A DNA stretch of 55,916 nt from Nostoc linckia FACHB-104 (GTDB lineage: Bacteria; Cyanobacteriota; Cyanobacteriia; Cyanobacteriales; Nostocaceae). The DNA lies in the NCBI RefSeq assembly GCF_014696615.1, contig NZ_JACJQJ010000053.1, forward strand, positions 1-55,916. The letters are read 5' to 3'. A program made the translations under genes and the position numbers. The notes under the pieces were generated by a model. The model did not search any database. It worked only from the letters and a program-made list of their open reading frames with translations, and was not told the DNA's origin. Positions 1-55,916 of the stretch are shown here, one piece after another; positions within the stretch are counted from its first letter, which is position 1, and each line of letters begins with the position of its first letter.

Positions 1-435
1 GTACTCTAATATCTAATGGTGAAGCTGTCATGCTTCCAAAATGCAGCATTTACATCATTTTCAAAAATACAGCATTTACGATCGCACCTGCGGAATGTGG
101 GTTGTATGCTTTACTGCTTCTAGCCTGTGAGTCTGTGCGTGTGGTGGTAATGCAACCATAAGAGTGATGTCTGACGACAAGCCACTGCGTGTTTACGCTT
201 CACCAATTCCTCATCTTTCGATATCCAACTTTAGTTGGAGACAGTTTGATTGAGATCCGTCTTTTGGTAATCCAAACTATTTGCCGATGGCTTTCCTTGG
301 GCAGATTGCCTACTATGAACACATGAAGCGAAACGAAAAGCGCAGCGAAAATAACCAAGATAAAACAAATTATAACCTGGTTAAAACAAGCTGCTAAATC
401 TTAAAACATTACACAATTAACAAGGAAGAAAAATC
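1..435. other. Intergenic leader before the peptide array
   Basis: No gene was recognised here. An imperfect direct repeat (AATGCAGCATTTAC and AATACAGCATTTAC) occurs near 40-80, a small hairpin CCAAC/GTTGG near 223-238, and an isolated AACCTGGTT at about 374-382. That last motif is the left arm of the hairpins found after each peptide gene downstream, here without a nearby partner. The purine-rich AAGGAAGAAA just before 436 is a plausible ribosome site. The promoter of the peptide array probably lies here but was not pinpointed. Confidence 0.4.
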
Positions 436-693
436 ATGTCTCACGAAATCAAAAATATCGCTGCTGTTGAACTTTCTGAAGATGAATTAGATAACGTTGC
501 TGGTGGTTTTGGAATTATTCTGGGTGGCGGTCAAACCCTAGGACTTACTACTGGCAGCACCTTTGAACAAAAGAATCTTGCAGTTGGTCAACAAACATTT
601 GCTGGGCCTCAAGGTGCAGGTACAACCACCTTGGTTAACGCTCAAGAAATCTTCAGCAACGCTGGTCAAGGATTGTTCGTAGGTAACGCTTAG
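436..693 (+). CDS. Double-glycine leader peptide (bacteriocin-like precursor), copy 1
   Basis: An 85-residue precursor. Residues 1-24 form a leader ending in ELSEDELDNVAGG, the pattern recognised by peptidase-containing ABC exporters (C39 type), which cut after GG. The 61-residue core is rich in Gly, Thr and Gln and has no cysteine, so thioether or disulphide formation is not possible. Two near-identical copies follow in tandem. It resembles the cyanobacterial CTB-type bacteriocin families, by recall only. No exporter or modifying enzyme is in the window. Leader residue 11 is Val (Ile in copies 2 and 3), and the core start differs (GFGIILGG), while the middle of the core matches copy 3. Confidence 0.8.
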   Translation: MSHEIKNIAAVELSEDELDNVAGGFGIILGGGQTLGLTTGSTFEQKNLAVGQQTFAGPQGAGTTTLVNAQEIFSNAGQGLFVGNA

Positions 694-700
694 AATTAAC

Positions 701-743
701 AACCTGGTTTGGTCACAACTAGATATTTAATCAACACCAGGTT
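701..743 (+). promoter_or_regulatory. Intergenic hairpin after peptide gene 1
   Basis: AACCTGGT (701-708) pairs with ACCAGGTT (736-743), an 8-bp stem with a 27-nt loop. There is no proper T-run, so it is more likely an RNA processing or stability element, or a weak attenuator, than a classic terminator. The equivalent hairpin after copy 2 has changed both partners of one pair. Confidence 0.55.
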
Positions 744-804
744 ATCTCTTCTACATCACATTCGTAAACACACATTAACTCATTAAATTACAAGGAATAA
801 AGTC

Positions 805-1065
805 ATGTCTCACGAAATCAAAAATATCGCTGCTATTGAACTTTCTGAAGATGAACTAGATAACGTTGCTGGTGGTTTTGGTGGAATTGCGATTGGTGGC
901 GGTCAAAATCTTGATTTATTTACCAACAGCAGCTTCCAACAAAAAAATCTCGCAGTCGGTCAACAAACAATTGCAGGCCCTGGTGGTGCAGGTACAACCA
1001 CCTTAGTTAACGCTCAAGAAATCTTCAGCAATGCTGGTCAAGGCTTGTTCGTAGGTAACGCTTAG
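805..1065 (+). CDS. Double-glycine leader peptide, copy 2
   Basis: An 86-residue precursor. The leader is identical to copy 3 and ends in LDNVAGG. The core is the most diverged of the three: residues about 33-43 read QNLDLFTNSSF where the other copies have QTLGLTTGSTF, and QQTIAGP replaces QQTFAGP. The C-terminal half (TTTLVNAQEIFSNAGQ and onward) is identical in all copies. The ribosome site region ACAAGGAATAAAGTC is shared with copy 3 but not copy 1. No cysteine is present. Function as a secreted antimicrobial or signal is inferred from the leader type only. Confidence 0.8.
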   Translation: MSHEIKNIAAIELSEDELDNVAGGFGGIAIGGGQNLDLFTNSSFQQKNLAVGQQTIAGPGGAGTTTLVNAQEIFSNAGQGLFVGNA

Positions 1066-1072
1066 AATTAAC

Positions 1073-1115
1073 AACCTGGCTTGGTCATAATTCAACACTA
1101 AATCAACGCCAGGTT
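1073..1115 (+). promoter_or_regulatory. Intergenic hairpin after peptide gene 2 (covarying)
   Basis: AACCTGGC (1073-1080) pairs with GCCAGGTT (1108-1115). Compared with the hairpin after copy 1, the loop-closing T-A pair has become C-G, a change on both sides that keeps the stem. The loop is again 27 nt. Confidence 0.6.
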
Positions 1116-1176
1116 ATTTCTTCTACATCACATTGGAAATCACATATTAACTCATTAAATTACAAGGAATAAAGTC

Positions 1177-1437
1177 ATGTCTCACGAAATCAAAAATATC
1201 GCTGCTATTGAACTTTCTGAAGATGAATTAGATAACGTTGCTGGTGGTTTTGGTGGAATTGTGATTGGTGGCGGTCAAACCCTAGGACTTACTACTGGCA
1301 GCACCTTTGAACAAAAGAATCTTGCAGTTGGTCAACAAACATTTGCTGGGCCTGGTGGTGCTGGTACTACCACCTTAGTTAACGCTCAAGAAATCTTCAG
1401 CAACGCTGGTCAAGGATTGTTTGTTGGTAACGCTTAG
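1177..1437 (+). CDS. Double-glycine leader peptide, copy 3
   Basis: An 86-residue precursor, same design as its neighbours: leader ending in LDNVAGG, Cys-free Gly-rich core. Its leader and upstream region match copy 2, but its core segment (TLGLTTGSTFEQKNL and the following Phe) matches copy 1. This mosaic pattern suggests recombination between copies. It is the last of the array; the flanking gene on the right is on the other strand. Confidence 0.8.
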   Translation: MSHEIKNIAAIELSEDELDNVAGGFGGIVIGGGQTLGLTTGSTFEQKNLAVGQQTFAGPGGAGTTTLVNAQEIFSNAGQGLFVGNA

Positions 1438-1444
1438 AATTATC

Positions 1445-1480
1445 AACCTGGTTTGGTCACTATTTCATCAACACCAGATT
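1445..1480 (+). promoter_or_regulatory. Degenerate hairpin after peptide gene 3
   Basis: AACCTGGT (1445-1452) faces ACCAGATT (1473-1480); one pair of the 8-bp stem is lost and the loop is shorter than in the two preceding copies. It is the third member of the array hairpin set. Confidence 0.45.
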
Positions 1481-1614
1481 ATTGGGAGGCTGAGAAGTAA
1501 AAGCTTTATTGTTCAATGCCTTTTATTTTTGCCAGCCACCCCTGCTCCCCCAGATCGCTTCAAAAAAACAATTTTTTAACCGAATAGTGAATCCGTATTC
1601 TACTGAATACACAT

Positions 1615-1652
1615 AAAAAGACTTGGAGTTAAATAATTTATCTCCAAGTCTT
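1615..1652 (-). terminator. Intrinsic terminator of the E2 gene
   Basis: A perfect 11-bp inverted repeat (AAGACTTGGAG at 1618-1628, CTCCAAGTCTT at 1642-1652). On the minus strand it is followed by a T-run (1615-1619). It lies about 30 bp after the E2 stop codon. Confidence 0.85.
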
Positions 1653-1684
1653 AAAAGTAATTTTCTTTTATTAAAGAATCTTTG

Positions 1685-2998
1685 TTACATAGTCAAAGAT
1701 TGTGGATTAGTCTCAATCAACTTAGCTAAATCTTGCAAGAATGCAGCAGCATGAGCGCCGTAAATAATGCGATGGTCTGAAGTAATATTTACCTGCATTT
1801 GTTGACGTACCCCAAACAAACCATCAGCGGTTGCTACAACTTGCGGACGGGATGCACCAATCGCTAAAATTGAACCTTGCCCAGGGGGTAAAATTGCATC
1901 AAATGTATCTACACCAAACATCCCCAAGTTGGACACGGTAAATGTGCCACTGTTGTATTCGTCTGGTTGCAGTTGTTTTGCTCTAGCACGTTCTACTAAA
2001 GACTTCCAACTGCGGGATAGGGAATAAAGATCTACTATGTCTGCATTCTTTAATACAGGTGTAATCAATCCGCCATCATCCATTGCTACAGCTACGGAAA
2101 TGTTGATGTCAGAATGATAAACAATTCCTTGATCGGAATAGCTAGCATTGAGTAGTGGGTGTTTTTGCAGCGTTACTGCTACGGCTTTTGCCAATAGCGC
2201 TGTCATTGTTACCCCTTTGGACTTAACCTGCTTATAGAGCTTGTCTAGTGCATCGGTGGTAATTGTATAACCCACACGGAAAACAGGTACAGATAAGGTA
2301 GCTACCATATTCCGTACAACTGCATTTTGGAAGGTAGTTAGAGGTACTACCTGACCAGGGACAGCGCTAGCAGCTGCGGGAACAGGGGCAGGTGCAGGTG
2401 CAGCTGTCTTAGATGGTGGAGCCACTGGGGCGGTTGTTGGTACAGATGGTGGCGGTGTAACTGGTGCGCTAGCGGCTGGCTTACCTTTATTTGCAGCAGC
2501 TTCCACATCTTCAGCAACAATACGACCGTAGGGGCCACTGCCTTGAAGCGTCTTTAAATCAATTTTTAACTCTTTTGCCAATTTGCGGGCCCGTGGAGAA
2601 ACTACGAGCCTTCCTTCTTTATGGTTTGAGCCGTTTTGAGACGCTAAGACTGGTGTTCCAGCAGAAACAGAGGCGGCGACTGGTTGAGGTGCAGCAGGAG
2701 CAGGACTAGCAGCGCCACTAGAATTAGCAGCCGCTTTAGCAGCTTCAATTTCAGCTTCCGTTTCTACGATGAAAGCGATCGCATTTCCTACAGCCGCACT
2801 TTCACCTTCTGGCACTAAAATGTGAGCCAGATATCCTTCATAGAAGGATTCCACATCCATATCTGCCTTATCTGACTCGACAACCACCACTGTTTCGCCT
2901 TTTTCCACTTTATCGCCTGGAGACTTTACCCAAGAGACAATTTTGCCTTCGGTCATGGTGGAACTCAGCGCCGGCATAAATACTTCGTAAATGCTCAT
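1685..2998 (-). CDS. pdhC: Pyruvate dehydrogenase E2, dihydrolipoyl acetyltransferase
   Basis: 437 residues. It transfers the acetyl group from E1 to CoA within the pyruvate dehydrogenase complex. The N-terminal lipoyl domain (about 1-78) carries the lipoylated lysine in ESDKADMDVES (K44). An Ala/Pro-rich linker leads to the E3-binding domain (about 132-166, SPRARKLAKEL and GSGPYGRIVAEDV). After a second Ala/Pro linker comes the catalytic acyltransferase domain, with the active-site signature SDHRIIYG near the C-terminus. Length and order match single-lipoyl cyanobacterial/plastid E2 enzymes. It is monocistronic with its own terminator. The name odhB is also used; the start ATG matches the family N-terminus. 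Confidence 0.93.
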   Translation of the reverse strand: MSIYEVFMPALSSTMTEGKIVSWVKSPGDKVEKGETVVVVESDKADMDVESFYEGYLAHILVPEGESAAVGNAIAFIVETEAEIEAAKAAANSSGAASPAPAAPQPVAASVSAGTPVLASQNGSNHKEGRLVVSPRARKLAKELKIDLKTLQGSGPYGRIVAEDVEAAANKGKPAASAPVTPPPSVPTTAPVAPPSKTAAPAPAPVPAAASAVPGQVVPLTTFQNAVVRNMVATLSVPVFRVGYTITTDALDKLYKQVKSKGVTMTALLAKAVAVTLQKHPLLNASYSDQGIVYHSDINISVAVAMDDGGLITPVLKNADIVDLYSLSRSWKSLVERARAKQLQPDEYNSGTFTVSNLGMFGVDTFDAILPPGQGSILAIGASRPQVVATADGLFGVRQQMQVNITSDHRIIYGAHAAAFLQDLAKLIETNPQSLTM

Positions 2999-3093
2999 AG
3001 GGTGGTTTCAGAATCAATGAATTTTATGGACTTTAACAGCTTTCACCAGATCGAATTGTATCTTGGTGTGAGAATTTTCGGTTCAGGATTTTT

Positions 3094-3220
3094 GGAGATT
3101 GGGGATTGGGAATTGGGGATTGGGGACTGGGGACTGGGGACTGGGGAAATGAGGGAGAAGCTAATTACCCATTACCCATTACCCATTACCCATTACCCAT
3201 TACCCATTACCCATTACCCA
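3094..3220. repeat. Paired 7-nt tandem repeats, G-rich then C-rich
   Basis: Eight G-rich heptads run from 3094 to 3149 (GGAGATT, then GGGGATT/GGGAATT, three GGGGACT, GGGGAAA). After 15 bases, eight exact TTACCCA heptads run from 3165 to 3220. Each block is 56 nt. The GGG and CCC runs can pair in register (about 5 of 7 positions per heptad). The G-rich strand could also fold as a quadruplex. Short heptameric repeats of this type are common in heterocystous cyanobacteria. Any reading frame through this stretch is an artefact. Confidence 0.9.
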
Positions 3221-3450
3221 TCTCCAGGAACTTAAAGCTAAGACGAAGGTCTATATATAAATGCAATTCTCAAGGGTTCCTATATGATGCAATTGCGATC
3301 GCGTGAGTTGGTTATATATCTTTATTTTCAGTGGGATCGCTCACTAGGGCAAGAAGTTTGCTCACAATCCCAAGGTAGAAGCTCAGCGGTGAGGCTTCCA
3401 TTTACAATTCAAAATTGATAATTTACTGTTTGAAATTCTTGTTTAATTTT

Positions 3451-3999
3451 ATGTCAGTAAAGTGGAAATTGTTCTTGATTTTGATACTCGGTATGTTTGC
3501 CACTACTGGCGCTGGAGTTTATATTTTCCAAAACCAGCAATTTGCAACTAGTGTTGATATAAGTCATGAACAAACTCAGCAGGTAGCGGCAACTCAGATA
3601 TCTCAGAATCTTGCAACTGAACCAGAGCGTATCCACTATAAAACTATACCTCTAGAAAGTATTAACTCGAATCTTCAAGGTAGCGATCCGGCTACATTGG
3701 CCCTGAATGCATTTGAGGAAACGGCATCAGATGTAGGAACGCGTAAAGTAGAAGTAGTATATCCGCAACGCAATCAGGCTTTAGTCACAATTACACAAAT
3801 TTCTCATAGTGATAATTTAGTTGGTGCAGTTAAATATCGGTTTGAGATGGCTACCTTCGGGCGATCGCTGTTAGTAAGTTCACCTCCTGTATGGCAAATT
3901 GTCTGGGCTGGCTCTCAAGTACAATGTTTCAGTGGAAATAGCTCCAGAAAGAATTTCACTCAAAGTTGTCAACCATCCTATCGAGAGCTCCGCAATTAG
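3451..3999 (+). CDS. Hypothetical membrane-anchored or exported protein
   Basis: Not recognised. From the ATG at 3451 it has 182 residues: a basic start (SVKWK), a hydrophobic segment of about 20 residues (LFLILILGMFATTGAGVYIF), then a soluble domain facing the periplasm. The C-terminal part contains two cysteines (QCFSG and SCQPSY) that could form a disulphide. An upstream TTG at 3415 would lengthen it by 12 residues and is less likely. It stands alone between the E2 gene and the phosphate-binding protein gene, in the same direction as the latter but 211 bp away. Confidence 0.6.
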   Translation: MSVKWKLFLILILGMFATTGAGVYIFQNQQFATSVDISHEQTQQVAATQISQNLATEPERIHYKTIPLESINSNLQGSDPATLALNAFEETASDVGTRKVEVVYPQRNQALVTITQISHSDNLVGAVKYRFEMATFGRSLLVSSPPVWQIVWAGSQVQCFSGNSSRKNFTQSCQPSYRELRN

Positions 4000-4210
4000 T
4001 ATTTAGTCCGAAAAACTGCGCTAAGCCCCTATCTTTTAGGTAGTAGAAGAGCGATCGTGCCAAAATAGCTAAATCGTTGAGAACAGGCTAAATATAAAGT
4101 ATCAATAGCATCAAATTAATAAAGTTCAGCGTAAATCTCTGTTTGAGTAGTCGGCTACACAACTAGAAAATTGTCTAGACTATTCATTCAAGCTAAAAAC
4201 TCATATTTCT

Positions 4211-5263
4211 ATGTCTGCTCAACTTCAATTTAAGCGAACGGCTGGTGTTCTAGCCATAATTGCTGTTTCGTTGAGTATTGCTTCCTGCGCTGTTGATTCT
4301 AGAAGTGTCAAAGCTGTTTCTCTAGTGGGTGCTGGAGCCAGCCTGCCAGCACCTTTATACCAGCGCTGGATTGCAGATTATCATCAACTAAATCCCCATG
4401 TAGAAATTAACTATCAATCTTTAGGAAGCAGTGTAGGAATACAACAACTCATTCAAGGTACTGTAGACTTTGCCGCCAGTGATGTGGGTATTACAAAGGA
4501 ACAAGCCGCTAAGGTAGAAAGGGAAGTGGTTGCTTTACCCATGACTGCCAGTTCAATAGTGCTAGCTTACAATATTCCCAATCTGCCAACTGTGTTGAAG
4601 CTATCACGCTCAGTGTACACAGATATCTTTTTAGGAAAAATTACCAATTGGAACGATCCTCAAATAGCAGTAGCTAATCCAGAGGTAACTTTGCCTAATC
4701 TCCCAATTCAAGTAATACACCGAACCGATGGTAGTGGTACAACTAGCGTTTTGACGCAACACCTAAGCGCTATTAGCCGAGAATGGAAAAACAAAGTTGG
4801 GGCTGGTAAATCTATACAATGGCTAGTAGGGATTGCTGCCAGGGGTAATGAAGGTATTACTGCTCAGATACAACAAACCCTAGGAGCTTTTGGCTATGTT
4901 GAGTATGTCTATGCCACAAAAAATAGATTATCTGTGGCAACGTTGGAAAATAAATCTGGTAATTATATTCAACCGACACCGGAGTCAGTAGCTAAAACTT
5001 TAGAATCGGTAAAATTGCCCACAGATACATTGATTGCTTTTATTGCTGATCCTACACATGCTCAGTCCTATCCAATTGTCACTTATACTTGGCTGTTAAC
5101 TTATAAAAAATATCAAGACTCAGTCAAAGCCCAAGTGCTGAAAAATTTTGTTGACTGGGCTGTGACTGAAGGACAAAAGTCTAGTTTAGAACTGGGATAT
5201 ATTCCATTGTCTCAAAAAGTTGTAGTTCAGGTGCAGTCAGCAGCAAAGAAGATATCTCACTAA
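4211..5263 (+). CDS. pstS: Phosphate ABC transporter substrate-binding lipoprotein (PstS)
   Basis: 350 residues. A signal peptide ends in the lipobox SIASC with lipidated C26. The mature protein shows the PstS pattern: GAGASLPAPLYQRW, QSLGSSVGIQQLIQGTVDFAASD (phosphate-contacting loops), and HRTDGSGTT in the second half. It would bind inorganic phosphate in the periplasm and deliver it to PstCAB. The permease and ATPase genes are not in this window, so this is a stand-alone copy, as is common for multiple PstS paralogues in Nostocales. No clear triple Pho-box repeat was seen upstream. Confidence 0.9.
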   Translation: MSAQLQFKRTAGVLAIIAVSLSIASCAVDSRSVKAVSLVGAGASLPAPLYQRWIADYHQLNPHVEINYQSLGSSVGIQQLIQGTVDFAASDVGITKEQAAKVEREVVALPMTASSIVLAYNIPNLPTVLKLSRSVYTDIFLGKITNWNDPQIAVANPEVTLPNLPIQVIHRTDGSGTTSVLTQHLSAISREWKNKVGAGKSIQWLVGIAARGNEGITAQIQQTLGAFGYVEYVYATKNRLSVATLENKSGNYIQPTPESVAKTLESVKLPTDTLIAFIADPTHAQSYPIVTYTWLLTYKKYQDSVKAQVLKNFVDWAVTEGQKSSLELGYIPLSQKVVVQVQSAAKKISH

Positions 5264-5280
5264 AAGATATTACTTCGCTG
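5241..5280. terminator. Shared hairpin between convergent pstS and queF
   Basis: CAGCAAAGAAGATATC (5241-5256) faces GATATTACTTCGCTG (5266-5280) as an imperfect hairpin spanning both stop codons, which are only 6 bp apart. It has no T-run on either side, so its role as a bidirectional terminator is inferred from position. Confidence 0.4.
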
Positions 5281-5665
5281 GCTTTTGATGACGCACTTCT
5301 ACTACTGTATGCACATTCCCACGGGGAGTAAAATCTGCTTTAACTGTAGCTTCTAAAGGATCGCAAGCTGCAACAAAATCATCAAGAATTTGATTAGCAG
5401 ATTCTTCGTGGGAAATATAGCGATCGCGGTAACTGTTAATGTAAAGCTTGAGTGCTTTCAATTCAACTACGCGCTCATCAGGGATATAGCTTATATAAAT
5501 TGTGGCAAAATCCGGATACCCAGAAAACGGACATTTACAGGTAAATTCCGGCAACGTAATATTAATGTCATATCTTCTACCCACACGCGGATTGGGAAAT
5601 GTAATCAGCTGTCCTTCCGCAATCTCGCGTTCGCCATACTTCATTTCTGTAGTGTTATTTGTCAT
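5270..5665 (-). CDS. queF: NADPH-dependent 7-cyano-7-deazaguanine reductase (QueF)
   Basis: 131 residues, the short single-domain QueF type. It reduces preQ0 to preQ1 in queuosine tRNA modification. The motif FTCKCPFSGYPDFATIYI contains the nucleophilic cysteine (C45) and the Asp (D52). The QueF substrate motif appears as VELKALKLYINSYRD followed by SHEE. The first ATG (5665) lies inside a GTCATTT short repeat, so the N-terminus has been touched by the repeat; an internal ATG at residue 8 (MKYGERE) could be the older start. Convergent with pstS. Confidence 0.92.
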   Translation of the reverse strand: MTNNTTEMKYGEREIAEGQLITFPNPRVGRRYDINITLPEFTCKCPFSGYPDFATIYISYIPDERVVELKALKLYINSYRDRYISHEESANQILDDFVAACDPLEATVKADFTPRGNVHTVVEVRHQKPAK

Positions 5666-5757
5666 TTGTCATTTGTCATTTGTCGTTTGGTAATGGGTAA
5701 TTGGAATTTCTCCTCTGCTTCCTCTTGCCCCCTGCTTCCTTATCTCCCTCATCCTCA

Positions 5758-6150
5758 TTACTGCTCCCAGTCTGGACAATTATTATCATCCCAGCCGTGG
5801 GGATGCATAGCACAGACTAATAGATTACCACCATAAACTTGACCGTGGTAGTTAGTGCAACCGATGCAAGCGGGATTTTTTTCGGGTGTGGCTTCCATTG
5901 GATAAGGAAAACCTGGATCTACATCTGCCATGACATCTTCTAGTTCCCAATAAACTTCCATCATGGGTTCAGCCAAGTCATGTAAATACTGGTCAACCTC
6001 AGTGGCAATTGTTGTCTGTACTTGTTCTGTAATTTCTTCTGTCAGTTCCAGAAAAGAGTCTACCATTTCACTCATTCCTAGGAAAAACTGCTCCACTTCC
6101 ACAGCCACGGTTTCGATGATGTCAATCAAATCTTTTTGCCACTGGTCCAT
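5758..6150 (-). CDS. Conserved cyanobacterial protein with a Cys/His-rich C-terminus
   Basis: Not recognised by name. 130 residues. The first about 70 residues form amphipathic acidic helices (repeated E/V/L/I pattern, probably coiled coil). Residues about 91-130 contain CIGC, then a Cys-Ala-Met-His-Pro-His segment, then CPDWE: four Cys and several His that could hold a metal or an iron-sulphur centre. It is monocistronic, with a short repeat between it and queF. Confidence 0.7.
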   Translation of the reverse strand: MDQWQKDLIDIIETVAVEVEQFFLGMSEMVDSFLELTEEITEQVQTTIATEVDQYLHDLAEPMMEVYWELEDVMADVDPGFPYPMEATPEKNPACIGCTNYHGQVYGGNLLVCAMHPHGWDDNNCPDWEQ

Positions 6151-6284
6151 AAACTTTACGCCTTTTCTGGCTATAAATAGAGCATTCAGTACGACTTGAC
6201 TGGAAGCAATAGACTATACCCTAGGCCAAGTATATTCAAAAAATTGCTATGTTTTGCGTTTTTACTAAACTACACTAGTTACTG

Positions 6285-6677
6285 TTACTCGTCACGTTGC
6301 AGCCGTTTTAACTCTTCTTGCAATTCTAAGACTTGATCGCGCAATGCATCTACATCATTAGTTGCAGAGGTTGCAGTGTTTTTCACTGTTGGCTCTTCAT
6401 CGTCTTCTAAAATTTCGATGCGGCGAGGTTCAGCAGGTGGTGTTTTTTCTGAATCGGCACCAGATGTCGGCGGCTGTTGAGCTTGCTTCATCATCTCTTC
6501 GACAAAGCGACGGGCTTCATCCGTGTTCATTTCGCCGCGTGCCACCATTTCATCTGCCAGTTTTTGGACTTGCGATCGCACTTCGGCTAATTTTCCCCCT
6601 GCTTTCTCACCTGCGTAAGAAGCTAACCCAACACCGAGGTAAAAAGCTTTTTGAACAATATCTCCAAAACCAGGCAT
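6285..6677 (-). CDS. Phasin-like conserved hypothetical protein
   Basis: 130 residues. The N-terminal part (GFGDIVQKAFYLGVGLASYA, then a long amphipathic helix with RSQVQKLADEMVARGEM) resembles phasin or granule-associated-like helical proteins of cyanobacteria. It is followed by an acidic Pro-rich linker and a C-terminal coiled coil (DALRDQVLELQEELKRLQ). It starts 27 bp after the 3' end of the SRP RNA gene and may be co-transcribed with it. Function is unknown; the phasin label is by fold pattern only. Confidence 0.65.
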   Translation of the reverse strand: MPGFGDIVQKAFYLGVGLASYAGEKAGGKLAEVRSQVQKLADEMVARGEMNTDEARRFVEEMMKQAQQPPTSGADSEKTPPAEPRRIEILEDDEEPTVKNTATSATNDVDALRDQVLELQEELKRLQRDE

Positions 6678-6703
6678 TGCTGCTGAACGCTCCTAAAAAT
6701 AGG

Positions 6704-6799
6704 GCGACCCGGAGACTACGCCTACCACAAGCATCCCGTATTGCTGCTACCTTCCGGTCCTGACAAAGTTTGGGCGTTGAAGTCGCATAGGTCCAGGTC
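6704..6799 (-). ncRNA. ffs: Signal recognition particle RNA (4.5S type)
   Basis: The minus strand contains the conserved SRP domain IV: GTCAGGACCGGAAGG followed by TAGCAGCA, the symmetric loop and GGAA-type tetraloop region bound by Ffh. The ends pair as ACCTGGA (6798-6792) with TCCGGGT (6713-6707), giving a hairpin RNA of about 95 nt, normal for the small bacterial form. A T-run (CCCTATTTTTAGG) follows on the minus strand and probably ends transcription. The exact ends are estimates within a few bases. Confidence 0.9.
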
Positions 6800-6837
6800 T
6801 GTAAATCATCATAACATTAAAATTCAGTAATTTAATG

Positions 6838-7104
6838 TTATTCCATAACAATTCGCCATTCATGTAGCCGATATTTTACACAGCCGTTTTTTACCAAGGG
6901 GTCAAGGGCTACAATAGCTTGGGCTTCTGCCATCGATTCTGCCTCAAATAGCATCATCCCACCTCCCAATTCTGCCCAATAACCTGTCTTGGCTTTGTGT
7001 CCTTTGGCAATTAAATCCTGAACGTAAGCTTTATGGGCAGGTACATACTGATCAAAGGTAGGTTTATCAACTGTACCTTCTTCAATCTTCACAAAAGTTG
7101 GCAT
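6838..7104 (-). CDS. YciI family protein
   Basis: 88 residues from the ATG at 7104 (MPTFVKIEEGTVDKPTFDQY). The small alpha+beta barrel YciI family pattern is visible: HKAYVQDLIAKGHKAKTGYWAE, GGGMMLFEAESMAEAQAIVALDPLVKNG, and a final strand with EWRI. The biochemical role of most YciI proteins is unknown. The reading frame stays open for 35 codons upstream, but those codons are a translated GATGAGG-type tandem repeat, so the shorter start is chosen. Confidence 0.8.
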   Translation of the reverse strand: MPTFVKIEEGTVDKPTFDQYVPAHKAYVQDLIAKGHKAKTGYWAELGGGMMLFEAESMAEAQAIVALDPLVKNGCVKYRLHEWRIVME

Positions 7105-7162
7105 TTCCTTGCGACCTCTAGAATTTCTGTATCGTAATTTAGTAGGGATGGGAGATTGAGGG

Positions 7163-7304
7163 CAAGGGATGAGGGGGATGAGGGGGATGAGGGAGACTGG
7201 AAAAAGCAAGGGGGCAGGGAGCAGGGGGAGACATAATTAATGACAAACACCCAATTACCAATTACCCAATGCCCGATGCCCGATGCCCCATGCCCGATAA
7301 CCTT
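7163..7304. repeat. Short tandem repeats between YciI and the 2H phosphoesterase gene
   Basis: G-rich units (GGGATGAGG repeated) around 7166-7196 are followed by AGGGAGCAGGGGG-type sequence, then C-rich ATTACC and ATGCCCG units around 7251-7300. The G-rich/C-rich opposition is like that at 3094-3220. No gene is present in it. Confidence 0.75.
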
Positions 7305-7323
7305 TGACTTTTGACTCTTGTAA

Positions 7324-7866
7324 ATGAATCTCTTTTTTATTGCTCTGCTACCACCGCAAGATATTCAAGATTACGCTAACCAAGTCAAGCAATATTTTGC
7401 TGATAATTATGCTAGCCGACACGCGCAAAAGTCTCCCCCACACATTACTTTGCAACCACCGTTTAAATGGCCTAATAGCGATTTATCACGGTTAGAAGCA
7501 TCTGTGGCAGAATTGGCGATGAGAAAACAGCCAGTACCGATTACTCTCAGTGGGTTTGCTGCTTTTGCACCCCGTGTCATCTATATAAATGTATTGAAAA
7601 CTCCAGAATTGTTGAATTTGCAAGCCGATTTAATGGCTTATGTAGAAGCAACTTTGGGTATTGTAGACAAGGTTGGTAAAACTCACCCCTTTACACCCCA
7701 CATGACAGTTGCATTTCGGGACTTAACACGGCAGAATTTTAAAGCAGCTTGGCCAGAATTTGAAAGTCGTCAATTACATTTTGAGTTTATTGCGGATAAG
7801 TTAACATTATTAATGCACGATGGTAGACGTTGGAATATTAAATCTGAGTTTGCTTTGTTAACATAA
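7324..7866 (+). CDS. 2'-5' RNA ligase family protein (2H phosphoesterase)
   Basis: 180 residues. Two H-x-T/S motifs define the family: PPHITLQPPF (first) and FTPHMTVAFRD (second), placed symmetrically in the two lobes. Members (LigT/ThpR) hydrolyse cyclic phosphodiesters in RNA or nucleotides. The start ATG is directly after a short-repeat region; no strong ribosome site is visible. Monocistronic, convergent with the Uma2 gene. The true substrate cannot be read from the sequence. Confidence 0.85.
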   Translation: MNLFFIALLPPQDIQDYANQVKQYFADNYASRHAQKSPPHITLQPPFKWPNSDLSRLEASVAELAMRKQPVPITLSGFAAFAPRVIYINVLKTPELLNLQADLMAYVEATLGIVDKVGKTHPFTPHMTVAFRDLTRQNFKAAWPEFESRQLHFEFIADKLTLLMHDGRRWNIKSEFALLT

Positions 7867-7947
7867 TAAAAATCAAAATTATATAAGCTAATACGCGCCT
7901 AGATAGAATATTTTCATTATTGCTTTAGCGTAAAATCTTGATGGGGA

Positions 7948-8535
7948 TTACATAATTTGCTGTAAATGCAATACAAATCCAGGTAACACATCTTCACCTG
8001 ATAAACTTTCAGGATTATCTAATATCTCTACATCTTTTCCAGGACGATAAATTTCTACCCGCTTATTTTTGCGATCAATTAACCAACCTAGTCGCGCACC
8101 ATTTTCAATATATTCCCGCATTTTATCCTGCAAATCCTTTAAAGAATCGCTAGGAGAGCGCAACTCAACTACAAAATCAGGACAAATGGGGGCAAATTTT
8201 TCTTGTTGTTCTGGGGTTAAAGCATTCCAACGCTCAATTTTTACCCAAGAAACATCGGGAGAACGTTCTGCACCATTGGGTAATATAAAGCCAGTTGAAG
8301 AGTCAAAGACTTCGCCCAAATTACTCTCAGAGTTCCAAATGTCAACTTGAGTAGTAATTTTGACATTACGTCTACCAGTATCACTACCTGTAGGTGGCAT
8401 AATTAATAACTCCCCTGATGCTGTGCGCTCAAATCGATAATCGCGGTTTTTCTGACACAACTGGAAAAATTGCTCGTCAGTCAAGTCGATTTTCAATATG
8501 AGGCTAGTAGGCAAAGTGATTGTAGCAGCGTTCAT
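7948..8535 (-). CDS. Uma2 family endonuclease-like protein (DUF820)
   Basis: 195 residues. It shows the Uma2/DUF820 restriction-endonuclease-like fold: FERTASGELLIMPPTG, SPDVSWV, FVVELRSPSD (catalytic D/E-x-K-like core; here E-L-R replaces E-x-K/S) and GARLGWLIDRKNKRVEIYR. The family is greatly expanded in cyanobacteria and is usually stand-alone, sometimes mobile. Its role is unknown. No partner gene is adjacent. Confidence 0.85.
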   Translation of the reverse strand: MNAATITLPTSLILKIDLTDEQFFQLCQKNRDYRFERTASGELLIMPPTGSDTGRRNVKITTQVDIWNSESNLGEVFDSSTGFILPNGAERSPDVSWVKIERWNALTPEQQEKFAPICPDFVVELRSPSDSLKDLQDKMREYIENGARLGWLIDRKNKRVEIYRPGKDVEILDNPESLSGEDVLPGFVLHLQQIM

Positions 8536-8735
8536 AAACTTACCTCAACATCTTACTTTCTAGTTTACGTGCTGTTTGGGGAGCGATTCGCTTCTGACCA
8601 GCACTACCAAAGAAACAGGAAAAAGCATTCTCCCTATTGTTAGTCTACGCTCAGGGGAAAAAGTGTCAGAATCGAGGAAGCGATCGCACTTGTTTGCGGT
8701 TGTAGTGTTACTCAAGGCAAACTCTGGAGGGCAAA

Positions 8736-10127
8736 TTGCCTAAATCGATTCAATCTGTTCAACCAGCACTTAAATTTATCCCCCAAAGCTTGAACCCCAT
8801 TCTCCTCCAGATTGCTCAGTGGTTGTTACCATTTTTTCTGAGGTTTCGGACTCGCCCCTGGTTAGTTGCGGGTATTGTTGAGATTGAAGCTAAAAATGCT
8901 GAGGTGTTAGCCCAGCTTTATCAACAGTTTCAAGCTGGTAAAGTTCGCTTTTTGTTGGCGTTTCGACATCCAGAGGTAGACGATCCTCTGTGTATGCTCT
9001 ATTTATTGTCTCGGATTGTACCCAAGGTTGCGAAAGAGAAAGGGATAGCGTTGCAATACCCCGTCCACTCCCACTTTCTTTACGATCGCGGTATGACTTT
9101 GTGGGCTGGGGACTGGCTGGGTTGGTTTTTCTCGCGAATGGGAGGTTTGCCAATTCGTCGGGGTAGGCGATTAGACAGACAAGCTATCCAAACAGCACGG
9201 GAGTTGTTTGCTAATAGCAATATACCGATCGCAGTGGCACCAGAAGGCGGAAATAATGGTCATAGCGAGATTGTTAGCCCTTTGGAACCTGGTGTGGCGC
9301 AATTAGGGTTTTGGTGTGTAGAAGATTTACTCAAAGCCCAACGTTCTGAGACTGTTTTTATTGTCCCGGTTTCTCTTCAGTATCGCTTCATTAATCCACC
9401 TTGGGCAAAACTGCATCGACTGTTGAGAAAATTGGAAATTGATAGTGGTTTGTCAGTGCAGTCAGTCGATCAATTGAGTGGTGATCAACCACAAGAAATT
9501 GACTATCAACGTCTCTATCGCCTCGCGGAATATGTGATTTCTGAGATGGAAGAGTTTTATCGCCGTTTCTATCATCAAAATTTACCAGATGTACCGGAAC
9601 TAGAAATCATTGAGCGACTACATCGCCTGATGGATACTGGTTTAAAAGTAACTGAGCAATATTTTAATATTCAGTCACAGGGAAATTTTATCGATCGCTG
9701 TCGCCGTTTGGAAGAGGTAGGCTGGAGTTATATTTATCGGGAAGATATAGCTGATATTCATGCTTTACCACCTTTCAAACGAGGATTAGCAGACTGGATT
9801 GCGGAAGAAGCAGATTTGCGGATGCGACATATGCGCTTGGTGGAAAGTTTTGTTGCTGTTACCGCTAACTATATTAAAGAACAGCCAACTGCTGAACGAT
9901 TTGCCGAAACATTATTAGTCATCTTCGATATGCTATCTCGAATTGGCGATCGCAAAAAAATGCCCGCCCGTCCCCGATTAGGATGGCGAAAAGCCCAAAT
10001 CACTATAGGTGAACCAATTTCGGTAAGCGATCGCTATTTCCATTCCCAAGGCGATCGCCAAGCAACTCGACAAGCTGTAAGTCAGTTAACAAAGGATTTA
10101 AAAGCTGAATTAGACCGCTTGATATAG
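8736..10127 (+). CDS. 1-acyl-glycerol-3-phosphate acyltransferase-like protein (PlsC superfamily)
   Basis: 463 residues. Contains an HX4D acyltransferase motif (RHPEVDDP), the acceptor-binding region PIRRGRR and an APEGGNN block equivalent to FPEG, followed by PVSLQYRF. A hydrophobic stretch near residue 30 (QIAQWLLPFFLRF) suggests membrane association. The C-terminal about 200 residues are a helical extension absent from short PlsC enzymes. It starts at a TTG with a strong GGAGG 5 bases upstream (8726-8730). The next gene (GH3-type) follows in the same direction; the two may form an operon. Confidence 0.8.
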   Translation: MPKSIQSVQPALKFIPQSLNPILLQIAQWLLPFFLRFRTRPWLVAGIVEIEAKNAEVLAQLYQQFQAGKVRFLLAFRHPEVDDPLCMLYLLSRIVPKVAKEKGIALQYPVHSHFLYDRGMTLWAGDWLGWFFSRMGGLPIRRGRRLDRQAIQTARELFANSNIPIAVAPEGGNNGHSEIVSPLEPGVAQLGFWCVEDLLKAQRSETVFIVPVSLQYRFINPPWAKLHRLLRKLEIDSGLSVQSVDQLSGDQPQEIDYQRLYRLAEYVISEMEEFYRRFYHQNLPDVPELEIIERLHRLMDTGLKVTEQYFNIQSQGNFIDRCRRLEEVGWSYIYREDIADIHALPPFKRGLADWIAEEADLRMRHMRLVESFVAVTANYIKEQPTAERFAETLLVIFDMLSRIGDRKKMPARPRLGWRKAQITIGEPISVSDRYFHSQGDRQATRQAVSQLTKDLKAELDRLI

Positions 10128-10234
10128 TATGTTTAGCTGCAATACTTATCTACATCTTGTTACCTTTTAATACTTCTAGTTATGGAATTTTCCGGCTACG
10201 ATTAATTTCTAATATTATATTTTTAATTTTTATT

Positions 10235-11770
10235 ATGCGTCCCATTATTAAAGCATTTGGGCAGCTTGTGGCAAATGCTTATCAGCGATTTGATACAGCA
10301 TTAGCATCTCCTGAGTTAACACAGCTATCTGTACAGCAAGAGATTTGCGATCGCCTGATTGCTAGCGACTATGGCAAAGCTTTAAAAATTCGCTCTGTAG
10401 CTGATTGGCAAGATGTGCCTATTGTTGATTACGATACACTAGAACCTTGGATTTTAGGAAAAGAAAAGCGTCAGCAAATACCCCTAACTTCCGAACCGAT
10501 TTTATTTTATGAAAAAACCTCTGGTAGTAGTGGGGCGATCAAATGGATTCCCTACACTCAGTCTTTGCGACGCTCATTTAATCAAATGTTTTGTGTCTGG
10601 GCTTATGATTTAATTAAAAACGGCCCTAGATTTACTACTGGCAAAATTTACGCTTGTATATCGCCGCAATTAAATGTCACAGATACCTTATCTTTACAAG
10701 ACGATTTAGATTATTTAGATGGCTGGTTGCAGTGGTTGCTGCGTCCTTGGTTGGTAATGCCAAATAACCTCAATCGCCTACACAATGCCCAAGAATTTAA
10801 ACATCAGCTAGCGTTGGCTTTATTACAGGCAGAAAAATTAGAAATTATTTCGATTTGGAGTCCTAGCTTTCTGCAAGTACATTTAAAATACATCCAAGAA
10901 AATCAGGATTTATTACGGCAAGAATTACACCATAAAATATCACGCGTAGGCGTAGCCCGTCGTAGACATCGCCTGCAAATTTTGGGCGAAAATCCGATAC
11001 CTTGGACGCAACTATGGCCACATTTAAAACTGATTTCTTGTTGGGATAGCGCCAACGCCGCCGATCAAGCTAAAGGGTTGCGATCGCAGTTTCCGGGTGT
11101 GTTAGTTCAAGGTAAGGGACTGCTAGCCACCGAAGCACCGATGACGATTCCCTTAATCGCGGCTGGGGGTTATGTTCCGGTTTTGGATGAAGTGTTTTTT
11201 GAGTTTGAGAATGATAGCGGTTCGCTGTATCGCCTACATGAACTCAATCAGGGAGAGGAATACACAATAATCTTGTCTCAGAAAGGCGGTTTGTATCGTT
11301 ACCGCATAGGTGATCGCGTCCGGGTGACACATTACTATCGCCAAACTCCCTGCTTAGAGTTTCTCGGACGACATCAAGCTGTCAGCGATTTGGTGGGGGA
11401 GAAGTTGCAATCAAACTTTGTGCATCACGCTTTACTTAGCATGAATTTACCGGAAGGCTGTTTTAAAAGCTTAGTCAGTCTTGCCGAGCCACCACAGTAT
11501 ATTCTACTACTCGATTCAGCACCAGAAACGCCAAAAATACTTGCTCAACAACTAGATGAGGCATTATCGCAGTCATATCATTATCAACGGGCGCGATCGC
11601 TTGGTCAACTTGCACCGCCCCAAGTTATCATTTCTCCTCAAATTCCAGAGATATTAGCTTTACATCGTCTCCGCAGTGGAAGTATTTGGGGAGGTATTAA
11701 GCATCCAATTTTAGCAACATCGCCTATTAGCACTGAACTTTTACAAGAATTGCAAAGAACATCATCATAG
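10235..11770 (+). CDS. GH3-family acyl-adenylate/amino acid synthetase
   Basis: About 511 residues from the ATG at 10235 (MRPIIKAFGQLV). Matches the GH3 auxin-responsive family, adenylating enzymes of the ANL fold: the ATP loop is FYEKTSGSSGAIKWIPYT, followed by YACISPQ, and GGLYRYRIGDRVRV in the C-terminal region. Plant members conjugate amino acids to carboxylic hormones; bacterial substrates are mostly unknown. An in-frame TTG at 10157 would add 26 hydrophobic residues and is less likely. It lies between the acyltransferase and the nucleoside phosphorylase, all in one direction. Confidence 0.82.
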   Translation: MRPIIKAFGQLVANAYQRFDTALASPELTQLSVQQEICDRLIASDYGKALKIRSVADWQDVPIVDYDTLEPWILGKEKRQQIPLTSEPILFYEKTSGSSGAIKWIPYTQSLRRSFNQMFCVWAYDLIKNGPRFTTGKIYACISPQLNVTDTLSLQDDLDYLDGWLQWLLRPWLVMPNNLNRLHNAQEFKHQLALALLQAEKLEIISIWSPSFLQVHLKYIQENQDLLRQELHHKISRVGVARRRHRLQILGENPIPWTQLWPHLKLISCWDSANAADQAKGLRSQFPGVLVQGKGLLATEAPMTIPLIAAGGYVPVLDEVFFEFENDSGSLYRLHELNQGEEYTIILSQKGGLYRYRIGDRVRVTHYYRQTPCLEFLGRHQAVSDLVGEKLQSNFVHHALLSMNLPEGCFKSLVSLAEPPQYILLLDSAPETPKILAQQLDEALSQSYHYQRARSLGQLAPPQVIISPQIPEILALHRLRSGSIWGGIKHPILATSPISTELLQELQRTSS

Positions 11771-11818
11771 TGCCTACTTAGTTACTTAAGATGATTCTAA
11801 ACTCAACTCTTTTGCCTT

Positions 11819-12604
11819 ATGTGCAGTAAACGCTTTTACCACATTGGCTTTGAACAAGCAGATTTGGGTGCAAAACCACCCACATTAGCGCTATTATCTG
11901 GCGATCCCGAACGTGCATCACTCATCGCCCACAATCATTTGCAAAATGTGAAATTGTTATCAGATAATCGGGGGTTGAATAGTTATTTAGGATATTTAGC
12001 CAATGGTTGCCCTATCTTATCAGCGACCAGTGGCATGGGTGCGCCTTCCTTAAGTATTGTAGTCAATGAATTAGTCCAGGTAGGAATCCGGCAAATTATT
12101 CGCGTTGGTACTTGCGGCTCAATTCAGCCTCATGTAGCCGTTGGTAGTATTGTAATTAGCAATGCAGCATTGTGTCGCCAAGGAGCAGCAAATGATATTG
12201 CACCTATCGAGTATCCAGCCGCAGCCGATCCCTTTCTCACAGTCGCTTTAGTCAAAGCAGCGCAAGAATTAGGCTTTGAGCATCATTTAGGCATTACAGC
12301 CTCAGTAGATACCTTTTATGAAGGACAGGAACGCATGGATTCAGCCAATCCATATTTAATGCGATCGCTACAGGGAATTACCGCAGAATATCGCCACCTC
12401 AATATCTTGAACTATGAAATGGAATGCGGCACACTATTTAAAATGGCAGGAGTTTACCAATTTGCCGCTGCTGCTGTTTGCGCTGTAGTTGCTCAACGTA
12501 CTGTTTCCGAAAATATCATCTTCCCCAAGAGAGATATTGCCATTGAGAATGCGATCGCAACTGCTATCAATGCAGCCGAAACAGTTCTGAGTGCTGAGTG
12601 CTGA
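11819..12604 (+). CDS. Nucleoside phosphorylase (uridine phosphorylase-like)
   Basis: 261 residues. The NP-I family pattern is clear: LLSGDPERA (phosphate-binding), TSGMGAPSLSIVVNEL, RVGTCGSIQPHVAVGSIVI, and NYEMECGTLFKMA (ribose-binding Glu motif). It splits nucleosides with phosphate in salvage. The length and EMECGTLF point to the uridine phosphorylase branch, but purine substrates cannot be excluded. The stop codon TGA at 12602 is embedded in a triplicated GTGCTGA heptamer, so the last few residues (LSAEC) are repeat-derived. Confidence 0.85.
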   Translation: MCSKRFYHIGFEQADLGAKPPTLALLSGDPERASLIAHNHLQNVKLLSDNRGLNSYLGYLANGCPILSATSGMGAPSLSIVVNELVQVGIRQIIRVGTCGSIQPHVAVGSIVISNAALCRQGAANDIAPIEYPAAADPFLTVALVKAAQELGFEHHLGITASVDTFYEGQERMDSANPYLMRSLQGITAEYRHLNILNYEMECGTLFKMAGVYQFAAAAVCAVVAQRTVSENIIFPKRDIAIENAIATAINAAETVLSAEC

Positions 12605-12696
12605 GTGCTGAGAGAAAATAAAATATATCGGTGTTTATCCCCTTCCATCTGCGGTTAATTTTTTATGGATGTACCTCACCAATATGGGAACCTCAA

Positions 12697-13530
12697 TTAC
12701 AAATTAAATCCCCATTGCCCAGGATTAACTTGATAATAACGTTGGAGTAACTCATACAATCGCGGATGCTGATGCAACAACTGATGAGGCTTCTCAAAAA
12801 AGGTTTCTGTGGCGACGGCGAAAAACTCAGCGGGATTAGTTGCACCATAGCTATTAATCACAGTTTTCACGCCTTGCTGTACATCATTGCAGAGTTGTTG
12901 ATATTCTGCGGTCATTACCTGCGCCCAAATTGGGTAATCTGATTTATTAGGTAAAATCGGTACACCTTGAGTGTCACCATCTTCTTGATCTAATTGATGG
13001 GCAAATTCATGCAGCACGACATTATGTCCATCTTGCCAGTTTTGCGTGTCTTGTTCCACCTGTTGCCAAGAAAGTACGACTTGATCGCGACTCCAGGATT
13101 CGCCTAATCTGGCTTCTCGCCTTTCTTCGACTACATACTCTCCAGTAGCGACTGTTTCAGTTACTAAATAAGCGCTGGGATAAACTAAAATTGAACGCAA
13201 TTTTGAAAAGTATTCACCTCGTTCATTGAGTAATAGCAAACAAGCCACAGATGCAATAGTTAATTTCATTTCTTCTGTGACTTGTAATCCTTTACAGCCA
13301 ATGAATTGCTTTTCGGTTAAGAATACTTGAATATGTCCCTGAAGTCTTCTGCGTTCTGGGGGCGATAGTTGGAGATAAATCGGTAGGTTATTTTCAATAA
13401 TGGCATTCCATAGAGGTGGAAAAGGACGAGACTTTAAACGTTGACGGCGCTGTTTAATTAAAAGGGGACTGATTAAAATTACGGTGATAGTTATGCCAAT
13501 AATGAGGAAAGCAATTATTGCTGGTATCAT
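12697..13530 (-). CDS. MtfA-type zinc peptidase (M90)
   Basis: 277 residues. An N-terminal transmembrane segment (about 3-23) is followed by a basic stretch. The zinc site is HEFAH (174-178), with a downstream glutamate in AEFFAVATETFF as third ligand. This matches MtfA, which in enterobacteria titrates the Mlc repressor; cyanobacteria use the same peptidase family with unknown targets. The membrane anchor is different from the soluble E. coli protein. Monocistronic. Confidence 0.88.
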   Translation of the reverse strand: MIPAIIAFLIIGITITVILISPLLIKQRRQRLKSRPFPPLWNAIIENNLPIYLQLSPPERRRLQGHIQVFLTEKQFIGCKGLQVTEEMKLTIASVACLLLLNERGEYFSKLRSILVYPSAYLVTETVATGEYVVEERREARLGESWSRDQVVLSWQQVEQDTQNWQDGHNVVLHEFAHQLDQEDGDTQGVPILPNKSDYPIWAQVMTAEYQQLCNDVQQGVKTVINSYGATNPAEFFAVATETFFEKPHQLLHQHPRLYELLQRYYQVNPGQWGFNL

Positions 13531-13790
13531 TGGTTTTGAGAATTAATATTAAAATTTTATCTGAGTTTAAATGTCGGGTGTTTTGTCGCGTAGTGCAACG
13601 CACCGATGCAAGTAATACACCTTACAAACTATTTTGCTATCTGGGATAAATAATATAGCGATAGTATTTTTTTACTTGGAAGTCCCTAATTGGTCAGGAA
13701 GCAGGAATTTTGAAGTTAGACCTTTTGATAGAGTCATCATTGCTAGCTGGAGTACAAGATTAAATCGTAGTTTCTGATTCGGCTTGTTTT

Positions 13791-14078
13791 ATGGCAGTTA
13801 GTACGATGGAAACTTTGGCTACCCAGGTTGCGATCGCATCTTTGAATATATATCAAAAACATCTTTCCCCACGTAAAGGTTTCTCCTGTCCTCATCGCTT
13901 GCTATATGGAAGCGAATCTTGCTCAGACTACGTGAAGTACATTCTGGTTAACAAAGACTTGATGACGGCTATTAAAACAGCTCCCCAGCGATTTCAATCA
14001 TGTAAAATAGCAGCGCAAACTCTCCAAACCAAAGCTGAGGGTGGATGTATTGTGGTTCCTTGCTGTATACCACTTTAA
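13791..14078 (+). CDS. yidD: Membrane protein insertion efficiency factor, YidD family
   Basis: 95 residues. The YidD core is visible: ASLNIYQKHLSPRKGFSCPHRLLYG, then SCSDYVKYIL. Three conserved Cys in the core and CC near the C-terminus fit the family. YidD is thought to help YidC/Sec insertion at the membrane surface. It is usually beside rnpA-yidC; here it stands alone, as often in cyanobacteria with a second copy. The PRKGFSCPHRL variant suggests a cyanobacterial paralogue. An internal ATG at 13806 is an alternative start. Confidence 0.8.
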   Translation: MAVSTMETLATQVAIASLNIYQKHLSPRKGFSCPHRLLYGSESCSDYVKYILVNKDLMTAIKTAPQRFQSCKIAAQTLQTKAEGGCIVVPCCIPL

Positions 14079-14110
14079 TATTTATCGCGAAATTAAAGGT
14101 AACTGGCTGA

Positions 14111-14281
14111 GGCTGTCATTGGTCATTTGTCATTGGTCATTTGTCATTGGTCATTGGTAAGAATTTCAAGCCGATTTATGTTTCTTAACATAGTTGGGTT
14201 GATTTCCACTGACTGACTTAATGTTTACGACACATCTATATATTGTAGAGATATTCTAGAGGGCACGGCAATGCCGTGCCC
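14111..14281. repeat. Short tandem repeat and perfect palindrome between yidD and ilvA
   Basis: The 14079-14453 gap holds no gene. At about 14117-14160 it has alternating CATTGGT and CATTTGT heptads (about six units). At 14261-14281 lies the near-perfect palindrome GGGCACGGCA-A-TGCCGTGCCC, a common cyanobacterial dispersed hairpin. Downstream, 14361-14390 again has ATGACCAATGACAACTGAC-type units, the opposite strand of the same heptads. Confidence 0.75.
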
Positions 14282-14453
14282 CTACCCGGTTATCCCATTC
14301 TTGGTTTCAATTGGCATAAGTCTTAATTCATTCACAAGTATCTAAGACTCATTCATAACAAATGACCAATGACAACTGACAAATAACACGCGAAGCGCAA
14401 TAAATTAGCGTACAATTATTCTCCATCCGGCATCTGCTACCCCCTTGACGCTC

Positions 14454-15965
14454 ATGTATTGTGACTACCTGGTTCAAATTCTCACTGCCCGTGTATATGA
14501 TGTTGCCCAGGAAACGCCTTTAGAGTATGCCCCAAATCTTTCTCGCAGACTGAACAATAAGCTGTTGCTGAAGCGGGAAGATATGCAATCAGTATTTTCT
14601 TTTAAGCTGCGTGGCGCTTATAACAAGATGGTAAACCTGCCACCAGATTTATTAAAGCAAGGTGTAATCGCTGCATCGGCGGGAAACCATGCCCAAGGTG
14701 TCGCTTTATCTGCCAGTCGCTTGGGAACACAAGCTATTATTGTCATGCCTGTAACCACACCCCAGGTAAAGGTGGATGCAGTCAAAGCCCGGGGTGGACA
14801 TGTGGTATTGCATGGTAATACCTACGATGATGCTTATGCTTATGCGCGTCAACTGGAAGCCGAAAAGGGACTTACCTTCATTCACCCCTTTGATGATCCC
14901 GATGTCATAGCCGGACAGGGAACCATCGGCATGGAAATTTTACGCCAATATCAACAACCCATCCATGCAATTTTTGTCGCCATTGGTGGTGGCGGCTTAA
15001 TTGCGGGAATTGCGGCTTATGTGAAGCGGTTGCGGCCAGAAATTAAGATCATTGGTGTGGAACCAGTGGATGCAGATGCGATGAGTCAATCGCTGAAAGC
15101 TGGACATCGGGTGAGATTATCTCAGGTGGGTTTATTTGCTGATGGGGTAGCAGTGCGGGAAGTGGGAGAGGAAACCTTTCACCTGTGTCAGCAATATGTA
15201 GATGAAATCATCTTGGTAGACACCGATGATACCTGCGCGGCGATTAAAGATGTATTTGAAGATACCCGTTCCATTTTAGAACCAGCGGGAGCATTGGCGA
15301 TCGCAGCTGCTAAAGCCTACGCTGAACGCGAACAAATTGAGGGACAAACTTTAGTAGCTGTAGCTTGCGGTGCGAACATGAACTTCGACCGCTTGCGCTT
15401 TGTCGCTGAACGCGCCGAACTTGGGGAACGTCGGGAAGCTATTTTTGCAGTTACCATTCCCGAAGAACGGGGAAGTCTACGGAAATTTTGTGAATGTATC
15501 GGCAATCGTAATTTAACTGAGTTTAACTACCGCATTGCCAGCGCAAAAGAAGCACATATTTTTGTCGGTTTGCAAATTCAAAACCGCGCTGATGCGGTAA
15601 AGATGCGAGAAACCTTTGAAGGTTGCGGTTTTCAAACCATCGACCTCACCGACGACGAACTGACTAAACTGCATCTGCGCCACATGGTTGGCGGACATTC
15701 ACCCCTAGCAGAACATGAATTACTTTACCGCTTTGAATTCCCTGAACGCCCAGGGGCGTTAATGAAATTCGTCGGTTCCATGAGTCCTAACTGGAATATT
15801 AGTATGTTCCATTACCGCAATAATGGGGCAGATTACGGAAAAATTGTCGTCGGTATCCAAGTTCCACCGCAAGAGATGGCAGAGTGGCAAGCATTTTTAG
15901 ATACCCTTGGCTACCAGTATTGGGATGAAAACAAGAACCCCGCCTACAAGTTGTTTTTGGGATAG
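14454..15965 (+). CDS. ilvA: Threonine ammonia-lyase, biosynthetic (threonine deaminase)
   Basis: About 503 residues from the ATG at 14454; a TTG three codons earlier is also open. It converts threonine to 2-oxobutanoate, the first step of isoleucine synthesis. The PLP lysine lies in FSFKLRGAYN, the phosphate-binding loop is VAIGGGGLIAGIA, and SAGNHAQG is the substrate loop. Two ACT-like regulatory domains follow (about 325-500), with GSLRKFCECIG and ERPGALMKFVG at the domain starts, so isoleucine feedback control is expected. Confidence 0.95.
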   Translation: MYCDYLVQILTARVYDVAQETPLEYAPNLSRRLNNKLLLKREDMQSVFSFKLRGAYNKMVNLPPDLLKQGVIAASAGNHAQGVALSASRLGTQAIIVMPVTTPQVKVDAVKARGGHVVLHGNTYDDAYAYARQLEAEKGLTFIHPFDDPDVIAGQGTIGMEILRQYQQPIHAIFVAIGGGGLIAGIAAYVKRLRPEIKIIGVEPVDADAMSQSLKAGHRVRLSQVGLFADGVAVREVGEETFHLCQQYVDEIILVDTDDTCAAIKDVFEDTRSILEPAGALAIAAAKAYAEREQIEGQTLVAVACGANMNFDRLRFVAERAELGERREAIFAVTIPEERGSLRKFCECIGNRNLTEFNYRIASAKEAHIFVGLQIQNRADAVKMRETFEGCGFQTIDLTDDELTKLHLRHMVGGHSPLAEHELLYRFEFPERPGALMKFVGSMSPNWNISMFHYRNNGADYGKIVVGIQVPPQEMAEWQAFLDTLGYQYWDENKNPAYKLFLG

Positions 15966-15985
15966 TAATCAATAGACGTATAAAT

Positions 15986-16114
15986 CTTGTAGAGACGCGA
16001 TTCATCGCGTCTGCTGCGGCACAACCGATTCATCGCGTCTGCACAATCCCGAAATCATGGCGAAAATTCTTAACAGAGGCTGGATGCGTTATGCTGATCG
16101 CTAACGCATCCTAC
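15986..16114. repeat. Dispersed hairpin repeats between ilvA and the SPP gene
   Basis: GAGACGCGATTCATCGCGTCT near 15993 and a second ATTCATCGCGTCTGC near 16028 are palindromic. At 16082-16114 lies GGATGCGTTA / TAACGCATCC, a hairpin whose sequence recurs almost exactly at 29834-29865. No gene is present from 15966 to 16226. Confidence 0.75.
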
Positions 16115-16226
16115 GTTGGTGCTACGTCAGCGCCAAAAGTATGGAAAGCGATAGATATTTTTTTATTTCACAGTCCCTTATGTTTTAGCTTAGTTGTTGG
16201 TGGAAAATCTAACCTAAGGAGTTGCT

Positions 16227-16976
16227 GTGACTAGTTTTTTATTTGTAACTGATTTAGACCATACCTTTGTCGGCAATGATGACGCGCTTGTAGAATTAAG
16301 CGATCGCCTAGAGCAACATCGCCAAGCCTACGGTACTAAAATTGTCTATGCCACAGGGCGATCGCCACAGTTATACCGAGAACTGCAAATTGAAAAAAAT
16401 TTGATGCAACCAGATGCCCTGGTCTCGTCTGTGGGTACGGAAATTTATCTTGATGGTAGTGATACGCCAGATTCCAGTTGGTCAGCAATTCTCTCGCCTG
16501 GTTGGGATAGAGACGTGGTATTATCTATCACGCAAAACTATCCTGAGTTAATTTTACAACCAAATTCCGAACAGCGGCCCTTTAAAGTCAGTTTTTTCTT
16601 AGAACAACTAGTAGCACCTGGTATTTTATCGCAACTTGAGCTACAGTTGCAAAAACATAATTTACAGATAAAGTTAATCTACAGCAGTGGAATGGATCTT
16701 GACATTGTTCCCCTAACCAGCGATAAAGGTCAGGCAATGCAGTTTTTGCGTCAAAAGTGGAAATTTGCAGCCGAACAAACTGTTGTCTGTGGCGATTCAG
16801 GTAATGACATTGCTTTATTTGCTGTAGGCAACGAACGGGGAATTATTGTCGGGAATGCGCGCCCTGAGTTACTTCAGTGGCACAATGAGTATCCCGCTGA
16901 TCACCGTTACCTAGCACGAGATTTTTGTGCAGGTGGCATTCTGGAAGGACTAAAATATTTTGGATTTTTAGAATGA
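16227..16976 (+). CDS. Sucrose-phosphate phosphatase
   Basis: 249 residues. HAD-superfamily (Cof-type cap) enzyme that removes phosphate from sucrose-6-phosphate, the last step of sucrose synthesis. Motif I is FVTDLDHTF (D9 nucleophile, D11), motif II YATGR, motif III near LTSDKGQA, and motif [13 protein letters not shown]. It starts at GTG with an AAGGAG ribosome site 5 bases upstream. Its stop overlaps the ruvA start in ATGA, so the two are translationally coupled, an unusual pairing of sucrose metabolism with recombination. Confidence 0.9.
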
Positions 16977-17608
16977 TTAGTTATCTCAAAGGTATCGTTG
17001 CTGGTGTTCAAACAATTGGAAGTAATCGCGTTATCTTGACTCTTGAGGTCAATAACATCGGGTATGATTTGCAAATTCCCCAACGACTGACTAAGTCTTT
17101 GCCAGAGTCGGGAGGAGTGGTGCAAATCTTTACCCACTATCAAGTCCGTGAAGAAGTACCGTTACTGTATGGCTTTGCTTCCCCAGCAGAACGGGACTTA
17201 TTTCGGCACTTGCAAAGCGTCAGTGGTATTGGTGCAGCGTTAGCGATTACTTTATTAGACACCTTGGAATTACCCGATTTAGTCCAAGCAATTATCGCTG
17301 CCAATATCCAAATTCTTATTCAAGCCCCTGGTGTCGGCAAGAAAACCGCTGAACGCATTTGTTTAGAACTGAAAAGCAAACTAATCGAATGGCGCAAATC
17401 AGCTGGTTTCTTCGTCGCTACAGGCGGGCCAGCACCAGGTATTCTCGAAGAAGTGCAAATGACTCTCTTTGCTTTGGGTTATACCCCCCACGAAGTTAGC
17501 CACGCCTTGCACGTCGTTAGCGAAGACATTGGGCTACCAAAAGACGCTTATGTGGAAGACTGGATTAAACAAGCGATCGCTCATCTGAGCAGTCAAGCTG
17601 AGTGCTAA
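16973..17608 (+). CDS. ruvA: Holliday junction branch migration protein RuvA
   Basis: 211 residues from the ATG at 16973, which overlaps the preceding stop (ATGA). RuvA forms the tetramer that holds the Holliday junction for the RuvB motor. The OB-fold N-terminus is [12 protein letters not shown], followed by two helix-hairpin-helix motifs ([16 protein letters not shown] and [19 protein letters not shown]), and a C-terminal RuvB-binding domain ([13 protein letters not shown]). A longer frame to 16925 lies inside the upstream gene and is rejected. The C-terminus ends with AEC, close to a GTGCTAA/GAGTACTGAG repeat-like sequence. Confidence 0.95.
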
Positions 17609-17630
17609 ATTGTGAGTACTGAGTGTAAAT

Positions 17631-18809
17631 ATGGTGACAGATCCTTATGCTTGGCTAGAGCAGTCTTTAACAACTATTCGTAAGGCAGATTGGTATCGCT
17701 CAGTACAAACAATTCACGGAATTCCCGGTGCTACTGTGTCACTAGGGGGGCGAGAAGTAATTAATTTTGCCAGCAATGACTATTTAGGATTAGCAGGGGA
17801 TCAGCGCTTAATTGATGCCGGGGTTGCAGCTACTCAAAAATTTGGGACAGGAAGCACAGGTTCTCGATTACTTAGCGGACATCGAGAATTACATAGACAA
17901 TTAGAAAGTGCGATCGCATCTTTAAAACAAACAGAAGATGCCATAGTATTTAGTTCAGGGTATTTAGCCAATTTAGGTGCGATCGCTGCTTTGGTAGGTA
18001 AGCGCGATTTAATTTTATCTGACCAGTACAATCACTCCAGCCTGAAAAATGGCGCAATCCTCAGTGGTGCAGCCGTAATTGAATATCCCCACTGTGATGT
18101 CACAGCTTTAAGAAATCAGTTAATTGAACACAGACAAAATTACCGACGCTGTTTAATCCTCACCGATAGCGTTTTTAGTATGGATGGTGATTTATGTCCC
18201 TTACCTGAACTATTAGATTTAGCTGATGAATTTAGCTGTATGCTGCTAGTGGATGAAGCTCACGCTACTGGAGTACTAGGTAAAACTGGCGCAGGGTGTG
18301 TAGAACACTTTGGCTGTACAGGCAAGCAATTAATTCAAATAGGGACATTGAGTAAAGCTTTAGGTAGTTTAGGCGGATATATTGCCGGCAGCGCTACCTT
18401 AATTGACTTTCTACGCAATCGCGCCCCCACTTGGATTTACACCACAGCCCTTTCACCCGCAGACACAGCCGCCGCCTTAGCCGCCATTGAGATAGTACAG
18501 CAAGAACCACAACGCCGCACCCAATTATGGGCGAATGTCGATTATTTAAAAAAGTTAATGCAACAACAGGTAGCTGAATTAAAATTACTACCTTCAGCAT
18601 CACCTATATTATGTTTTCAATTGCCCAGCGCCGCCGCAGCGTTAGCAGTAGGTAAGTCTTTACAAGAGGCGGGGATTTTTGCCCCAGCCATTCGTCCGCC
18701 AACCGTCCCCACCAGCCGCATTCGCATATCTGCAATGGCAACCCATCAAGCAACGCATATTGATCATCTGGTAGCAGCATTGGGAGAATTCGTAATTCGT
18801 AATTCGTAA
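17631..18809 (+). CDS. bioF: 8-amino-7-oxononanoate synthase (biotin synthesis)
   Basis: 392 residues. PLP-dependent alpha-oxoamine synthase that joins pimeloyl-ACP/CoA and alanine. Motifs: [24 protein letters not shown], the DEAHATG cofactor motif and the PLP lysine in [12 protein letters not shown]. Length matches BioF rather than Kbl by motif, though Kbl-like activity cannot be fully excluded. It follows ruvA by 22 bp. The stop codon lies within a repeated AATTCGT heptamer (about 18786-18812), so the C-terminus (EFVIRNS) is repeat-derived. Confidence 0.9.
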
Positions 18810-18880
18810 TTCCTAATTAAGTAAAGCACCTTTAACTTCCAATCTCTTGTGAGAATCAACAAACACAAGACCAGATAAAT

Positions 18881-19149
18881 CTGGCTGGTCACAAATGAGA
18901 TCTGGTTGGTTATGAAGGAGATCTGGTTCTCAACGAAGGAGCGCTCATTGATAGACAACCCGATCAGGTTGGTCATGAAGGAACCGATGTTCTCTATGGA
19001 TGAGCGCTCATTGATAGACAACCCGATCACGTTGGTTATGAAGGAACCGATGTTCTCTATGGATGAGCGCTCATTGATAGACAACCCGATCACGTTGGTT
19101 ATGAAGGAGCCAATGTTCTCTATGGATGAGCGCTCGTTGGTAACCAAAG
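18881..19149. repeat. Minisatellite with 21-nt period (12 units)
   Basis: Twelve complete 21-nt units run from 18881 to 19132, plus a partial one. The simplest unit begins CTGGTTGGTTATGAAGGAG. Three diverged unit types (starting CTCATTGATAG, CACGTTGGTTATG and GATGTTCTCTATGG) are then amplified together as a 63-nt higher-order repeat about three times. Because 21 is a multiple of three, both strands stay open as heptapeptide repeats (DNPITLV/MKEPMFS/MDERSLI on plus). No ribosome site or known family supports a protein. Confidence 0.88.
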
Positions 19150-19196
19150 CTGCTTTTCAAAGTGCGATCGCCCCCCATATTGTCCCATAACCGTAG

Positions 19197-19260
19197 GGTG
19201 TGTTACGGCAGCGAAAATCTTTGCAACCTCACGTATATCTAGGTTCTGCCGTAACGCACC
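19197..19260. repeat. Inverted repeat element
   Basis: GGTGTGTTACGGCAG (19197-19211) and CTGCCGTAACGCACC (19246-19260) form a 15-bp stem with one mismatch and a 34-nt loop. The GGTGTGTTACGG type end is a common cyanobacterial dispersed repeat; a related end is at 55101. Confidence 0.7.
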
Positions 19261-19856
19261 TTCAGGAAATCGCAAAGTTTTGCTCAAAAGAATAAACATC
19301 AAGATTTTGTAAATATAAATCTCAACAATCATCACGAGTAATTATGCAATTTAAAGGTGTATGAGCTTATCATGCTCAGTTGAAAACTTGTCATTGCGAG
19401 CGTAACAAAGTGAAGCGAAGCAATCGCAAAATCTTCCACTAAGAGCAAGTCAATGCGATTGCTACCCTGCGGGAAGGCTGCGCCTACGTCGTTCCTCCTC
19501 TCTACGAGACGCTACGCGTTCAGTGAAGCTATGCCGCAGGCGCGATCGCTTGTATATAGAATTACTCCATCCTCACAAGTTCCTCAAATTTGTTACATAA
19601 CCTTTGTATAGAACTAAAAATAGGGGTTAAATTCTCGCAACCAGGACAAAGGCACAATTACTCAGCTTTTTACTGAAAGACTTGGCAATTATGGCAGATG
19701 GTTAGCACCTGGCGTTTTGACATCCTGAGCAAACTCCCTCCCAGTTGATGAGCAATAATTCTGCTGCTGTATGACTGGTGAGATAAAGCCAGTTAAACCG
19801 TATTTTTGATTGGTTAGATTTAATTCCTTAAAGAGGAGTGTTTAAATTTAAATTGT
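19261..19856. other. Gene-free stretch with dispersed repeat remnants before pfkA
   Basis: No gene is seen. GTCATTGCGAGCGTAACAAA (19391 on) and the following GAAGCGAAGCAATCGCA recur in many cyanobacterial genomes as intergenic repeats. From 19450 to 19560 there are GCGATTGC, CTACGAGACGCTACGCG and GCGATCGC fragments of the same type. An end-like TTTAAAGGTGTATGAGCTTA sits near 19352. A purine-rich AAAGAGGAGTG near 19833 is the likely ribosome site region for pfkA, rather far upstream. Confidence 0.55.
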
Positions 19857-20963
19857 ATGAAAACACAAAAACGTTTAGGTATTCTTACTAGTGGTGGTGA
19901 CTGTCCGGGACTGAATACAGTAATTCGTGCCGTTGTCAGCAATGCAACCCTCACCTATGACTGGCAGGTATTGGGTATTCCTTATGCAACAAAGGGTTTG
20001 CTAGAAACGAAGGCGATTCCTCTGTCTCTGCACTGTTTAGATTTGCGGGGTATAGATCCTTTACTCAGCATGGGTGGTACTATTCTCGGTAGTATCAACC
20101 AAGGTGATACTATGACTCAGGTTGATGATATTTTAGCTGGCTACCAAGCATTAGAATTGGATGCTTTAATTGGGATTGGTGGTGATGGTAGTTTAGCAAT
20201 TCTCAACGAACTCAGTAAAAAGGGAAATTGGCAATTCATCGGTATTCCCAAAACTATAGATAATGATGTTGCTTTAACAGAAAGAGTAGTAGGGTTTGAT
20301 ACTGCAGTTAATACAGTTGTTGATGCGCTCAATCGTCTTACATATACCGCAGCCAGTCACGATCGCGTGATGATTGTGGAAGTAATGGGACGTACAGCCG
20401 GTCATTTAGCGCTACATTCTGGGATTGCAGGTGGTGCAGATGTCATCCTCATTCCAGAAATTCCCTACACAATTAAAGATGTCTGCGACCATCTCAGGTT
20501 ATTACGCAATCGCTGGGGACGCAGATTTGCAATTATTGTGGTAGCAGAAGGTGCGAAAACAGCAATAGACTTTTCTTATGCATCCTGTGGACAACCTACT
20601 TGTGGTATCGGTCAGCAGATTGCGGAAGAAATTCGCAGTTACAGCAATCAGCACATCGATATTCGTGTTTCTGTCTTAGGACATATCCAAAGAGGCGGAA
20701 TTCCCTCAGCTTTAGACAGATTAATTGCCACAGCCTTTGGTAAAGCCGCAGTAGATTTAGTTGCTGACGGACAATCGGGAAAAATGGTGGCTTGGCAAAA
20801 CAATGAAGTTGTGGCGTTTCCTTTAGAGACAGTTTTGAGTCAAAGTCCTGCACTTGTAGACCCAAATAATTATCTGGTGCAAACAGCGCGATCGCTTGGT
20901 ATTTATATTGGTAATCCGACAATTCAACCTATAGAAGAATCACCGTATTTAAGTTGTTGCTAA
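19857..20963 (+). CDS. pfkA: 6-phosphofructokinase
   Basis: 368 residues. Phosphorylates fructose-6-phosphate. Motifs: GILTSGGDCPGLN (5'), IGIGGDGSL (108-112 is GGDGS), IPKTIDNDVALTE (131-137) and EVMGRTAGHLAL. The Gly after GGD indicates ATP use, whereas Lys in PKTIDND (instead of PGTIDND) is the residue of PPi-dependent and long/mixed PFK groups; the pair Gly/Lys marks the atypical ATP-dependent subgroup found in cyanobacteria and actinobacteria. Cofactor choice is thus inferred as ATP. Monocistronic, between repeat-rich gaps. Confidence 0.92.
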   Translation: MKTQKRLGILTSGGDCPGLNTVIRAVVSNATLTYDWQVLGIPYATKGLLETKAIPLSLHCLDLRGIDPLLSMGGTILGSINQGDTMTQVDDILAGYQALELDALIGIGGDGSLAILNELSKKGNWQFIGIPKTIDNDVALTERVVGFDTAVNTVVDALNRLTYTAASHDRVMIVEVMGRTAGHLALHSGIAGGADVILIPEIPYTIKDVCDHLRLLRNRWGRRFAIIVVAEGAKTAIDFSYASCGQPTCGIGQQIAEEIRSYSNQHIDIRVSVLGHIQRGGIPSALDRLIATAFGKAAVDLVADGQSGKMVAWQNNEVVAFPLETVLSQSPALVDPNNYLVQTARSLGIYIGNPTIQPIEESPYLSCC

Positions 20964-20991
20964 GGCTACTCTCAATGAATTAGGGTGGGAG

Positions 20992-21117
20992 CAATACTTG
21001 TCGGTTAAGGGTAAAAGGGGAAGGGGAAAAGGGGTAAGAAAAAACCTTTAACCCTTACCCTTTCACCTTTTACCCAAACCAAATTCCAAGTTTAAAATCC
21101 TTAACCGAGCAGTATTG
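20992..21117. repeat. MITE-like element with purine/pyrimidine hairpin
   Basis: Outer inverted ends CAATACTTGTCGGTTAAGG (20992-21010) and CCTTAACCGAGCAGTATTG (21099-21117) match at 17 of 19 positions. Inside, GGGTAAAAGG (near 21009) pairs with CCTTTTACCC (21066-21075), and the G/A-rich left half faces the C/T-rich right half. The whole can fold as one 126-nt hairpin. A similar purine/pyrimidine core lies at 32117-32170. The rest of the 20964-21368 gap shows nothing recognisable. Confidence 0.75.
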
Positions 21118-21368
21118 AGGGTGGGAGTAAAATTATATTTTATTACCCACCCGAAATAATTCGCTAAATTCTGGTGAGAGCAAGCTTAGGCTTTTGATAT
21201 TGAATGAGTTTAAAGTTTAGTTAATGCCAATAAACAATGTTGTGTCTCTAAGTATCGGCGGCATTTCCGGTTTGAATTAGTATTAATTAACGGAAATTTG
21301 CTAGACACTTATGCTGCACAACAAAGATAAATAACTTGTAAGTAAGAATGGCGAATTACAAAGTCCTT

Positions 21369-22181
21369 CTATTGATTATTTGCGGAATTTGCTTTACATA
21401 AATTTTGAGCGATGTCTTTGCGAATCTGCTGCAATTCTTGAGAGGGTTCTGGTACGGAGTAGGCTTGCTGCAAAGCATCTGACCATAGCTGAAGATTAGC
21501 AAAATACTTAGCTTTAGCTAAAGCGATCGCTTCTTTTGTTACGCCTTTGGTTTGAAGCTGTTGTTCTAGAGTTTGTAATTCTGCAGTGATGCGATCGCGC
21601 TGTTGCGTCTCCATCACTTGAAATGATACAGATGGAAAGGGATTGTCACCGCGATATACTATCCAATCATAGGTTTGACCGGGTTGTAGTTTTTCACCAG
21701 CGTAAGTTGTACTCTGCTGATTCTCCACAATCGGTTGATTCCACAAATTATCTGTATCGCTACCAGAGGCGCGGACTATAATGGTTTGGATCTGACCTTG
21801 CCAAACAAATAAAGGGCGATCGCTCCAAATTTGGGTAGTTTCATTGGCTATCCCAGGAGAAATGGGACAAAAATTGTTAACTCCACGTGCAGCTGAACGT
21901 CGGCGTTGGCGCTTGAATAAGGTATTAAGATTAAACACATCTTGCCAAGAAGCTATTTGGAAAGTTTCTCTACTGAATGCTATTTCGGGGGAAATTACCA
22001 CAAACGAAAAACTTACTATGCTTGATGCGGCTGCTAATAATAGACAAGATTTAATTACTGAAAACTTCTGAGTACTCTTTCGTCTAAGGATAAACTTAGA
22101 AATATCTGAAATAGCTGTATGGGGGTAGATGTTCTCAGTAATTCCTAATAAATAAGGTAGCAATCTTCTGTGAGGCATCAT
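21369..22181 (-). CDS. Exported hypothetical protein with carbohydrate-binding-like beta domain
   Basis: Not recognised by name. 270 residues. Residues about 40-70 form a long signal-type hydrophobic stretch (SCLLLAAASSIVSFSFVVIS) after a basic N-terminus, suggesting export or an anchor; the true start may be further in. The middle domain (IWSDRPLFVWQG, VRASG, LQPGQTYDWIVYRG) resembles cyanobacterial secreted proteins of the DUF928-like/Ig-like type. The C-terminus is helical, with paired ELQTLEQQLQTKGV segments. Monocistronic. Confidence 0.65.
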   Translation of the reverse strand: MMPHRRLLPYLLGITENIYPHTAISDISKFILRRKSTQKFSVIKSCLLLAAASSIVSFSFVVISPEIAFSRETFQIASWQDVFNLNTLFKRQRRRSAARGVNNFCPISPGIANETTQIWSDRPLFVWQGQIQTIIVRASGSDTDNLWNQPIVENQQSTTYAGEKLQPGQTYDWIVYRGDNPFPSVSFQVMETQQRDRITAELQTLEQQLQTKGVTKEAIALAKAKYFANLQLWSDALQQAYSVPEPSQELQQIRKDIAQNLCKANSANNQ

Positions 22182-22425
22182 AATATTTCCTCCTCAATAC
22201 AGGTAAAATATCAGTCCCAAAAACAATGAAGGCAATTCTATTGATATCTACATAAGATTGCTTTCACCGTCCCTAAATAAGTGAATAATAATCAGCTCAC
22301 ACTATCGGTTTATATGTTGACGTTCAATTCGTCAAAAGTGTGTCCCTTTTAAAAAAATTAGTTGCTAGTAATTGAATTGTGTAACATTTATACATATTTC
22401 TCCAGTCAAAAGAGAAAGTGTAAAC

Positions 22426-23040
22426 TCAATTTTTAGCAGACTGCAAAGAGAGCAGTACTTCTCGATAAGAGACAAACCAAAAATAAAGTGCAACATTTAG
22501 TCCACTCAATAGCTTAGGAATACCTTCTAATAAGCTAGGAGTACCATCACCGCTTAAATGTAGCGAATCTACCGTAATAGCAATAAATAAAAGGGCTAAA
22601 CCAGCTATCAGTATAATGTAAGGTGTGGATTTAATTTGTCTTTTAAAAGTCAGTCCATATAATGTAGCAATAATTGCGTACATGAAGATAGTTAATAGTT
22701 TAGGTATACCAAATCCTAAAAGAATGATATGGACTCGATAAATGCCGTTGATTAAATAACCTGCTGTTAAAATTGCGGAGTAAAGCAGAAATTTATTATA
22801 TTTATTATTAGGTGTAATTGCTTTGATCAAGCTAAAACTAAAAGCACAAACCACAGGTGGTATACAACATAATAGTTGAAAACCATGTGTAAACAATCCT
22901 GCACCTGGATATGTTGGTGGAGGAGGTGGTAAGAATAACCCTCCCACAGATACGTCAAATGCTTTGTTGTAAATAATAAAAGCGATTACTAATAATAAAC
23001 ACAGGCTATTAAACAAAAAAATATTTTTATAAATTGACAT
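22426..23040 (-). CDS. Polytopic membrane protein of unknown function
   Basis: About 204 residues from the ATG at 23040 (MSIYKNIFLFNSLC). Six or so hydrophobic segments are visible: residues about 6-25, 50-72, 84-102, 112-130, 140-158 and 175-195. A short Pro-run (LPPPPPTYP) lies between the first two. No conserved catalytic motif is recognised. A TTG start at 23094 would add 18 residues. Its base composition is more A/T-rich than its neighbours. Confidence 0.6.
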   Translation of the reverse strand: MSIYKNIFLFNSLCLLLVIAFIIYNKAFDVSVGGLFLPPPPPTYPGAGLFTHGFQLLCCIPPVVCAFSFSLIKAITPNNKYNKFLLYSAILTAGYLINGIYRVHIILLGFGIPKLLTIFMYAIIATLYGLTFKRQIKSTPYIILIAGLALLFIAITVDSLHLSGDGTPSLLEGIPKLLSGLNVALYFWFVSYREVLLSLQSAKN

Positions 23041-23278
23041 ATCTAATGATGTGAAGAAGAAATATCTGCTGATTTTCACTTGGGTAAATATCAATTAATA
23101 GGGGTAAAAGTGAAAGCTTAAGGTTTAAAGCTGCTTGCTTCTCCTTATATCTTTTCCTTTTTCCCCTAAAAAGCAGGTCTTGAGAGAGATATTTTATCTA
23201 AACTCTTCTACAACTTGGTTTGGGTGTTTTTCTGATAGATAATCTTTAATTTCTAATTCTTTATTGAAAATTCATAAT

Positions 23279-24064
23279 TCAGAGAATTGCTTCTTGAAGA
23301 TTTGCACCGTTGAGATTCGCGCCTTTGAGGTTAGCACCTTTAAAATTAGCGCCTCTAAGATTTGCTCCGGCGAGGTTAGCGCCTTTAAGGTTAGCTGCTG
23401 CTAAGTTTGCTCCTTGCAAATCAGCTTCGCTCAAATTAGCCTGAAACATATATGCACAAGCTAGGTGAGCCTTGCTGAGATTAGCTTTGCTGAGATTAGC
23501 TTTGTAAAGGTAAGCGCCGATAACTTCAGCTTCGTAGAGGTTGGCTTCACTGAGGTCAGCTGCAATTAAGTTAGCTTCAATGAGGTTAGCAAAACATAAG
23601 TTAGCACGGATGAGCTTGGCTGAACCTAAATCAGCATCTCTTAAATTAGCATTAGTTAAATCAGCACCAATAAGATTAGCATTTGCGATCGCAGCACCCC
23701 GCAGATTCGCCTCGCTTAAATCGCAACCAATCAAATTTGCATCGTTGAGTTCCGCTTGTGTGAGGGTAGCACCACTAAAGTGAGCAACGCTGCAGTTAGC
23801 TGCACTCAGGTTAGCTTCAATTAGCTTGGCATTTTCCAGGTTAGCACTACTCAAGTCAGCACCACTCAGATTGGCACGCACTAGTAAAGCATGACTTAAA
23901 TCTGCTCTAGCCAAATTTACCCCTGCAAGGTTTGCACCCCTGAGATTATCACCAGAGAGGTTTGCACTACTGAGGTCTAGTTCAATTTGGGCATTTTGAT
24001 TTCGCCATTCCAGCCAAATAACTGCACCAGCTTTCAGTAAAGCCAAATGCTCTCGATTCGCCAT
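23279..24064 (-). CDS. Pentapeptide-repeat protein
   Basis: 261 residues from the ATG at 24064, which has AAAGGAG 6 bases upstream. After a short N-terminal helix (ALLKAGAVIWLEWRNQN) nearly the whole protein is A(D/N)LXX pentapeptide repeats (ANLSG, ADLSS, ANLEN, ANLIG and so on), about 45 in number, forming a right-handed beta helix. No enzyme domain is attached. It starts 10 bp after the ccmP stop, so it is very probably co-transcribed with the carboxysome gene. Function is unknown. Confidence 0.88.
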   Translation of the reverse strand: MANREHLALLKAGAVIWLEWRNQNAQIELDLSSANLSGDNLRGANLAGVNLARADLSHALLVRANLSGADLSSANLENAKLIEANLSAANCSVAHFSGATLTQAELNDANLIGCDLSEANLRGAAIANANLIGADLTNANLRDADLGSAKLIRANLCFANLIEANLIAADLSEANLYEAEVIGAYLYKANLSKANLSKAHLACAYMFQANLSEADLQGANLAAANLKGANLAGANLRGANFKGANLKGANLNGANLQEAIL

Positions 24065-24074
24065 TGTTTCTCCT

Positions 24075-24713
24075 TTACTCCTGACGACCCTGGGGATTTG
24101 TCCGACCTGCAACACCTTCAATCGCAGCTAATGCGCCAGCTGCACCTGCAAGAATATCTCTTTCTTGTCCACCTAAATACAACCTGCCAAAGCTACCAAC
24201 AGCTTGCACTTCTAGAATATTAATCGACGCAGCTTTTTCAGCTTCATTCGCCGCTAGCGCCGCATAAGCAGCTGGCTCAACTTCTAACACATACAGAGTT
24301 TGACCAGCTAATAAGAGTTGTCCCCGGCGGGTGCGATTAATTAGTTGAGTTTGGTATGCATCAATATTGCGGATAATTTGGCTAGAAACAACCCGTGGTT
24401 TCAGACATTCTTCTCTTCTTACTCCTAAAGCTGCCAAAATTGCTTGACCTGCCGATCGCGTTTCTCCTTGAGAGCTAGAATGAACTTCTAAAAGGCCATA
24501 AAGTCTTTCAACTACCTGTACTCCCGGACGTACAGAAGCAGACTTCAAGGCGATATCCGTAATTTTATTAATTTCAATCCCCGGAGAAATTTCCACCCAC
24601 AGCGATGTATCCCCAGGTAATGGTAAGAAACCTTGAGCTACTGTTCCCATATATGCTGCATGTTGAGGTTGCAGATTGTCGAGAAATACGAAACTGCGTA
24701 GTTCTATTCCCAA
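24075..24713 (-). CDS. ccmP: Carboxysome shell protein CcmP (tandem BMC domain)
   Basis: 212 residues, the size of known CcmP. It forms the trimeric pseudohexamer of two BMC domains that stacks in the beta-carboxysome facet and holds a large gated pore. Characteristic stretches: [58 protein letters not shown], and [14 protein letters not shown]. The start is taken as TTG at 24713 (reads MGIELRS, like known CcmP), with GGAG 9 bases upstream at about 24723-24726. A TTG five codons earlier is also open. The main ccmKLMN genes are not in the window. Confidence 0.88.
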
Positions 24714-24895
24714 GGTATTGCGCTCCAATCATGGGGGTAAATGTTATCTGTTGCAATATATGAGTGTGATATTAATGTGGGATTGGAGTCAACCCCCGTG
24801 GGAAATTCAAACTTCAAAATTGCCCCTCATCAAAAAAGACATTAAAACCTATTTTTCCCATGCCCAATGCCCCATGCCCAATGCCCTTTGTGCAA

Positions 24896-25105
24896 CTAAA
24901 CTATATGCGCTAAAACTTGCGATTTACCCAATTCGCTGACTAAACGGTGTGCTTGGTGTTTGTAGAGGGGAAACTGTAACGTTGCTGGTAGTTGTTTCAT
25001 CAGGGTTCTGGCTGTCTGCATATCGCAACCGGAAACTCGCGCCATGACTGCTGCACCTTCAAAGGCGGCTTCTGGGGAAAAGGCTGATTCTACGCGGACT
25101 AGCAT
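24896..25105 (-). CDS. Small conserved cyanobacterial protein
   Basis: 69 residues, unrecognised by name. The pattern VESAFSPEAAFEGAAVMARVSGCDMQTARTLMKQLP, then FPLYKHQAHRLVSELGKSQV looks like a compact helical domain with an L7/L12-like or adaptor-like arrangement (two helices, beta turn, helix). It lies upstream of ccmP on the same strand, 182 bp away; the gap holds an ATGCCCA short repeat (24858-24889). Link to carboxysomes is only positional. Confidence 0.6.
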   Translation of the reverse strand: MLVRVESAFSPEAAFEGAAVMARVSGCDMQTARTLMKQLPATLQFPLYKHQAHRLVSELGKSQVLAHIV

Positions 25106-25230
25106 TTGAACGTCAGTTGCTACCCTGCAGGTTCCGCGTTAGCGGTACAAGTCTGGCGACAGAACGCACTGACTCCTTTTGACTCTGGACAGTCCTCATG
25201 AGTAACAATGCAACTTAAATGCGTAACAGT

Positions 25231-25422
25231 TTAAGCTGATACGCACCTAAATCAAATATTCTGGCGTTAGGACTGTCAAGGGTCAAGAGTCCAGAGTCAA
25301 AGGCTAGCTTGGACTTTGGACTCTTGAACGCCAGTTGCTTCAAGTCGGCAAAGCCGCCCAACGCACTGGCTCCTTTTGACAACCTGAGTGCGAAATATAC
25401 AATTTAAATGCGTAACAGCTTA
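25231..25422. repeat. Inverted-repeat element A, copy 1
   Basis: Ends TTAAGCTGATACGCACC (25231 on) and AATTTAAATGCGTAACAGCTTA (to 25422) are imperfect inverted repeats. Another right end (GCAACTTAAATGCGTAACAG at 25210-25229) abuts it on the left, so two copies may sit end to end. The middle has GACTGTCAAGGGTCAAGAGT-type sequence, as in the copies at 26676 and 52191. The last three bases serve as the stop codon (TAA on minus) of the gene at 25420. Confidence 0.7.
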
Positions 25423-25737
25423 CTTTCTATCCAAACGAGCTTTCACATCATCAGCAAAGTCCTCATATTTCCGTAGAGGAGTTACATGCACTTGTACCGA
25501 GTGACCAAGTTTCTGCATGATTGGTAAATCCAAAAGAATTTGATCTACCAAATCAGGAGTAGGAACATCAACAATTGCAATCACACGCCGCACACCAACA
25601 CACTTCCATAAATCGACAACTATCCCCGCCTGCTTAGCTTTTAAAGCTGCATCTGCTTCCTCAGCCCAAATTTTAAAAAGTTCTGCCTGAGACATTTCAT
25701 CAGGGTACTCTACATGGAAATCTAAGTGATATAGCAT
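25420..25737 (-). CDS. Muconolactone delta-isomerase family protein
   Basis: 105 residues. Family pattern: MLYHLDFHVEYPDEMSQAEL, EEADAALKAKQAGIVVDLWKCVG and LDLPIMQKLGHSVQVHVTPL. Members have a ferredoxin-like dimeric fold; the namesake isomerises muconolactone in aromatic degradation. No aromatic pathway is nearby, so the real role is unknown. Its TAA stop lies in the terminal bases of an inverted-repeat element (25231-25422). Confidence 0.85.
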   Translation of the reverse strand: MLYHLDFHVEYPDEMSQAELFKIWAEEADAALKAKQAGIVVDLWKCVGVRRVIAIVDVPTPDLVDQILLDLPIMQKLGHSVQVHVTPLRKYEDFADDVKARLDRK

Positions 25738-26150
25738 AAATATTAGTCCTCAATTAGCAATAAATATACTAATACCTCAGCAAGTACATGGGGTTTTATG
25801 CATTGATAGATAAAATTTTGTTGTTCAAAAACCCTTGCTTCATATAGCATCATGTGCGATAATTCATGAACCAATATAAATACACTATATCTATCGACTT
25901 ACCGGAGTTAAGCCAAATCAATGATGCAAACATTATGGTTAATTCCCACCTATAGCAACGGATACTACTTGAGAATAGATAAATTCTTTGTAGGGGCACA
26001 GCACCAGTAAGATATTTGATATGCCAAAAAATTGTGGATGTTCCCTACCCTCTGTTGCTATTGGCTCACTGCTTTGTCGTTTTTGCGTAAGCAGTTCATA
26101 AAATCCACTGCTGAAAATTATGTAATCAAGTGTATACCTCCGTTTCTACC

Positions 26151-26180
26151 TAGCAGATGGGTAAAAATATTCATCTGCTA
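26151..26180 (+). promoter_or_regulatory. Hairpin H1 upstream of the small 26.4-kb gene
   Basis: TAGCAGATG (26151-26159) pairs with CATCTGCTA (26172-26180), a perfect 9-bp stem with a 12-nt loop starting GGTAA. A CTTTCTTA tail follows. A second, similar hairpin lies at 26320-26352. The remainder of the 25738-26401 gap shows no gene. Confidence 0.6.
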
Positions 26181-26319
26181 CCTTTCTTAAAATTTGTGAT
26201 TGATACCAAGTTATTAATTATTAACTCAAATAATTAAACTTTTACTTAAATGAAATTATGCTGAGAAAAAAATGGCTAACCCTATCATAAAGTTGGAAGC
26301 TTTCTCCTAACCTCTGCCT

Positions 26320-26352
26320 GTAGTAGATGGGTAATTTTTACCTACCTACTAC
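26320..26352 (+). promoter_or_regulatory. Hairpin H2, second copy, covarying with H1
   Basis: GTAGTAGATGGGTAA (26320-26334) faces TTACCTACCTACTAC (26338-26352); 13 of 15 positions pair. Like H1 it starts TAG(C/T)AGATGGGTAA and is followed by CTTTTCTTA. One C-G pair of H1 is T-A here, so the stem is kept despite change. It ends 49 bp before the ATG at 26402. Possible attenuator, protein-binding site or riboswitch-like element for that gene. Confidence 0.6.
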
Positions 26353-26401
26353 TTTTCTTATATGCCTGAAATGATTGCAGTGGAAAATTAGCAAGGTAAA
26401 T

Positions 26402-26647
26402 ATGACAAAAGAATCTGATTTCCTCTCCGAACTATGCGATTTTTTATATCCGCGTAATTCTTATTACGGTCAGTGTCAGCCAGAATATCTAGCTTTTAAC
26501 GCTACTCTTCAGGAATTTTCTCAACGTGTGAGCTATATTTGTGACCTACAAACAGGTGGAAAGCTATCTCCAGAAGAAGCTTATAATCAAATTCATCTAT
26601 TGTGGAAACAATTAAAACGTTCTAAAAAAGAACTAAAAATTAAATGA
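26402..26647 (+). CDS. Small conserved cyanobacterial protein (DUF7219-like)
   Basis: 81 residues from the ATG at 26402, preceded by GCAAGGTAAAT. Pattern: FLYPRNSYYGQCQPEYLAFN, QEFSQRVSYICDLQTGGKLSPEEAY, then a Lys-rich C-terminal helix (LLWKQLKRSKKELK). By recall this resembles the DUF7219 family of cyanobacteria, whose function is unknown; this name is uncertain. Its upstream region has two related hairpins (26151 and 26320), suggesting post-transcriptional control. Confidence 0.7.
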   Translation: MTKESDFLSELCDFLYPRNSYYGQCQPEYLAFNATLQEFSQRVSYICDLQTGGKLSPEEAYNQIHLLWKQLKRSKKELKIK

Positions 26648-26675
26648 GTTGCTTGGTTGCAGCAAAGCAAAACTA

Positions 26676-26804
26676 CTAAGCTAATACACCTTTAAATTGC
26701 ATAATTACTTGTAGTGATTGTTGACTATTAACTGTTAACTTTCGACTGTCAACGGTCAACAGCCTAATCGAGTCAATGTGCAAGTTAAATGTGGAACAGC
26801 TTAG
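26676..26804. repeat. Inverted-repeat element A, copy 2
   Basis: Ends CTAAGCTAATACACCTTTAA and TTAAATGTGGAACAGCTTAG are inverted (CTAAGCT/AGCTTAG exact). The 129-bp element contains GACTGTCAACGGTCAACAGCC, almost the same as in the copy at 52191. It sits directly upstream of mtnD and may supply or block promoter sequence. No coding potential. Confidence 0.75.
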
Positions 26805-26898
26805 AATTACTCAGAGAGCTTCCGCTACACTGTTATATAGTTTCCATGAAACGTAACAAGTACAAATACGATGTAATTGTCTTGTATCAGGAGTATTT

Positions 26899-27450
26899 AT
26901 GGCAATTTTAAGATTAGAAACAGGTACAGAATATCAAGATATCGCAGATATTACACGCGAATTGGCATCACTAAATATTCAACTCAATCACTGGAATGTT
27001 GGCAAAAATCCAGAATTACATCGTTTATTAGCACAAGATAGCCTCAATGAGGATGAGAAAGAACAAGTACTTCAAGCCTTAGATGGCTATTTTGAGGAGT
27101 TGCAACAAACAGCAGGTTATCAATCACGGGATCTGGTTGTCTTACATCCTGGAATTACTAACCTTGATGATTTGATGGCAAAGTTTGCCAGCATCCATAC
27201 CCATGCAGATGATGAAGTGCGCTACATCATTGATGGCGAAGCAGTTTTTGGCTTTGTACGTCCTGATGGTAGCCAAGTAGAACTGACAGTGCAGCCAGAA
27301 GAATACATCAACGTACCAGCTAAAACCGAACACTGGTTTCATTTGACTCCAAAAAAGCGAGTTAAAGCAGTACGCTATTTTATTAGTACTGAAGGCTGGG
27401 TTCCTGAATACACAGCTAGACAAATTCGCATTCCTCAGGCTGTGGCCTAA
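26899..27450 (+). CDS. mtnD: Acireductone dioxygenase
   Basis: 183 residues. Cupin enzyme of the methionine-salvage pathway, converting acireductone to the 2-oxo acid precursor of methionine (iron form). Metal ligands: H100, H102 and E106 in HTHADDEVRYI and H145 in TEHWFHL. A ribosome site (CAGGAG) is 8 bases upstream. First gene of mtnD-mtnX-mtnB; the gap to mtnX is 3 bp. No SAM riboswitch was recognised upstream, only a repeat element. Confidence 0.95.
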   Translation: MAILRLETGTEYQDIADITRELASLNIQLNHWNVGKNPELHRLLAQDSLNEDEKEQVLQALDGYFEELQQTAGYQSRDLVVLHPGITNLDDLMAKFASIHTHADDEVRYIIDGEAVFGFVRPDGSQVELTVQPEEYINVPAKTEHWFHLTPKKRVKAVRYFISTEGWVPEYTARQIRIPQAVA

Positions 27451-27453
27451 AAA

Positions 27454-28116
27454 ATGCAGAGAAATCTAGACTTCAGAGGAGAGGATGTGAGGCGAATTAT
27501 CTTTTGCGACTTTGATGGCACAATTACAGCTGAAGAAACCTTTGTTGCAGTTCTCAAGAAGTTTGCACCACAACTATCTGCCAAATTACTTCCCGAAATG
27601 TATGCAAGACGGGTGACACTCCGAGAAGGAGTGAAAACAATCCTGGAATCAATTCCCTCTTCACGCTACAGCGAAATTTTAGAATTTACTCAACCCCAGC
27701 CAATCCGCACGGGATTTGTAGAACTTTTAGATTTCCTAGAGTTTCAAGGAGTTCCCTTAGTTGTAGTTTCAGGGGGATTGCGGGGAATGGTAGAAACTGT
27801 ATTAGATAACCTAGTGCAGCGAATTCATGCAATCCATGCTGTGGATGTAGAAACTAGTAATGATTTTCTAAAAGTCAATTCTCAGTATGAAGGAGGTACA
27901 GAACTGATTGCCAAAGTGCAAGTCATGGCAAAATATCCGGCATATCAGAAGATTGCGATCGGTGACTCGCTGACTGATTTAAATATGGCGCTGGAAGCTA
28001 ATCTAGTTTTTGCGCGCGATCGCCTGGCAGAATATCTAGATGAACATCAAAAACCCTACATTCCTTGGAATGATTTCTCGCAAATTAGAGATTATCTAGT
28101 GAAATTATGGAAGTAA
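27454..28116 (+). CDS. mtnX: 2-hydroxy-3-keto-5-methylthiopentenyl-1-phosphate phosphatase
   Basis: 220 residues. HAD phosphatase of methionine salvage. Motif I is CDFDGTIT (D19, D21), motif II VVVSGGLRG, motif IV GDSLTDLNMA. It starts 3 bp after the mtnD stop and is followed by mtnB 9 bp later, so its assignment is supported by the operon. Confidence 0.9.
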   Translation: MQRNLDFRGEDVRRIIFCDFDGTITAEETFVAVLKKFAPQLSAKLLPEMYARRVTLREGVKTILESIPSSRYSEILEFTQPQPIRTGFVELLDFLEFQGVPLVVVSGGLRGMVETVLDNLVQRIHAIHAVDVETSNDFLKVNSQYEGGTELIAKVQVMAKYPAYQKIAIGDSLTDLNMALEANLVFARDRLAEYLDEHQKPYIPWNDFSQIRDYLVKLWK

Positions 28117-28125
28117 GTCCATTCT

Positions 28126-28770
28126 ATGACTAGCCGAATCATAGACGATGCCCGTATTCAACTGATTGATACTGCCCACAGCTTTTACCAACAAGGTTGG
28201 ATGGTGGGCACAGCAGGTAATCTTTCGATTCGCCTCCCCGATGGTAGCTTTTGGATTACAGCTAGCGGTAAGTCTAAAGGAGAATTATTACCCAGCGATT
28301 TTGTGCGTGTTTATCCAGATGGAAGAGTAGAAAAAGCCTCAACAGATTTACAGCCTTCAGCGGAAACTGCTATTCACCAAATAATTTATACCCTCTTCCC
28401 AGAAGCACAAGCCTGTTACCACGTTCATTCTGTTGAGTCTAATTTAGTTTCCCGCTTTGTTTTAGAAGATAATCTCCCTTTACCACCCTTAGAAATGCTC
28501 AAAGGTTTAGGAGTTTACCAAGAAAACCCCTGTTGTTTTTTACCCATTTTTGCCAATCATTTACAAGTTGCACGCATTGCTTCAGAAATTCAACAGCACT
28601 TCACGGCTAATTCTGGGCAAATACCAGCCCTCCTGATTCGAGATCATGGTGTCACAACTTGGGCATCTTCTCCCGCAGCAGCCCGTAATTATATTGAGAT
28701 ATTAGAATACATCTTTCGCTACATGGTTACTGAGCGTATGATAAGTGGCGGAGGAAGAGGGGACAAATAA
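28126..28770 (+). CDS. mtnB: Methylthioribulose-1-phosphate dehydratase
   Basis: 214 residues. Class II aldolase/adducin fold zinc enzyme. Motifs: GWMVGTAGNLSIRL, ITASGKSKGEL, and zinc ligands in CYHVHS (H99, H101) with another His in IRDHGVTTW. It acts just before the enolase/phosphatase step of MtnX. The upstream isomerase MtnA and the phosphorylase are not in the window. Confidence 0.93.
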   Translation: MTSRIIDDARIQLIDTAHSFYQQGWMVGTAGNLSIRLPDGSFWITASGKSKGELLPSDFVRVYPDGRVEKASTDLQPSAETAIHQIIYTLFPEAQACYHVHSVESNLVSRFVLEDNLPLPPLEMLKGLGVYQENPCCFLPIFANHLQVARIASEIQQHFTANSGQIPALLIRDHGVTTWASSPAAARNYIEILEYIFRYMVTERMISGGGRGDK

Positions 28771-28836
28771 AAAATGTCAAACCCCAAATCCCAAATACCA
28801 AACACCTAACACCAAAAACCCAACACCAAAAACCAA

Positions 28837-29136
28837 ATGACTACCCAAACTATTCGCGTTGTTGCCCATGTAACTGCTTTACCTGAAAAATTAGAAGAAA
28901 TTAAAGCAGTTCTGTTGGAATTAATTGAACCAACCCGACAAGAAGCAGGTGCTATCAAGTATGAACTCTTGCAAAACCAGAACGATCCCACAGATTTTAC
29001 TTTTGTAGAGGAATGGGCTTCTAACGATGCTTTGGATACTCATTTAAATTCAGCCCATTTGCAAGCAGCAGCAGCAAAACTGCAAAGTTTGGTGGCTGCA
29101 CCACCAGATATTCGTCGTTATTATTTGATAGCATAA
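28837..29136 (+). CDS. Antibiotic biosynthesis monooxygenase-like (ABM) protein
   Basis: 99 residues. Typical ABM dimeric barrel: RVVAHVTALPEKLEEIKAVLLELIEPTRQEAGAIKYELLQN, then FVEEWASNDALDTHLNSAHLQ. Related YgiN-type proteins oxidise quinols; the substrate here is unknown. The 66 bp before the ATG consist of ACCAAA-type short repeats, so the ribosome site is unclear. It ends before a strong terminator (29156-29187). Confidence 0.88.
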   Translation: MTTQTIRVVAHVTALPEKLEEIKAVLLELIEPTRQEAGAIKYELLQNQNDPTDFTFVEEWASNDALDTHLNSAHLQAAAAKLQSLVAAPPDIRRYYLIA

Positions 29137-29155
29137 TACCTCATTCCCTATGCCC

Positions 29156-29187
29156 AAAAACTCCGCCCCTTTATAGGTGGAGTTTTT
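29156..29187 (+). terminator. Terminator between ABM gene and the convergent gene
   Basis: AAAACTCCGCC faces GGTGGAGTTTT around TTTATA, with a T-run on the plus strand (29183-29187) and an A-run (T-run on minus) at 29156-29160. It can serve both convergent genes. Confidence 0.8.
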
Positions 29188-29188
29188 A

Positions 29189-29773
29189 TTATTTAATGCG
29201 ATAGCGGATTAATTTCTTGACTTCTGCTAAAGATAAGCCTAATTCTTGGGCAATCATTGCCTCTACCTGGTCAATATCTATAGAGGTAAACTCTAAGTTA
29301 AACTTGGTAAGAATAGAATTAGTAGTGCTAACTTCAACCTCAGTTAAATTATTTACTCTATCAATTTCAGCTTTCATAACTCGCAAAATAACTGGTAGTT
29401 CTATCAAAATTTGCTTCTTACCGTTAAACTTTTTAGCTGATGAATTAGCTAAACCCAGTTTTTGTGCAATTATGGCTTCTTCTGGCGTTAATGCTTGATG
29501 CGATAATTCAAACTCTAATTTCTTATAGTTAGAGGCTTCTGTTTTGACTTCAACTTGAGTAAAACTTGGCTCTTTGTCAATTTCTGTGGCAACTACTGTT
29601 AAATTTAACTTTAAATGCACTTGAGATCTGGTATCAGCTTCTAGTTGATCTACTGTTCCGTAGCTGCGTCGCAATAACTGCTTAGTTGTTACACCACTAA
29701 ACAACCAAAAAGCAATACCAATCATTACTAAAGGCAGTATAACCAGTAAGTATTTAACCTTAAATTTAGGCAT
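29189..29773 (-). CDS. Hypothetical membrane-anchored protein with duplicated ELGLS-type motif
   Basis: Not recognised. 194 residues. Residues about 7-26 form a signal anchor (YLLVILPLVMIGIAFWLFSG). The soluble part contains two similar segments: ALTPEEAIIAQKLGLANSSAKK (about 92-113) and DIDQVEAMIAQELGLSLAEVKK (about 166-187), both helix-turn-like, each preceded by a Lys/Glu-rich beta region. This is an internal duplication. Extracytoplasmic location is inferred. Confidence 0.6.
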   Translation of the reverse strand: MPKFKVKYLLVILPLVMIGIAFWLFSGVTTKQLLRRSYGTVDQLEADTRSQVHLKLNLTVVATEIDKEPSFTQVEVKTEASNYKKLEFELSHQALTPEEAIIAQKLGLANSSAKKFNGKKQILIELPVILRVMKAEIDRVNNLTEVEVSTTNSILTKFNLEFTSIDIDQVEAMIAQELGLSLAEVKKLIRYRIK

Positions 29774-29833
29774 TTTTACATTTCAAAATTAAACTGAAAT
29801 CAACAAAAAATCTAATTTTTATCAGTTCAAGTG

Positions 29834-29865
29834 GGATGCGTTACGCTATCGCTAACGCATCCTAC
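29834..29865. repeat. Dispersed hairpin (GGATGCGTTA type)
   Basis: GGATGCGTTACGCTATCGCT / AACGCATCC folds as a hairpin and matches the copy at 16082-16114 except for one or two loop bases. Confidence 0.75.
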
Positions 29866-30009
29866 AAAAGCAAAATTTTATACTTAACATCAAATATCAA
29901 CATTAAGAATGAATATACTTTATCACCATCGGATGATGTAAAGAAATTGAGGCTTTTCTATGATTTTCTGAGAAGAAATTGACCTAAATAAATTTCACCC
30001 GACGGATAT

Positions 30010-30696
30010 ATGCGAATCTTACTTGTAGAAGATGACCTTGAACAGTTAGAGCCATTACAAGGGATTTTAACCGAAGCTGGATATACCGTTGATGGTGTTG
30101 AAGATGGTGAAACAGCTCAGTGGCTATTGGCGCACAAAGATTATGACCTATTAATTTTAGATTGGATGTTACCAAATGTTAGCGGTTTAAGTCTTTGCCA
30201 ACAGTATCGACGTGCTGGCAAAAATGCACCTGTACTCATGCTTACGGCTAAGGATACTACAGTTGATAAAGTGATGGGTTTAGATGCAGGAGCCGATGAT
30301 TATTTGGTAAAACCAGCGGATTTGATAGAATTATTGGCGCGAGTACGTGCGTTGGCAAGACGAGTTCCTTCTTGGCAAGGTGATTCGTTATCTGTATCAG
30401 ATTTACAATTACATTTAAATAGCTTGATTCTTGAGCGTGGCTCTAAGACTGTAGAGTTATCTCACCGCGAAGCCCAATTACTAGAATATTTAATGCGACA
30501 TCCCAACCAAATTTTAACCCGTGACCAACTTGAACAAGCATTATGGGAATGGGGTGCAGAACCAGAAAGTAATGCTTTAACTGTGCTAGTACGTAAATTG
30601 CGGCATAGGTTACAAATCATTGGTGCAGGAGATTGGATTAAAACTGTTTACGGTATGGGATACAGTTTAAAATCACCTGAAACGGTAACGGTTTAA
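30010..30696 (+). CDS. rppA: OmpR-family response regulator (RppA-like)
   Basis: 228 residues. Receiver domain with acidic pocket ED at 7-8, phospho-Asp D51 (ILDWMLP), Thr79 (MLTAKD) and K101 (YLVKPADL). C-terminal winged helix (about 125-225): LSHREAQLLEYLMRHPNQILTRDQL, ALTVLVRKLRHRLQ. A cognate kinase gene follows 111 bp downstream. The RppA label (photosynthesis/nickel control in Synechocystis) is from recall of similarity and is not certain; the target genes are unknown. Confidence 0.8.
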   Translation: MRILLVEDDLEQLEPLQGILTEAGYTVDGVEDGETAQWLLAHKDYDLLILDWMLPNVSGLSLCQQYRRAGKNAPVLMLTAKDTTVDKVMGLDAGADDYLVKPADLIELLARVRALARRVPSWQGDSLSVSDLQLHLNSLILERGSKTVELSHREAQLLEYLMRHPNQILTRDQLEQALWEWGAEPESNALTVLVRKLRHRLQIIGAGDWIKTVYGMGYSLKSPETVTV

Positions 30697-30807
30697 TCCA
30701 AAATATTATTGATTTAATGCATAAAAGTTGTAGTGATTAGTGCAATTTTTTATGATTTGCCTTTTCGCTAATGCCCAATTCCCAATGCCCTATGCCCAAT
30801 TTGAATT

Positions 30808-32073
30808 ATGTTTAATCGTAGCCGTCGCAATATTGCAACTTGGTTTACTCTGGCAATGGGGAGTATTTTAATAGTATTTGCGGCGCTAATTTATTCTATG
30901 GAAGTTAAAGATGAACTGGAGGAGCTTGATAGATTAATTTATAAAAAAACAACAGTAATGGCAGCTAATGTTAAATATAAATTTAACAATGCTCAACGGA
31001 AAGTAGATTTAGAAAATGTTCCCTTATTAGGAAGTCGGGCGCAACTACCACCAGATAGCCAATTTGTTTATGTGCGTTGGTATGATGAGCAAAAGCAGTT
31101 AGTCCAATTTTTTGGAGAACTGCCAAAACAGCAAATAACTATCACAAATGGTTTCCATACATTAGAAACTGAAAACGATCGCATTTGGCTGCGTCAAGTA
31201 ACTTTACCTGTTTACCAAGATGGATTGTTAATTGGTTATTTACAAGCTGCAATACCAATGACAGGGATGGAAGATAATCTGGCTCAGTTACGGTTAGTTT
31301 TATCTATTGCAGTACCAACAACTTTAGGAGTTATTGCACTAACAGGTTGGTGGTTGGGTGGATTAGCCATGCAACCAATTCTCCACAGTTACTCACAACT
31401 GATGCGATTTACAGCAGATGCTTCCCATGAACTGCGTTCTCCCTTAGCAGCAGTCATTAGTAATGCTCAGTATGGTTCATTATCTACTACTCATAATTTA
31501 GAAGCACAGCAGCAACGCTTTCAAAAAATAGTTGATATTGCCAAGTCAATGAGTAATTTGGTAGATAATTTACTATTTTTAGCCCGTCATGAAGGTAGAT
31601 TATCTCAGGAAAACTTACAAAAATTTGATTTAAAAAATTTAGTGCAGCAGTTAATAGATGACTATGCCAAACATGAGATTGCACAGCATCTTAATTTCAA
31701 AAGTGAACTTACTATAGAGCGTGTAAATATTTACGGAAATCCTGAATTGCTGCGTCAAGCTGTAACTAATTTAGTAAATAATGCTTGTAAATATACTCCT
31801 GCTGGTGGTGAAGTCAAGTTACGGTTGTTGAAACAACATTGCCTAGCTGTGATTGCAGTTACAGATAATGGTATCGGTATTTCACAAAGCGATTTACCAA
31901 ATATTTTTGAGCGATTTTATCGCGTTAGTAAGGAGCGTTCTCGTAAGACTGGTGGGTTTGGATTAGGACTAGCGATCGCTCAACAAATAGTAATAGCTCA
32001 TGGCGGTCAAATTCACGTTTCTAGTGTAGTCGGGAAAGGGTCAAATTTTCAAATTATTTTACCTTTGATATGA
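30808..32073 (+). CDS. rppB: Sensor histidine kinase, partner of the regulator at 30010
   Basis: 421 residues. Two membrane segments (about 10-30 and 162-185) enclose a periplasmic sensor domain of about 130 residues. Catalytic core: H-box [16 protein letters not shown] (H207), N-box [15 protein letters not shown]1 [10 protein letters not shown]-box IFERFYR, G2 GFGLGLAIA. It would autophosphorylate H207 and pass phosphate to D51 of the adjacent regulator. The signal is unknown. No full HAMP domain is evident. The RppB name is by context. Confidence 0.85.
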
Positions 32074-32116
32074 AACTATAACATTCCTGTCAATACTGCA
32101 AAGGATAGATTTTTTT

Positions 32117-32170
32117 AAGGTGAAAGGGTAAAGGGAAAAGGTGAAAACCTTTAACCATTACCCTTTTCCC
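32117..32170. repeat. Purine/pyrimidine hairpin
   Basis: AAGGTGAAAGGGTAAAGGG (left arm) faces TTACCCTTTTCCC (right arm). It resembles the core of the element at 20992-21117, but lacks its outer ends. Confidence 0.6.
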
Positions 32171-32322
32171 ATTTCTCTCACAATTATTGAGATTGTTGTC
32201 ACTTTTAAATCACATTTGCTTGTCAAACTGAAAGAAACGCAGAGTTTAAAAGTAATTATCAATGAAGCAACTTAACTCCTCGGCTTATTGCGATAATAGC
32301 GCTCTTTAAAGAGTACTGCTAA

Positions 32323-33741
32323 GTGTTGCATAAGCTCAAATTACAATTCGTGGGAACTGATGTGAAGAGACAACAAAACTACAGCAATTTACAAGAACAT
32401 ACCGCTATAGCCTCAGTTGCAGCACCAAAGCAATCATTAGCTTTATTAGATGCTGTTGCTCTAATTGTGGGGATTGTCATTGGTGCAGGAATTTTTCAAA
32501 CTCCGGCATTTGTCGCAGCGAATGCAGGTAGCGATATAAATGTCTTACTGCTGTGGTTACTTGGTGGTGCGGTTTCTTTGGTTGGGGCATTGTGCTACGC
32601 AGAATTAGCAACTACTTACCCTGATGTTGGGGGAACTTACTATTATTTGAAACGTGCTTTTGGACGTTCAGTTGCTTTTCTGTTTGCCTGGGCAAGAATG
32701 ACAGTAATTCAAACTGGTTCAATTGTCTTGTTGGCGTTTGTTTTTGGTGACTATTTTTCTGGGTTATGGCTGTTAGGGCCTTATTCTTCTTCCATTTATG
32801 CGGCGATCGCAATTATCCTGCTAACAGGTTTGAACATTCTCGGTTTATACCCTGGTAAATGGACGCAAAATTGGCTGACTGCGGCTAAAATACTGGGTTT
32901 ACTCCTAGTGGTGATGATTGGAGTTACCGCTAATAACCCTACACCACTCCCAACTCCTACCACTTCTGCAACTTCAACAAACTGGGGATTGGCAATGGTA
33001 TTTGTTTTGCTGTCCTTTGGAGGATGGAATGAAGCAGCTTATATCTCAGCCGAAATAAAAGATAGAAAGCGCAATATAGTGCGATCGCTAGTTTGGAGTA
33101 TCGGTATCATCACCGCTATTTATCTGCTCATTAATTTGGCGTATTTACGAGGCTTAGGATTAACAGGAATGGCAAAGTCTGAAGCTGTCGCCGCCTCTTT
33201 AATGGATCGGACTGTGGGGACATCTGGAGCTTTATTTTTGAGTATTTTGGTAGCAATTTGTACTCTAGGAGCAATTAATGCCACCATTTTGACAGGCGCA
33301 CGCAGTAATTACGCCCTAGGGCAAGATTTCTCGATGTTTTCCTTCATGGGAGGTTGGCAACAGCAAAAGGAAACGCCCACTCAAGCCTTAATCATCCAAG
33401 GTGCGATCGCTCTTTCACTGGTGTTTTTGGGCACAATTGCCCGCAATGGTTTTGAAACAATGGTGGAATACACCGCACCAGTATTTTGGTTCTTTTTCCT
33501 ACTGTCTGCAATTTCACTATTTGTTTTACGCAAACGAGATCCCCAAATAAATCGACCTTTCCAAGTGCCATTTTATCCTTGGATTCCCTTGCTGTTTTGC
33601 ATTATTTGTGGCTACTTGCTTTACTCCAGCTTGGCTTATACAGGCATTGGGGCAATAGTTGGGGTTTTAGTTGTGGGTGCAGGTATTCCCTTGTTGTTGT
33701 GGAGTAACTACCGACAACGTTCGCTAAGAGACTGGCGATAA
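32323..33741 (+). CDS. APC-family amino acid permease
   Basis: 472 residues. About 12 transmembrane segments. The APC signature is seen in segment 1: ALIVGIVIGAGIFQTPAFVAANAG, and segment 2: GGAVSLVGALCYAELATTYPDVGGTYYYLKRAFG. Substrate not determinable. The start is GTG (reads MLHKLKLQF); an internal start a little later is possible, since the first about 40 residues are hydrophilic. Lies downstream of the two-component pair on the same strand, 249 bp away. Confidence 0.88.
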   Translation: MLHKLKLQFVGTDVKRQQNYSNLQEHTAIASVAAPKQSLALLDAVALIVGIVIGAGIFQTPAFVAANAGSDINVLLLWLLGGAVSLVGALCYAELATTYPDVGGTYYYLKRAFGRSVAFLFAWARMTVIQTGSIVLLAFVFGDYFSGLWLLGPYSSSIYAAIAIILLTGLNILGLYPGKWTQNWLTAAKILGLLLVVMIGVTANNPTPLPTPTTSATSTNWGLAMVFVLLSFGGWNEAAYISAEIKDRKRNIVRSLVWSIGIITAIYLLINLAYLRGLGLTGMAKSEAVAASLMDRTVGTSGALFLSILVAICTLGAINATILTGARSNYALGQDFSMFSFMGGWQQQKETPTQALIIQGAIALSLVFLGTIARNGFETMVEYTAPVFWFFFLLSAISLFVLRKRDPQINRPFQVPFYPWIPLLFCIICGYLLYSSLAYTGIGAIVGVLVVGAGIPLLLWSNYRQRSLRDWR

Positions 33742-33927
33742 ATAGGCAGGGGGAAAATTACAAAACTCATCTGCATAAATTGGTGAATTTTTTTGTAGGA
33801 ATTTCCCTAATAAATCAAAATTACTGCTTAATCCATCTGCCATGTTTTGACTCTGCTTCTGAATAAAATTTTCATTTTCTATCTATTCTTTTGCTGGAAA
33901 AACTAACAATTGACAAAGGAGAAAACT

Positions 33928-34545
33928 ATGAAATTACAAAGAATTGTGCTTTTACTGATCGCCAGCGTTAGCGTTGCTAGTTTGGGTGTTGCAGGATGTT
34001 CTTCAGTACGTGATTTTGAAGCAGATGCCCAAACATCTACTCCGGCTACTACCCCAGTACAACAAGTTCAACCCGATGTACCTTATGTGCCAACTCCACA
34101 GCCTGTAGTGGATGCGATGTTAAAACTAGCAAAAGTGAATGGTAACGATTTGATTTATGACTTAGGTAGTGGCGATGGCAGAATTCCCATTACAGCAGCA
34201 CAGAAATATGGGGCGCGTGGTGTTGGTATAGATATCGATCCGCAACGCGTACAAGAAGCAAAACAAAATCTCCAAAGTGCTAAAGTAGGCGATCGCGTTG
34301 AGTTCCGCCAACAAGATTTATTTCAAACAGATTTAAGCAAAGCTTCGGTAGTTACCCTCTATTTACTACCAGATATCAATTTAAAACTCAGACCCAAGTT
34401 ATTACAAGAACTTAAACCAGGTACCCGCATTGTTTCCCACGCTTTTGATATGGGCGATTGGAAACCGCAACAAGTTCAGGAAGTAGACGGTAAAACTATT
34501 TACCTCTGGATCGTTCCTGAAAATGTTCCTGCTAACCTGCGGTAA
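33928..34545 (+). CDS. SAM-dependent methyltransferase with a lipoprotein signal
   Basis: 205 residues from the ATG at 33928, with AAAGGAG 7 bases upstream. A signal peptide with lipobox LGVAGC (C24) is followed by a Thr/Pro/Gln linker and then a class I methyltransferase core: IYDLGSGDGRIPI (SAM motif I), VGIDIDPQRV (acidic residue after beta 2), QQDLFQ and LPDINLKL. Such an enzyme outside the cytoplasm would lack SAM, which is odd; either the lipobox is not used or the protein has another role. No partner gene is adjacent. Confidence 0.75.
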   Translation: MKLQRIVLLLIASVSVASLGVAGCSSVRDFEADAQTSTPATTPVQQVQPDVPYVPTPQPVVDAMLKLAKVNGNDLIYDLGSGDGRIPITAAQKYGARGVGIDIDPQRVQEAKQNLQSAKVGDRVEFRQQDLFQTDLSKASVVTLYLLPDINLKLRPKLLQELKPGTRIVSHAFDMGDWKPQQVQEVDGKTIYLWIVPENVPANLR

Positions 34546-34668
34546 ATAGCCAAAATTATTTAGTTTTGCAGCAGTTTTTGTAGGGTGGATAGGAAATTTT
34601 AGTACTGTCCATCCTATGATGACGGCGTTTTTCAGCTAATAGGAATCTCTGTACAAGGAAGGATTACT

Positions 34669-35478
34669 ATGAAAGGATTAAAAGGTAAAAATGTTTTAAT
34701 CACTGGAGCTAGTTCGGGTATTGGTCAGGCAATAGCTATTCGCCTAGCTCAAGAAGGATGTAACATCGCTATTAATTACCGCAAAAGTTTGGCAGAAGCG
34801 GAAGATACTGAAGAAATGGCGATTCAAAAAGCTTGTGGAGATATTACGAATTGCAGTGTTCAATCATTACCAATTCAAGGCGATGTTTCTCAAGAAGCAG
34901 ACATCATTGAGATGGTAAATACTGTTATTGAAAAATTTGGTAGTTTGGATATTCTGATCAATAATGCGGGAATTCAAAAAGAATGTCCTTCTCATGAGTT
35001 AAAAACAGAAGATTTTGACCAAGTACTAGCAGTAAACTTGCGAGGTGCTTATCTCTGCGCTCGTGAGGCTATTAAACATTATCTTTCACAAAACCGTTCT
35101 GGGGTAATCATCAATATTTCTAGCGTTCATGAAATTATTCCCAGACCAATGTATATAAGTTATTCTATTAGCAAAGGTGGGATGGAAAATCTCACTAAAA
35201 CTTTAGCTTTAGAGTATGCGAACCGAGGTATTCGTGTTAATGCCATAGCACCAGGGGCGACGATTACACCTATTAATGAAGCTTGGACTGATGACCCAGA
35301 AAAGAAAGCTGTTGTAGAAAGTCATATTCCCATGAATCGTGCGGGAACTGCGGAAGAAATGGCGGCGGCGGTAGCTTTTTTAGCTTCTGATGAAGCAACA
35401 TACATCACAGGTCAAACCCTGTTTATTGATGGGGGATTAACTCTGTATGCCGATTTTCGAGAAGCTTGGTCTGCTTAG
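34669..35478 (+). CDS. SDR-family glucose 1-dehydrogenase-like oxidoreductase
   Basis: 269 residues. Short-chain dehydrogenase: TGASSGIG (12-19) coenzyme loop, NNAGIQ, catalytic S in INISSVHE, and YSISKGG (Tyr/Lys pair). C-terminal signature FLASDEATYITGQTLFIDGG fits glucose 1-dehydrogenase-type SDRs; the true substrate may be another sugar or alcohol. The TAG stop coincides with the terminal TTAGGGACTT of repeat element B, and the extra C-terminal residues (LYADFREAWSA) may derive from it. Confidence 0.85.
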   Translation: MKGLKGKNVLITGASSGIGQAIAIRLAQEGCNIAINYRKSLAEAEDTEEMAIQKACGDITNCSVQSLPIQGDVSQEADIIEMVNTVIEKFGSLDILINNAGIQKECPSHELKTEDFDQVLAVNLRGAYLCAREAIKHYLSQNRSGVIINISSVHEIIPRPMYISYSISKGGMENLTKTLALEYANRGIRVNAIAPGATITPINEAWTDDPEKKAVVESHIPMNRAGTAEEMAAAVAFLASDEATYITGQTLFIDGGLTLYADFREAWSA

Positions 35479-35572
35479 GGACTTTCATTCTTGGCAAGGG
35501 GGTAGGGAGCAGGGGGAAAATAAAATATTATCTCTGATAAATTGGATCATTTATTTTCTGGAAGTCCCTTAA
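35475..35572. repeat. Inverted-repeat element B, copy 1
   Basis: Ends TTAGGGACTT (35475 on) and AAGTCCCTTAA (to 35572). The interior has AAGGGGGTAGGGAGCAGGGG, then ATTATCTCTGATAAATTGG and TTTTCTGG. The copy at 50322-50446 has the same order of motifs. The SDR stop codon is inside the left end. The remainder of the 35573-35836 gap holds CCTTTTCC/ATTCCC-type short repeats and no gene. Confidence 0.75.
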
Positions 35573-35836
35573 AGGTTTCTATCCCACTCAGTGAAGCGTT
35601 TGACCTGTAAATTTGGTTTGGGATTTCTTCCCTTTTCCTATTCCTATTCCCCATTACCCCTTAACCGATAAATGAGTTGTTCTTCAGTAGTAGTGCCTAT
35701 GGAAACTGATGTCTGCAATACTTACATCAATAATTAGCTTGAACCAAAAATTAACTCGCACTACACCTCAGAGAAGTTAGTATGGGCTAATTCCTGATTC
35801 AAGCAAAAATTCAGGATTAACATCCTGACTAAGAAA

Positions 35837-36658
35837 TTATTCATCCGTATTTTGAGCGATCGCGACTGCTAGGTCTTGATAACGGCGTGGATCGCCTTCT
35901 GCAAACACTAACCGCTCTTGTCCTTTGCGTCCATAAAGCTCTTCCATAATCTTCTGCCAGTCCATAGAAGACAAGGGGGAAGGGCGATTGTCTATATGTT
36001 GGGTTTGAGTGGTAGCTGTTGCTGTCTGCAGTTCTTGCTGTGCCATTAAGACACGGGCGCGTACTGGCCAACTCTCCTCTTTAGCTGCAATTTGCTCAAA
36101 ATGTGACAGAATTTGCGATCGCCAGTCTGGATGACTCACAGCAATTGCGTTGGCAAGACACTGTAAGCCGACGATGGCTGAATAGCGTACCACCCACTCT
36201 TCATCTTCTTGAGCTACAAATAGCAAGGCTTCCATTGCTTCTGCTTGGGCAATTTCTAGCAGTTCCTCTGGGAACCAGTGCCATTTCATCATTCCAAGCC
36301 CCTTAGCAGCTGCCCGCCGAACACTCAGGGCAAAGTCAGCGGTGGCTGCGCCTAACAAGGTGACTAATCCTCGAGGATCGCCAATTCCTGCTAGGGTACG
36401 GATTGCCCAAGATCTGGCTGTGTAGTTATGCATATCGAGCAGTTCCAACAAAGATGGAACTGCGGGTTCGCCAATTTGGATTAGCCCATCGACAGCTGCA
36501 ACTGCTGCACCTGGATTGTTATAGCTCAAAGTAGCAATTAGGGTAGGAATAGCTCCTTCTAAACGAGCTGCTGCCAGGTTTTTAACAGCTTCTTGCAAAA
36601 GGACAGAAGAATTTGCGTCTTCTACTGCACGAATTAGAGTATTGAGGGAATCAGGCAT
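35837..36658 (-). CDS. cpcF: Phycocyanobilin lyase subunit CpcF
   Basis: 273 residues, HEAT-like helical repeat protein (SLLELLDMHNYTARSWAIRTLAGIGDPRGL and VRRAAAKGLG are typical). With CpcE it forms the lyase that attaches phycocyanobilin to Cys84 of the alpha-phycocyanin subunit. It follows cpcE by 51 bp, at the end of the cpc1 operon. This pair is the only alpha-type lyase in the window, so it may serve both cpcA genes. Confidence 0.92.
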   Translation of the reverse strand: MPDSLNTLIRAVEDANSSVLLQEAVKNLAAARLEGAIPTLIATLSYNNPGAAVAAVDGLIQIGEPAVPSLLELLDMHNYTARSWAIRTLAGIGDPRGLVTLLGAATADFALSVRRAAAKGLGMMKWHWFPEELLEIAQAEAMEALLFVAQEDEEWVVRYSAIVGLQCLANAIAVSHPDWRSQILSHFEQIAAKEESWPVRARVLMAQQELQTATATTQTQHIDNRPSPLSSMDWQKIMEELYGRKGQERLVFAEGDPRRYQDLAVAIAQNTDE

Positions 36659-36709
36659 GGGGAAGAAGAGAAGCGATAAGTTCTACCTTTTCCATTTTCG
36701 CTCTTTCTG

Positions 36710-37540
36710 CTACAGTAATGCATCCATTAGTTGCATGACTTTAATTGCACCAGGAGATAATTCATGTGGCGTTGTCGGTTGCAATTGCTTTTCAAGTAAA
36801 CCTTTGAGAGATATTAACTTCAAGCTATTTTCTGCTAGGGTATCAGCGATCGCTTCGGCTGCTGGCAAATATCCAATCGCCCCCAAATCGGAGAGTACTG
36901 CCCGACGTAGTTGCAAATCATCCTGAGCAAGTGCCTGTACTAACCGATCGCCATACTCGTTGTAGACTTCATTCGCTTGGGAGGTTAGCTGATACATTGC
37001 CCTAGCTGCGGCATACTGAATCCGAGGAACCGGGTGATCTAAAAATCCTTGAATCAGGTGACTTGTATCGCTTGCCCCCAATGTTCCCAATGCCTCTATA
37101 ATGGCATCGAAGGGTTGGGTTAGTTGGGGTGGTTCTGGTGCTGGTAGGGTTCCCGGAATTTGATCATTGAGTAACTCGATCAGCCTGGGAATACTGGATG
37201 AGTCGCCTAACATTTCCAGAGATTGGGCTGCAGCTTCACGCACATAGAAATCAGAACATTCCAGCGCTTTAATTAATGCGGGAACGGCTCGTTTTTCTCC
37301 TAATTTTCCTAATGCTCTGGCTGCATTGCGCCGCAGGGGATAGCCACCAGCATTAGTGCGATCGTCTTCGTCTTCTAATGCTGTAATCAAGACATCAATG
37401 GCTTCTGGAGCATCAACTCGAAACCGCCCTAACCACCAAGCCGCATACACGCGCAATCCTAAATCTTCGCCTTGGAGATTAGCGATCGCTTGTTCTACAG
37501 TTAATTGATTATCATCCTGGATATTAGCTGCGTTTTCCAC
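36710..37540 (-). CDS. cpcE: Phycocyanobilin lyase subunit CpcE
   Basis: 276 residues from a GTG at 37540 (family length 276). HEAT/armadillo-like repeats (LRVYAAWWLGRFRVDAPEAID, RRNAARALGKLGEKRAVPALI, VREAAAQSLEMLGDSS). Partner of CpcF in attaching bilin to the alpha subunit. A longer frame (to TTG 37582) would start inside the intergenic hairpin and is less likely. Expression is probably lower than cpcB1A1 because the hairpin at 37583-37640 precedes it. Confidence 0.93.
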   Translation of the reverse strand: MENAANIQDDNQLTVEQAIANLQGEDLGLRVYAAWWLGRFRVDAPEAIDVLITALEDEDDRTNAGGYPLRRNAARALGKLGEKRAVPALIKALECSDFYVREAAAQSLEMLGDSSSIPRLIELLNDQIPGTLPAPEPPQLTQPFDAIIEALGTLGASDTSHLIQGFLDHPVPRIQYAAARAMYQLTSQANEVYNEYGDRLVQALAQDDLQLRRAVLSDLGAIGYLPAAEAIADTLAENSLKLISLKGLLEKQLQPTTPHELSPGAIKVMQLMDALL

Positions 37541-37582
37541 TTTCTGTTCCTGTTCCCTCTGACAAATGCCTATACATAACAA

Positions 37583-37640
37583 TGCCCGGAGAGATATACA
37601 ATCACTAACTCCTGTCAGTCATTGTATACCCCTCCGGGCA
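37583..37640 (-). terminator. Attenuating hairpin between cpcA1 and cpcE
   Basis: GCCCGGAG (37584-37591) pairs with CTCCGGGC (37632-37639), and inside it ATACAAT with ATTGTAT extends the stem. No strong T-run follows on the minus strand, so partial read-through or RNA stabilisation is more likely than full stop. Such structures explain abundant cpcBA and low cpcEF mRNA. Confidence 0.8.
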
Positions 37641-37651
37641 AAACCATCTTA

Positions 37652-38140
37652 CTAGCTTAAAGCGTTGATGGCGTAGTCGATGTAGGAGTTTGCTTCAACA
37701 GCAGGGTCACCACTCAAACCGTGGTTAGCTTTGACATATTTCAAAGCTTCAATATACCAGCTGGGAGAAAGTTCAAATGTGCGGTTGATTTCAGCAATAC
37801 CGCTGATTAGGTAATCATCCAATGGGCCTGTACCACCTACAACTAGGCAGTAGGTAACCATGCGGAGGTAGTAACCGATGTCACGAACGCACTTATCTTT
37901 ACCAGTTTGACTAGAAGCGTAGTTTGGGCCAGCAGTGCTGGTGGTGTAGGGATATTTGCTGTAAACAGCATTAGCAGCACCAGTAGCCAAACTAGAAGCT
38001 TTTTCGCTCAATGCTTTTGCAGCTGTTAAGCTTGCTTGTGCTTGGCGAAAACGACCAAATGCGGTTTGGATTTCGGTAGAGCTCAGGAAGCGTCCTTGGG
38101 AATCAGCAGCAGCTACTGCTTCGGTCAAAGGGGTTTTCAT
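37652..38140 (-). CDS. cpcA1: Phycocyanin alpha subunit, constitutive type
   Basis: 162 residues. Phycobilisome rod antenna protein; bilin attached at C84 ([11 protein letters not shown]). All typical segments present ([25 protein letters not shown]). It follows cpcB1 by 96 bp and precedes cpcE-cpcF. It differs from cpcA2 by about 25 residues, mostly at 35-80. No L-box was found upstream of this operon; the name cpc1 follows Fremyella usage. Confidence 0.97.
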
Positions 38141-38236
38141 TTTAGATTTTCTCCCAAATAATCTTGTTTGATGAAATAGCTTTTAGCAATCGTTTCAGCT
38201 ATCTGAAGGTGAGCAAAAAATCGATCAATTGCTCTC

Positions 38237-38755
38237 TTAACCAACTGCAGAAGCAGCTCTATCGAAATAGCCAGCAACTTCAGACATCAGGCTGGAGCAG
38301 TCACCGCGGGTAACACCATTGGTATCGCCAGCGATCGCTAGTGCAGCATCTTTCATCTTGCTAACGCCAGTTGCTACGGAACCGCCAGGAACGCCTAGTG
38401 CTTGGTAGGTTTCACGCAAACCGTTGAGGCAGCGATCGTCTAAAATGCTGGCATCACCTGTGAAGATAGCGTAGGTAACATAGCGCAAAATGATTTCCAT
38501 GTCGCGTAAGCAAGCAGCCATACGACGGTTGGTGTAAGCATTACCACCAGGTGCAATCAACTGGGGTTGTTCTGCAAACAATGCGCGTGCTGCATCAGCA
38601 ACGATTGAGGAAGAGTTACCGGTAATGCGGTTTACAACGTCCATGCGCTTGTTGCCATCAGCAACCATAGCGCTTAGAGCATCGATTTGAGAACCACTCA
38701 GATATTCACCACGTGCGTCAGCTTGGGAGACTACTTTTGCAAATGCGTCAAACAT
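38237..38755 (-). CDS. cpcB1: Phycocyanin beta subunit, constitutive type
   Basis: 172 residues. Two bilin cysteines: C82 (AACLRD) and C153 (RGDCSSL); N72 in GGNAYTNRR is the usual methylated Asn. First gene of cpcB1-A1-E-F. It is close to cpcB2, differing mainly at the N-terminal 30 and at scattered positions. Product forms the alpha-beta monomers of rods. Confidence 0.97.
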
Positions 38756-39569
38756 ACACTCAATATCCTAATTTGTTTAGTCGAGTATGGCTTGGATTAG
38801 GTTACAACCCAGTTTGATTCGGCTTGGCAACAAAGCTGCCCTAATATCCCGATCAACTTAAAGCAGTAGGTTGAATAACTGCTAAACCTTTCCGATTTTT
38901 CCCCTGAGGAAACTTGGAAGATTCTTAATTTTTTTTAACAATTGAAGAGCCTGACTCATCCCAGATGAATAGCTAACCTGTCATCTGTTGTGTACAGTTC
39001 TTCTTTGTTGTTCATACTATGTTGTTTATACTATATCGTTGGATCGATTTTATATTACAAATTGTCAAGCAGATAATTCTATGGCTGGAAAGACTGATTA
39101 AATCAGCTTTTTGTAATGATTATAGGGAATATATTTCTTTATTTACTGGTTAATCTGCACATAGCCATGTTTAACTCCTGCTTACCGCAGCATAACCAGA
39201 TATCCTTGATTTAAAGCCCAGTCAAAAATGATAGAAGATATGAAGAAATATTAAGAGTCTGAGTTTTTTCTTTACATAACTGGGACAGTTTTGTTTGGTT
39301 AATTGAGTTCGATTGTTCCAAGAGGAAGCAGAATCTGATCGCCAACCCCGTTCAATAGCTAAGTGACGAAATGCGATCGCAATTCCTGAGTTAGCTAACA
39401 CAACAGATCCATAAATGACTAGTACAGCGCGGCTTAAATAAAGCTACCCTTTAAAACAGTCAAAAACCTTGATATATGAACCTTTTGACTTTTGACTTCC
39501 GCGTAGCGATACTAGGGACAAATGACAGCCGTCACCAGTTAGCTTTAATTGCACCGTCCTACATCCCAA
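38756..39569 (-). promoter_or_regulatory. Upstream region of cpcB1
   Basis: An 814-bp gap without a gene, expected to hold the cpc1 promoter and long 5' leader. At 39010-39037 two 14-bp units (GTTCATACTATGTT, GTTTATACTATATC) stand in tandem, about 255-280 bp before the start; on the minus strand they give two TATAGTAT/CATAGTAT -10-like sites. No TTGCACA pair (L-box) is present, in contrast to cpcB2 and pcyA. Confidence 0.45.
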
Positions 39570-39776
39570 TTAAGATTTAGTAGCTGTCCAATCTTTCTTT
39601 AGCAATGCCAAAAAAGTAGCAATTCCTTTAGAAAATCCTTGTGGATCTGGTTGAACATACTCGGGAAACTCTTCATAATGTCGCCACGGCTCAGATGAAT
39701 TATGCCGCAGATATAATACTCGCTCGTTCCCTTCTAATTTCCAGAGCATTTGACCGCCAGTTGGTATCTCAGTCAT
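39570..39776 (-). CDS. Small conserved cyanobacterial protein
   Basis: 68 residues from the ATG at 39776, with AGAGGAG upstream. Sequence pattern: GGQMLWKLEGNERVLYLRHNSSEPWRHYEEFPEY, then helical IATFLALLKKDW. Not recognised by name. It lies between cpcD2 and the cpcB1 promoter, same strand, but after the cpc2 terminator, so it has its own transcription. Confidence 0.65.
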   Translation of the reverse strand: MTEIPTGGQMLWKLEGNERVLYLRHNSSEPWRHYEEFPEYVQPDPQGFSKGIATFLALLKKDWTATKS

Positions 39777-40052
39777 GGCTTTCTCCTCTTTTGCAAACAA
39801 ATACACTCAAAAGCAGTTTGCGCTTGCTCAATTTTGCCAGCCTAAATATTAAATCTTGAAAACCTTAGTAAGTCGGTGGAAATCACCCCAACTATGTTAA
39901 GAAACGTAAATAGGTTTGAAATCCTTAGCAATGACAAATGACTAAGGACATGGATCTATTATGACTGATACCAATTTGAAGAATGATCGCTACGTATCTG
40001 TCGCATGATTTTTTCAAAATGGTATGACATAAATGAGTGCTGAGTTGTGAAT

Positions 40053-40090
40053 AAAAAAGGGCGTGGAAAAGTAAGCTTTTCCACGCCCTT
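40053..40090 (-). terminator. Terminator of the cpc2 operon
   Basis: Perfect 15-bp stem (AAGGGCGTGGAAAAG at 40057-40071, CTTTTCCACGCCCTT at 40076-40090) with a 4-nt loop and a T6 run on the minus strand (40053-40058). The strongest terminator in the window. The rest of the 39777-40111 gap shows nothing recognisable. Confidence 0.95.
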
Positions 40091-40111
40091 AGATATCATA
40101 TTTAAGTACTG

Positions 40112-40369
40112 TCAACTTTCCGATGCAGCTTCAGTGGTACTGTCACTTGCAGAACGGATGTTAACAATTTTGCCGCCTAAGCGAGTGATGCGACGCATTT
40201 CTTCATTCATGCGGCTATAGGGGACTTGAATCTGAATCGTGCTGCTATTGCGAATCTGATAACGATTGTTATCAGTTTGCTCGTTCTGACGCAATCCTTC
40301 TACTTCATAAACAAAGACGCGATTGTCTGAGTTTGAACTTGACCCTCTTGTCAATGCAGACCCCAACAT
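40112..40369 (-). CDS. cpcD2: Phycobilisome rod-capping linker CpcD2
   Basis: 85 residues. CpcD-like domain: RVFVYEVEGLRQNEQTDN, VPYSRMNEEMRRITRLGGKIVNI. It caps the distal end of phycocyanin rods and limits their length. Last gene of cpcB2A2H2I2D2, 14 bp after cpcI2, just before the terminator. Confidence 0.93.
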   Translation of the reverse strand: MLGSALTRGSSSNSDNRVFVYEVEGLRQNEQTDNNRYQIRNSSTIQIQVPYSRMNEEMRRITRLGGKIVNIRSASDSTTEAASES

Positions 40370-40383
40370 AATGGTTCTATCTC

Positions 40384-41256
40384 CTATTGTGCAATGGTGA
40401 TGCTGGCAACCTTACCACCCAGCTTATTAATTTGCTGAAGGGTATTGGATAGCTGTTCGTAGGGGACAATGAACTCTTTGTTGCTACGACGAACTTTAGG
40501 ATATCTAGGCAAGCTGATACCGGTAACTTCGATTCTGTAGAGACGTGGAGTTGATCCTTGAGAGGATCTGCCAAAGGTGCGGCTGGGTGTAGTCCCTTGT
40601 TTTGCAGGTAGATAAGACCAACCTTGGCTGCTACCAGAAGGAGCAATAATTGCAGAGGCGCTATTTTTAGCTAAGTCAGCAGCTAAACGAGAAGCGCTAC
40701 CTGCTAGCTGAGAGCGATCGCTATTAGCATAGCCACGATAAAGGCGGAATAAGCGAGTGAAACCAACGGTTCTTTGACCAACGCCTGTGGTCACAAAGTC
40801 GCGGTAGTAGGGAACGATCGCATCACCAAAGGAAGCATCATATTCAGCAGAGTCGATATAAGAATCGATATCTGCGTCAAAACCTTGATTTTGGTAGCGA
40901 TCGAGATGCTCAATTACTTCCGACTCATCGTAGGGAGCACGTCCCAACAAATGTTTGAAGTTTAATTCAATTACCCGAGTTTGAAAATGAGGGTAAAGAA
41001 ACTTGGTTTTATATAGTTCGGATTTAGCTACTGCGCGGACAAAATCTTTGACGCTCAGTTTCCCATTGGTCAACAACGACTCTAAGCTGATGAGACGTTC
41101 TGACTGCATCAGATAGTCGTTGCCTAATACCTGACGATAAACTGCTTGAATCACAAGCTTGGCATCTTCTGGTGTCCAGTTTGGACGCAGTTCAACAGGA
41201 CTTGTTTGGTCAAAAGCCGTAGTTCCCAAACGAGATGCTGCGGATGTAATTGGCAC
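40384..41256 (-). CDS. cpcI2: Phycocyanin-associated rod linker CpcI2
   Basis: 290 residues. N-terminal Pfam00427-type linker domain (about 15-180; [36 protein letters not shown]) and C-terminal CpcD-like domain (about 235-290; [30 protein letters not shown]). A Ser/Gly/Thr-rich linker joins them. It holds phycocyanin hexamers in the inducible rods. The name follows Fremyella cpc2 gene order and could be exchanged with cpcH2. Confidence 0.9.
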
Positions 41257-41301
41257 GAATAGCTCTCCTTGTAGACTTTTTTTGTTGCAAGATTGATCAG
41301 T

Positions 41302-42111
41302 TTAAGCAGGAGAAATATTTACCACCCGGCTACCCCGCTGATTCAGTCTTTGCAGGGTGGGAGAAAGTTGGTCATAAGTTACCAAAAACTCTCTGATACT
41401 ACGGCGGATTTGGGGAGTCCGTCCGCTATCTGATTGCATAACTCTCACTCGGTAAAGCTTTCCGCGATCGCCCGCGACATTACCAGCTAACCCTTTACCA
41501 AAGGTAGGGGTTTGAATAGGAGTAGCTAAATTCAGAGCAAGATTCTGGGTTAACCACGCAGATTTGTTTTTACCTTGGGCGCGATCGCTGTTGGCATATC
41601 CTCGGTAGAGCTGAAACATCCGGCTAAAACCGACTGTTTTTTGTCCCGTTTGAGTCGAAAATCCCCTATAATATGGAACTATCGATTCTCCAAAGTTTTC
41701 TTGATATTCAACTGAATCAATATAAGAATTGATTTCTGCCTCGTACCCTTTCTGAATATAAAGATCTACGTGGTAAGCAATTTCTGCTTCATCGTAGGGC
41801 GCACGACCTAGCAGATGCTTGTAGTTCAATTCAATGAACCGGACTTGAGGTGTAGAGTAAAAAAACTTTTGGCGATACAGTTCAGATTGTGCTAGTGTCC
41901 GCACAAAATCTCGAACACTAATGTTGCCTTGCTGTAACAGCGATTCTGCACTTGTGATGTGTTCACTTTGCATCAAGTGGTCATTACCAAACACTTGACG
42001 ATAGGCAGCATTAATCACTGCTTTTACATCATCATTTGACCGCAACTCTGTAGGAGCAATGTTGGCAAATGGCTCAAATCCTAACTGACTGGCTGCCAGA
42101 GAACTAGTCAT
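41302..42111 (-). CDS. cpcH2: Phycocyanin-associated rod linker CpcH2
   Basis: 269 residues from the ATG at 42111, preceded by AAGGAG 7 bases earlier (seven extra codons upstream are rejected). Same two-domain design as CpcI2: linker domain ([35 protein letters not shown]) and C-terminal CpcD-like domain ([30 protein letters not shown]). Shorter joining segment than CpcI2. Probably the core-distal or core-proximal partner in inducible phycocyanin rods. Confidence 0.9.
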
Positions 42112-42136
42112 GACCGATCTCCTTAATTTCAATCAG

Positions 42137-42216
42137 AAAAAAACATGCCCAGAACCCCTTAAAACTGCCCATGCTAGAAGAGAATTAGCATTCACAGCCT
42201 TGAGTTGTTCTGGGCA
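42137..42216 (-). terminator. Attenuating terminator between cpcA2 and cpcH2
   Basis: TGCCCAGAAC (42146-42155) pairs with GTTCTGGGCA (42207-42216); on the minus strand a T7 run (42137-42143) follows. The long loop could form an inner stem. This looks like an intrinsic terminator with partial read-through, giving many cpcB2A2 transcripts and fewer linker transcripts. Confidence 0.85.
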
Positions 42217-42227
42217 AAAGGAAACCT

Positions 42228-42716
42228 CTAGCTTAGAGCGTTGATGGCATAGTCAATGTAAGAGTTTGCTTCTACAGCAGGATCGCCACTTAAGCCATGA
42301 TTTGCTTTAACGTACTTGAGAGCTTCAACGTACCAGCTAGGAGACAAATCGAAGGTGCGGTTGATTTCTGCCAAACCACCGATTAAGTAGTCATCCAAAG
42401 GACCGGTACCACCAGCAATTAGACAGTAGGTAACGATGCGGATGTAGTAACCGATGTCGCGTACGCACTTGTCTTTACCGCGCTGGTCAGCAGCGAAGTT
42501 AGCACCTTGCATTTGGGTGGTGTAGGGGAACTTTTGGTAAACTGCGTTAGCAGCACCAGAAGCCAAGTTGTTAGCTTTGCTGCTTAATGCTTTAGCTGCA
42601 TCTAAGCTAGCAGCAGCTTGACGGAAGCGACCAAATGCAACTTGAAGTTCTGTGGAGCTGAGAAACCGACCTTGAGAATCTGCGGTAGCTACGGCTTCGG
42701 TTAAAGGTGTTTTCAT
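42228..42716 (-). CDS. cpcA2: Phycocyanin alpha subunit, red-light inducible type
   Basis: 162 residues; bilin C84 in [11 protein letters not shown]. Differs from cpcA1 by substitutions such as [16 protein letters not shown] to [16 protein letters not shown]. Follows cpcB2 by 68 bp. Lyase genes are absent in this operon; CpcE/CpcF from the cpc1 operon presumably serve it. Confidence 0.97.
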
Positions 42717-42784
42717 GCTGATATTCTCTCAACAAATATGTAAAGGTGTGCGTCCGAAAGAAGAAATAATTAAGTAGCGATGTC

Positions 42785-43303
42785 TTAGCCTACTGCACCA
42801 GCAGCTTTATCGAAGTAGCTGCCTAATTCAGCCATTAAGGAGCTACAGTCACCACGGGTAACACCATTGGGGTCGTTTGCAATTGCGATCGCAGCTTCTT
42901 TCATCTTTTGAACACCAGCTGCTACGGAAGCGCCAGGAACGCCCAGTGCTTGGTATGTTTCACGCAAGCCGTTTAAGCAGCGATCGTCTAAAACGCTAGC
43001 ATCACCTGCAAATACTGCGTAGGTTACATAGCGTAAGATGATTTCCATGTCGCGTAAGCAAGCAGCCATACGACGGTTGGTGTAAGCATTACCACCAGGT
43101 GCAATCAACTGGGGTTGTTCTGCAAACAACGCACGTGCTGCGTTAGCAACGATGGTGGATGCATTGCCGGTAATGCGGTTTACAACATCCATCCGCTTGG
43201 AACCAGCAGCGACCATATCTTTTAATGCATCGATTTCTGCGTCGCTGACGTAAGAGCCTCTTGTATCAGCTTGGGAAACTACTTTGGTAAAAGCGTCAAG
43301 CAT
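42785..43303 (-). CDS. cpcB2: Phycocyanin beta subunit, red-light inducible type
   Basis: 172 residues with C82 and C153 bilin sites and N72. First gene of the cpc2 operon (B2-A2-H2-I2-D2). A perfect L-box lies 375 bp upstream (43678-43695), the site which in Fremyella lets phosphorylated RcaC activate cpc2 in red light. Distinguished from cpcB1 by [18 protein letters not shown] at the N-terminus. Confidence 0.97.
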
Positions 43304-43677
43304 TCCAGCATCTCCTAAAAATATTACTATGCTGTGGATTCAAATTTGGTTCAAAAGCTGATTCTTGATTGGCATTGAGCAGAGTTATTGATTTTAGAGA
43401 TGTTCCGCCATGACAAACCAGGCAAACAGTGACCAACAAGTTTAACTTGCTTGGCAATTGGAGGTAATTTACCCCCAATCTGTTAGCTAGTTCCAATTTA
43501 CTAACGGTACAGCTATAAATTAATACTGCTAATATCCACGACAACCAATTTCTTAAGGCCCACAAGCCGAAATTAATAAAATGGCTGCCTATCAGTTTTT
43601 CAGTTGCTGAACCTTCTCCATCGAGGGCAGAGTGTTCAGCGGTTTTTTGAACCTGAAAATGATTAAAGCAATCCGTT

Positions 43678-43695
43678 TGTGCAAATTTTGTGCAA
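43678..43695 (-). promoter_or_regulatory. L-box upstream of cpcB2
   Basis: On the minus strand TTGCACA-AAAT-TTGCACA, the exact direct repeat with 4-nt spacing known as the RcaC binding site for red-light activation of cpc2 in Fremyella diplosiphon. The match is seen directly; RcaC is not in the window. Confidence 0.9.
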
Positions 43696-43804
43696 ATTCA
43701 AATGTGTTGCCAGATAATTGGTTAAAAAATATTAAGCGAATGCTGAAACCCTTTCATAGCAAGGATTGTTTATATTTTCGTTTTGTCTTTAGACTTAAAT
43801 TATA

Positions 43805-43914
43805 GTTACATTTAGTTACATTTAGACACATTTTCAGGAAGTCAAAACTTTATTACTCGCAAAATTAAATTTCTGAACTCAATTCTTACAATTCGTTACA
43901 TTCGGTTACATTGA
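43805..43914. promoter_or_regulatory. Two pairs of 10-bp direct repeats (GTTACATT)
   Basis: GTTACATTTA occurs twice in tandem at 43805-43824, and GTTACATTCG plus GTTACATTGA at 43895-43914. The units are one helical turn long and the pairs are 90 bp apart (nine turns). This suggests a protein that binds one face of the DNA. It lies 110-240 bp upstream of the cpc2 L-box. The remaining 43304-44228 gap holds the long cpc2 leader and a weak open frame (43911-44207) that I do not accept as a gene. Confidence 0.45.
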
Positions 43915-44170
43915 GATATACTCCTAGACAAACAAGTACACATACTGTCTTTGCCAGGAAAAGTTGTGATATGAGAGGTAGACAGGAAGCGTTCGTCTAT
44001 CCAATCCTGAAGGAAAACAATAACCTCAGCCATTTCCTCAGGCTAGATTCCTTAAGGAGTTCCAAGGAAATAAATATTCCGTCGCTAGAGGAAACAGAGG
44101 GAGAAAAACTATCATGTGCATCTTCGCCCTCAAAATTGGATAATTTAATTTCTGGAAATCCCCAAACAGC

Positions 44171-44203
44171 AAAAATTACCAGGATTGCAATTGCCTTCCT
44201 GGT
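44171..44203 (-). terminator. Terminator of pcyA
   Basis: ACCAGGA (44178-44184) pairs with TCCTGGT (44197-44203); on the minus strand TAATTTTTGC follows the stem (44171-44177). It separates pcyA from the cpc2 operon that follows on the same strand. Confidence 0.75.
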
Positions 44204-44228
44204 TTGACAGATTTCATTGAATTTAACT

Positions 44229-44972
44229 TTAAGCTACATAGTCAAAAAGCATAGTAGTCATGTAGCGATCTGCCCATTCTTTACCAAAAGATTTTTCCAG
44301 AACGCGGCGAGTTTTATCATTCTGCTGCTGCTTTGTACAGTAATTGCGTTGTCCAGCCAAAACTTTAGAGATGTCAAGATTGGATGTTAAAGGTGTCTCT
44401 GATGCAGCAATCTGACAATGAATCGTTAAATATTCGCGAACGCGATTGTGAAACTTATCTTCTTCTTGAGTATTGTCTGGGCGCACAAACAGGCAAAATT
44501 GCGAGAAGATATCACCCCAAGGAGGTAAAGTCCGTGGTTGGGAAAACTCAATTTCAGGTAAAGCAGACAGATGCTGATTGTAGCGTGGCGGTAGACTGCG
44601 ATCGCTACTAATGGGAGACAAATCCGCGATCGCTGCACTAATCAACCCACCTTTCCCGCCTACCAAATCTGTACCAAACATGGGAATAGGGTATTCAGGA
44701 TTGGGGAACATCACACAGTGCAGAATATCTAAACCATTCCCAACCTGCGCCAATTCTAGATGCAGTTTGCGAAATTGCGGAGCCTGATAGCAATGATTTT
44801 CAATGATCAGCCGTTCGCCTTCCAAATGTCCCTCGACATAGCCTAAACCTTCTGGGACAGAGTAAGGGGAGATATCCAGGTATTTTTGCCAAATTTCTTC
44901 AATCGAATCCGCCAACCTGTGGATTAGGGGATGCTGGCGATTTCTCAACGACGCTTCCATAGACTTCAACAT
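44229..44972 (-). CDS. pcyA: Phycocyanobilin:ferredoxin oxidoreductase
   Basis: 247 residues. Reduces biliverdin to phycocyanobilin in two ferredoxin-dependent steps, the pigment for all cpc products. Catalytic residues are conserved: E73 (HLELAQ), H85 (ILHCVMFP) and D102 (MFGTDLVGG), equivalent to E76, H88 and D105 of Synechocystis. An L-box lies 46 bp upstream (45018-45035), so co-regulation with cpc2 by red light is expected. The ATG at 44972 is kept; an ATG four codons later is an alternative. Confidence 0.96.
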   Translation of the reverse strand: MLKSMEASLRNRQHPLIHRLADSIEEIWQKYLDISPYSVPEGLGYVEGHLEGERLIIENHCYQAPQFRKLHLELAQVGNGLDILHCVMFPNPEYPIPMFGTDLVGGKGGLISAAIADLSPISSDRSLPPRYNQHLSALPEIEFSQPRTLPPWGDIFSQFCLFVRPDNTQEEDKFHNRVREYLTIHCQIAASETPLTSNLDISKVLAGQRNYCTKQQQNDKTRRVLEKSFGKEWADRYMTTMLFDYVA

Positions 44973-45017
44973 ACGCTTCTCTTTGAGTATAGGATTAACC
45001 TACCTTGGCGTATAGCC

Positions 45018-45035
45018 TGTGCAATAGCTGTGCAA
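45018..45035 (-). promoter_or_regulatory. L-box upstream of pcyA
   Basis: Minus strand TTGCACA-GCTA-TTGCACA, the same direct repeat and spacing as at cpcB2, 46 bp before the pcyA start. In Fremyella an RcaC-bound L-box controls pcyA in red light. Confidence 0.9.
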
Positions 45036-45141
45036 TTTGCAGATTGGGGGATGGGGTTAAACAATTTGGGATTTTAGATTAAGCCCATACCGTAGATTTA
45101 GCTACTCCCATTGAGAATTATAGATTTGGCAGAAATAAATT

Positions 45142-45450
45142 TTACTCGGTTTCCAGACTTCTTTGTTTCCAATAATTTGGTTTGCGCTTACTATGTGCGA
45201 TCGCAATTACCCAAATTACTTCTTCCAACTCTGTATAAAAAATTATATAGGGAAAACGTTTAATAGTATAACGACGTATTCCTGCAATTTTGTATGGCGT
45301 TCCTAAATTAGGATTTTGCTGAATTTTCAGAACAACTTTTTCCACTTCAGATAGTAAATCTAGTCCCAAGCCTACTTTTTGAGCTTCATAGTAAGCTATT
45401 GCAGCATCAAGCTCTTTTCTAGCTTCTGTGTGGATAATAATAAACTTCAC
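45142..45450 (-). CDS. RelE/ParE-type toxin
   Basis: 102 residues, starting at GTG (GTGA overlaps the antitoxin stop). Pattern: EARKELDAAIAYYEAQKVGLGLDLLSEVEKVVLKIQQNPNLGTPYKIAGIRRYTIKRFPYIIFYTELEEVIWVIAIAHSKRKPNYW, typical of ParE/RelE superfamily toxins (mRNA interferase or gyrase inhibitor). Coupled to the upstream antitoxin gene. Confidence 0.88.
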   Translation of the reverse strand: MKFIIIHTEARKELDAAIAYYEAQKVGLGLDLLSEVEKVVLKIQQNPNLGTPYKIAGIRRYTIKRFPYIIFYTELEEVIWVIAIAHSKRKPNYWKQRSLETE

Positions 45451-45677
45451 GAATACTTTTCTCGTAATTCAGAAAATACTTGAGATGATGGTTCTCCAAT
45501 AGCTGTTTTGCAATTAATGTCTTGCAACCTTTGGTTTAATTCTGTATCCCAAGCAGTTTCTAGATTATCATCTATATCTTCATCTAGAGAATGAATTAAA
45601 AAGTAGGCAATCTCAGCACGTTCTTTTGCAGAAAGTTGAGAAAGTTCGAGTTTAAGTTTTTCTGCAGTTTCACTCAT
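45447..45677 (-). CDS. Antitoxin of the addiction-module type (TIGR02574-like)
   Basis: 76 residues from the ATG at 45677. The N-terminal segment ETAEKLKLELSQLSAKERAEIAYFLIHSLDE and the central AWDTELNQRLQDI are typical of the putative addiction module component family paired with RelE/ParE toxins. It overlaps the toxin start by 4 bases, so translation is coupled. Six more upstream codons are open but unlikely. Confidence 0.85.
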   Translation of the reverse strand: MSETAEKLKLELSQLSAKERAEIAYFLIHSLDEDIDDNLETAWDTELNQRLQDINCKTAIGEPSSQVFSELREKYS

Positions 45678-45756
45678 ACTTTGGAGTCTTCCCAAGGATT
45701 ATAAAATCGGCTCAATGATCTGATCTTAGCTGCTTTACTCATGATTTAGGGGAGTT

Positions 45757-45951
45757 TTAAGCATTCAAAGCTTCCAACATGATATTGGCAGCCTCTAGCG
45801 CATCATAGGGAGACCAAACAGAATATGATGCACCGGATTTTATCAGATTATTTTCTTCATTTGCTAGCTTGGCAGCTAAAAGTTGAATAACCTGGAGTTT
45901 ATCTAAGCGATTAAGTTTGCGTAATTGTTCTACTAATTCAGTAGATACCAT
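45757..45951 (-). CDS. Small antitoxin-like or hypothetical protein
   Basis: 64 residues from the ATG at 45951. Pattern: STELVEQLRKLNRLDKLQVIQLLAAKLANEEN, SYSVWSPYDALEAANIMLEALN. Similar small proteins accompany PIN or RelE toxins in cyanobacteria, but no toxin gene follows this one. It lies upstream of the TA pair on the same strand. Possibly an orphan antitoxin. Confidence 0.6.
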   Translation of the reverse strand: MVSTELVEQLRKLNRLDKLQVIQLLAAKLANEENNLIKSGASYSVWSPYDALEAANIMLEALNA

Positions 45952-46061
45952 TGTTAAGTAAGGGTGTTTATTGATTGATATCCATTTTAAGAATAACCTG
46001 TACAAGCATAATTTCGCTTGGCTTGTAATGATCTGAAAGTGTGATTCCTATAGCTGGCTAC

Positions 46062-46439
46062 GCCTACGCAAAAGCCATTTCTGATACTACAATTGCGATT
46101 TTCGACACTACAATTACTATTTTTGATACTACATTTGCTATTTTGGCGATCGCAAAAGCCATTTCTGACACTACAAAAACTATTTCCGACACTACAATTG
46201 CTATTTTTGAGACTACATTTGCTATTTTGGCGATCGCAAAAGCTGTTTTCAATACTACAATTGCTATTTTTGACACTACAATTGCTGTTTTTTATACTAC
46301 AATTGCTATTTTTGTGATCGCAAAAGCTATTTTCGATACTACAATTGCTATTTCTGACACTACATTTGCCGTTTTTTATACTACATTTGCTATTTCGGGA
46401 GTTGCCAAAATAGCTTTTGAGGCAAAATTTACTATTTTG
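46062..46439. repeat. Minisatellite with 21-nt period (about 18 units)
   Basis: Eighteen 21-nt units in register. The main type is GACACTACAATTGCTATTT plus two bases; after two or three of these comes a second type beginning GCGATCGCAAAAGC, which carries the HIP1 octamer (46146, 46230, and as GTGATCGC at 46314). The frame encodes DTTIAIF and LAIAKAI heptapeptides on plus and is open on minus too. No ribosome site or family match supports a protein. The flanking 46440-46556 has GTACTGAGTACTGA-type short repeats only. Confidence 0.88.
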
Positions 46440-46556
46440 GCGATGCTAGGCAAAGAGCATAGTTATGTCAGTTCACAGTTAAATTTATCATTCTCGGTAC
46501 TGAGTACTGAATAGTTTTTTCTTACTCAGCACTCAGCACTTTCAACTTAGCACTCT

Positions 46557-49500
46557 TTATACTGTCACACCTTCCAACTCTTCATCTGTCAACTCATACA
46601 ATTGGCGTAACTTATCTAACTTATCTTTATCCGCTTGCCAAAAACCCCGCCCATGCGCCTCTAACATCCTGCCTACTATATTCCGAAAGGCTTCTGGATT
46701 TGCCTTGCGTAACTTCTCCGCCATTTCTGCATCTAGGGCGTAAGTATCTGCCGCTTGGTCATATACCCAATCATCAGTAAAATCCGCAGTACCGCCCCAA
46801 CCAATTAACGCCGTCATGCGCTGAGAGATTTCAAACGCACCACCAGAACCTTGATTAGCCATTGCTTGCGCCCATTTGGGATTTACTAACTTCGTGCGGT
46901 ACTCCATCCGCAGTAAATCATCTAAGTTGCGGGGTGTGGTGTCTTTCGAGAAACTTTCCACAAAACTGGTTGTAATTTTCTTACCGCGCTGTTTTTCTGC
47001 GGCTTTCTTTAACCCACCAGTATTGGCGTAATACTCCTGAATATCGGTAATGCCATATTCTACCGAATCAATTTCTTGGACAATGCGATCGCTTGTTTTC
47101 AATAAAGTATTTAATACTTCCGGCCTAGCTTGACCTTTATCTTGTCTCCCATAGCTGAAAACGTTGCGACTTTGCCAAGTATTACCTAACTCTTCACCAG
47201 ATTCCCAATTACCATCAACAACTTGGTCATTTACCAAAGAACCAAAATCTCCCGCCGGGTTAGAAAATAATCTTGCAGAGACATTTTCCACACCTTGCGC
47301 CTTTAAAGCTAAAGCGTGTTTTCTAATAAAATTCTCTGCTTCCGATTCCTCAGCATCAGCAGCCCGTTGAAATAAATCATCTAATAATTCGATGATATTC
47401 ACAAAACTATCGCGGAAAATACCCGAGAGATTTCCTAACACATCAATCCGGGGATGTCCCACTTCAGCTAAAGGTTTTAACTCATAACGAACAATTCTCC
47501 CCGTTCCCTCCTTCACTGGTTCAGCACCGACTAATTCTAATAAAATACCCAACGATTCACCCTTAGTTTTAATCGCATCTAAACCCCATAACATTACCGC
47601 CACAGTTTCGGGATATTTGCCATGTTCTTGTAAATGCTGGGCGATAATTTTTTGAGCAATTTCCCTACCTCTTTCATAAGCCGCAGGTGAAGGCATTCTA
47701 TAAGGATCTAAAGCATGAATATTTCTACCAGTAGGTAACACACCAGGGCCATCTCTTAATAAATCACCACCAGGCGCAGGTGGAATATATTCCCCATTCA
47801 AACCCCTTAATAAATTCGTCAACTCATCCGTAGATTGCATTAATAAATTTCGGATTTGTGCTTCTGCACTTTTTTCCGGTTCTTCTCCAAAATAAGCCTC
47901 TAAATACGCCGCCAATTTTTCCTCATCCGGTTCCTCACCCAAAGTATGTAAACCAGAAGAAAATAATCGAGTTTCTAAAACCTGTAAATACTCATATAAC
48001 TTCACCAAATAGTCATCAAAAACATGGGCGCTAAACATCCGCATATTTTCATAACTAAAAGCAATCCCCAACTTTTTCGCATCTTCTAACGGACAATCTG
48101 CCTCTAAACCAGTGTCCACAATTTTCTGACAAATAGCTTCCTTCAAGGCGTAATTCTTTTGCGGGTCTTCCCGATACTCAGAAATTAAATCTCTTAGCGC
48201 CAACAATTCCTTATATAAACCAGCACGACCATAAGGCGGGACATTATGGGAAATTAACACCCCATAACCGCGACGCTTTGCCAAAATAGATTCCGAAGGA
48301 TTATTCGCCGCATATATATATAGATTGGGGATATCTCCTAACAGAATATCCGACCAAGAATAACCTGTATTACCTAACGGAGAACCAGGTAACCATTCCA
48401 CAGTTCCATGCATTCCAAAATGCACCACAGCATCAGCTTGAAACTCATTTTGTAACCATTTATAAAAAGCCGCATATTGAGGATGGGGAGTTAAATCTCG
48501 TTCAAACATTAAACGCATCGGGTCACCTTGTAAACCCAAAGGTGGCTGTACACCTATCCAGATATTTCCTAACTGTACGCCCCCAATTTGAAACTCATCA
48601 CCATAAGTTTTAATTCCTGTTCCAGTAAGAGATTTCCATTGTTTTTCAATACGAGAAATGCGGAGATAGCCTAACCATTTTTCCAGAGTCCGAACATTAA
48701 CAGTATTAACCGCAGATGAACGCCGATGCACGCCGATATCTATCTGCGTTAATCCGCGTCCATCTGCGGTTTTAATCTCTTCATCCGCTTCCTTCACCCA
48801 GCGAATTAATTCTTCCCCATCATCAGGTAAATCTCCAACTGCATAGCCTTGTTTTTTCAGCGCATCTAAAAACTTCAACAAACTGCGCGGCACATTTAAT
48901 AAAGCAGCCGTTCCCACAGCACCATAACCCGGAGGAAACCCATATAAAATAACGGCAATTTTCCGTTGCGATGCAGGTTTTTGCCGTAAATTAATCCAGC
49001 TTTTGACTCTACCAATTAATCGCTGTACCCGTTCAGGAACTAAATAGATATCTTCCCCTACCAAACCACCAAGGGGAACAGTATCAATCGCCCCATCTAA
49101 TTCAGGTAAAGCGTACAACACCACACTTTGCAAACCACCAATACCTTGGCGCGTCCAAGAATAAATATCTTGAATTAATAATGGTGCTGCAACAAAATAA
49201 GGTACATTTTTCGCTGTCAAAATACGTTTAGCAACTTCTACCTGTCGCCCTGCTTCCATTGAACCAGCCGGGCCACCAACTAAAGGAAAACCAATTGTAG
49301 AGACTATCGCATCCACTTCCACTGCTTCTTTGGAAAGCGATAGCGTTGCAATATTGCCTATTTGTCTTTGCTGAATTTCATAATCGGTTGTCATCCAATC
49401 TCTGACAGCCACATGTCCTTCGACACCATTGATAAAAATCGGTAAAGGAATTAACCCAGCAGCTTCAAAACTGCGAATTAATTGGGGAATATATTGTTGT

Positions 49501-50234
49501 TTTGTAATAACGTGTTTTCTGTACAGTAAAATCCCAACAACTGGATTGTTAACCTTAAATTTCTGCTGATACCATTCCAAATACGCCTTTGGTGATTCAA
49601 AAAATCCTGGATAATCTGGGTGTAATAACCCCATATTTGGAGTTTCTACAGGCGCAGGAATATCGCCAACTTTTAAGCCTAAATATTTTTCCGCTATTGT
49701 CCAAAATAAAGAAGCAACATTTTCAGGGCCGCCAGCATTCCAATAACCATAAATAATTAACCAGTTGCGTAAATCTTGCACTTTCTGCACTGGCACATAT
49801 TTGAGTAATTTCGGCCCTACTTTTAAAAAGCTAATATAACCAGCGAGTTTATCTTCTTCTCTGCCGTTACTAAATTTATCCAGAATAAATTTTACTGGCT
49901 TGGGCATACCTTTAGGTTTATCGCCAATGGCAAAATCGCCCAGCTTGGTTAAACTCATCAATTCCAAAGCCGACTCGAACACTAAGCGGATAGGAATTTG
50001 AGAAATGCGATCGCGCAACCACAAAACCTGGTCATAATCAAATAGCAAGCTGCCAAAAAATACCTCAGCGTCTTGGAGTGCTGCTTCTACTTCCTGGCGC
50101 TTAGTGGTAATATCGCGATCGCTAAATACTCGAATGTCCAACTCAGAACAACGAGAGTTAGCTAAAAAAGCTGCTTTTCTGTACAAGTCAGCGTTAAAGG
50201 ATTCAAACCCAGCAATCAAGACGATGCGTTTCAT
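46557..50234 (-). CDS. Magnesium chelatase H subunit, short-form paralogue
   Basis: 1225 residues, CobN/Mg-chelatase family. Conserved blocks: FGMHGTVEWLPGSPLGNTGYSWSDILLGDIPN, RRGYGVLISHNVPPYGRAGLY, and near the C-terminus LLRMEYRTKLVNPKWAQAMANQGSGGAFEISQRM. It inserts Mg2+ into protoporphyrin IX with subunits D and I. Standard cyanobacterial ChlH is about 1330 residues and begins differently; this one starts MKRIVLIAGFESFNADLY, so it is likely a second, shorter BchH/ChlH copy. CobN (cobalt) is the alternative but no cobN or chlI/chlD genes are near. Confidence 0.85.
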   Translation of the reverse strand: MKRIVLIAGFESFNADLYRKAAFLANSRCSELDIRVFSDRDITTKRQEVEAALQDAEVFFGSLLFDYDQVLWLRDRISQIPIRLVFESALELMSLTKLGDFAIGDKPKGMPKPVKFILDKFSNGREEDKLAGYISFLKVGPKLLKYVPVQKVQDLRNWLIIYGYWNAGGPENVASLFWTIAEKYLGLKVGDIPAPVETPNMGLLHPDYPGFFESPKAYLEWYQQKFKVNNPVVGILLYRKHVITKQQYIPQLIRSFEAAGLIPLPIFINGVEGHVAVRDWMTTDYEIQQRQIGNIATLSLSKEAVEVDAIVSTIGFPLVGGPAGSMEAGRQVEVAKRILTAKNVPYFVAAPLLIQDIYSWTRQGIGGLQSVVLYALPELDGAIDTVPLGGLVGEDIYLVPERVQRLIGRVKSWINLRQKPASQRKIAVILYGFPPGYGAVGTAALLNVPRSLLKFLDALKKQGYAVGDLPDDGEELIRWVKEADEEIKTADGRGLTQIDIGVHRRSSAVNTVNVRTLEKWLGYLRISRIEKQWKSLTGTGIKTYGDEFQIGGVQLGNIWIGVQPPLGLQGDPMRLMFERDLTPHPQYAAFYKWLQNEFQADAVVHFGMHGTVEWLPGSPLGNTGYSWSDILLGDIPNLYIYAANNPSESILAKRRGYGVLISHNVPPYGRAGLYKELLALRDLISEYREDPQKNYALKEAICQKIVDTGLEADCPLEDAKKLGIAFSYENMRMFSAHVFDDYLVKLYEYLQVLETRLFSSGLHTLGEEPDEEKLAAYLEAYFGEEPEKSAEAQIRNLLMQSTDELTNLLRGLNGEYIPPAPGGDLLRDGPGVLPTGRNIHALDPYRMPSPAAYERGREIAQKIIAQHLQEHGKYPETVAVMLWGLDAIKTKGESLGILLELVGAEPVKEGTGRIVRYELKPLAEVGHPRIDVLGNLSGIFRDSFVNIIELLDDLFQRAADAEESEAENFIRKHALALKAQGVENVSARLFSNPAGDFGSLVNDQVVDGNWESGEELGNTWQSRNVFSYGRQDKGQARPEVLNTLLKTSDRIVQEIDSVEYGITDIQEYYANTGGLKKAAEKQRGKKITTSFVESFSKDTTPRNLDDLLRMEYRTKLVNPKWAQAMANQGSGGAFEISQRMTALIGWGGTADFTDDWVYDQAADTYALDAEMAEKLRKANPEAFRNIVGRMLEAHGRGFWQADKDKLDKLRQLYELTDEELEGVTV

Positions 50235-50321
50235 GCCGTAAGCTACGAAATTCTTCTTTACTTACTTGGATCTTAAACGGGGTTGTAGGCTGATTGCAGA
50301 ATATCTACCTCAAGGCGAAAG

Positions 50322-50446
50322 TTAAGGGACTTCCAACTAAAAATATACTATGGCTTTCTGAGCATGGGGGCAGGGAGCAGGGGGCAGGGGGAAAAGAGAA
50401 TATTTCTCTGGTAAACTTGGGTAATTGATTTTCTGGAAGTTCCTAA
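50322..50446. repeat. Inverted-repeat element B, copy 2
   Basis: Ends TTAAGGGACTTCCA (50322 on) and TGGAAGTTCCTAA (to 50446). Interior order as in the copy at 35475: GGGGGCAGGGAGCAGGGG, then AATATTTCTCTGGTAAACTTGG, then TTTTCTGG. The stop codon TAG of the neighbouring SGNH hydrolase gene is inside the right end. Confidence 0.75.
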
Positions 50447-52053
50447 TAATTCCGCTTCAGCAATCTGCTTAAGATATTAAACTTCTTGTCCAGTTCGCCA
50501 ATAATATCCATAATCTCAATCAGGTTTCGCGGCGGTTGAGAAATCAGTGAATCCACAGCAATCAAGTTGGAGAAATTCACCCGAATTTCACCCGGACGTT
50601 CCGTTGTCCCATCCTGCTGATAAAATTTCACCCCTGCTAACTGCATAATCTTGATCAGTTCTTGAGCAATAATCCCATAGCCAATGGTAGTGGGGTGAAT
50701 CCCATCTAAAGAAAATAAACCACCTTGGGTACGACCGTCTGCCCCAGCCAGAAAAAAGCGAGAATCTGGTACAGGCTTCAAAGCTTGTAACTCAGCAGGT
50801 AACGGATAAGCACCACCAAGTTCATCCCACCATACTGGTTTAGCTGCGGGGTCTTCTAAAAAACGCCGGGATGCTAACCTATCTAATAATCCCGCCGCTT
50901 CAAATAAATACCAATCTCTACCTTCCAGGCGAGCTTGACGCACCGCATCAGTTATATAGTCGTTATACTGGTCAATTGCACTGTCAATTGCCCTGGCTTC
51001 TGCTTCGGTGAGATTTGGGTGTTTGTTGGGGTCAAAATCTTGATCATGAATCCAGGGTAAGGTGTAGTAAGGAAAGTAGCGAGAACCTTGCCTAACTTTG
51101 TGGTCTACCCCACGGGCAAAAGGTACAATCGTAATGTGAGGTACTGTACCAAAAATCACATGACGAGCGCGGATTTTTTTGACTTCAGCCACTAACTGAT
51201 CAAGTTCTGCTTTAAAGTGAATCGGTCGCCAAACAGTATATTTATCATTAATATCCATATCCTCATAGCCAGTATCACTCCATACAACATTAAAAGTGAG
51301 AATACTGCCTAAAGCGTTATTTGCCCCAATCAAAACAATTAGGGTTTCAATTCCTTCTGTATCTGGCGTACCTTCATCACCCAAAGCTGCTGCTGCTTGT
51401 ACAGGGGAAAGTGCGACACCATTCTGATCCCGTGCTGAGTTAAGAGTGCGGATCGCCGCCCTTTCGTTGTGATTCTCTACAATCAACCGCAAAAAATCAT
51501 CCTTAGGTGGATTCTCTTTGATGATGTTGAGACAGATATCTGCATTCCGCGAGATAGTATTACGTAAATCCCAGCCATAAACTGCTAAGTTATGGTTAAT
51601 ACCTTGTTGAATCGGGAACAGCGAACCTGTACCACGCTCCCAATAATTTTCGTTAATATCTAACTGTTGACGTAAAAATAGAGCAGCCCCCACAAACTCT
51701 AACGGATTAATATTAGAACCAAACTGCTTATCCAAATCATTGGCTAGGCGTTCCAAGTTCAACGGTAACCCATCTTTTGGCCCGCTGTAAGTCGGGTAGC
51801 GCATTTCTCCCCAACCCAATTCTTGAGCAATAATTACTGGATATGATAGCTGGGTGTCAAATATTGCTCCACTTTGGAAACCATGTGTGATAGAGTCACC
51901 CAGGGTTACCAACCGATTTTTAGGAGTCCCAACTTTGGAAAGTGTAACAGAAATACCCAGCGTTGGATCTGTCACAGGTTTCCGTGGTTGCAAGCGAACA
52001 ACCACATCAGGTGGGGTTTTGGGGTCTAACATCGAACTTGATATATTTGTCAT
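50443..52053 (-). CDS. SGNH/GDSL hydrolase-family protein
   Basis: 536 residues. SGNH hydrolase: block I LVTLGDSITHGF with nucleophile S54, and block V LDGIHPTTIGYG (Asp/His). Block III is IVLIGANNALGSI-like (LIVLIGANNALGS). Much longer than usual GDSL enzymes because of inserted segments (about 60-200). No signal peptide is visible. The C-terminus (KFNILSRLLKRN) is basic. The substrate is unknown. Stop lies in repeat element B. Confidence 0.82.
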   Translation of the reverse strand: MTNISSSMLDPKTPPDVVVRLQPRKPVTDPTLGISVTLSKVGTPKNRLVTLGDSITHGFQSGAIFDTQLSYPVIIAQELGWGEMRYPTYSGPKDGLPLNLERLANDLDKQFGSNINPLEFVGAALFLRQQLDINENYWERGTGSLFPIQQGINHNLAVYGWDLRNTISRNADICLNIIKENPPKDDFLRLIVENHNERAAIRTLNSARDQNGVALSPVQAAAALGDEGTPDTEGIETLIVLIGANNALGSILTFNVVWSDTGYEDMDINDKYTVWRPIHFKAELDQLVAEVKKIRARHVIFGTVPHITIVPFARGVDHKVRQGSRYFPYYTLPWIHDQDFDPNKHPNLTEAEARAIDSAIDQYNDYITDAVRQARLEGRDWYLFEAAGLLDRLASRRFLEDPAAKPVWWDELGGAYPLPAELQALKPVPDSRFFLAGADGRTQGGLFSLDGIHPTTIGYGIIAQELIKIMQLAGVKFYQQDGTTERPGEIRVNFSNLIAVDSLISQPPRNLIEIMDIIGELDKKFNILSRLLKRNY

Positions 52054-52190
52054 AACTGTCTGTGGTGATAAGTACTAAACTGAAGACAGAATACGCAGAG
52101 CAAGTCAATTAAATCAGTATATATTCGTATGGGAACTGGAGAATGGATAATGGGCATTTCTCCTCTGTTTCCTCATCCCCTCTCTAATGC

Positions 52191-52298
52191 ATAAGCTATT
52201 CTGCTTTTAAGTTGCACAATCCATCGTGAGGACTGTCAACCGTCAACCGTCAACAGCCTTGATTAGTATTTATGCAATTTAGACACGCATTAGCTTAG
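52191..52298. repeat. Inverted-repeat element A, copy 3
   Basis: Ends ATAAGCTATTCTGCTTTTAA and TTTAGACACGCATTAGCTTAG are imperfect inverted repeats. The inside contains GACTGTCAACCGTCAACCGT and CAACAGCC, as in the copy at 26676. The rest of the 52054-52728 gap is AT-rich and shows no gene; a promoter for the amidase is presumably within 52500-52715. Confidence 0.75.
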
Positions 52299-52728
52299 TA
52301 GTGACTCTCAAGTGAAATGGTAGCAACCTCTGCTTTGAGGGGATGTTACGTGAAAAAAAGTTTTGTTAAATTCCTGGAATTGATTGTTCTCAACTTGTTG
52401 TAGTGGAAAGTGTTGAGTTAAATGGACGCGATCGCTGGTTATTGTATAACTTTCGTTATAACCTGTTGAGGAACGTTTATGTTATAAAATTTTTCTAGTT
52501 CTACCATTTTTTGCACGGCAAAATTTATTTTTATCTACGTGAAAGAATAAAATAGGGTTAGCAAAATGTGTTAGACGGTTAAGAGCAACTAAAAATTAAA
52601 TAATATTTAAAGGATAAGTTAGAGTTAGCGAACACAAAAAATATTTGACTTTCTTTAAAGCACAAATATCGATGTCTCACTCTGATCACTCATTTAAACT
52701 ATTATAAAAATAAGTAGAGGAGAAAATT

Positions 52729-53670
52729 ATGAAATTTGGCATTGATATCGGACACAATTGCCCCCCTGATACTGGAGCTAGAGGCATCAAATTTGAAGAT
52801 AATTTAACCGTAGATGTTGGCAACAGAGTTGTCTCCAAGCTCAAAGCTTTAGGGCATGAAATTGTACTATGTAAACCAGATAGGGCCAGTTCAGTACGAG
52901 ACTCTCTTTCCAGAAGATGTGATAGAGCCAATTCTGCCAGAGTTGATGTATTTGTATCAATTCACTTTAATGCCTTTAACGGCAAAGCAAATGGCACAGA
53001 AGTATTTGCTGGGAGTGAAACTAGCAGGAGAATTGCTAAACCAGTATTAGATGAATTCCTCAAATTAGGTTTTTTTAATCGTGGTATTAAAAGTGGTTCT
53101 CACTTATTTGTATTGAGAAACACAAATATGCCTGCCATTCTTATAGAATGCTGCTTCCTCGATTCTCAAAAAGATATGGAAATTTTTGAATCGGAAGCGG
53201 TAGCTAATGCCATTGTTAAAGGCTTAACAGGTAAATTACCAACTACTCCTGTGAATCAAGTACCAGATGAGGAGATGAATGTAGATACCACAGTTTTGAG
53301 ACTGCAAAAAGCCTTAAATCAACTGAAAATAACTGATACAAATGGTAAGCCTTTAAAAGAAGATGGCATATCAGGTAATTCTACAAGGTCTGCGATCGCT
53401 AAATTTCAAAGAGTTGCAGGAGTTCAGGAAACAGGAACCGCTGACAAAGCAACTTGGGATGCTATAAACCTCATATTAGCAAAACGAATTATTCGCCCAA
53501 ATCACGCTGGTGGCCCAGTTGTTAGATATTTGCAATATCGTTTAGGGCTTGAGGTTGACGGTGTTTATGGCCCACAAACAGAGACAACAATCAAAAACTT
53601 CCAAAAGCAAAATAATTTAGTCGCCGATGGGATTATTGGGCCTGTTAGCTGGCAGAAATTAATTGGTTAA
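52729..53670 (+). CDS. N-acetylmuramoyl-L-alanine amidase with two peptidoglycan-binding domains
   Basis: 313 residues. Amidase_3 domain (about 1-170): zinc ligands H9 (IDIGHN), E23 and H79 (SIHFNAF), catalytic E140 (ILIECCFLD). Two PG_binding_1 domains follow (about 185-240 and 255-313; DGVYGPQTETTIKNFQKQNNL and DGIIGPVSWQKL). It has no signal peptide, so export must be by another route or it is phage-like. A GAGGAG ribosome site precedes the ATG. The next gene is also a cell-wall hydrolase. Confidence 0.92.
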   Translation: MKFGIDIGHNCPPDTGARGIKFEDNLTVDVGNRVVSKLKALGHEIVLCKPDRASSVRDSLSRRCDRANSARVDVFVSIHFNAFNGKANGTEVFAGSETSRRIAKPVLDEFLKLGFFNRGIKSGSHLFVLRNTNMPAILIECCFLDSQKDMEIFESEAVANAIVKGLTGKLPTTPVNQVPDEEMNVDTTVLRLQKALNQLKITDTNGKPLKEDGISGNSTRSAIAKFQRVAGVQETGTADKATWDAINLILAKRIIRPNHAGGPVVRYLQYRLGLEVDGVYGPQTETTIKNFQKQNNLVADGIIGPVSWQKLIG

Positions 53671-53788
53671 TGATCAGCAATTAATAACTCAGCAACCCTA
53701 GGCAAGTAGAGATTGTCAATCATGTAAAAATACTTAAATTATGATGATTGGCAATTTTCGTATTTTATGCTCATATCGTCTTAGAAAA

Positions 53789-53882
53789 TAGACTTCTTGT
53801 AAAAGTAACTGACAAATGTCAGAACAAGTAAAAAGAGAAATTATATCCCTTCTTACTTTCCCTAACTTCTACAAGAAGTCTA
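53789..53882 (+). promoter_or_regulatory. Long-range 13-bp inverted repeat before the M15-like gene
   Basis: TAGACTTCTTGTA (53789-53801) pairs exactly with TACAAGAAGTCTA (53870-53882), with 68 nt between. It lies 23 bp before the ATG at 53906 and may form an RNA hairpin over the ribosome site, or bind a regulator. Confidence 0.6.
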
Positions 53883-53905
53883 TGATTTTTTATGAGGGGA
53901 AAATC

Positions 53906-54982
53906 ATGGCTTTTAATGTTAATGTTCTGAAATTACCAGTCATAAAACTTGGCTCAAATAATTCTGTTGTTACTGCTTGGCAAAGCTTTCTCAAAGATGC
54001 TGAATTTCCCATAGGTGTGGTTGATGGCGACTTTGGTAAACAGACTGACCAAGCAACGCGTAGCTATCAACAACGAAATGGTTTAACTGCTGATGGTGTT
54101 GTGGGCAATATGACTTATGCTAAGGCATTAAATCAAGGGTTGATTTTCAAACTGAACTTAGCAGCAAATACATTACTCAGTTACCTAAATTTTGGTGAAG
54201 CAGAAGTTAAAGATTTACAAGCCTCTATCAATAAAACTGGGCAACTAACTCCACCTTTAAAAGCAGATGGAGACTTCGGTATTACCAGTAATAAAGCATT
54301 AGCAGAAGCATATAAAAAAAGAGATGTACGCTGGCGTGGTGAAATAGAAGATGCCTTAAGTAACGCAACAAAGCAAAAATTAGGGCAAGATTTAACACCA
54401 GCCTTAGATATTTTGAATGGCTATGCCAAAATCCAGAGATTTTGCCTAAGTGGGGCCCATTGGATTGACAGTTTTCCTACTAGCAAATTGATTGCTGATT
54501 TAGCTTCACCATTTCGCCAACGAGTAGAAGCATTTCAAAAAGCGCTGATTGATGCAGGATGTCAAGTAATTGTTACCGCTACCCATCGTCCGAAAGAACG
54601 TGCTTACCTGATGCATTATGCAGCCAGAATTAACAGAAAAGAGATAGCAGCTAAATTTGTTCCTAAAATGGCTGGAGTGAACATTGAATGGGAACATTAC
54701 ACCAATGCTGGTTCGATACAAGCAGCTAAAGAGATGGTAGAAGCTTATGGAGTAGGCGGTAATCCAGTTTCCTTAAATTCTCGCCATATTCAAAGATTGG
54801 CGATTGATTGGAATGTTACCTGGAATGGCCAGATTAATATTAAAGATGCTAATGGAAAAACTGTCACTATCAGCGACCCAGCAAATGCAGCCCTCAATAG
54901 AAATTTATGGACAGTAGGGAGTAGCTACGGGGTGTATAAGTTGAGTAATGACCCTCCGCATTGGTCAGTGGATGGGTACTAA
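53906..54982 (+). CDS. Peptidoglycan-binding, M15-like peptidase protein
   Basis: 358 residues from the ATG at 53906, preceded by GAGGGGAAAATC. An N-terminal PG_binding_1 domain (about 15-75; WQSFLKDAEFPIGVVDGDFGKQTDQATRSYQ) is followed by a second helical domain and a C-terminal domain resembling M15 peptidases/endolysins: VTATHRPKERAYLMHY, SRHIQRLAIDWNV (zinc His and Asp) and PPHWSVDGY (third His). No signal peptide. An upstream open stretch of 30 codons crosses the inverted repeat and is rejected. The pair with the amidase looks like a lysis or wall-remodelling unit. Confidence 0.78.
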   Translation: MAFNVNVLKLPVIKLGSNNSVVTAWQSFLKDAEFPIGVVDGDFGKQTDQATRSYQQRNGLTADGVVGNMTYAKALNQGLIFKLNLAANTLLSYLNFGEAEVKDLQASINKTGQLTPPLKADGDFGITSNKALAEAYKKRDVRWRGEIEDALSNATKQKLGQDLTPALDILNGYAKIQRFCLSGAHWIDSFPTSKLIADLASPFRQRVEAFQKALIDAGCQVIVTATHRPKERAYLMHYAARINRKEIAAKFVPKMAGVNIEWEHYTNAGSIQAAKEMVEAYGVGGNPVSLNSRHIQRLAIDWNVTWNGQINIKDANGKTVTISDPANAALNRNLWTVGSSYGVYKLSNDPPHWSVDGY

Positions 54983-55100
54983 TTTGGCAGTGAGGAGATG
55001 AGGGGACTTGAGGAAGCAGTCTCAATGAAAAGATTTTACCGCCAAACGTGAAAGTTGGAATGGGATTTTTACCCAGAACTCAGCACTTTCAATATACAAG

Positions 55101-55232
55101 GGTGCGTTATACCAATTCAAAATTCAAAATTCAAAATTCAAAATTAAGAAAACTATATGTAGCAAGGGTTTTTGAGTTTAGATCTGTTGCTGAATTTTGG
55201 AGAATTGGTATTACGCCTTAGGCTAACGCACC
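55101..55232. repeat. Inverted-repeat element with AATTCAAA tandem units
   Basis: GGTGCGTTATACCAATTC (55101 on) faces GAATTGGTATTACGC (near 55202), then GGCTAACGCACC. Between are four AAAATTC units. Related in its end sequence to 19197-19260. The 54983-55344 gap otherwise shows no gene. Confidence 0.7.
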
Positions 55233-55344
55233 GAAAATTCTCATGTTACTTGAAGCTAAAGCAATCACATACCCAACAATTTCATTGTCTACCTATATCT
55301 GAAAGTTTGCGATAATATGGCGCTAAAATCAGCAACTCAGATTT

Positions 55345-55720
55345 ATGACGCAGGATTTTGCATTATTAAAGCGGATATACAATGCTTTTGACCCATTTCG
55401 CCCCTTACCCGCAGGAGACCCCGCTTATGTTGATTGTACAGAAGTGCGGGGAGATGGGGACATATTAGTAGAAGTCGGCAGAGAGATTTTATATTCAGAT
55501 AGAATGACCTCGCAACTGTATGCAGGTCATCGCGGTGCGGGGAAATCTACAGAATTGCTGCGGTTACAAAAATATTTAGATGAGCAAGGTTGCTTTGTAG
55601 TTTATTTTCCCGCCGATGAACAAGATATTGATCCAGAAGATGCCCAATATACTGATATTCTTTTAGCTTGTACCCGCCACTTACTAGAAGCATTAAAAAA
55701 TAACGCTTCTCGAGAAATTT
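55345..55720 (+). pseudogene. AAA ATPase gene, interrupted by an insertion element
   Basis: The frame starts MTQDFALLKRIYNAFDPFRPL and reaches the Walker A motif GHRGAGKST at about residue 61-69, then QDIDPEDAQYTD. After ALKNNA the natural sequence ends and about 20 unrelated codons follow (to 55770), which are read from the inserted element. Walker B and the rest are missing in this window. The uninterrupted gene would be a larger AAA/P-loop ATPase common in cyanobacteria. Confidence 0.8.
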
Positions 55721-55916
55721 GGTTCTTCAGGACTTGTTATGCTAAACTAACAGCTAAAATGCCAACTTAATAAGCACCTAATTCGGAAATTTTCAAAGTT
55801 TCTAAAACCGTAACCAGAGCGTTTAATGAGCTTGAGTTTATTATTAACGCCTTCAACAGCACCACTGGTTGTCCCATTGTCGAAATAAGCGATTATCTCA
55901 TCCAACCAACGAATAA
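55721..55916 (-). mobile_element. ISL3-like insertion sequence, left part only
   Basis: The element end is placed near GGTTCTTCAGGACTTG (55721 on), where the ATPase frame stops making sense. On the minus strand it encodes a transposase C-terminus. The terminus begins GG(C/T)TCTTC, as ISL3 ends often do. The other end and the 8-bp target duplication are beyond the window. Confidence 0.75.
55747..55916 (-). CDS. ISL3-family transposase, C-terminal fragment
   Basis: 55 residues visible before the stop at 55747; the gene continues past the window end. Sequence: RWLDEIIAYFDNGTTSGAVEG, with NNKLKLIKRSGYGFRNFENFR and a final LSWHFSC. The segment TTSGAVEGVNNKLKLIKR is typical of DDE transposases of the ISL3 family, including the catalytic Glu (GAVEG). 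It is antisense to the disrupted ATPase gene. Confidence 0.85.
   Translation of the reverse strand, partial: IRWLDEIIAYFDNGTTSGAVEGVNNKLKLIKRSGYGFRNFENFRIRCLLSWHFSC

Follow-up and report, generated by a model that had tools for sequence, protein, structure and literature searches.

Genes and L-boxes of the pcyA-cpc2 locus

The window (the whole stretch of 55,916 nucleotides that we analyzed, from Nostoc linckia FACHB-104) contains pcyA, the only gene for phycocyanobilin:ferredoxin oxidoreductase that we found in the genome, followed on the same strand by the cpc2 and cpc1 operons (Table 1). Upstream of pcyA there is a pair of genes that read as a RelE/ParE-like toxin-antitoxin system (45142-45695, minus strand) and then a 1225-aa gene that reads as magnesium chelatase H-like (46557-50234, minus strand), which would be a tetrapyrrole neighbor of pcyA. 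A megablast comparison of positions 36000-46000 to plasmids gave partial matches only, in three records.

Table 1. Features of the pcyA-cpc2 region and related genes elsewhere in the genome
Feature	Location	Strand	Remarks
L-box, pcyA promoter	45018..45035	-	TTGCACAGCTATTGCACA; 0 mismatches; kept in relatives
-10-like hexamer CAAGGT, pcyA (putative)	45002..45007	-	10 bp downstream of L-box
pcyA	44229..44972	-	247 aa
HLR1 (RpaB-type), distal	43895..43912	+	exact; 199 bp upstream of cpc2 L-box
HLR1-like	43885..43902	+	1 mismatch; overlaps distal HLR1
HLR1 (RpaB-type), proximal	43805..43822	+	exact; 109 bp upstream of cpc2 L-box
L-box, cpcB2 promoter	43678..43695	-	TTGCACAAAATTTGCACA; 0 mismatches; kept in relatives
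-10-like hexamer TTTAAT, cpc2 (putative)	43662..43667	-	10 bp downstream of L-box
cpc2 mRNA leader (predicted)	43304..43655	-	~352 nt; putative start
Leader helix, 5' strand	43645..43653	-	GGTTCAAAA
Leader helix, 3' strand	43348..43356	-	TTTTGAACC; ends 44 nt before start codon
Possible hairpin CAGCAT/ATGCTG	43306..43334	-	at AGGAG ribosome-binding site; alignment columns 354-384
cpcB2	42785..43303	-	first gene of cpc2 operon
cpc2 operon, remainder	40112..42716	-	named by reading and by order conserved in relatives
cpcA2	42228-42716	-	cpc2 operon
Rod-linker gene	41302-42132	-	cpc2 operon
Rod-linker gene	40384-41256	-	cpc2 operon
cpcD-like	40112-40369	-	cpc2 operon
cpc1 operon	35837..38755	-	without L-box
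cpcB1	38237-38755	-	cpc1 operon
cpcA1	37652-38140	-	cpc1 operon
cpcE	36710-37582	-	cpc1 operon; named by reading
cpcF-like	35837-36658	-	cpc1 operon; named by reading
RcaE	L119:10901-13018, contig C136		705 aa; PAS-GAF-PAS-HisKA-HATPase; GAF region matches solved RcaE chains
RcaF-like receiver	overlaps rcaE end, contig C136		129 aa; REC only; RcaF identity from position
RcaC candidate	contig C154		657 aa; REC-OmpR-Hpt-REC; from architecture and neighborhood in other genomes

We defined the L-box as TTGCACA-N4-TTGCACA, so that the half-sites are spaced by 11 bp. As the original prediction had it, exact copies of this motif lie on the minus strand upstream of both pcyA and cpcB2, and cpcB1 has none: no match in the 1356-bp stretch that precedes cpcB1 has fewer than four mismatches. 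The strong contrast between the two box-to-start distances also holds. The original prediction gave these as 46 and 375 bp; there are 45 nt between the box and the start codon of pcyA (ATG at 44972) and 374 nt between the box and that of cpcB2 (ATG at 43303).

We considered whether the motif might occur here by chance. If up to three mismatches are allowed, then the window contains six L-box-like sites, versus 8.5 expected, and the four besides the exact pair have three mismatches each. This total is not above chance, so only the exactness of the pair counts. Across the genome (9,388,111 bases in 181 contigs), these two are the only exact L-boxes, and both are at antenna or pigment genes; a second-order Markov model built from the window predicts 0.16 exact copies genome-wide and 0.001 within the window itself. 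A reversed control pattern had no genomic matches with up to one mismatch in either the forward or the reverse orientation. Another eight L-boxes in the genome have one mismatch. Chance would suffice for those, which need no special cause, and weaker matches are therefore not trustworthy on their own; as an account of the exact pair, chance has a negligible probability and is already refuted by the conservation of the boxes across families (see below). One of the one-mismatch forms, TTGGACAAAACTTGCACA, is present in three copies (contigs C37, C124, and C134) and is perhaps part of a repeated element.

Rca proteins and phycoerythrin genes in the genome

The original prediction had named the absence of RcaC or RcaE from the genome as a result that would speak against it. 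We found RcaE and an RcaF-like receiver, both encoded on contig C136, and a candidate for RcaC on a different contig. The GAF region of RcaE is identical to PDB entry 8k9o at 184 of 188 residues, and its second match, 7ckv, is the best one that carries a name, RcaE. RcaC is composed of a REC domain, an OmpR-type DNA-binding domain, an Hpt domain, and another REC domain. The genome encodes at least six proteins with the REC-OmpR-Hpt arrangement. We scanned six of them for domains: two REC stretches were reported for the candidate and three for each of the other five. (In addition to the six scanned, the search found a 1740-aa frame on contig C173 as a seventh relative.) In at least 14 genomes among those that we searched, a relative of the candidate is encoded within 2.5 kb of the RcaE relative.

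Contig C136 also contains genes for phycoerythrin (PE). Pfam identified three PE-type rod linkers in the place of cpeC, cpeD, and cpeE, along with cpeS and cpeT, and we assigned cpeBA from similarity and reading. Two more bilin reductases on this contig, with 24 and 30% identity to PcyA, are presumably PebA and PebB. RcaE, the RcaF-like receiver, and the PE genes all have open reading frames in this genome.

The prediction had also proposed a search for cpeC. Besides the PE-type linker in the cpeC position, we found an L-box in the reverse orientation, with one mismatch, 255 bp upstream of it. Across eight loci that we examined, all six that hold cpeC have the reversed L-box, with one mismatch, at a distance of 255-257 bp; these six represent five distinct genomes (L195 and L012 are one). 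Near pebAB, our list for the genome has no L-box with one mismatch or less. Between the reversed L-box and cpeC lies an inverted repeat, TCAAGATTTACAAATCTTGA, which is identical in five of the six aligned loci and has one change in L035; it might be the site of another regulator.

Conservation of the L-boxes and association with RcaE

Among the best 80 of 101 pcyA loci, 26 have an L-box with up to two mismatches within 200 bp of the start of pcyA. All of these boxes are in the forward orientation, and they are 23-77 bp away. Similarly, 26 of the 29 loci that also held cpcB have an L-box with up to two mismatches in the 1200 bp upstream of it. Thus, the boxes are kept upstream of orthologous pcyA and cpcB genes beyond the genus and across families. 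In a survey of 291 genomes from the order, we identified exact L-boxes in 30 genomes (39 sites listed), versus one match to the reversed control pattern in all 291. When we examined 29 of the surveyed loci with boxes, cpcB was downstream in 15, and none of 12 query genes was beside the box in the other 14.

The L-box of pcyA tracks RcaE: in a set of 49 genomes, the box is present in 24 of the 31 genomes with RcaE and in 1 of the 18 without it. (RcaE was scored as present at 700 bits or above, or at 540 bits or above with at least 57% identity; the set derives from 50 of the 80 loci, all except L011, and the table was compiled by hand, with record titles used to assign loci to genomes.) Fisher's test gives a value of 8e-7, which overstates the independence of the observations because the genomes are related. 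Seven of the 49 genomes have a box at pcyA or cpcB without RcaE above the cutoff, and in two genomes with RcaE, no box was seen at the loci examined. These counts of any box include L060 as boxed from its letters, though no cpcB was found there; no other count is affected.

Within the genus, both RcaE and CpeA have matches in the window's genome and in G001-G004, and neither has matches in G005-G007. G007 (locus L180) nevertheless keeps RcaC (98%) and has boxes at both cpc2 (exact) and pcyA (one mismatch), so the L-box alone is no proof of a working red-light switch. G007 is also a natural test of what the L-box does without its sensor. One might argue from this genome, and from the abundance of REC-OmpR-Hpt proteins in the window's genome, that the boxes are RcaC-type sites whose switch is not, or not only, red/green: another OmpR-class protein of this type might read them, or they might serve the basal expression of pcyA and cpc2. 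We consider this unlikely, as the pcyA box follows the presence of RcaE over the 49 genomes and the genes for the sensor, the RcaF-like receiver, and phycoerythrin are open reading frames here.

We also considered a third member of the regulon. In front of a gene for a 750-aa Cph2-like photoreceptor, a TATAAT sequence is closely followed by a reversed L-box (L128:4980-4997, plus strand, contig C93; also L134, L136, and L141). The box is exact in G003, G004, and G007 and has one mismatch in the window's genome. We rejected this candidate for three reasons: the promoter around the box is also conserved among these four genomes; four distant orthologs of similar length (L146-L149) have at least four mismatches; and G007 has the box without a match to RcaE. 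G004 has a further exact box (L143), with a one-mismatch counterpart in the window's genome (L129); both fall within a 125-aa reading frame and seem fortuitous.

Promoter geometry at pcyA and cpc2

At both promoters, a -10-like hexamer begins 10 bp downstream of the L-box. The promoters of cpcB with L-boxes follow the pattern box-N6-TTG(C/T)-TTTAAT-CA (29 sequences, 27 of them distinct), and those of pcyA follow box-N5-T-N2-G-N-CA-N2-GT (23 sequences, 21 distinct), with exceptions in both cases. For 43 distinct cpcB promoters, the fit to TATAAT peaks at 10 bp, with a mean of 4.63 of 6 positions, which is the highest of 30 offsets. The cpc2-type hexamer has T at position 6 in all 43, and just 1 of the 43 has A at position 2 as well. 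For pcyA, the evidence for the hexamer is of another kind: A at position 2 is combined with T at position 6 in 26 of 28 distinct promoters at the 10-bp offset (all except L013 and L039), versus 16 of 28 at the next-best offset, but the overall fit to TATAAT is just 2.43 at 10 bp, which is worse than at other offsets (3.11 at 21 bp). The 28 promoters include loci whose boxes have two mismatches (L024, L037, L039, L054, L057, and L058), which are absent from the pattern set; G002 and G004 stand in for L009 and L010. A scan for sigma-70 consensus promoters reported neither the pcyA nor the cpc2 promoter, which neither supports nor excludes promoters that depend on an activator. A direct-repeat box that is 10 bp upstream of a weak -10 element is the arrangement of PhoB-type activators.

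Because both boxes are 10 bp before a -10-like hexamer, the distances from box to start codon would differ because the leaders differ. From the positions of the hexamers, we infer that the pcyA leader is about 23 nt long and the cpc2 leader about 350 nt. The long cpc2 leader that had been predicted from the box position is thus supported by a conserved hexamer at the same distance from both boxes. Also, the box, the 10-bp spacing, and the -10-like hexamer are conserved together, so searches for CA3 promoters could use the combination as a sharper pattern than the motif alone.

Another explanation for the locus is that a single long transcript, started at the pcyA L-box, covers both pcyA and cpc2, with the second box as a minor internal promoter. 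The two are on the same strand, both are boxed, and only 533 bp separate the pcyA stop codon from the cpc2 box. On the other hand, the cpc2 box and its promoter core are kept in loci where pcyA is not directly upstream, and the gap that separates pcyA from this box ranges between about 105 and 570 bp. In addition, an alignment of five members of the genus has a hairpin and T-rich sequence just after pcyA (a terminator scan did not list the hairpin). We therefore consider a single transcript to be very unlikely, and we favor two promoters, each activated at its own L-box.

HLR1 elements upstream of the cpc2 box

We searched the window for HLR1, using the consensus given in the available portion of PMC11633204, (G/T)TTACA(T/A)(T/A)NN(G/T)TTACA(T/A)(T/A). 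With up to one mismatch allowed, there are four sites in the window, three of which are upstream of the cpc2 box, versus 0.35 expected. G002, G003, G004, and G007 have an exact proximal HLR1 at an unchanged distance. The distal HLR1 is less conserved: only G007 has an exact copy, those of G002 and G004 each have one mismatch, and just the overlapping one-mismatch element is left in G003. Among 17 gaps between pcyA and cpc2, five have HLR1 with up to one mismatch (the window and the four genomes just mentioned), three have a two-mismatch HLR1 only, and nine, including that of G001, have none.

In the parts of PMC11633204 that we drew on, RpaB is described as activating phycocyanin genes in low light from sites some 50-100 nt ahead of the start. 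The HLR1 sites in the window are further upstream than this. The arrangement resembles that system in having the HLR1 consensus upstream of a cpcB promoter; the difference is that here the sites lie upstream of an L-box and would be joined to a color switch. These sites suggest that light intensity, via RpaB, acts on cpc2 too. A literature search for HLR1 together with Fremyella found nothing among the leading matches. The distal HLR1 is followed on the plus strand by TATACT, so this site could instead serve an unlisted plus-strand transcript.

The predicted leader of cpc2

The predicted cpc2 leader has a folding z score of -3.83 (100 shuffles). In an alignment of 12 leaders (two of which, G001 and L016, are from the same genome), every row has GGTTCAAA at the 5' end paired with TTTGAACC close to the 3' end, with hardly any variation; the covariation term is small (-1.84), and the consensus energy is -28.4, versus -103.2 for the single sequences. 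The possible hairpin at the ribosome-binding site hardly varies either and has no support from covariation.

We then used a wider set of 44 cpcB leaders with L-boxes, which we assigned by hand to five groups. For each leader, we chose as the partner strand the part of a 57-nt window at the 3' end that forms the best duplex with the first 16 nt. Over the whole set, this 5' segment pairs better with its own 3' window than with any of the three controls. In the group that includes our locus, the 5' segment pairs with its own 3' window at -11.8 kcal/mol, versus -6.8 with the 3' windows of other groups, -7.4 with sequence from elsewhere in the leader, and -5.5 with shuffled sequence. When partners were permuted, the observed mean was reached in 0 of 5,000 trials, a test that ignores relatedness. 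Between groups there are compensatory changes; for example, one pair is U-A in 21 leaders and C-G in 16, and a second position of the helix is G-C in 20 leaders, U-A in 4, and A-U in 2. In a group of 15 leaders, the effect is weak (-7.0 versus -5.6 to -5.9 in the controls), and L020 and L223 are among those with few or no pairs of the helix left. Rfam identified no family in the cpc2 leader at E of 1 or less; elsewhere in the region searched (37000-46000), it gave two microRNA matches that are far below the cutoffs.

Given these comparisons, the cpc2 leader probably has a conserved RNA structure. We also propose, at slightly less than even odds, that the leader of about 350 nt is a cis-acting RNA element in its own right, whose 5' end is tied by a long-range helix to the segment 25-50 nt before the start codon in L-box cpcB messages of several families, with compensatory changes that keep the pairing. 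The role of such an element would be to shield the 5' end against decay or to control translation, and the HLR1 sites would bring in light intensity. If this is true, then the leader adds a posttranscriptional layer to chromatic acclimation, and the helix, if real, would be a new handle on the regulation of one of the strongest messages in cyanobacteria.

Comparison to known chromatic acclimation systems

The best-matching system is the type III (CA3) acclimation of Fremyella diplosiphon (Tolypothrix sp. PCC 7601), which shares the L-boxes at pcyA and cpc2, the proteins RcaE, RcaF, and RcaC, and the order of cpc2 and then cpc1. Fremyella also has a reversed L-box at cpeC, as we see here. The window's genome is from another species, with 4 of 188 RcaE residues different. 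Among the genomes that we compared, G003 (same genus, 10.1 Mb) is 188/188 identical to 8k9o across the GAF region of RcaE, and its 162 residues matched to 7ckv differ at the first two alone. G003 has two exact L-boxes, one 45 bp before pcyA and the other 377 bp before cpcB2, and its layout is as in the window. Thus, G003 is very probably F. diplosiphon or a member of its species, in which case the window's genome would be from a sister species. Another difference concerns the sensor genes: here, rcaEF and cpeC share a contig, with about 2.7 kb between rcaEF and the cpeC L-box, but in G002 and G003, there is no cpeC in the 8.0-8.5 kb around RcaE.

In the sections of PMC8256508 available to us, which cite Li et al. 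2008, RcaC in its phosphorylated form is stated to bind the L-box and to be an activator of pcyA and cpc2. Because this activation is already described there, our finding is right but known in kind. Scheme 1 of the same article presents RcaC and L-box activation of pcyA and cpc2 in Synechococcus sp. PCC 7335 as well; there, a reversed L-box represses pebAB, whereas here, the reversed box is at cpeC. The part of PMC9415938 that we used lists RcaE for Calothrix brevissima NIES-22, a relative that is represented among our loci as L012.

A model for red-light control of pcyA and cpc2

We propose, with a probability of about 0.88, that the locus is the red-light branch of the Rca (CA3) regulon in a close relative of F. 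diplosiphon, in which RcaC and the L-boxes would coactivate pcyA and a cpc2 operon with a long structured leader. This agrees with the original prediction that pcyA and cpc2 form a single red-light regulon: RcaE, an RcaF-like receiver, and an RcaC candidate are found, the boxes are conserved, and the pcyA box tracks RcaE.

By analogy to the known system (as outlined in the excerpted text of PMC8256508 and from general knowledge), RcaE would phosphorylate RcaF in red light, and RcaF would pass the phosphate to RcaC. At each L-box, phosphorylated RcaC would occupy both half-sites and, with a poor -10 element 10 bp downstream, would recruit RNA polymerase as OmpR/PhoB-class activators do; the spacing is observed at both promoters, and the mechanism is our interpretation. 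The genes for inducible phycocyanin (cpc2) and for phycocyanobilin synthesis (pcyA) would be switched on together, with transcripts that start at the sites proposed above, and the reversed L-box at cpeC would act oppositely on phycoerythrin. The cpc2 leader would probably be closed by its 5' end, which pairs just upstream of the ribosome-binding site, with a role in the stability or the translation of the message. Pigment supply and antenna protein thus seem to be set up for joint control by light color in a second species. The wiring is already known; the parts worth following are the structure of the leader and the combination of HLR1 with the L-box.

Genomes with two copies of pcyA

Among the best 80 of 101 pcyA loci, 13 genomes are represented by two copies of pcyA (for instance, L011/L015, L012/L016, L029/L053, and L028/L056). 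Both copies have an L-box in none of these genomes, no box was seen in 3 (one of the six promoters in these three, L026, was unreadable, as the match starts at base 5 of the locus), and exactly one copy has a box in 10. The window's genome has the L-box copy only, so all of its phycocyanobilin would come from a gene that is activated by red light. RcaE itself needs phycocyanobilin made by PcyA, and a single L-box-controlled pcyA therefore poses a loop: the sensor would depend on the product of a gene that it controls. We infer that red-activated pcyA, with some basal expression, supplies the phycocyanobilin of both RcaE and the constitutive antenna.
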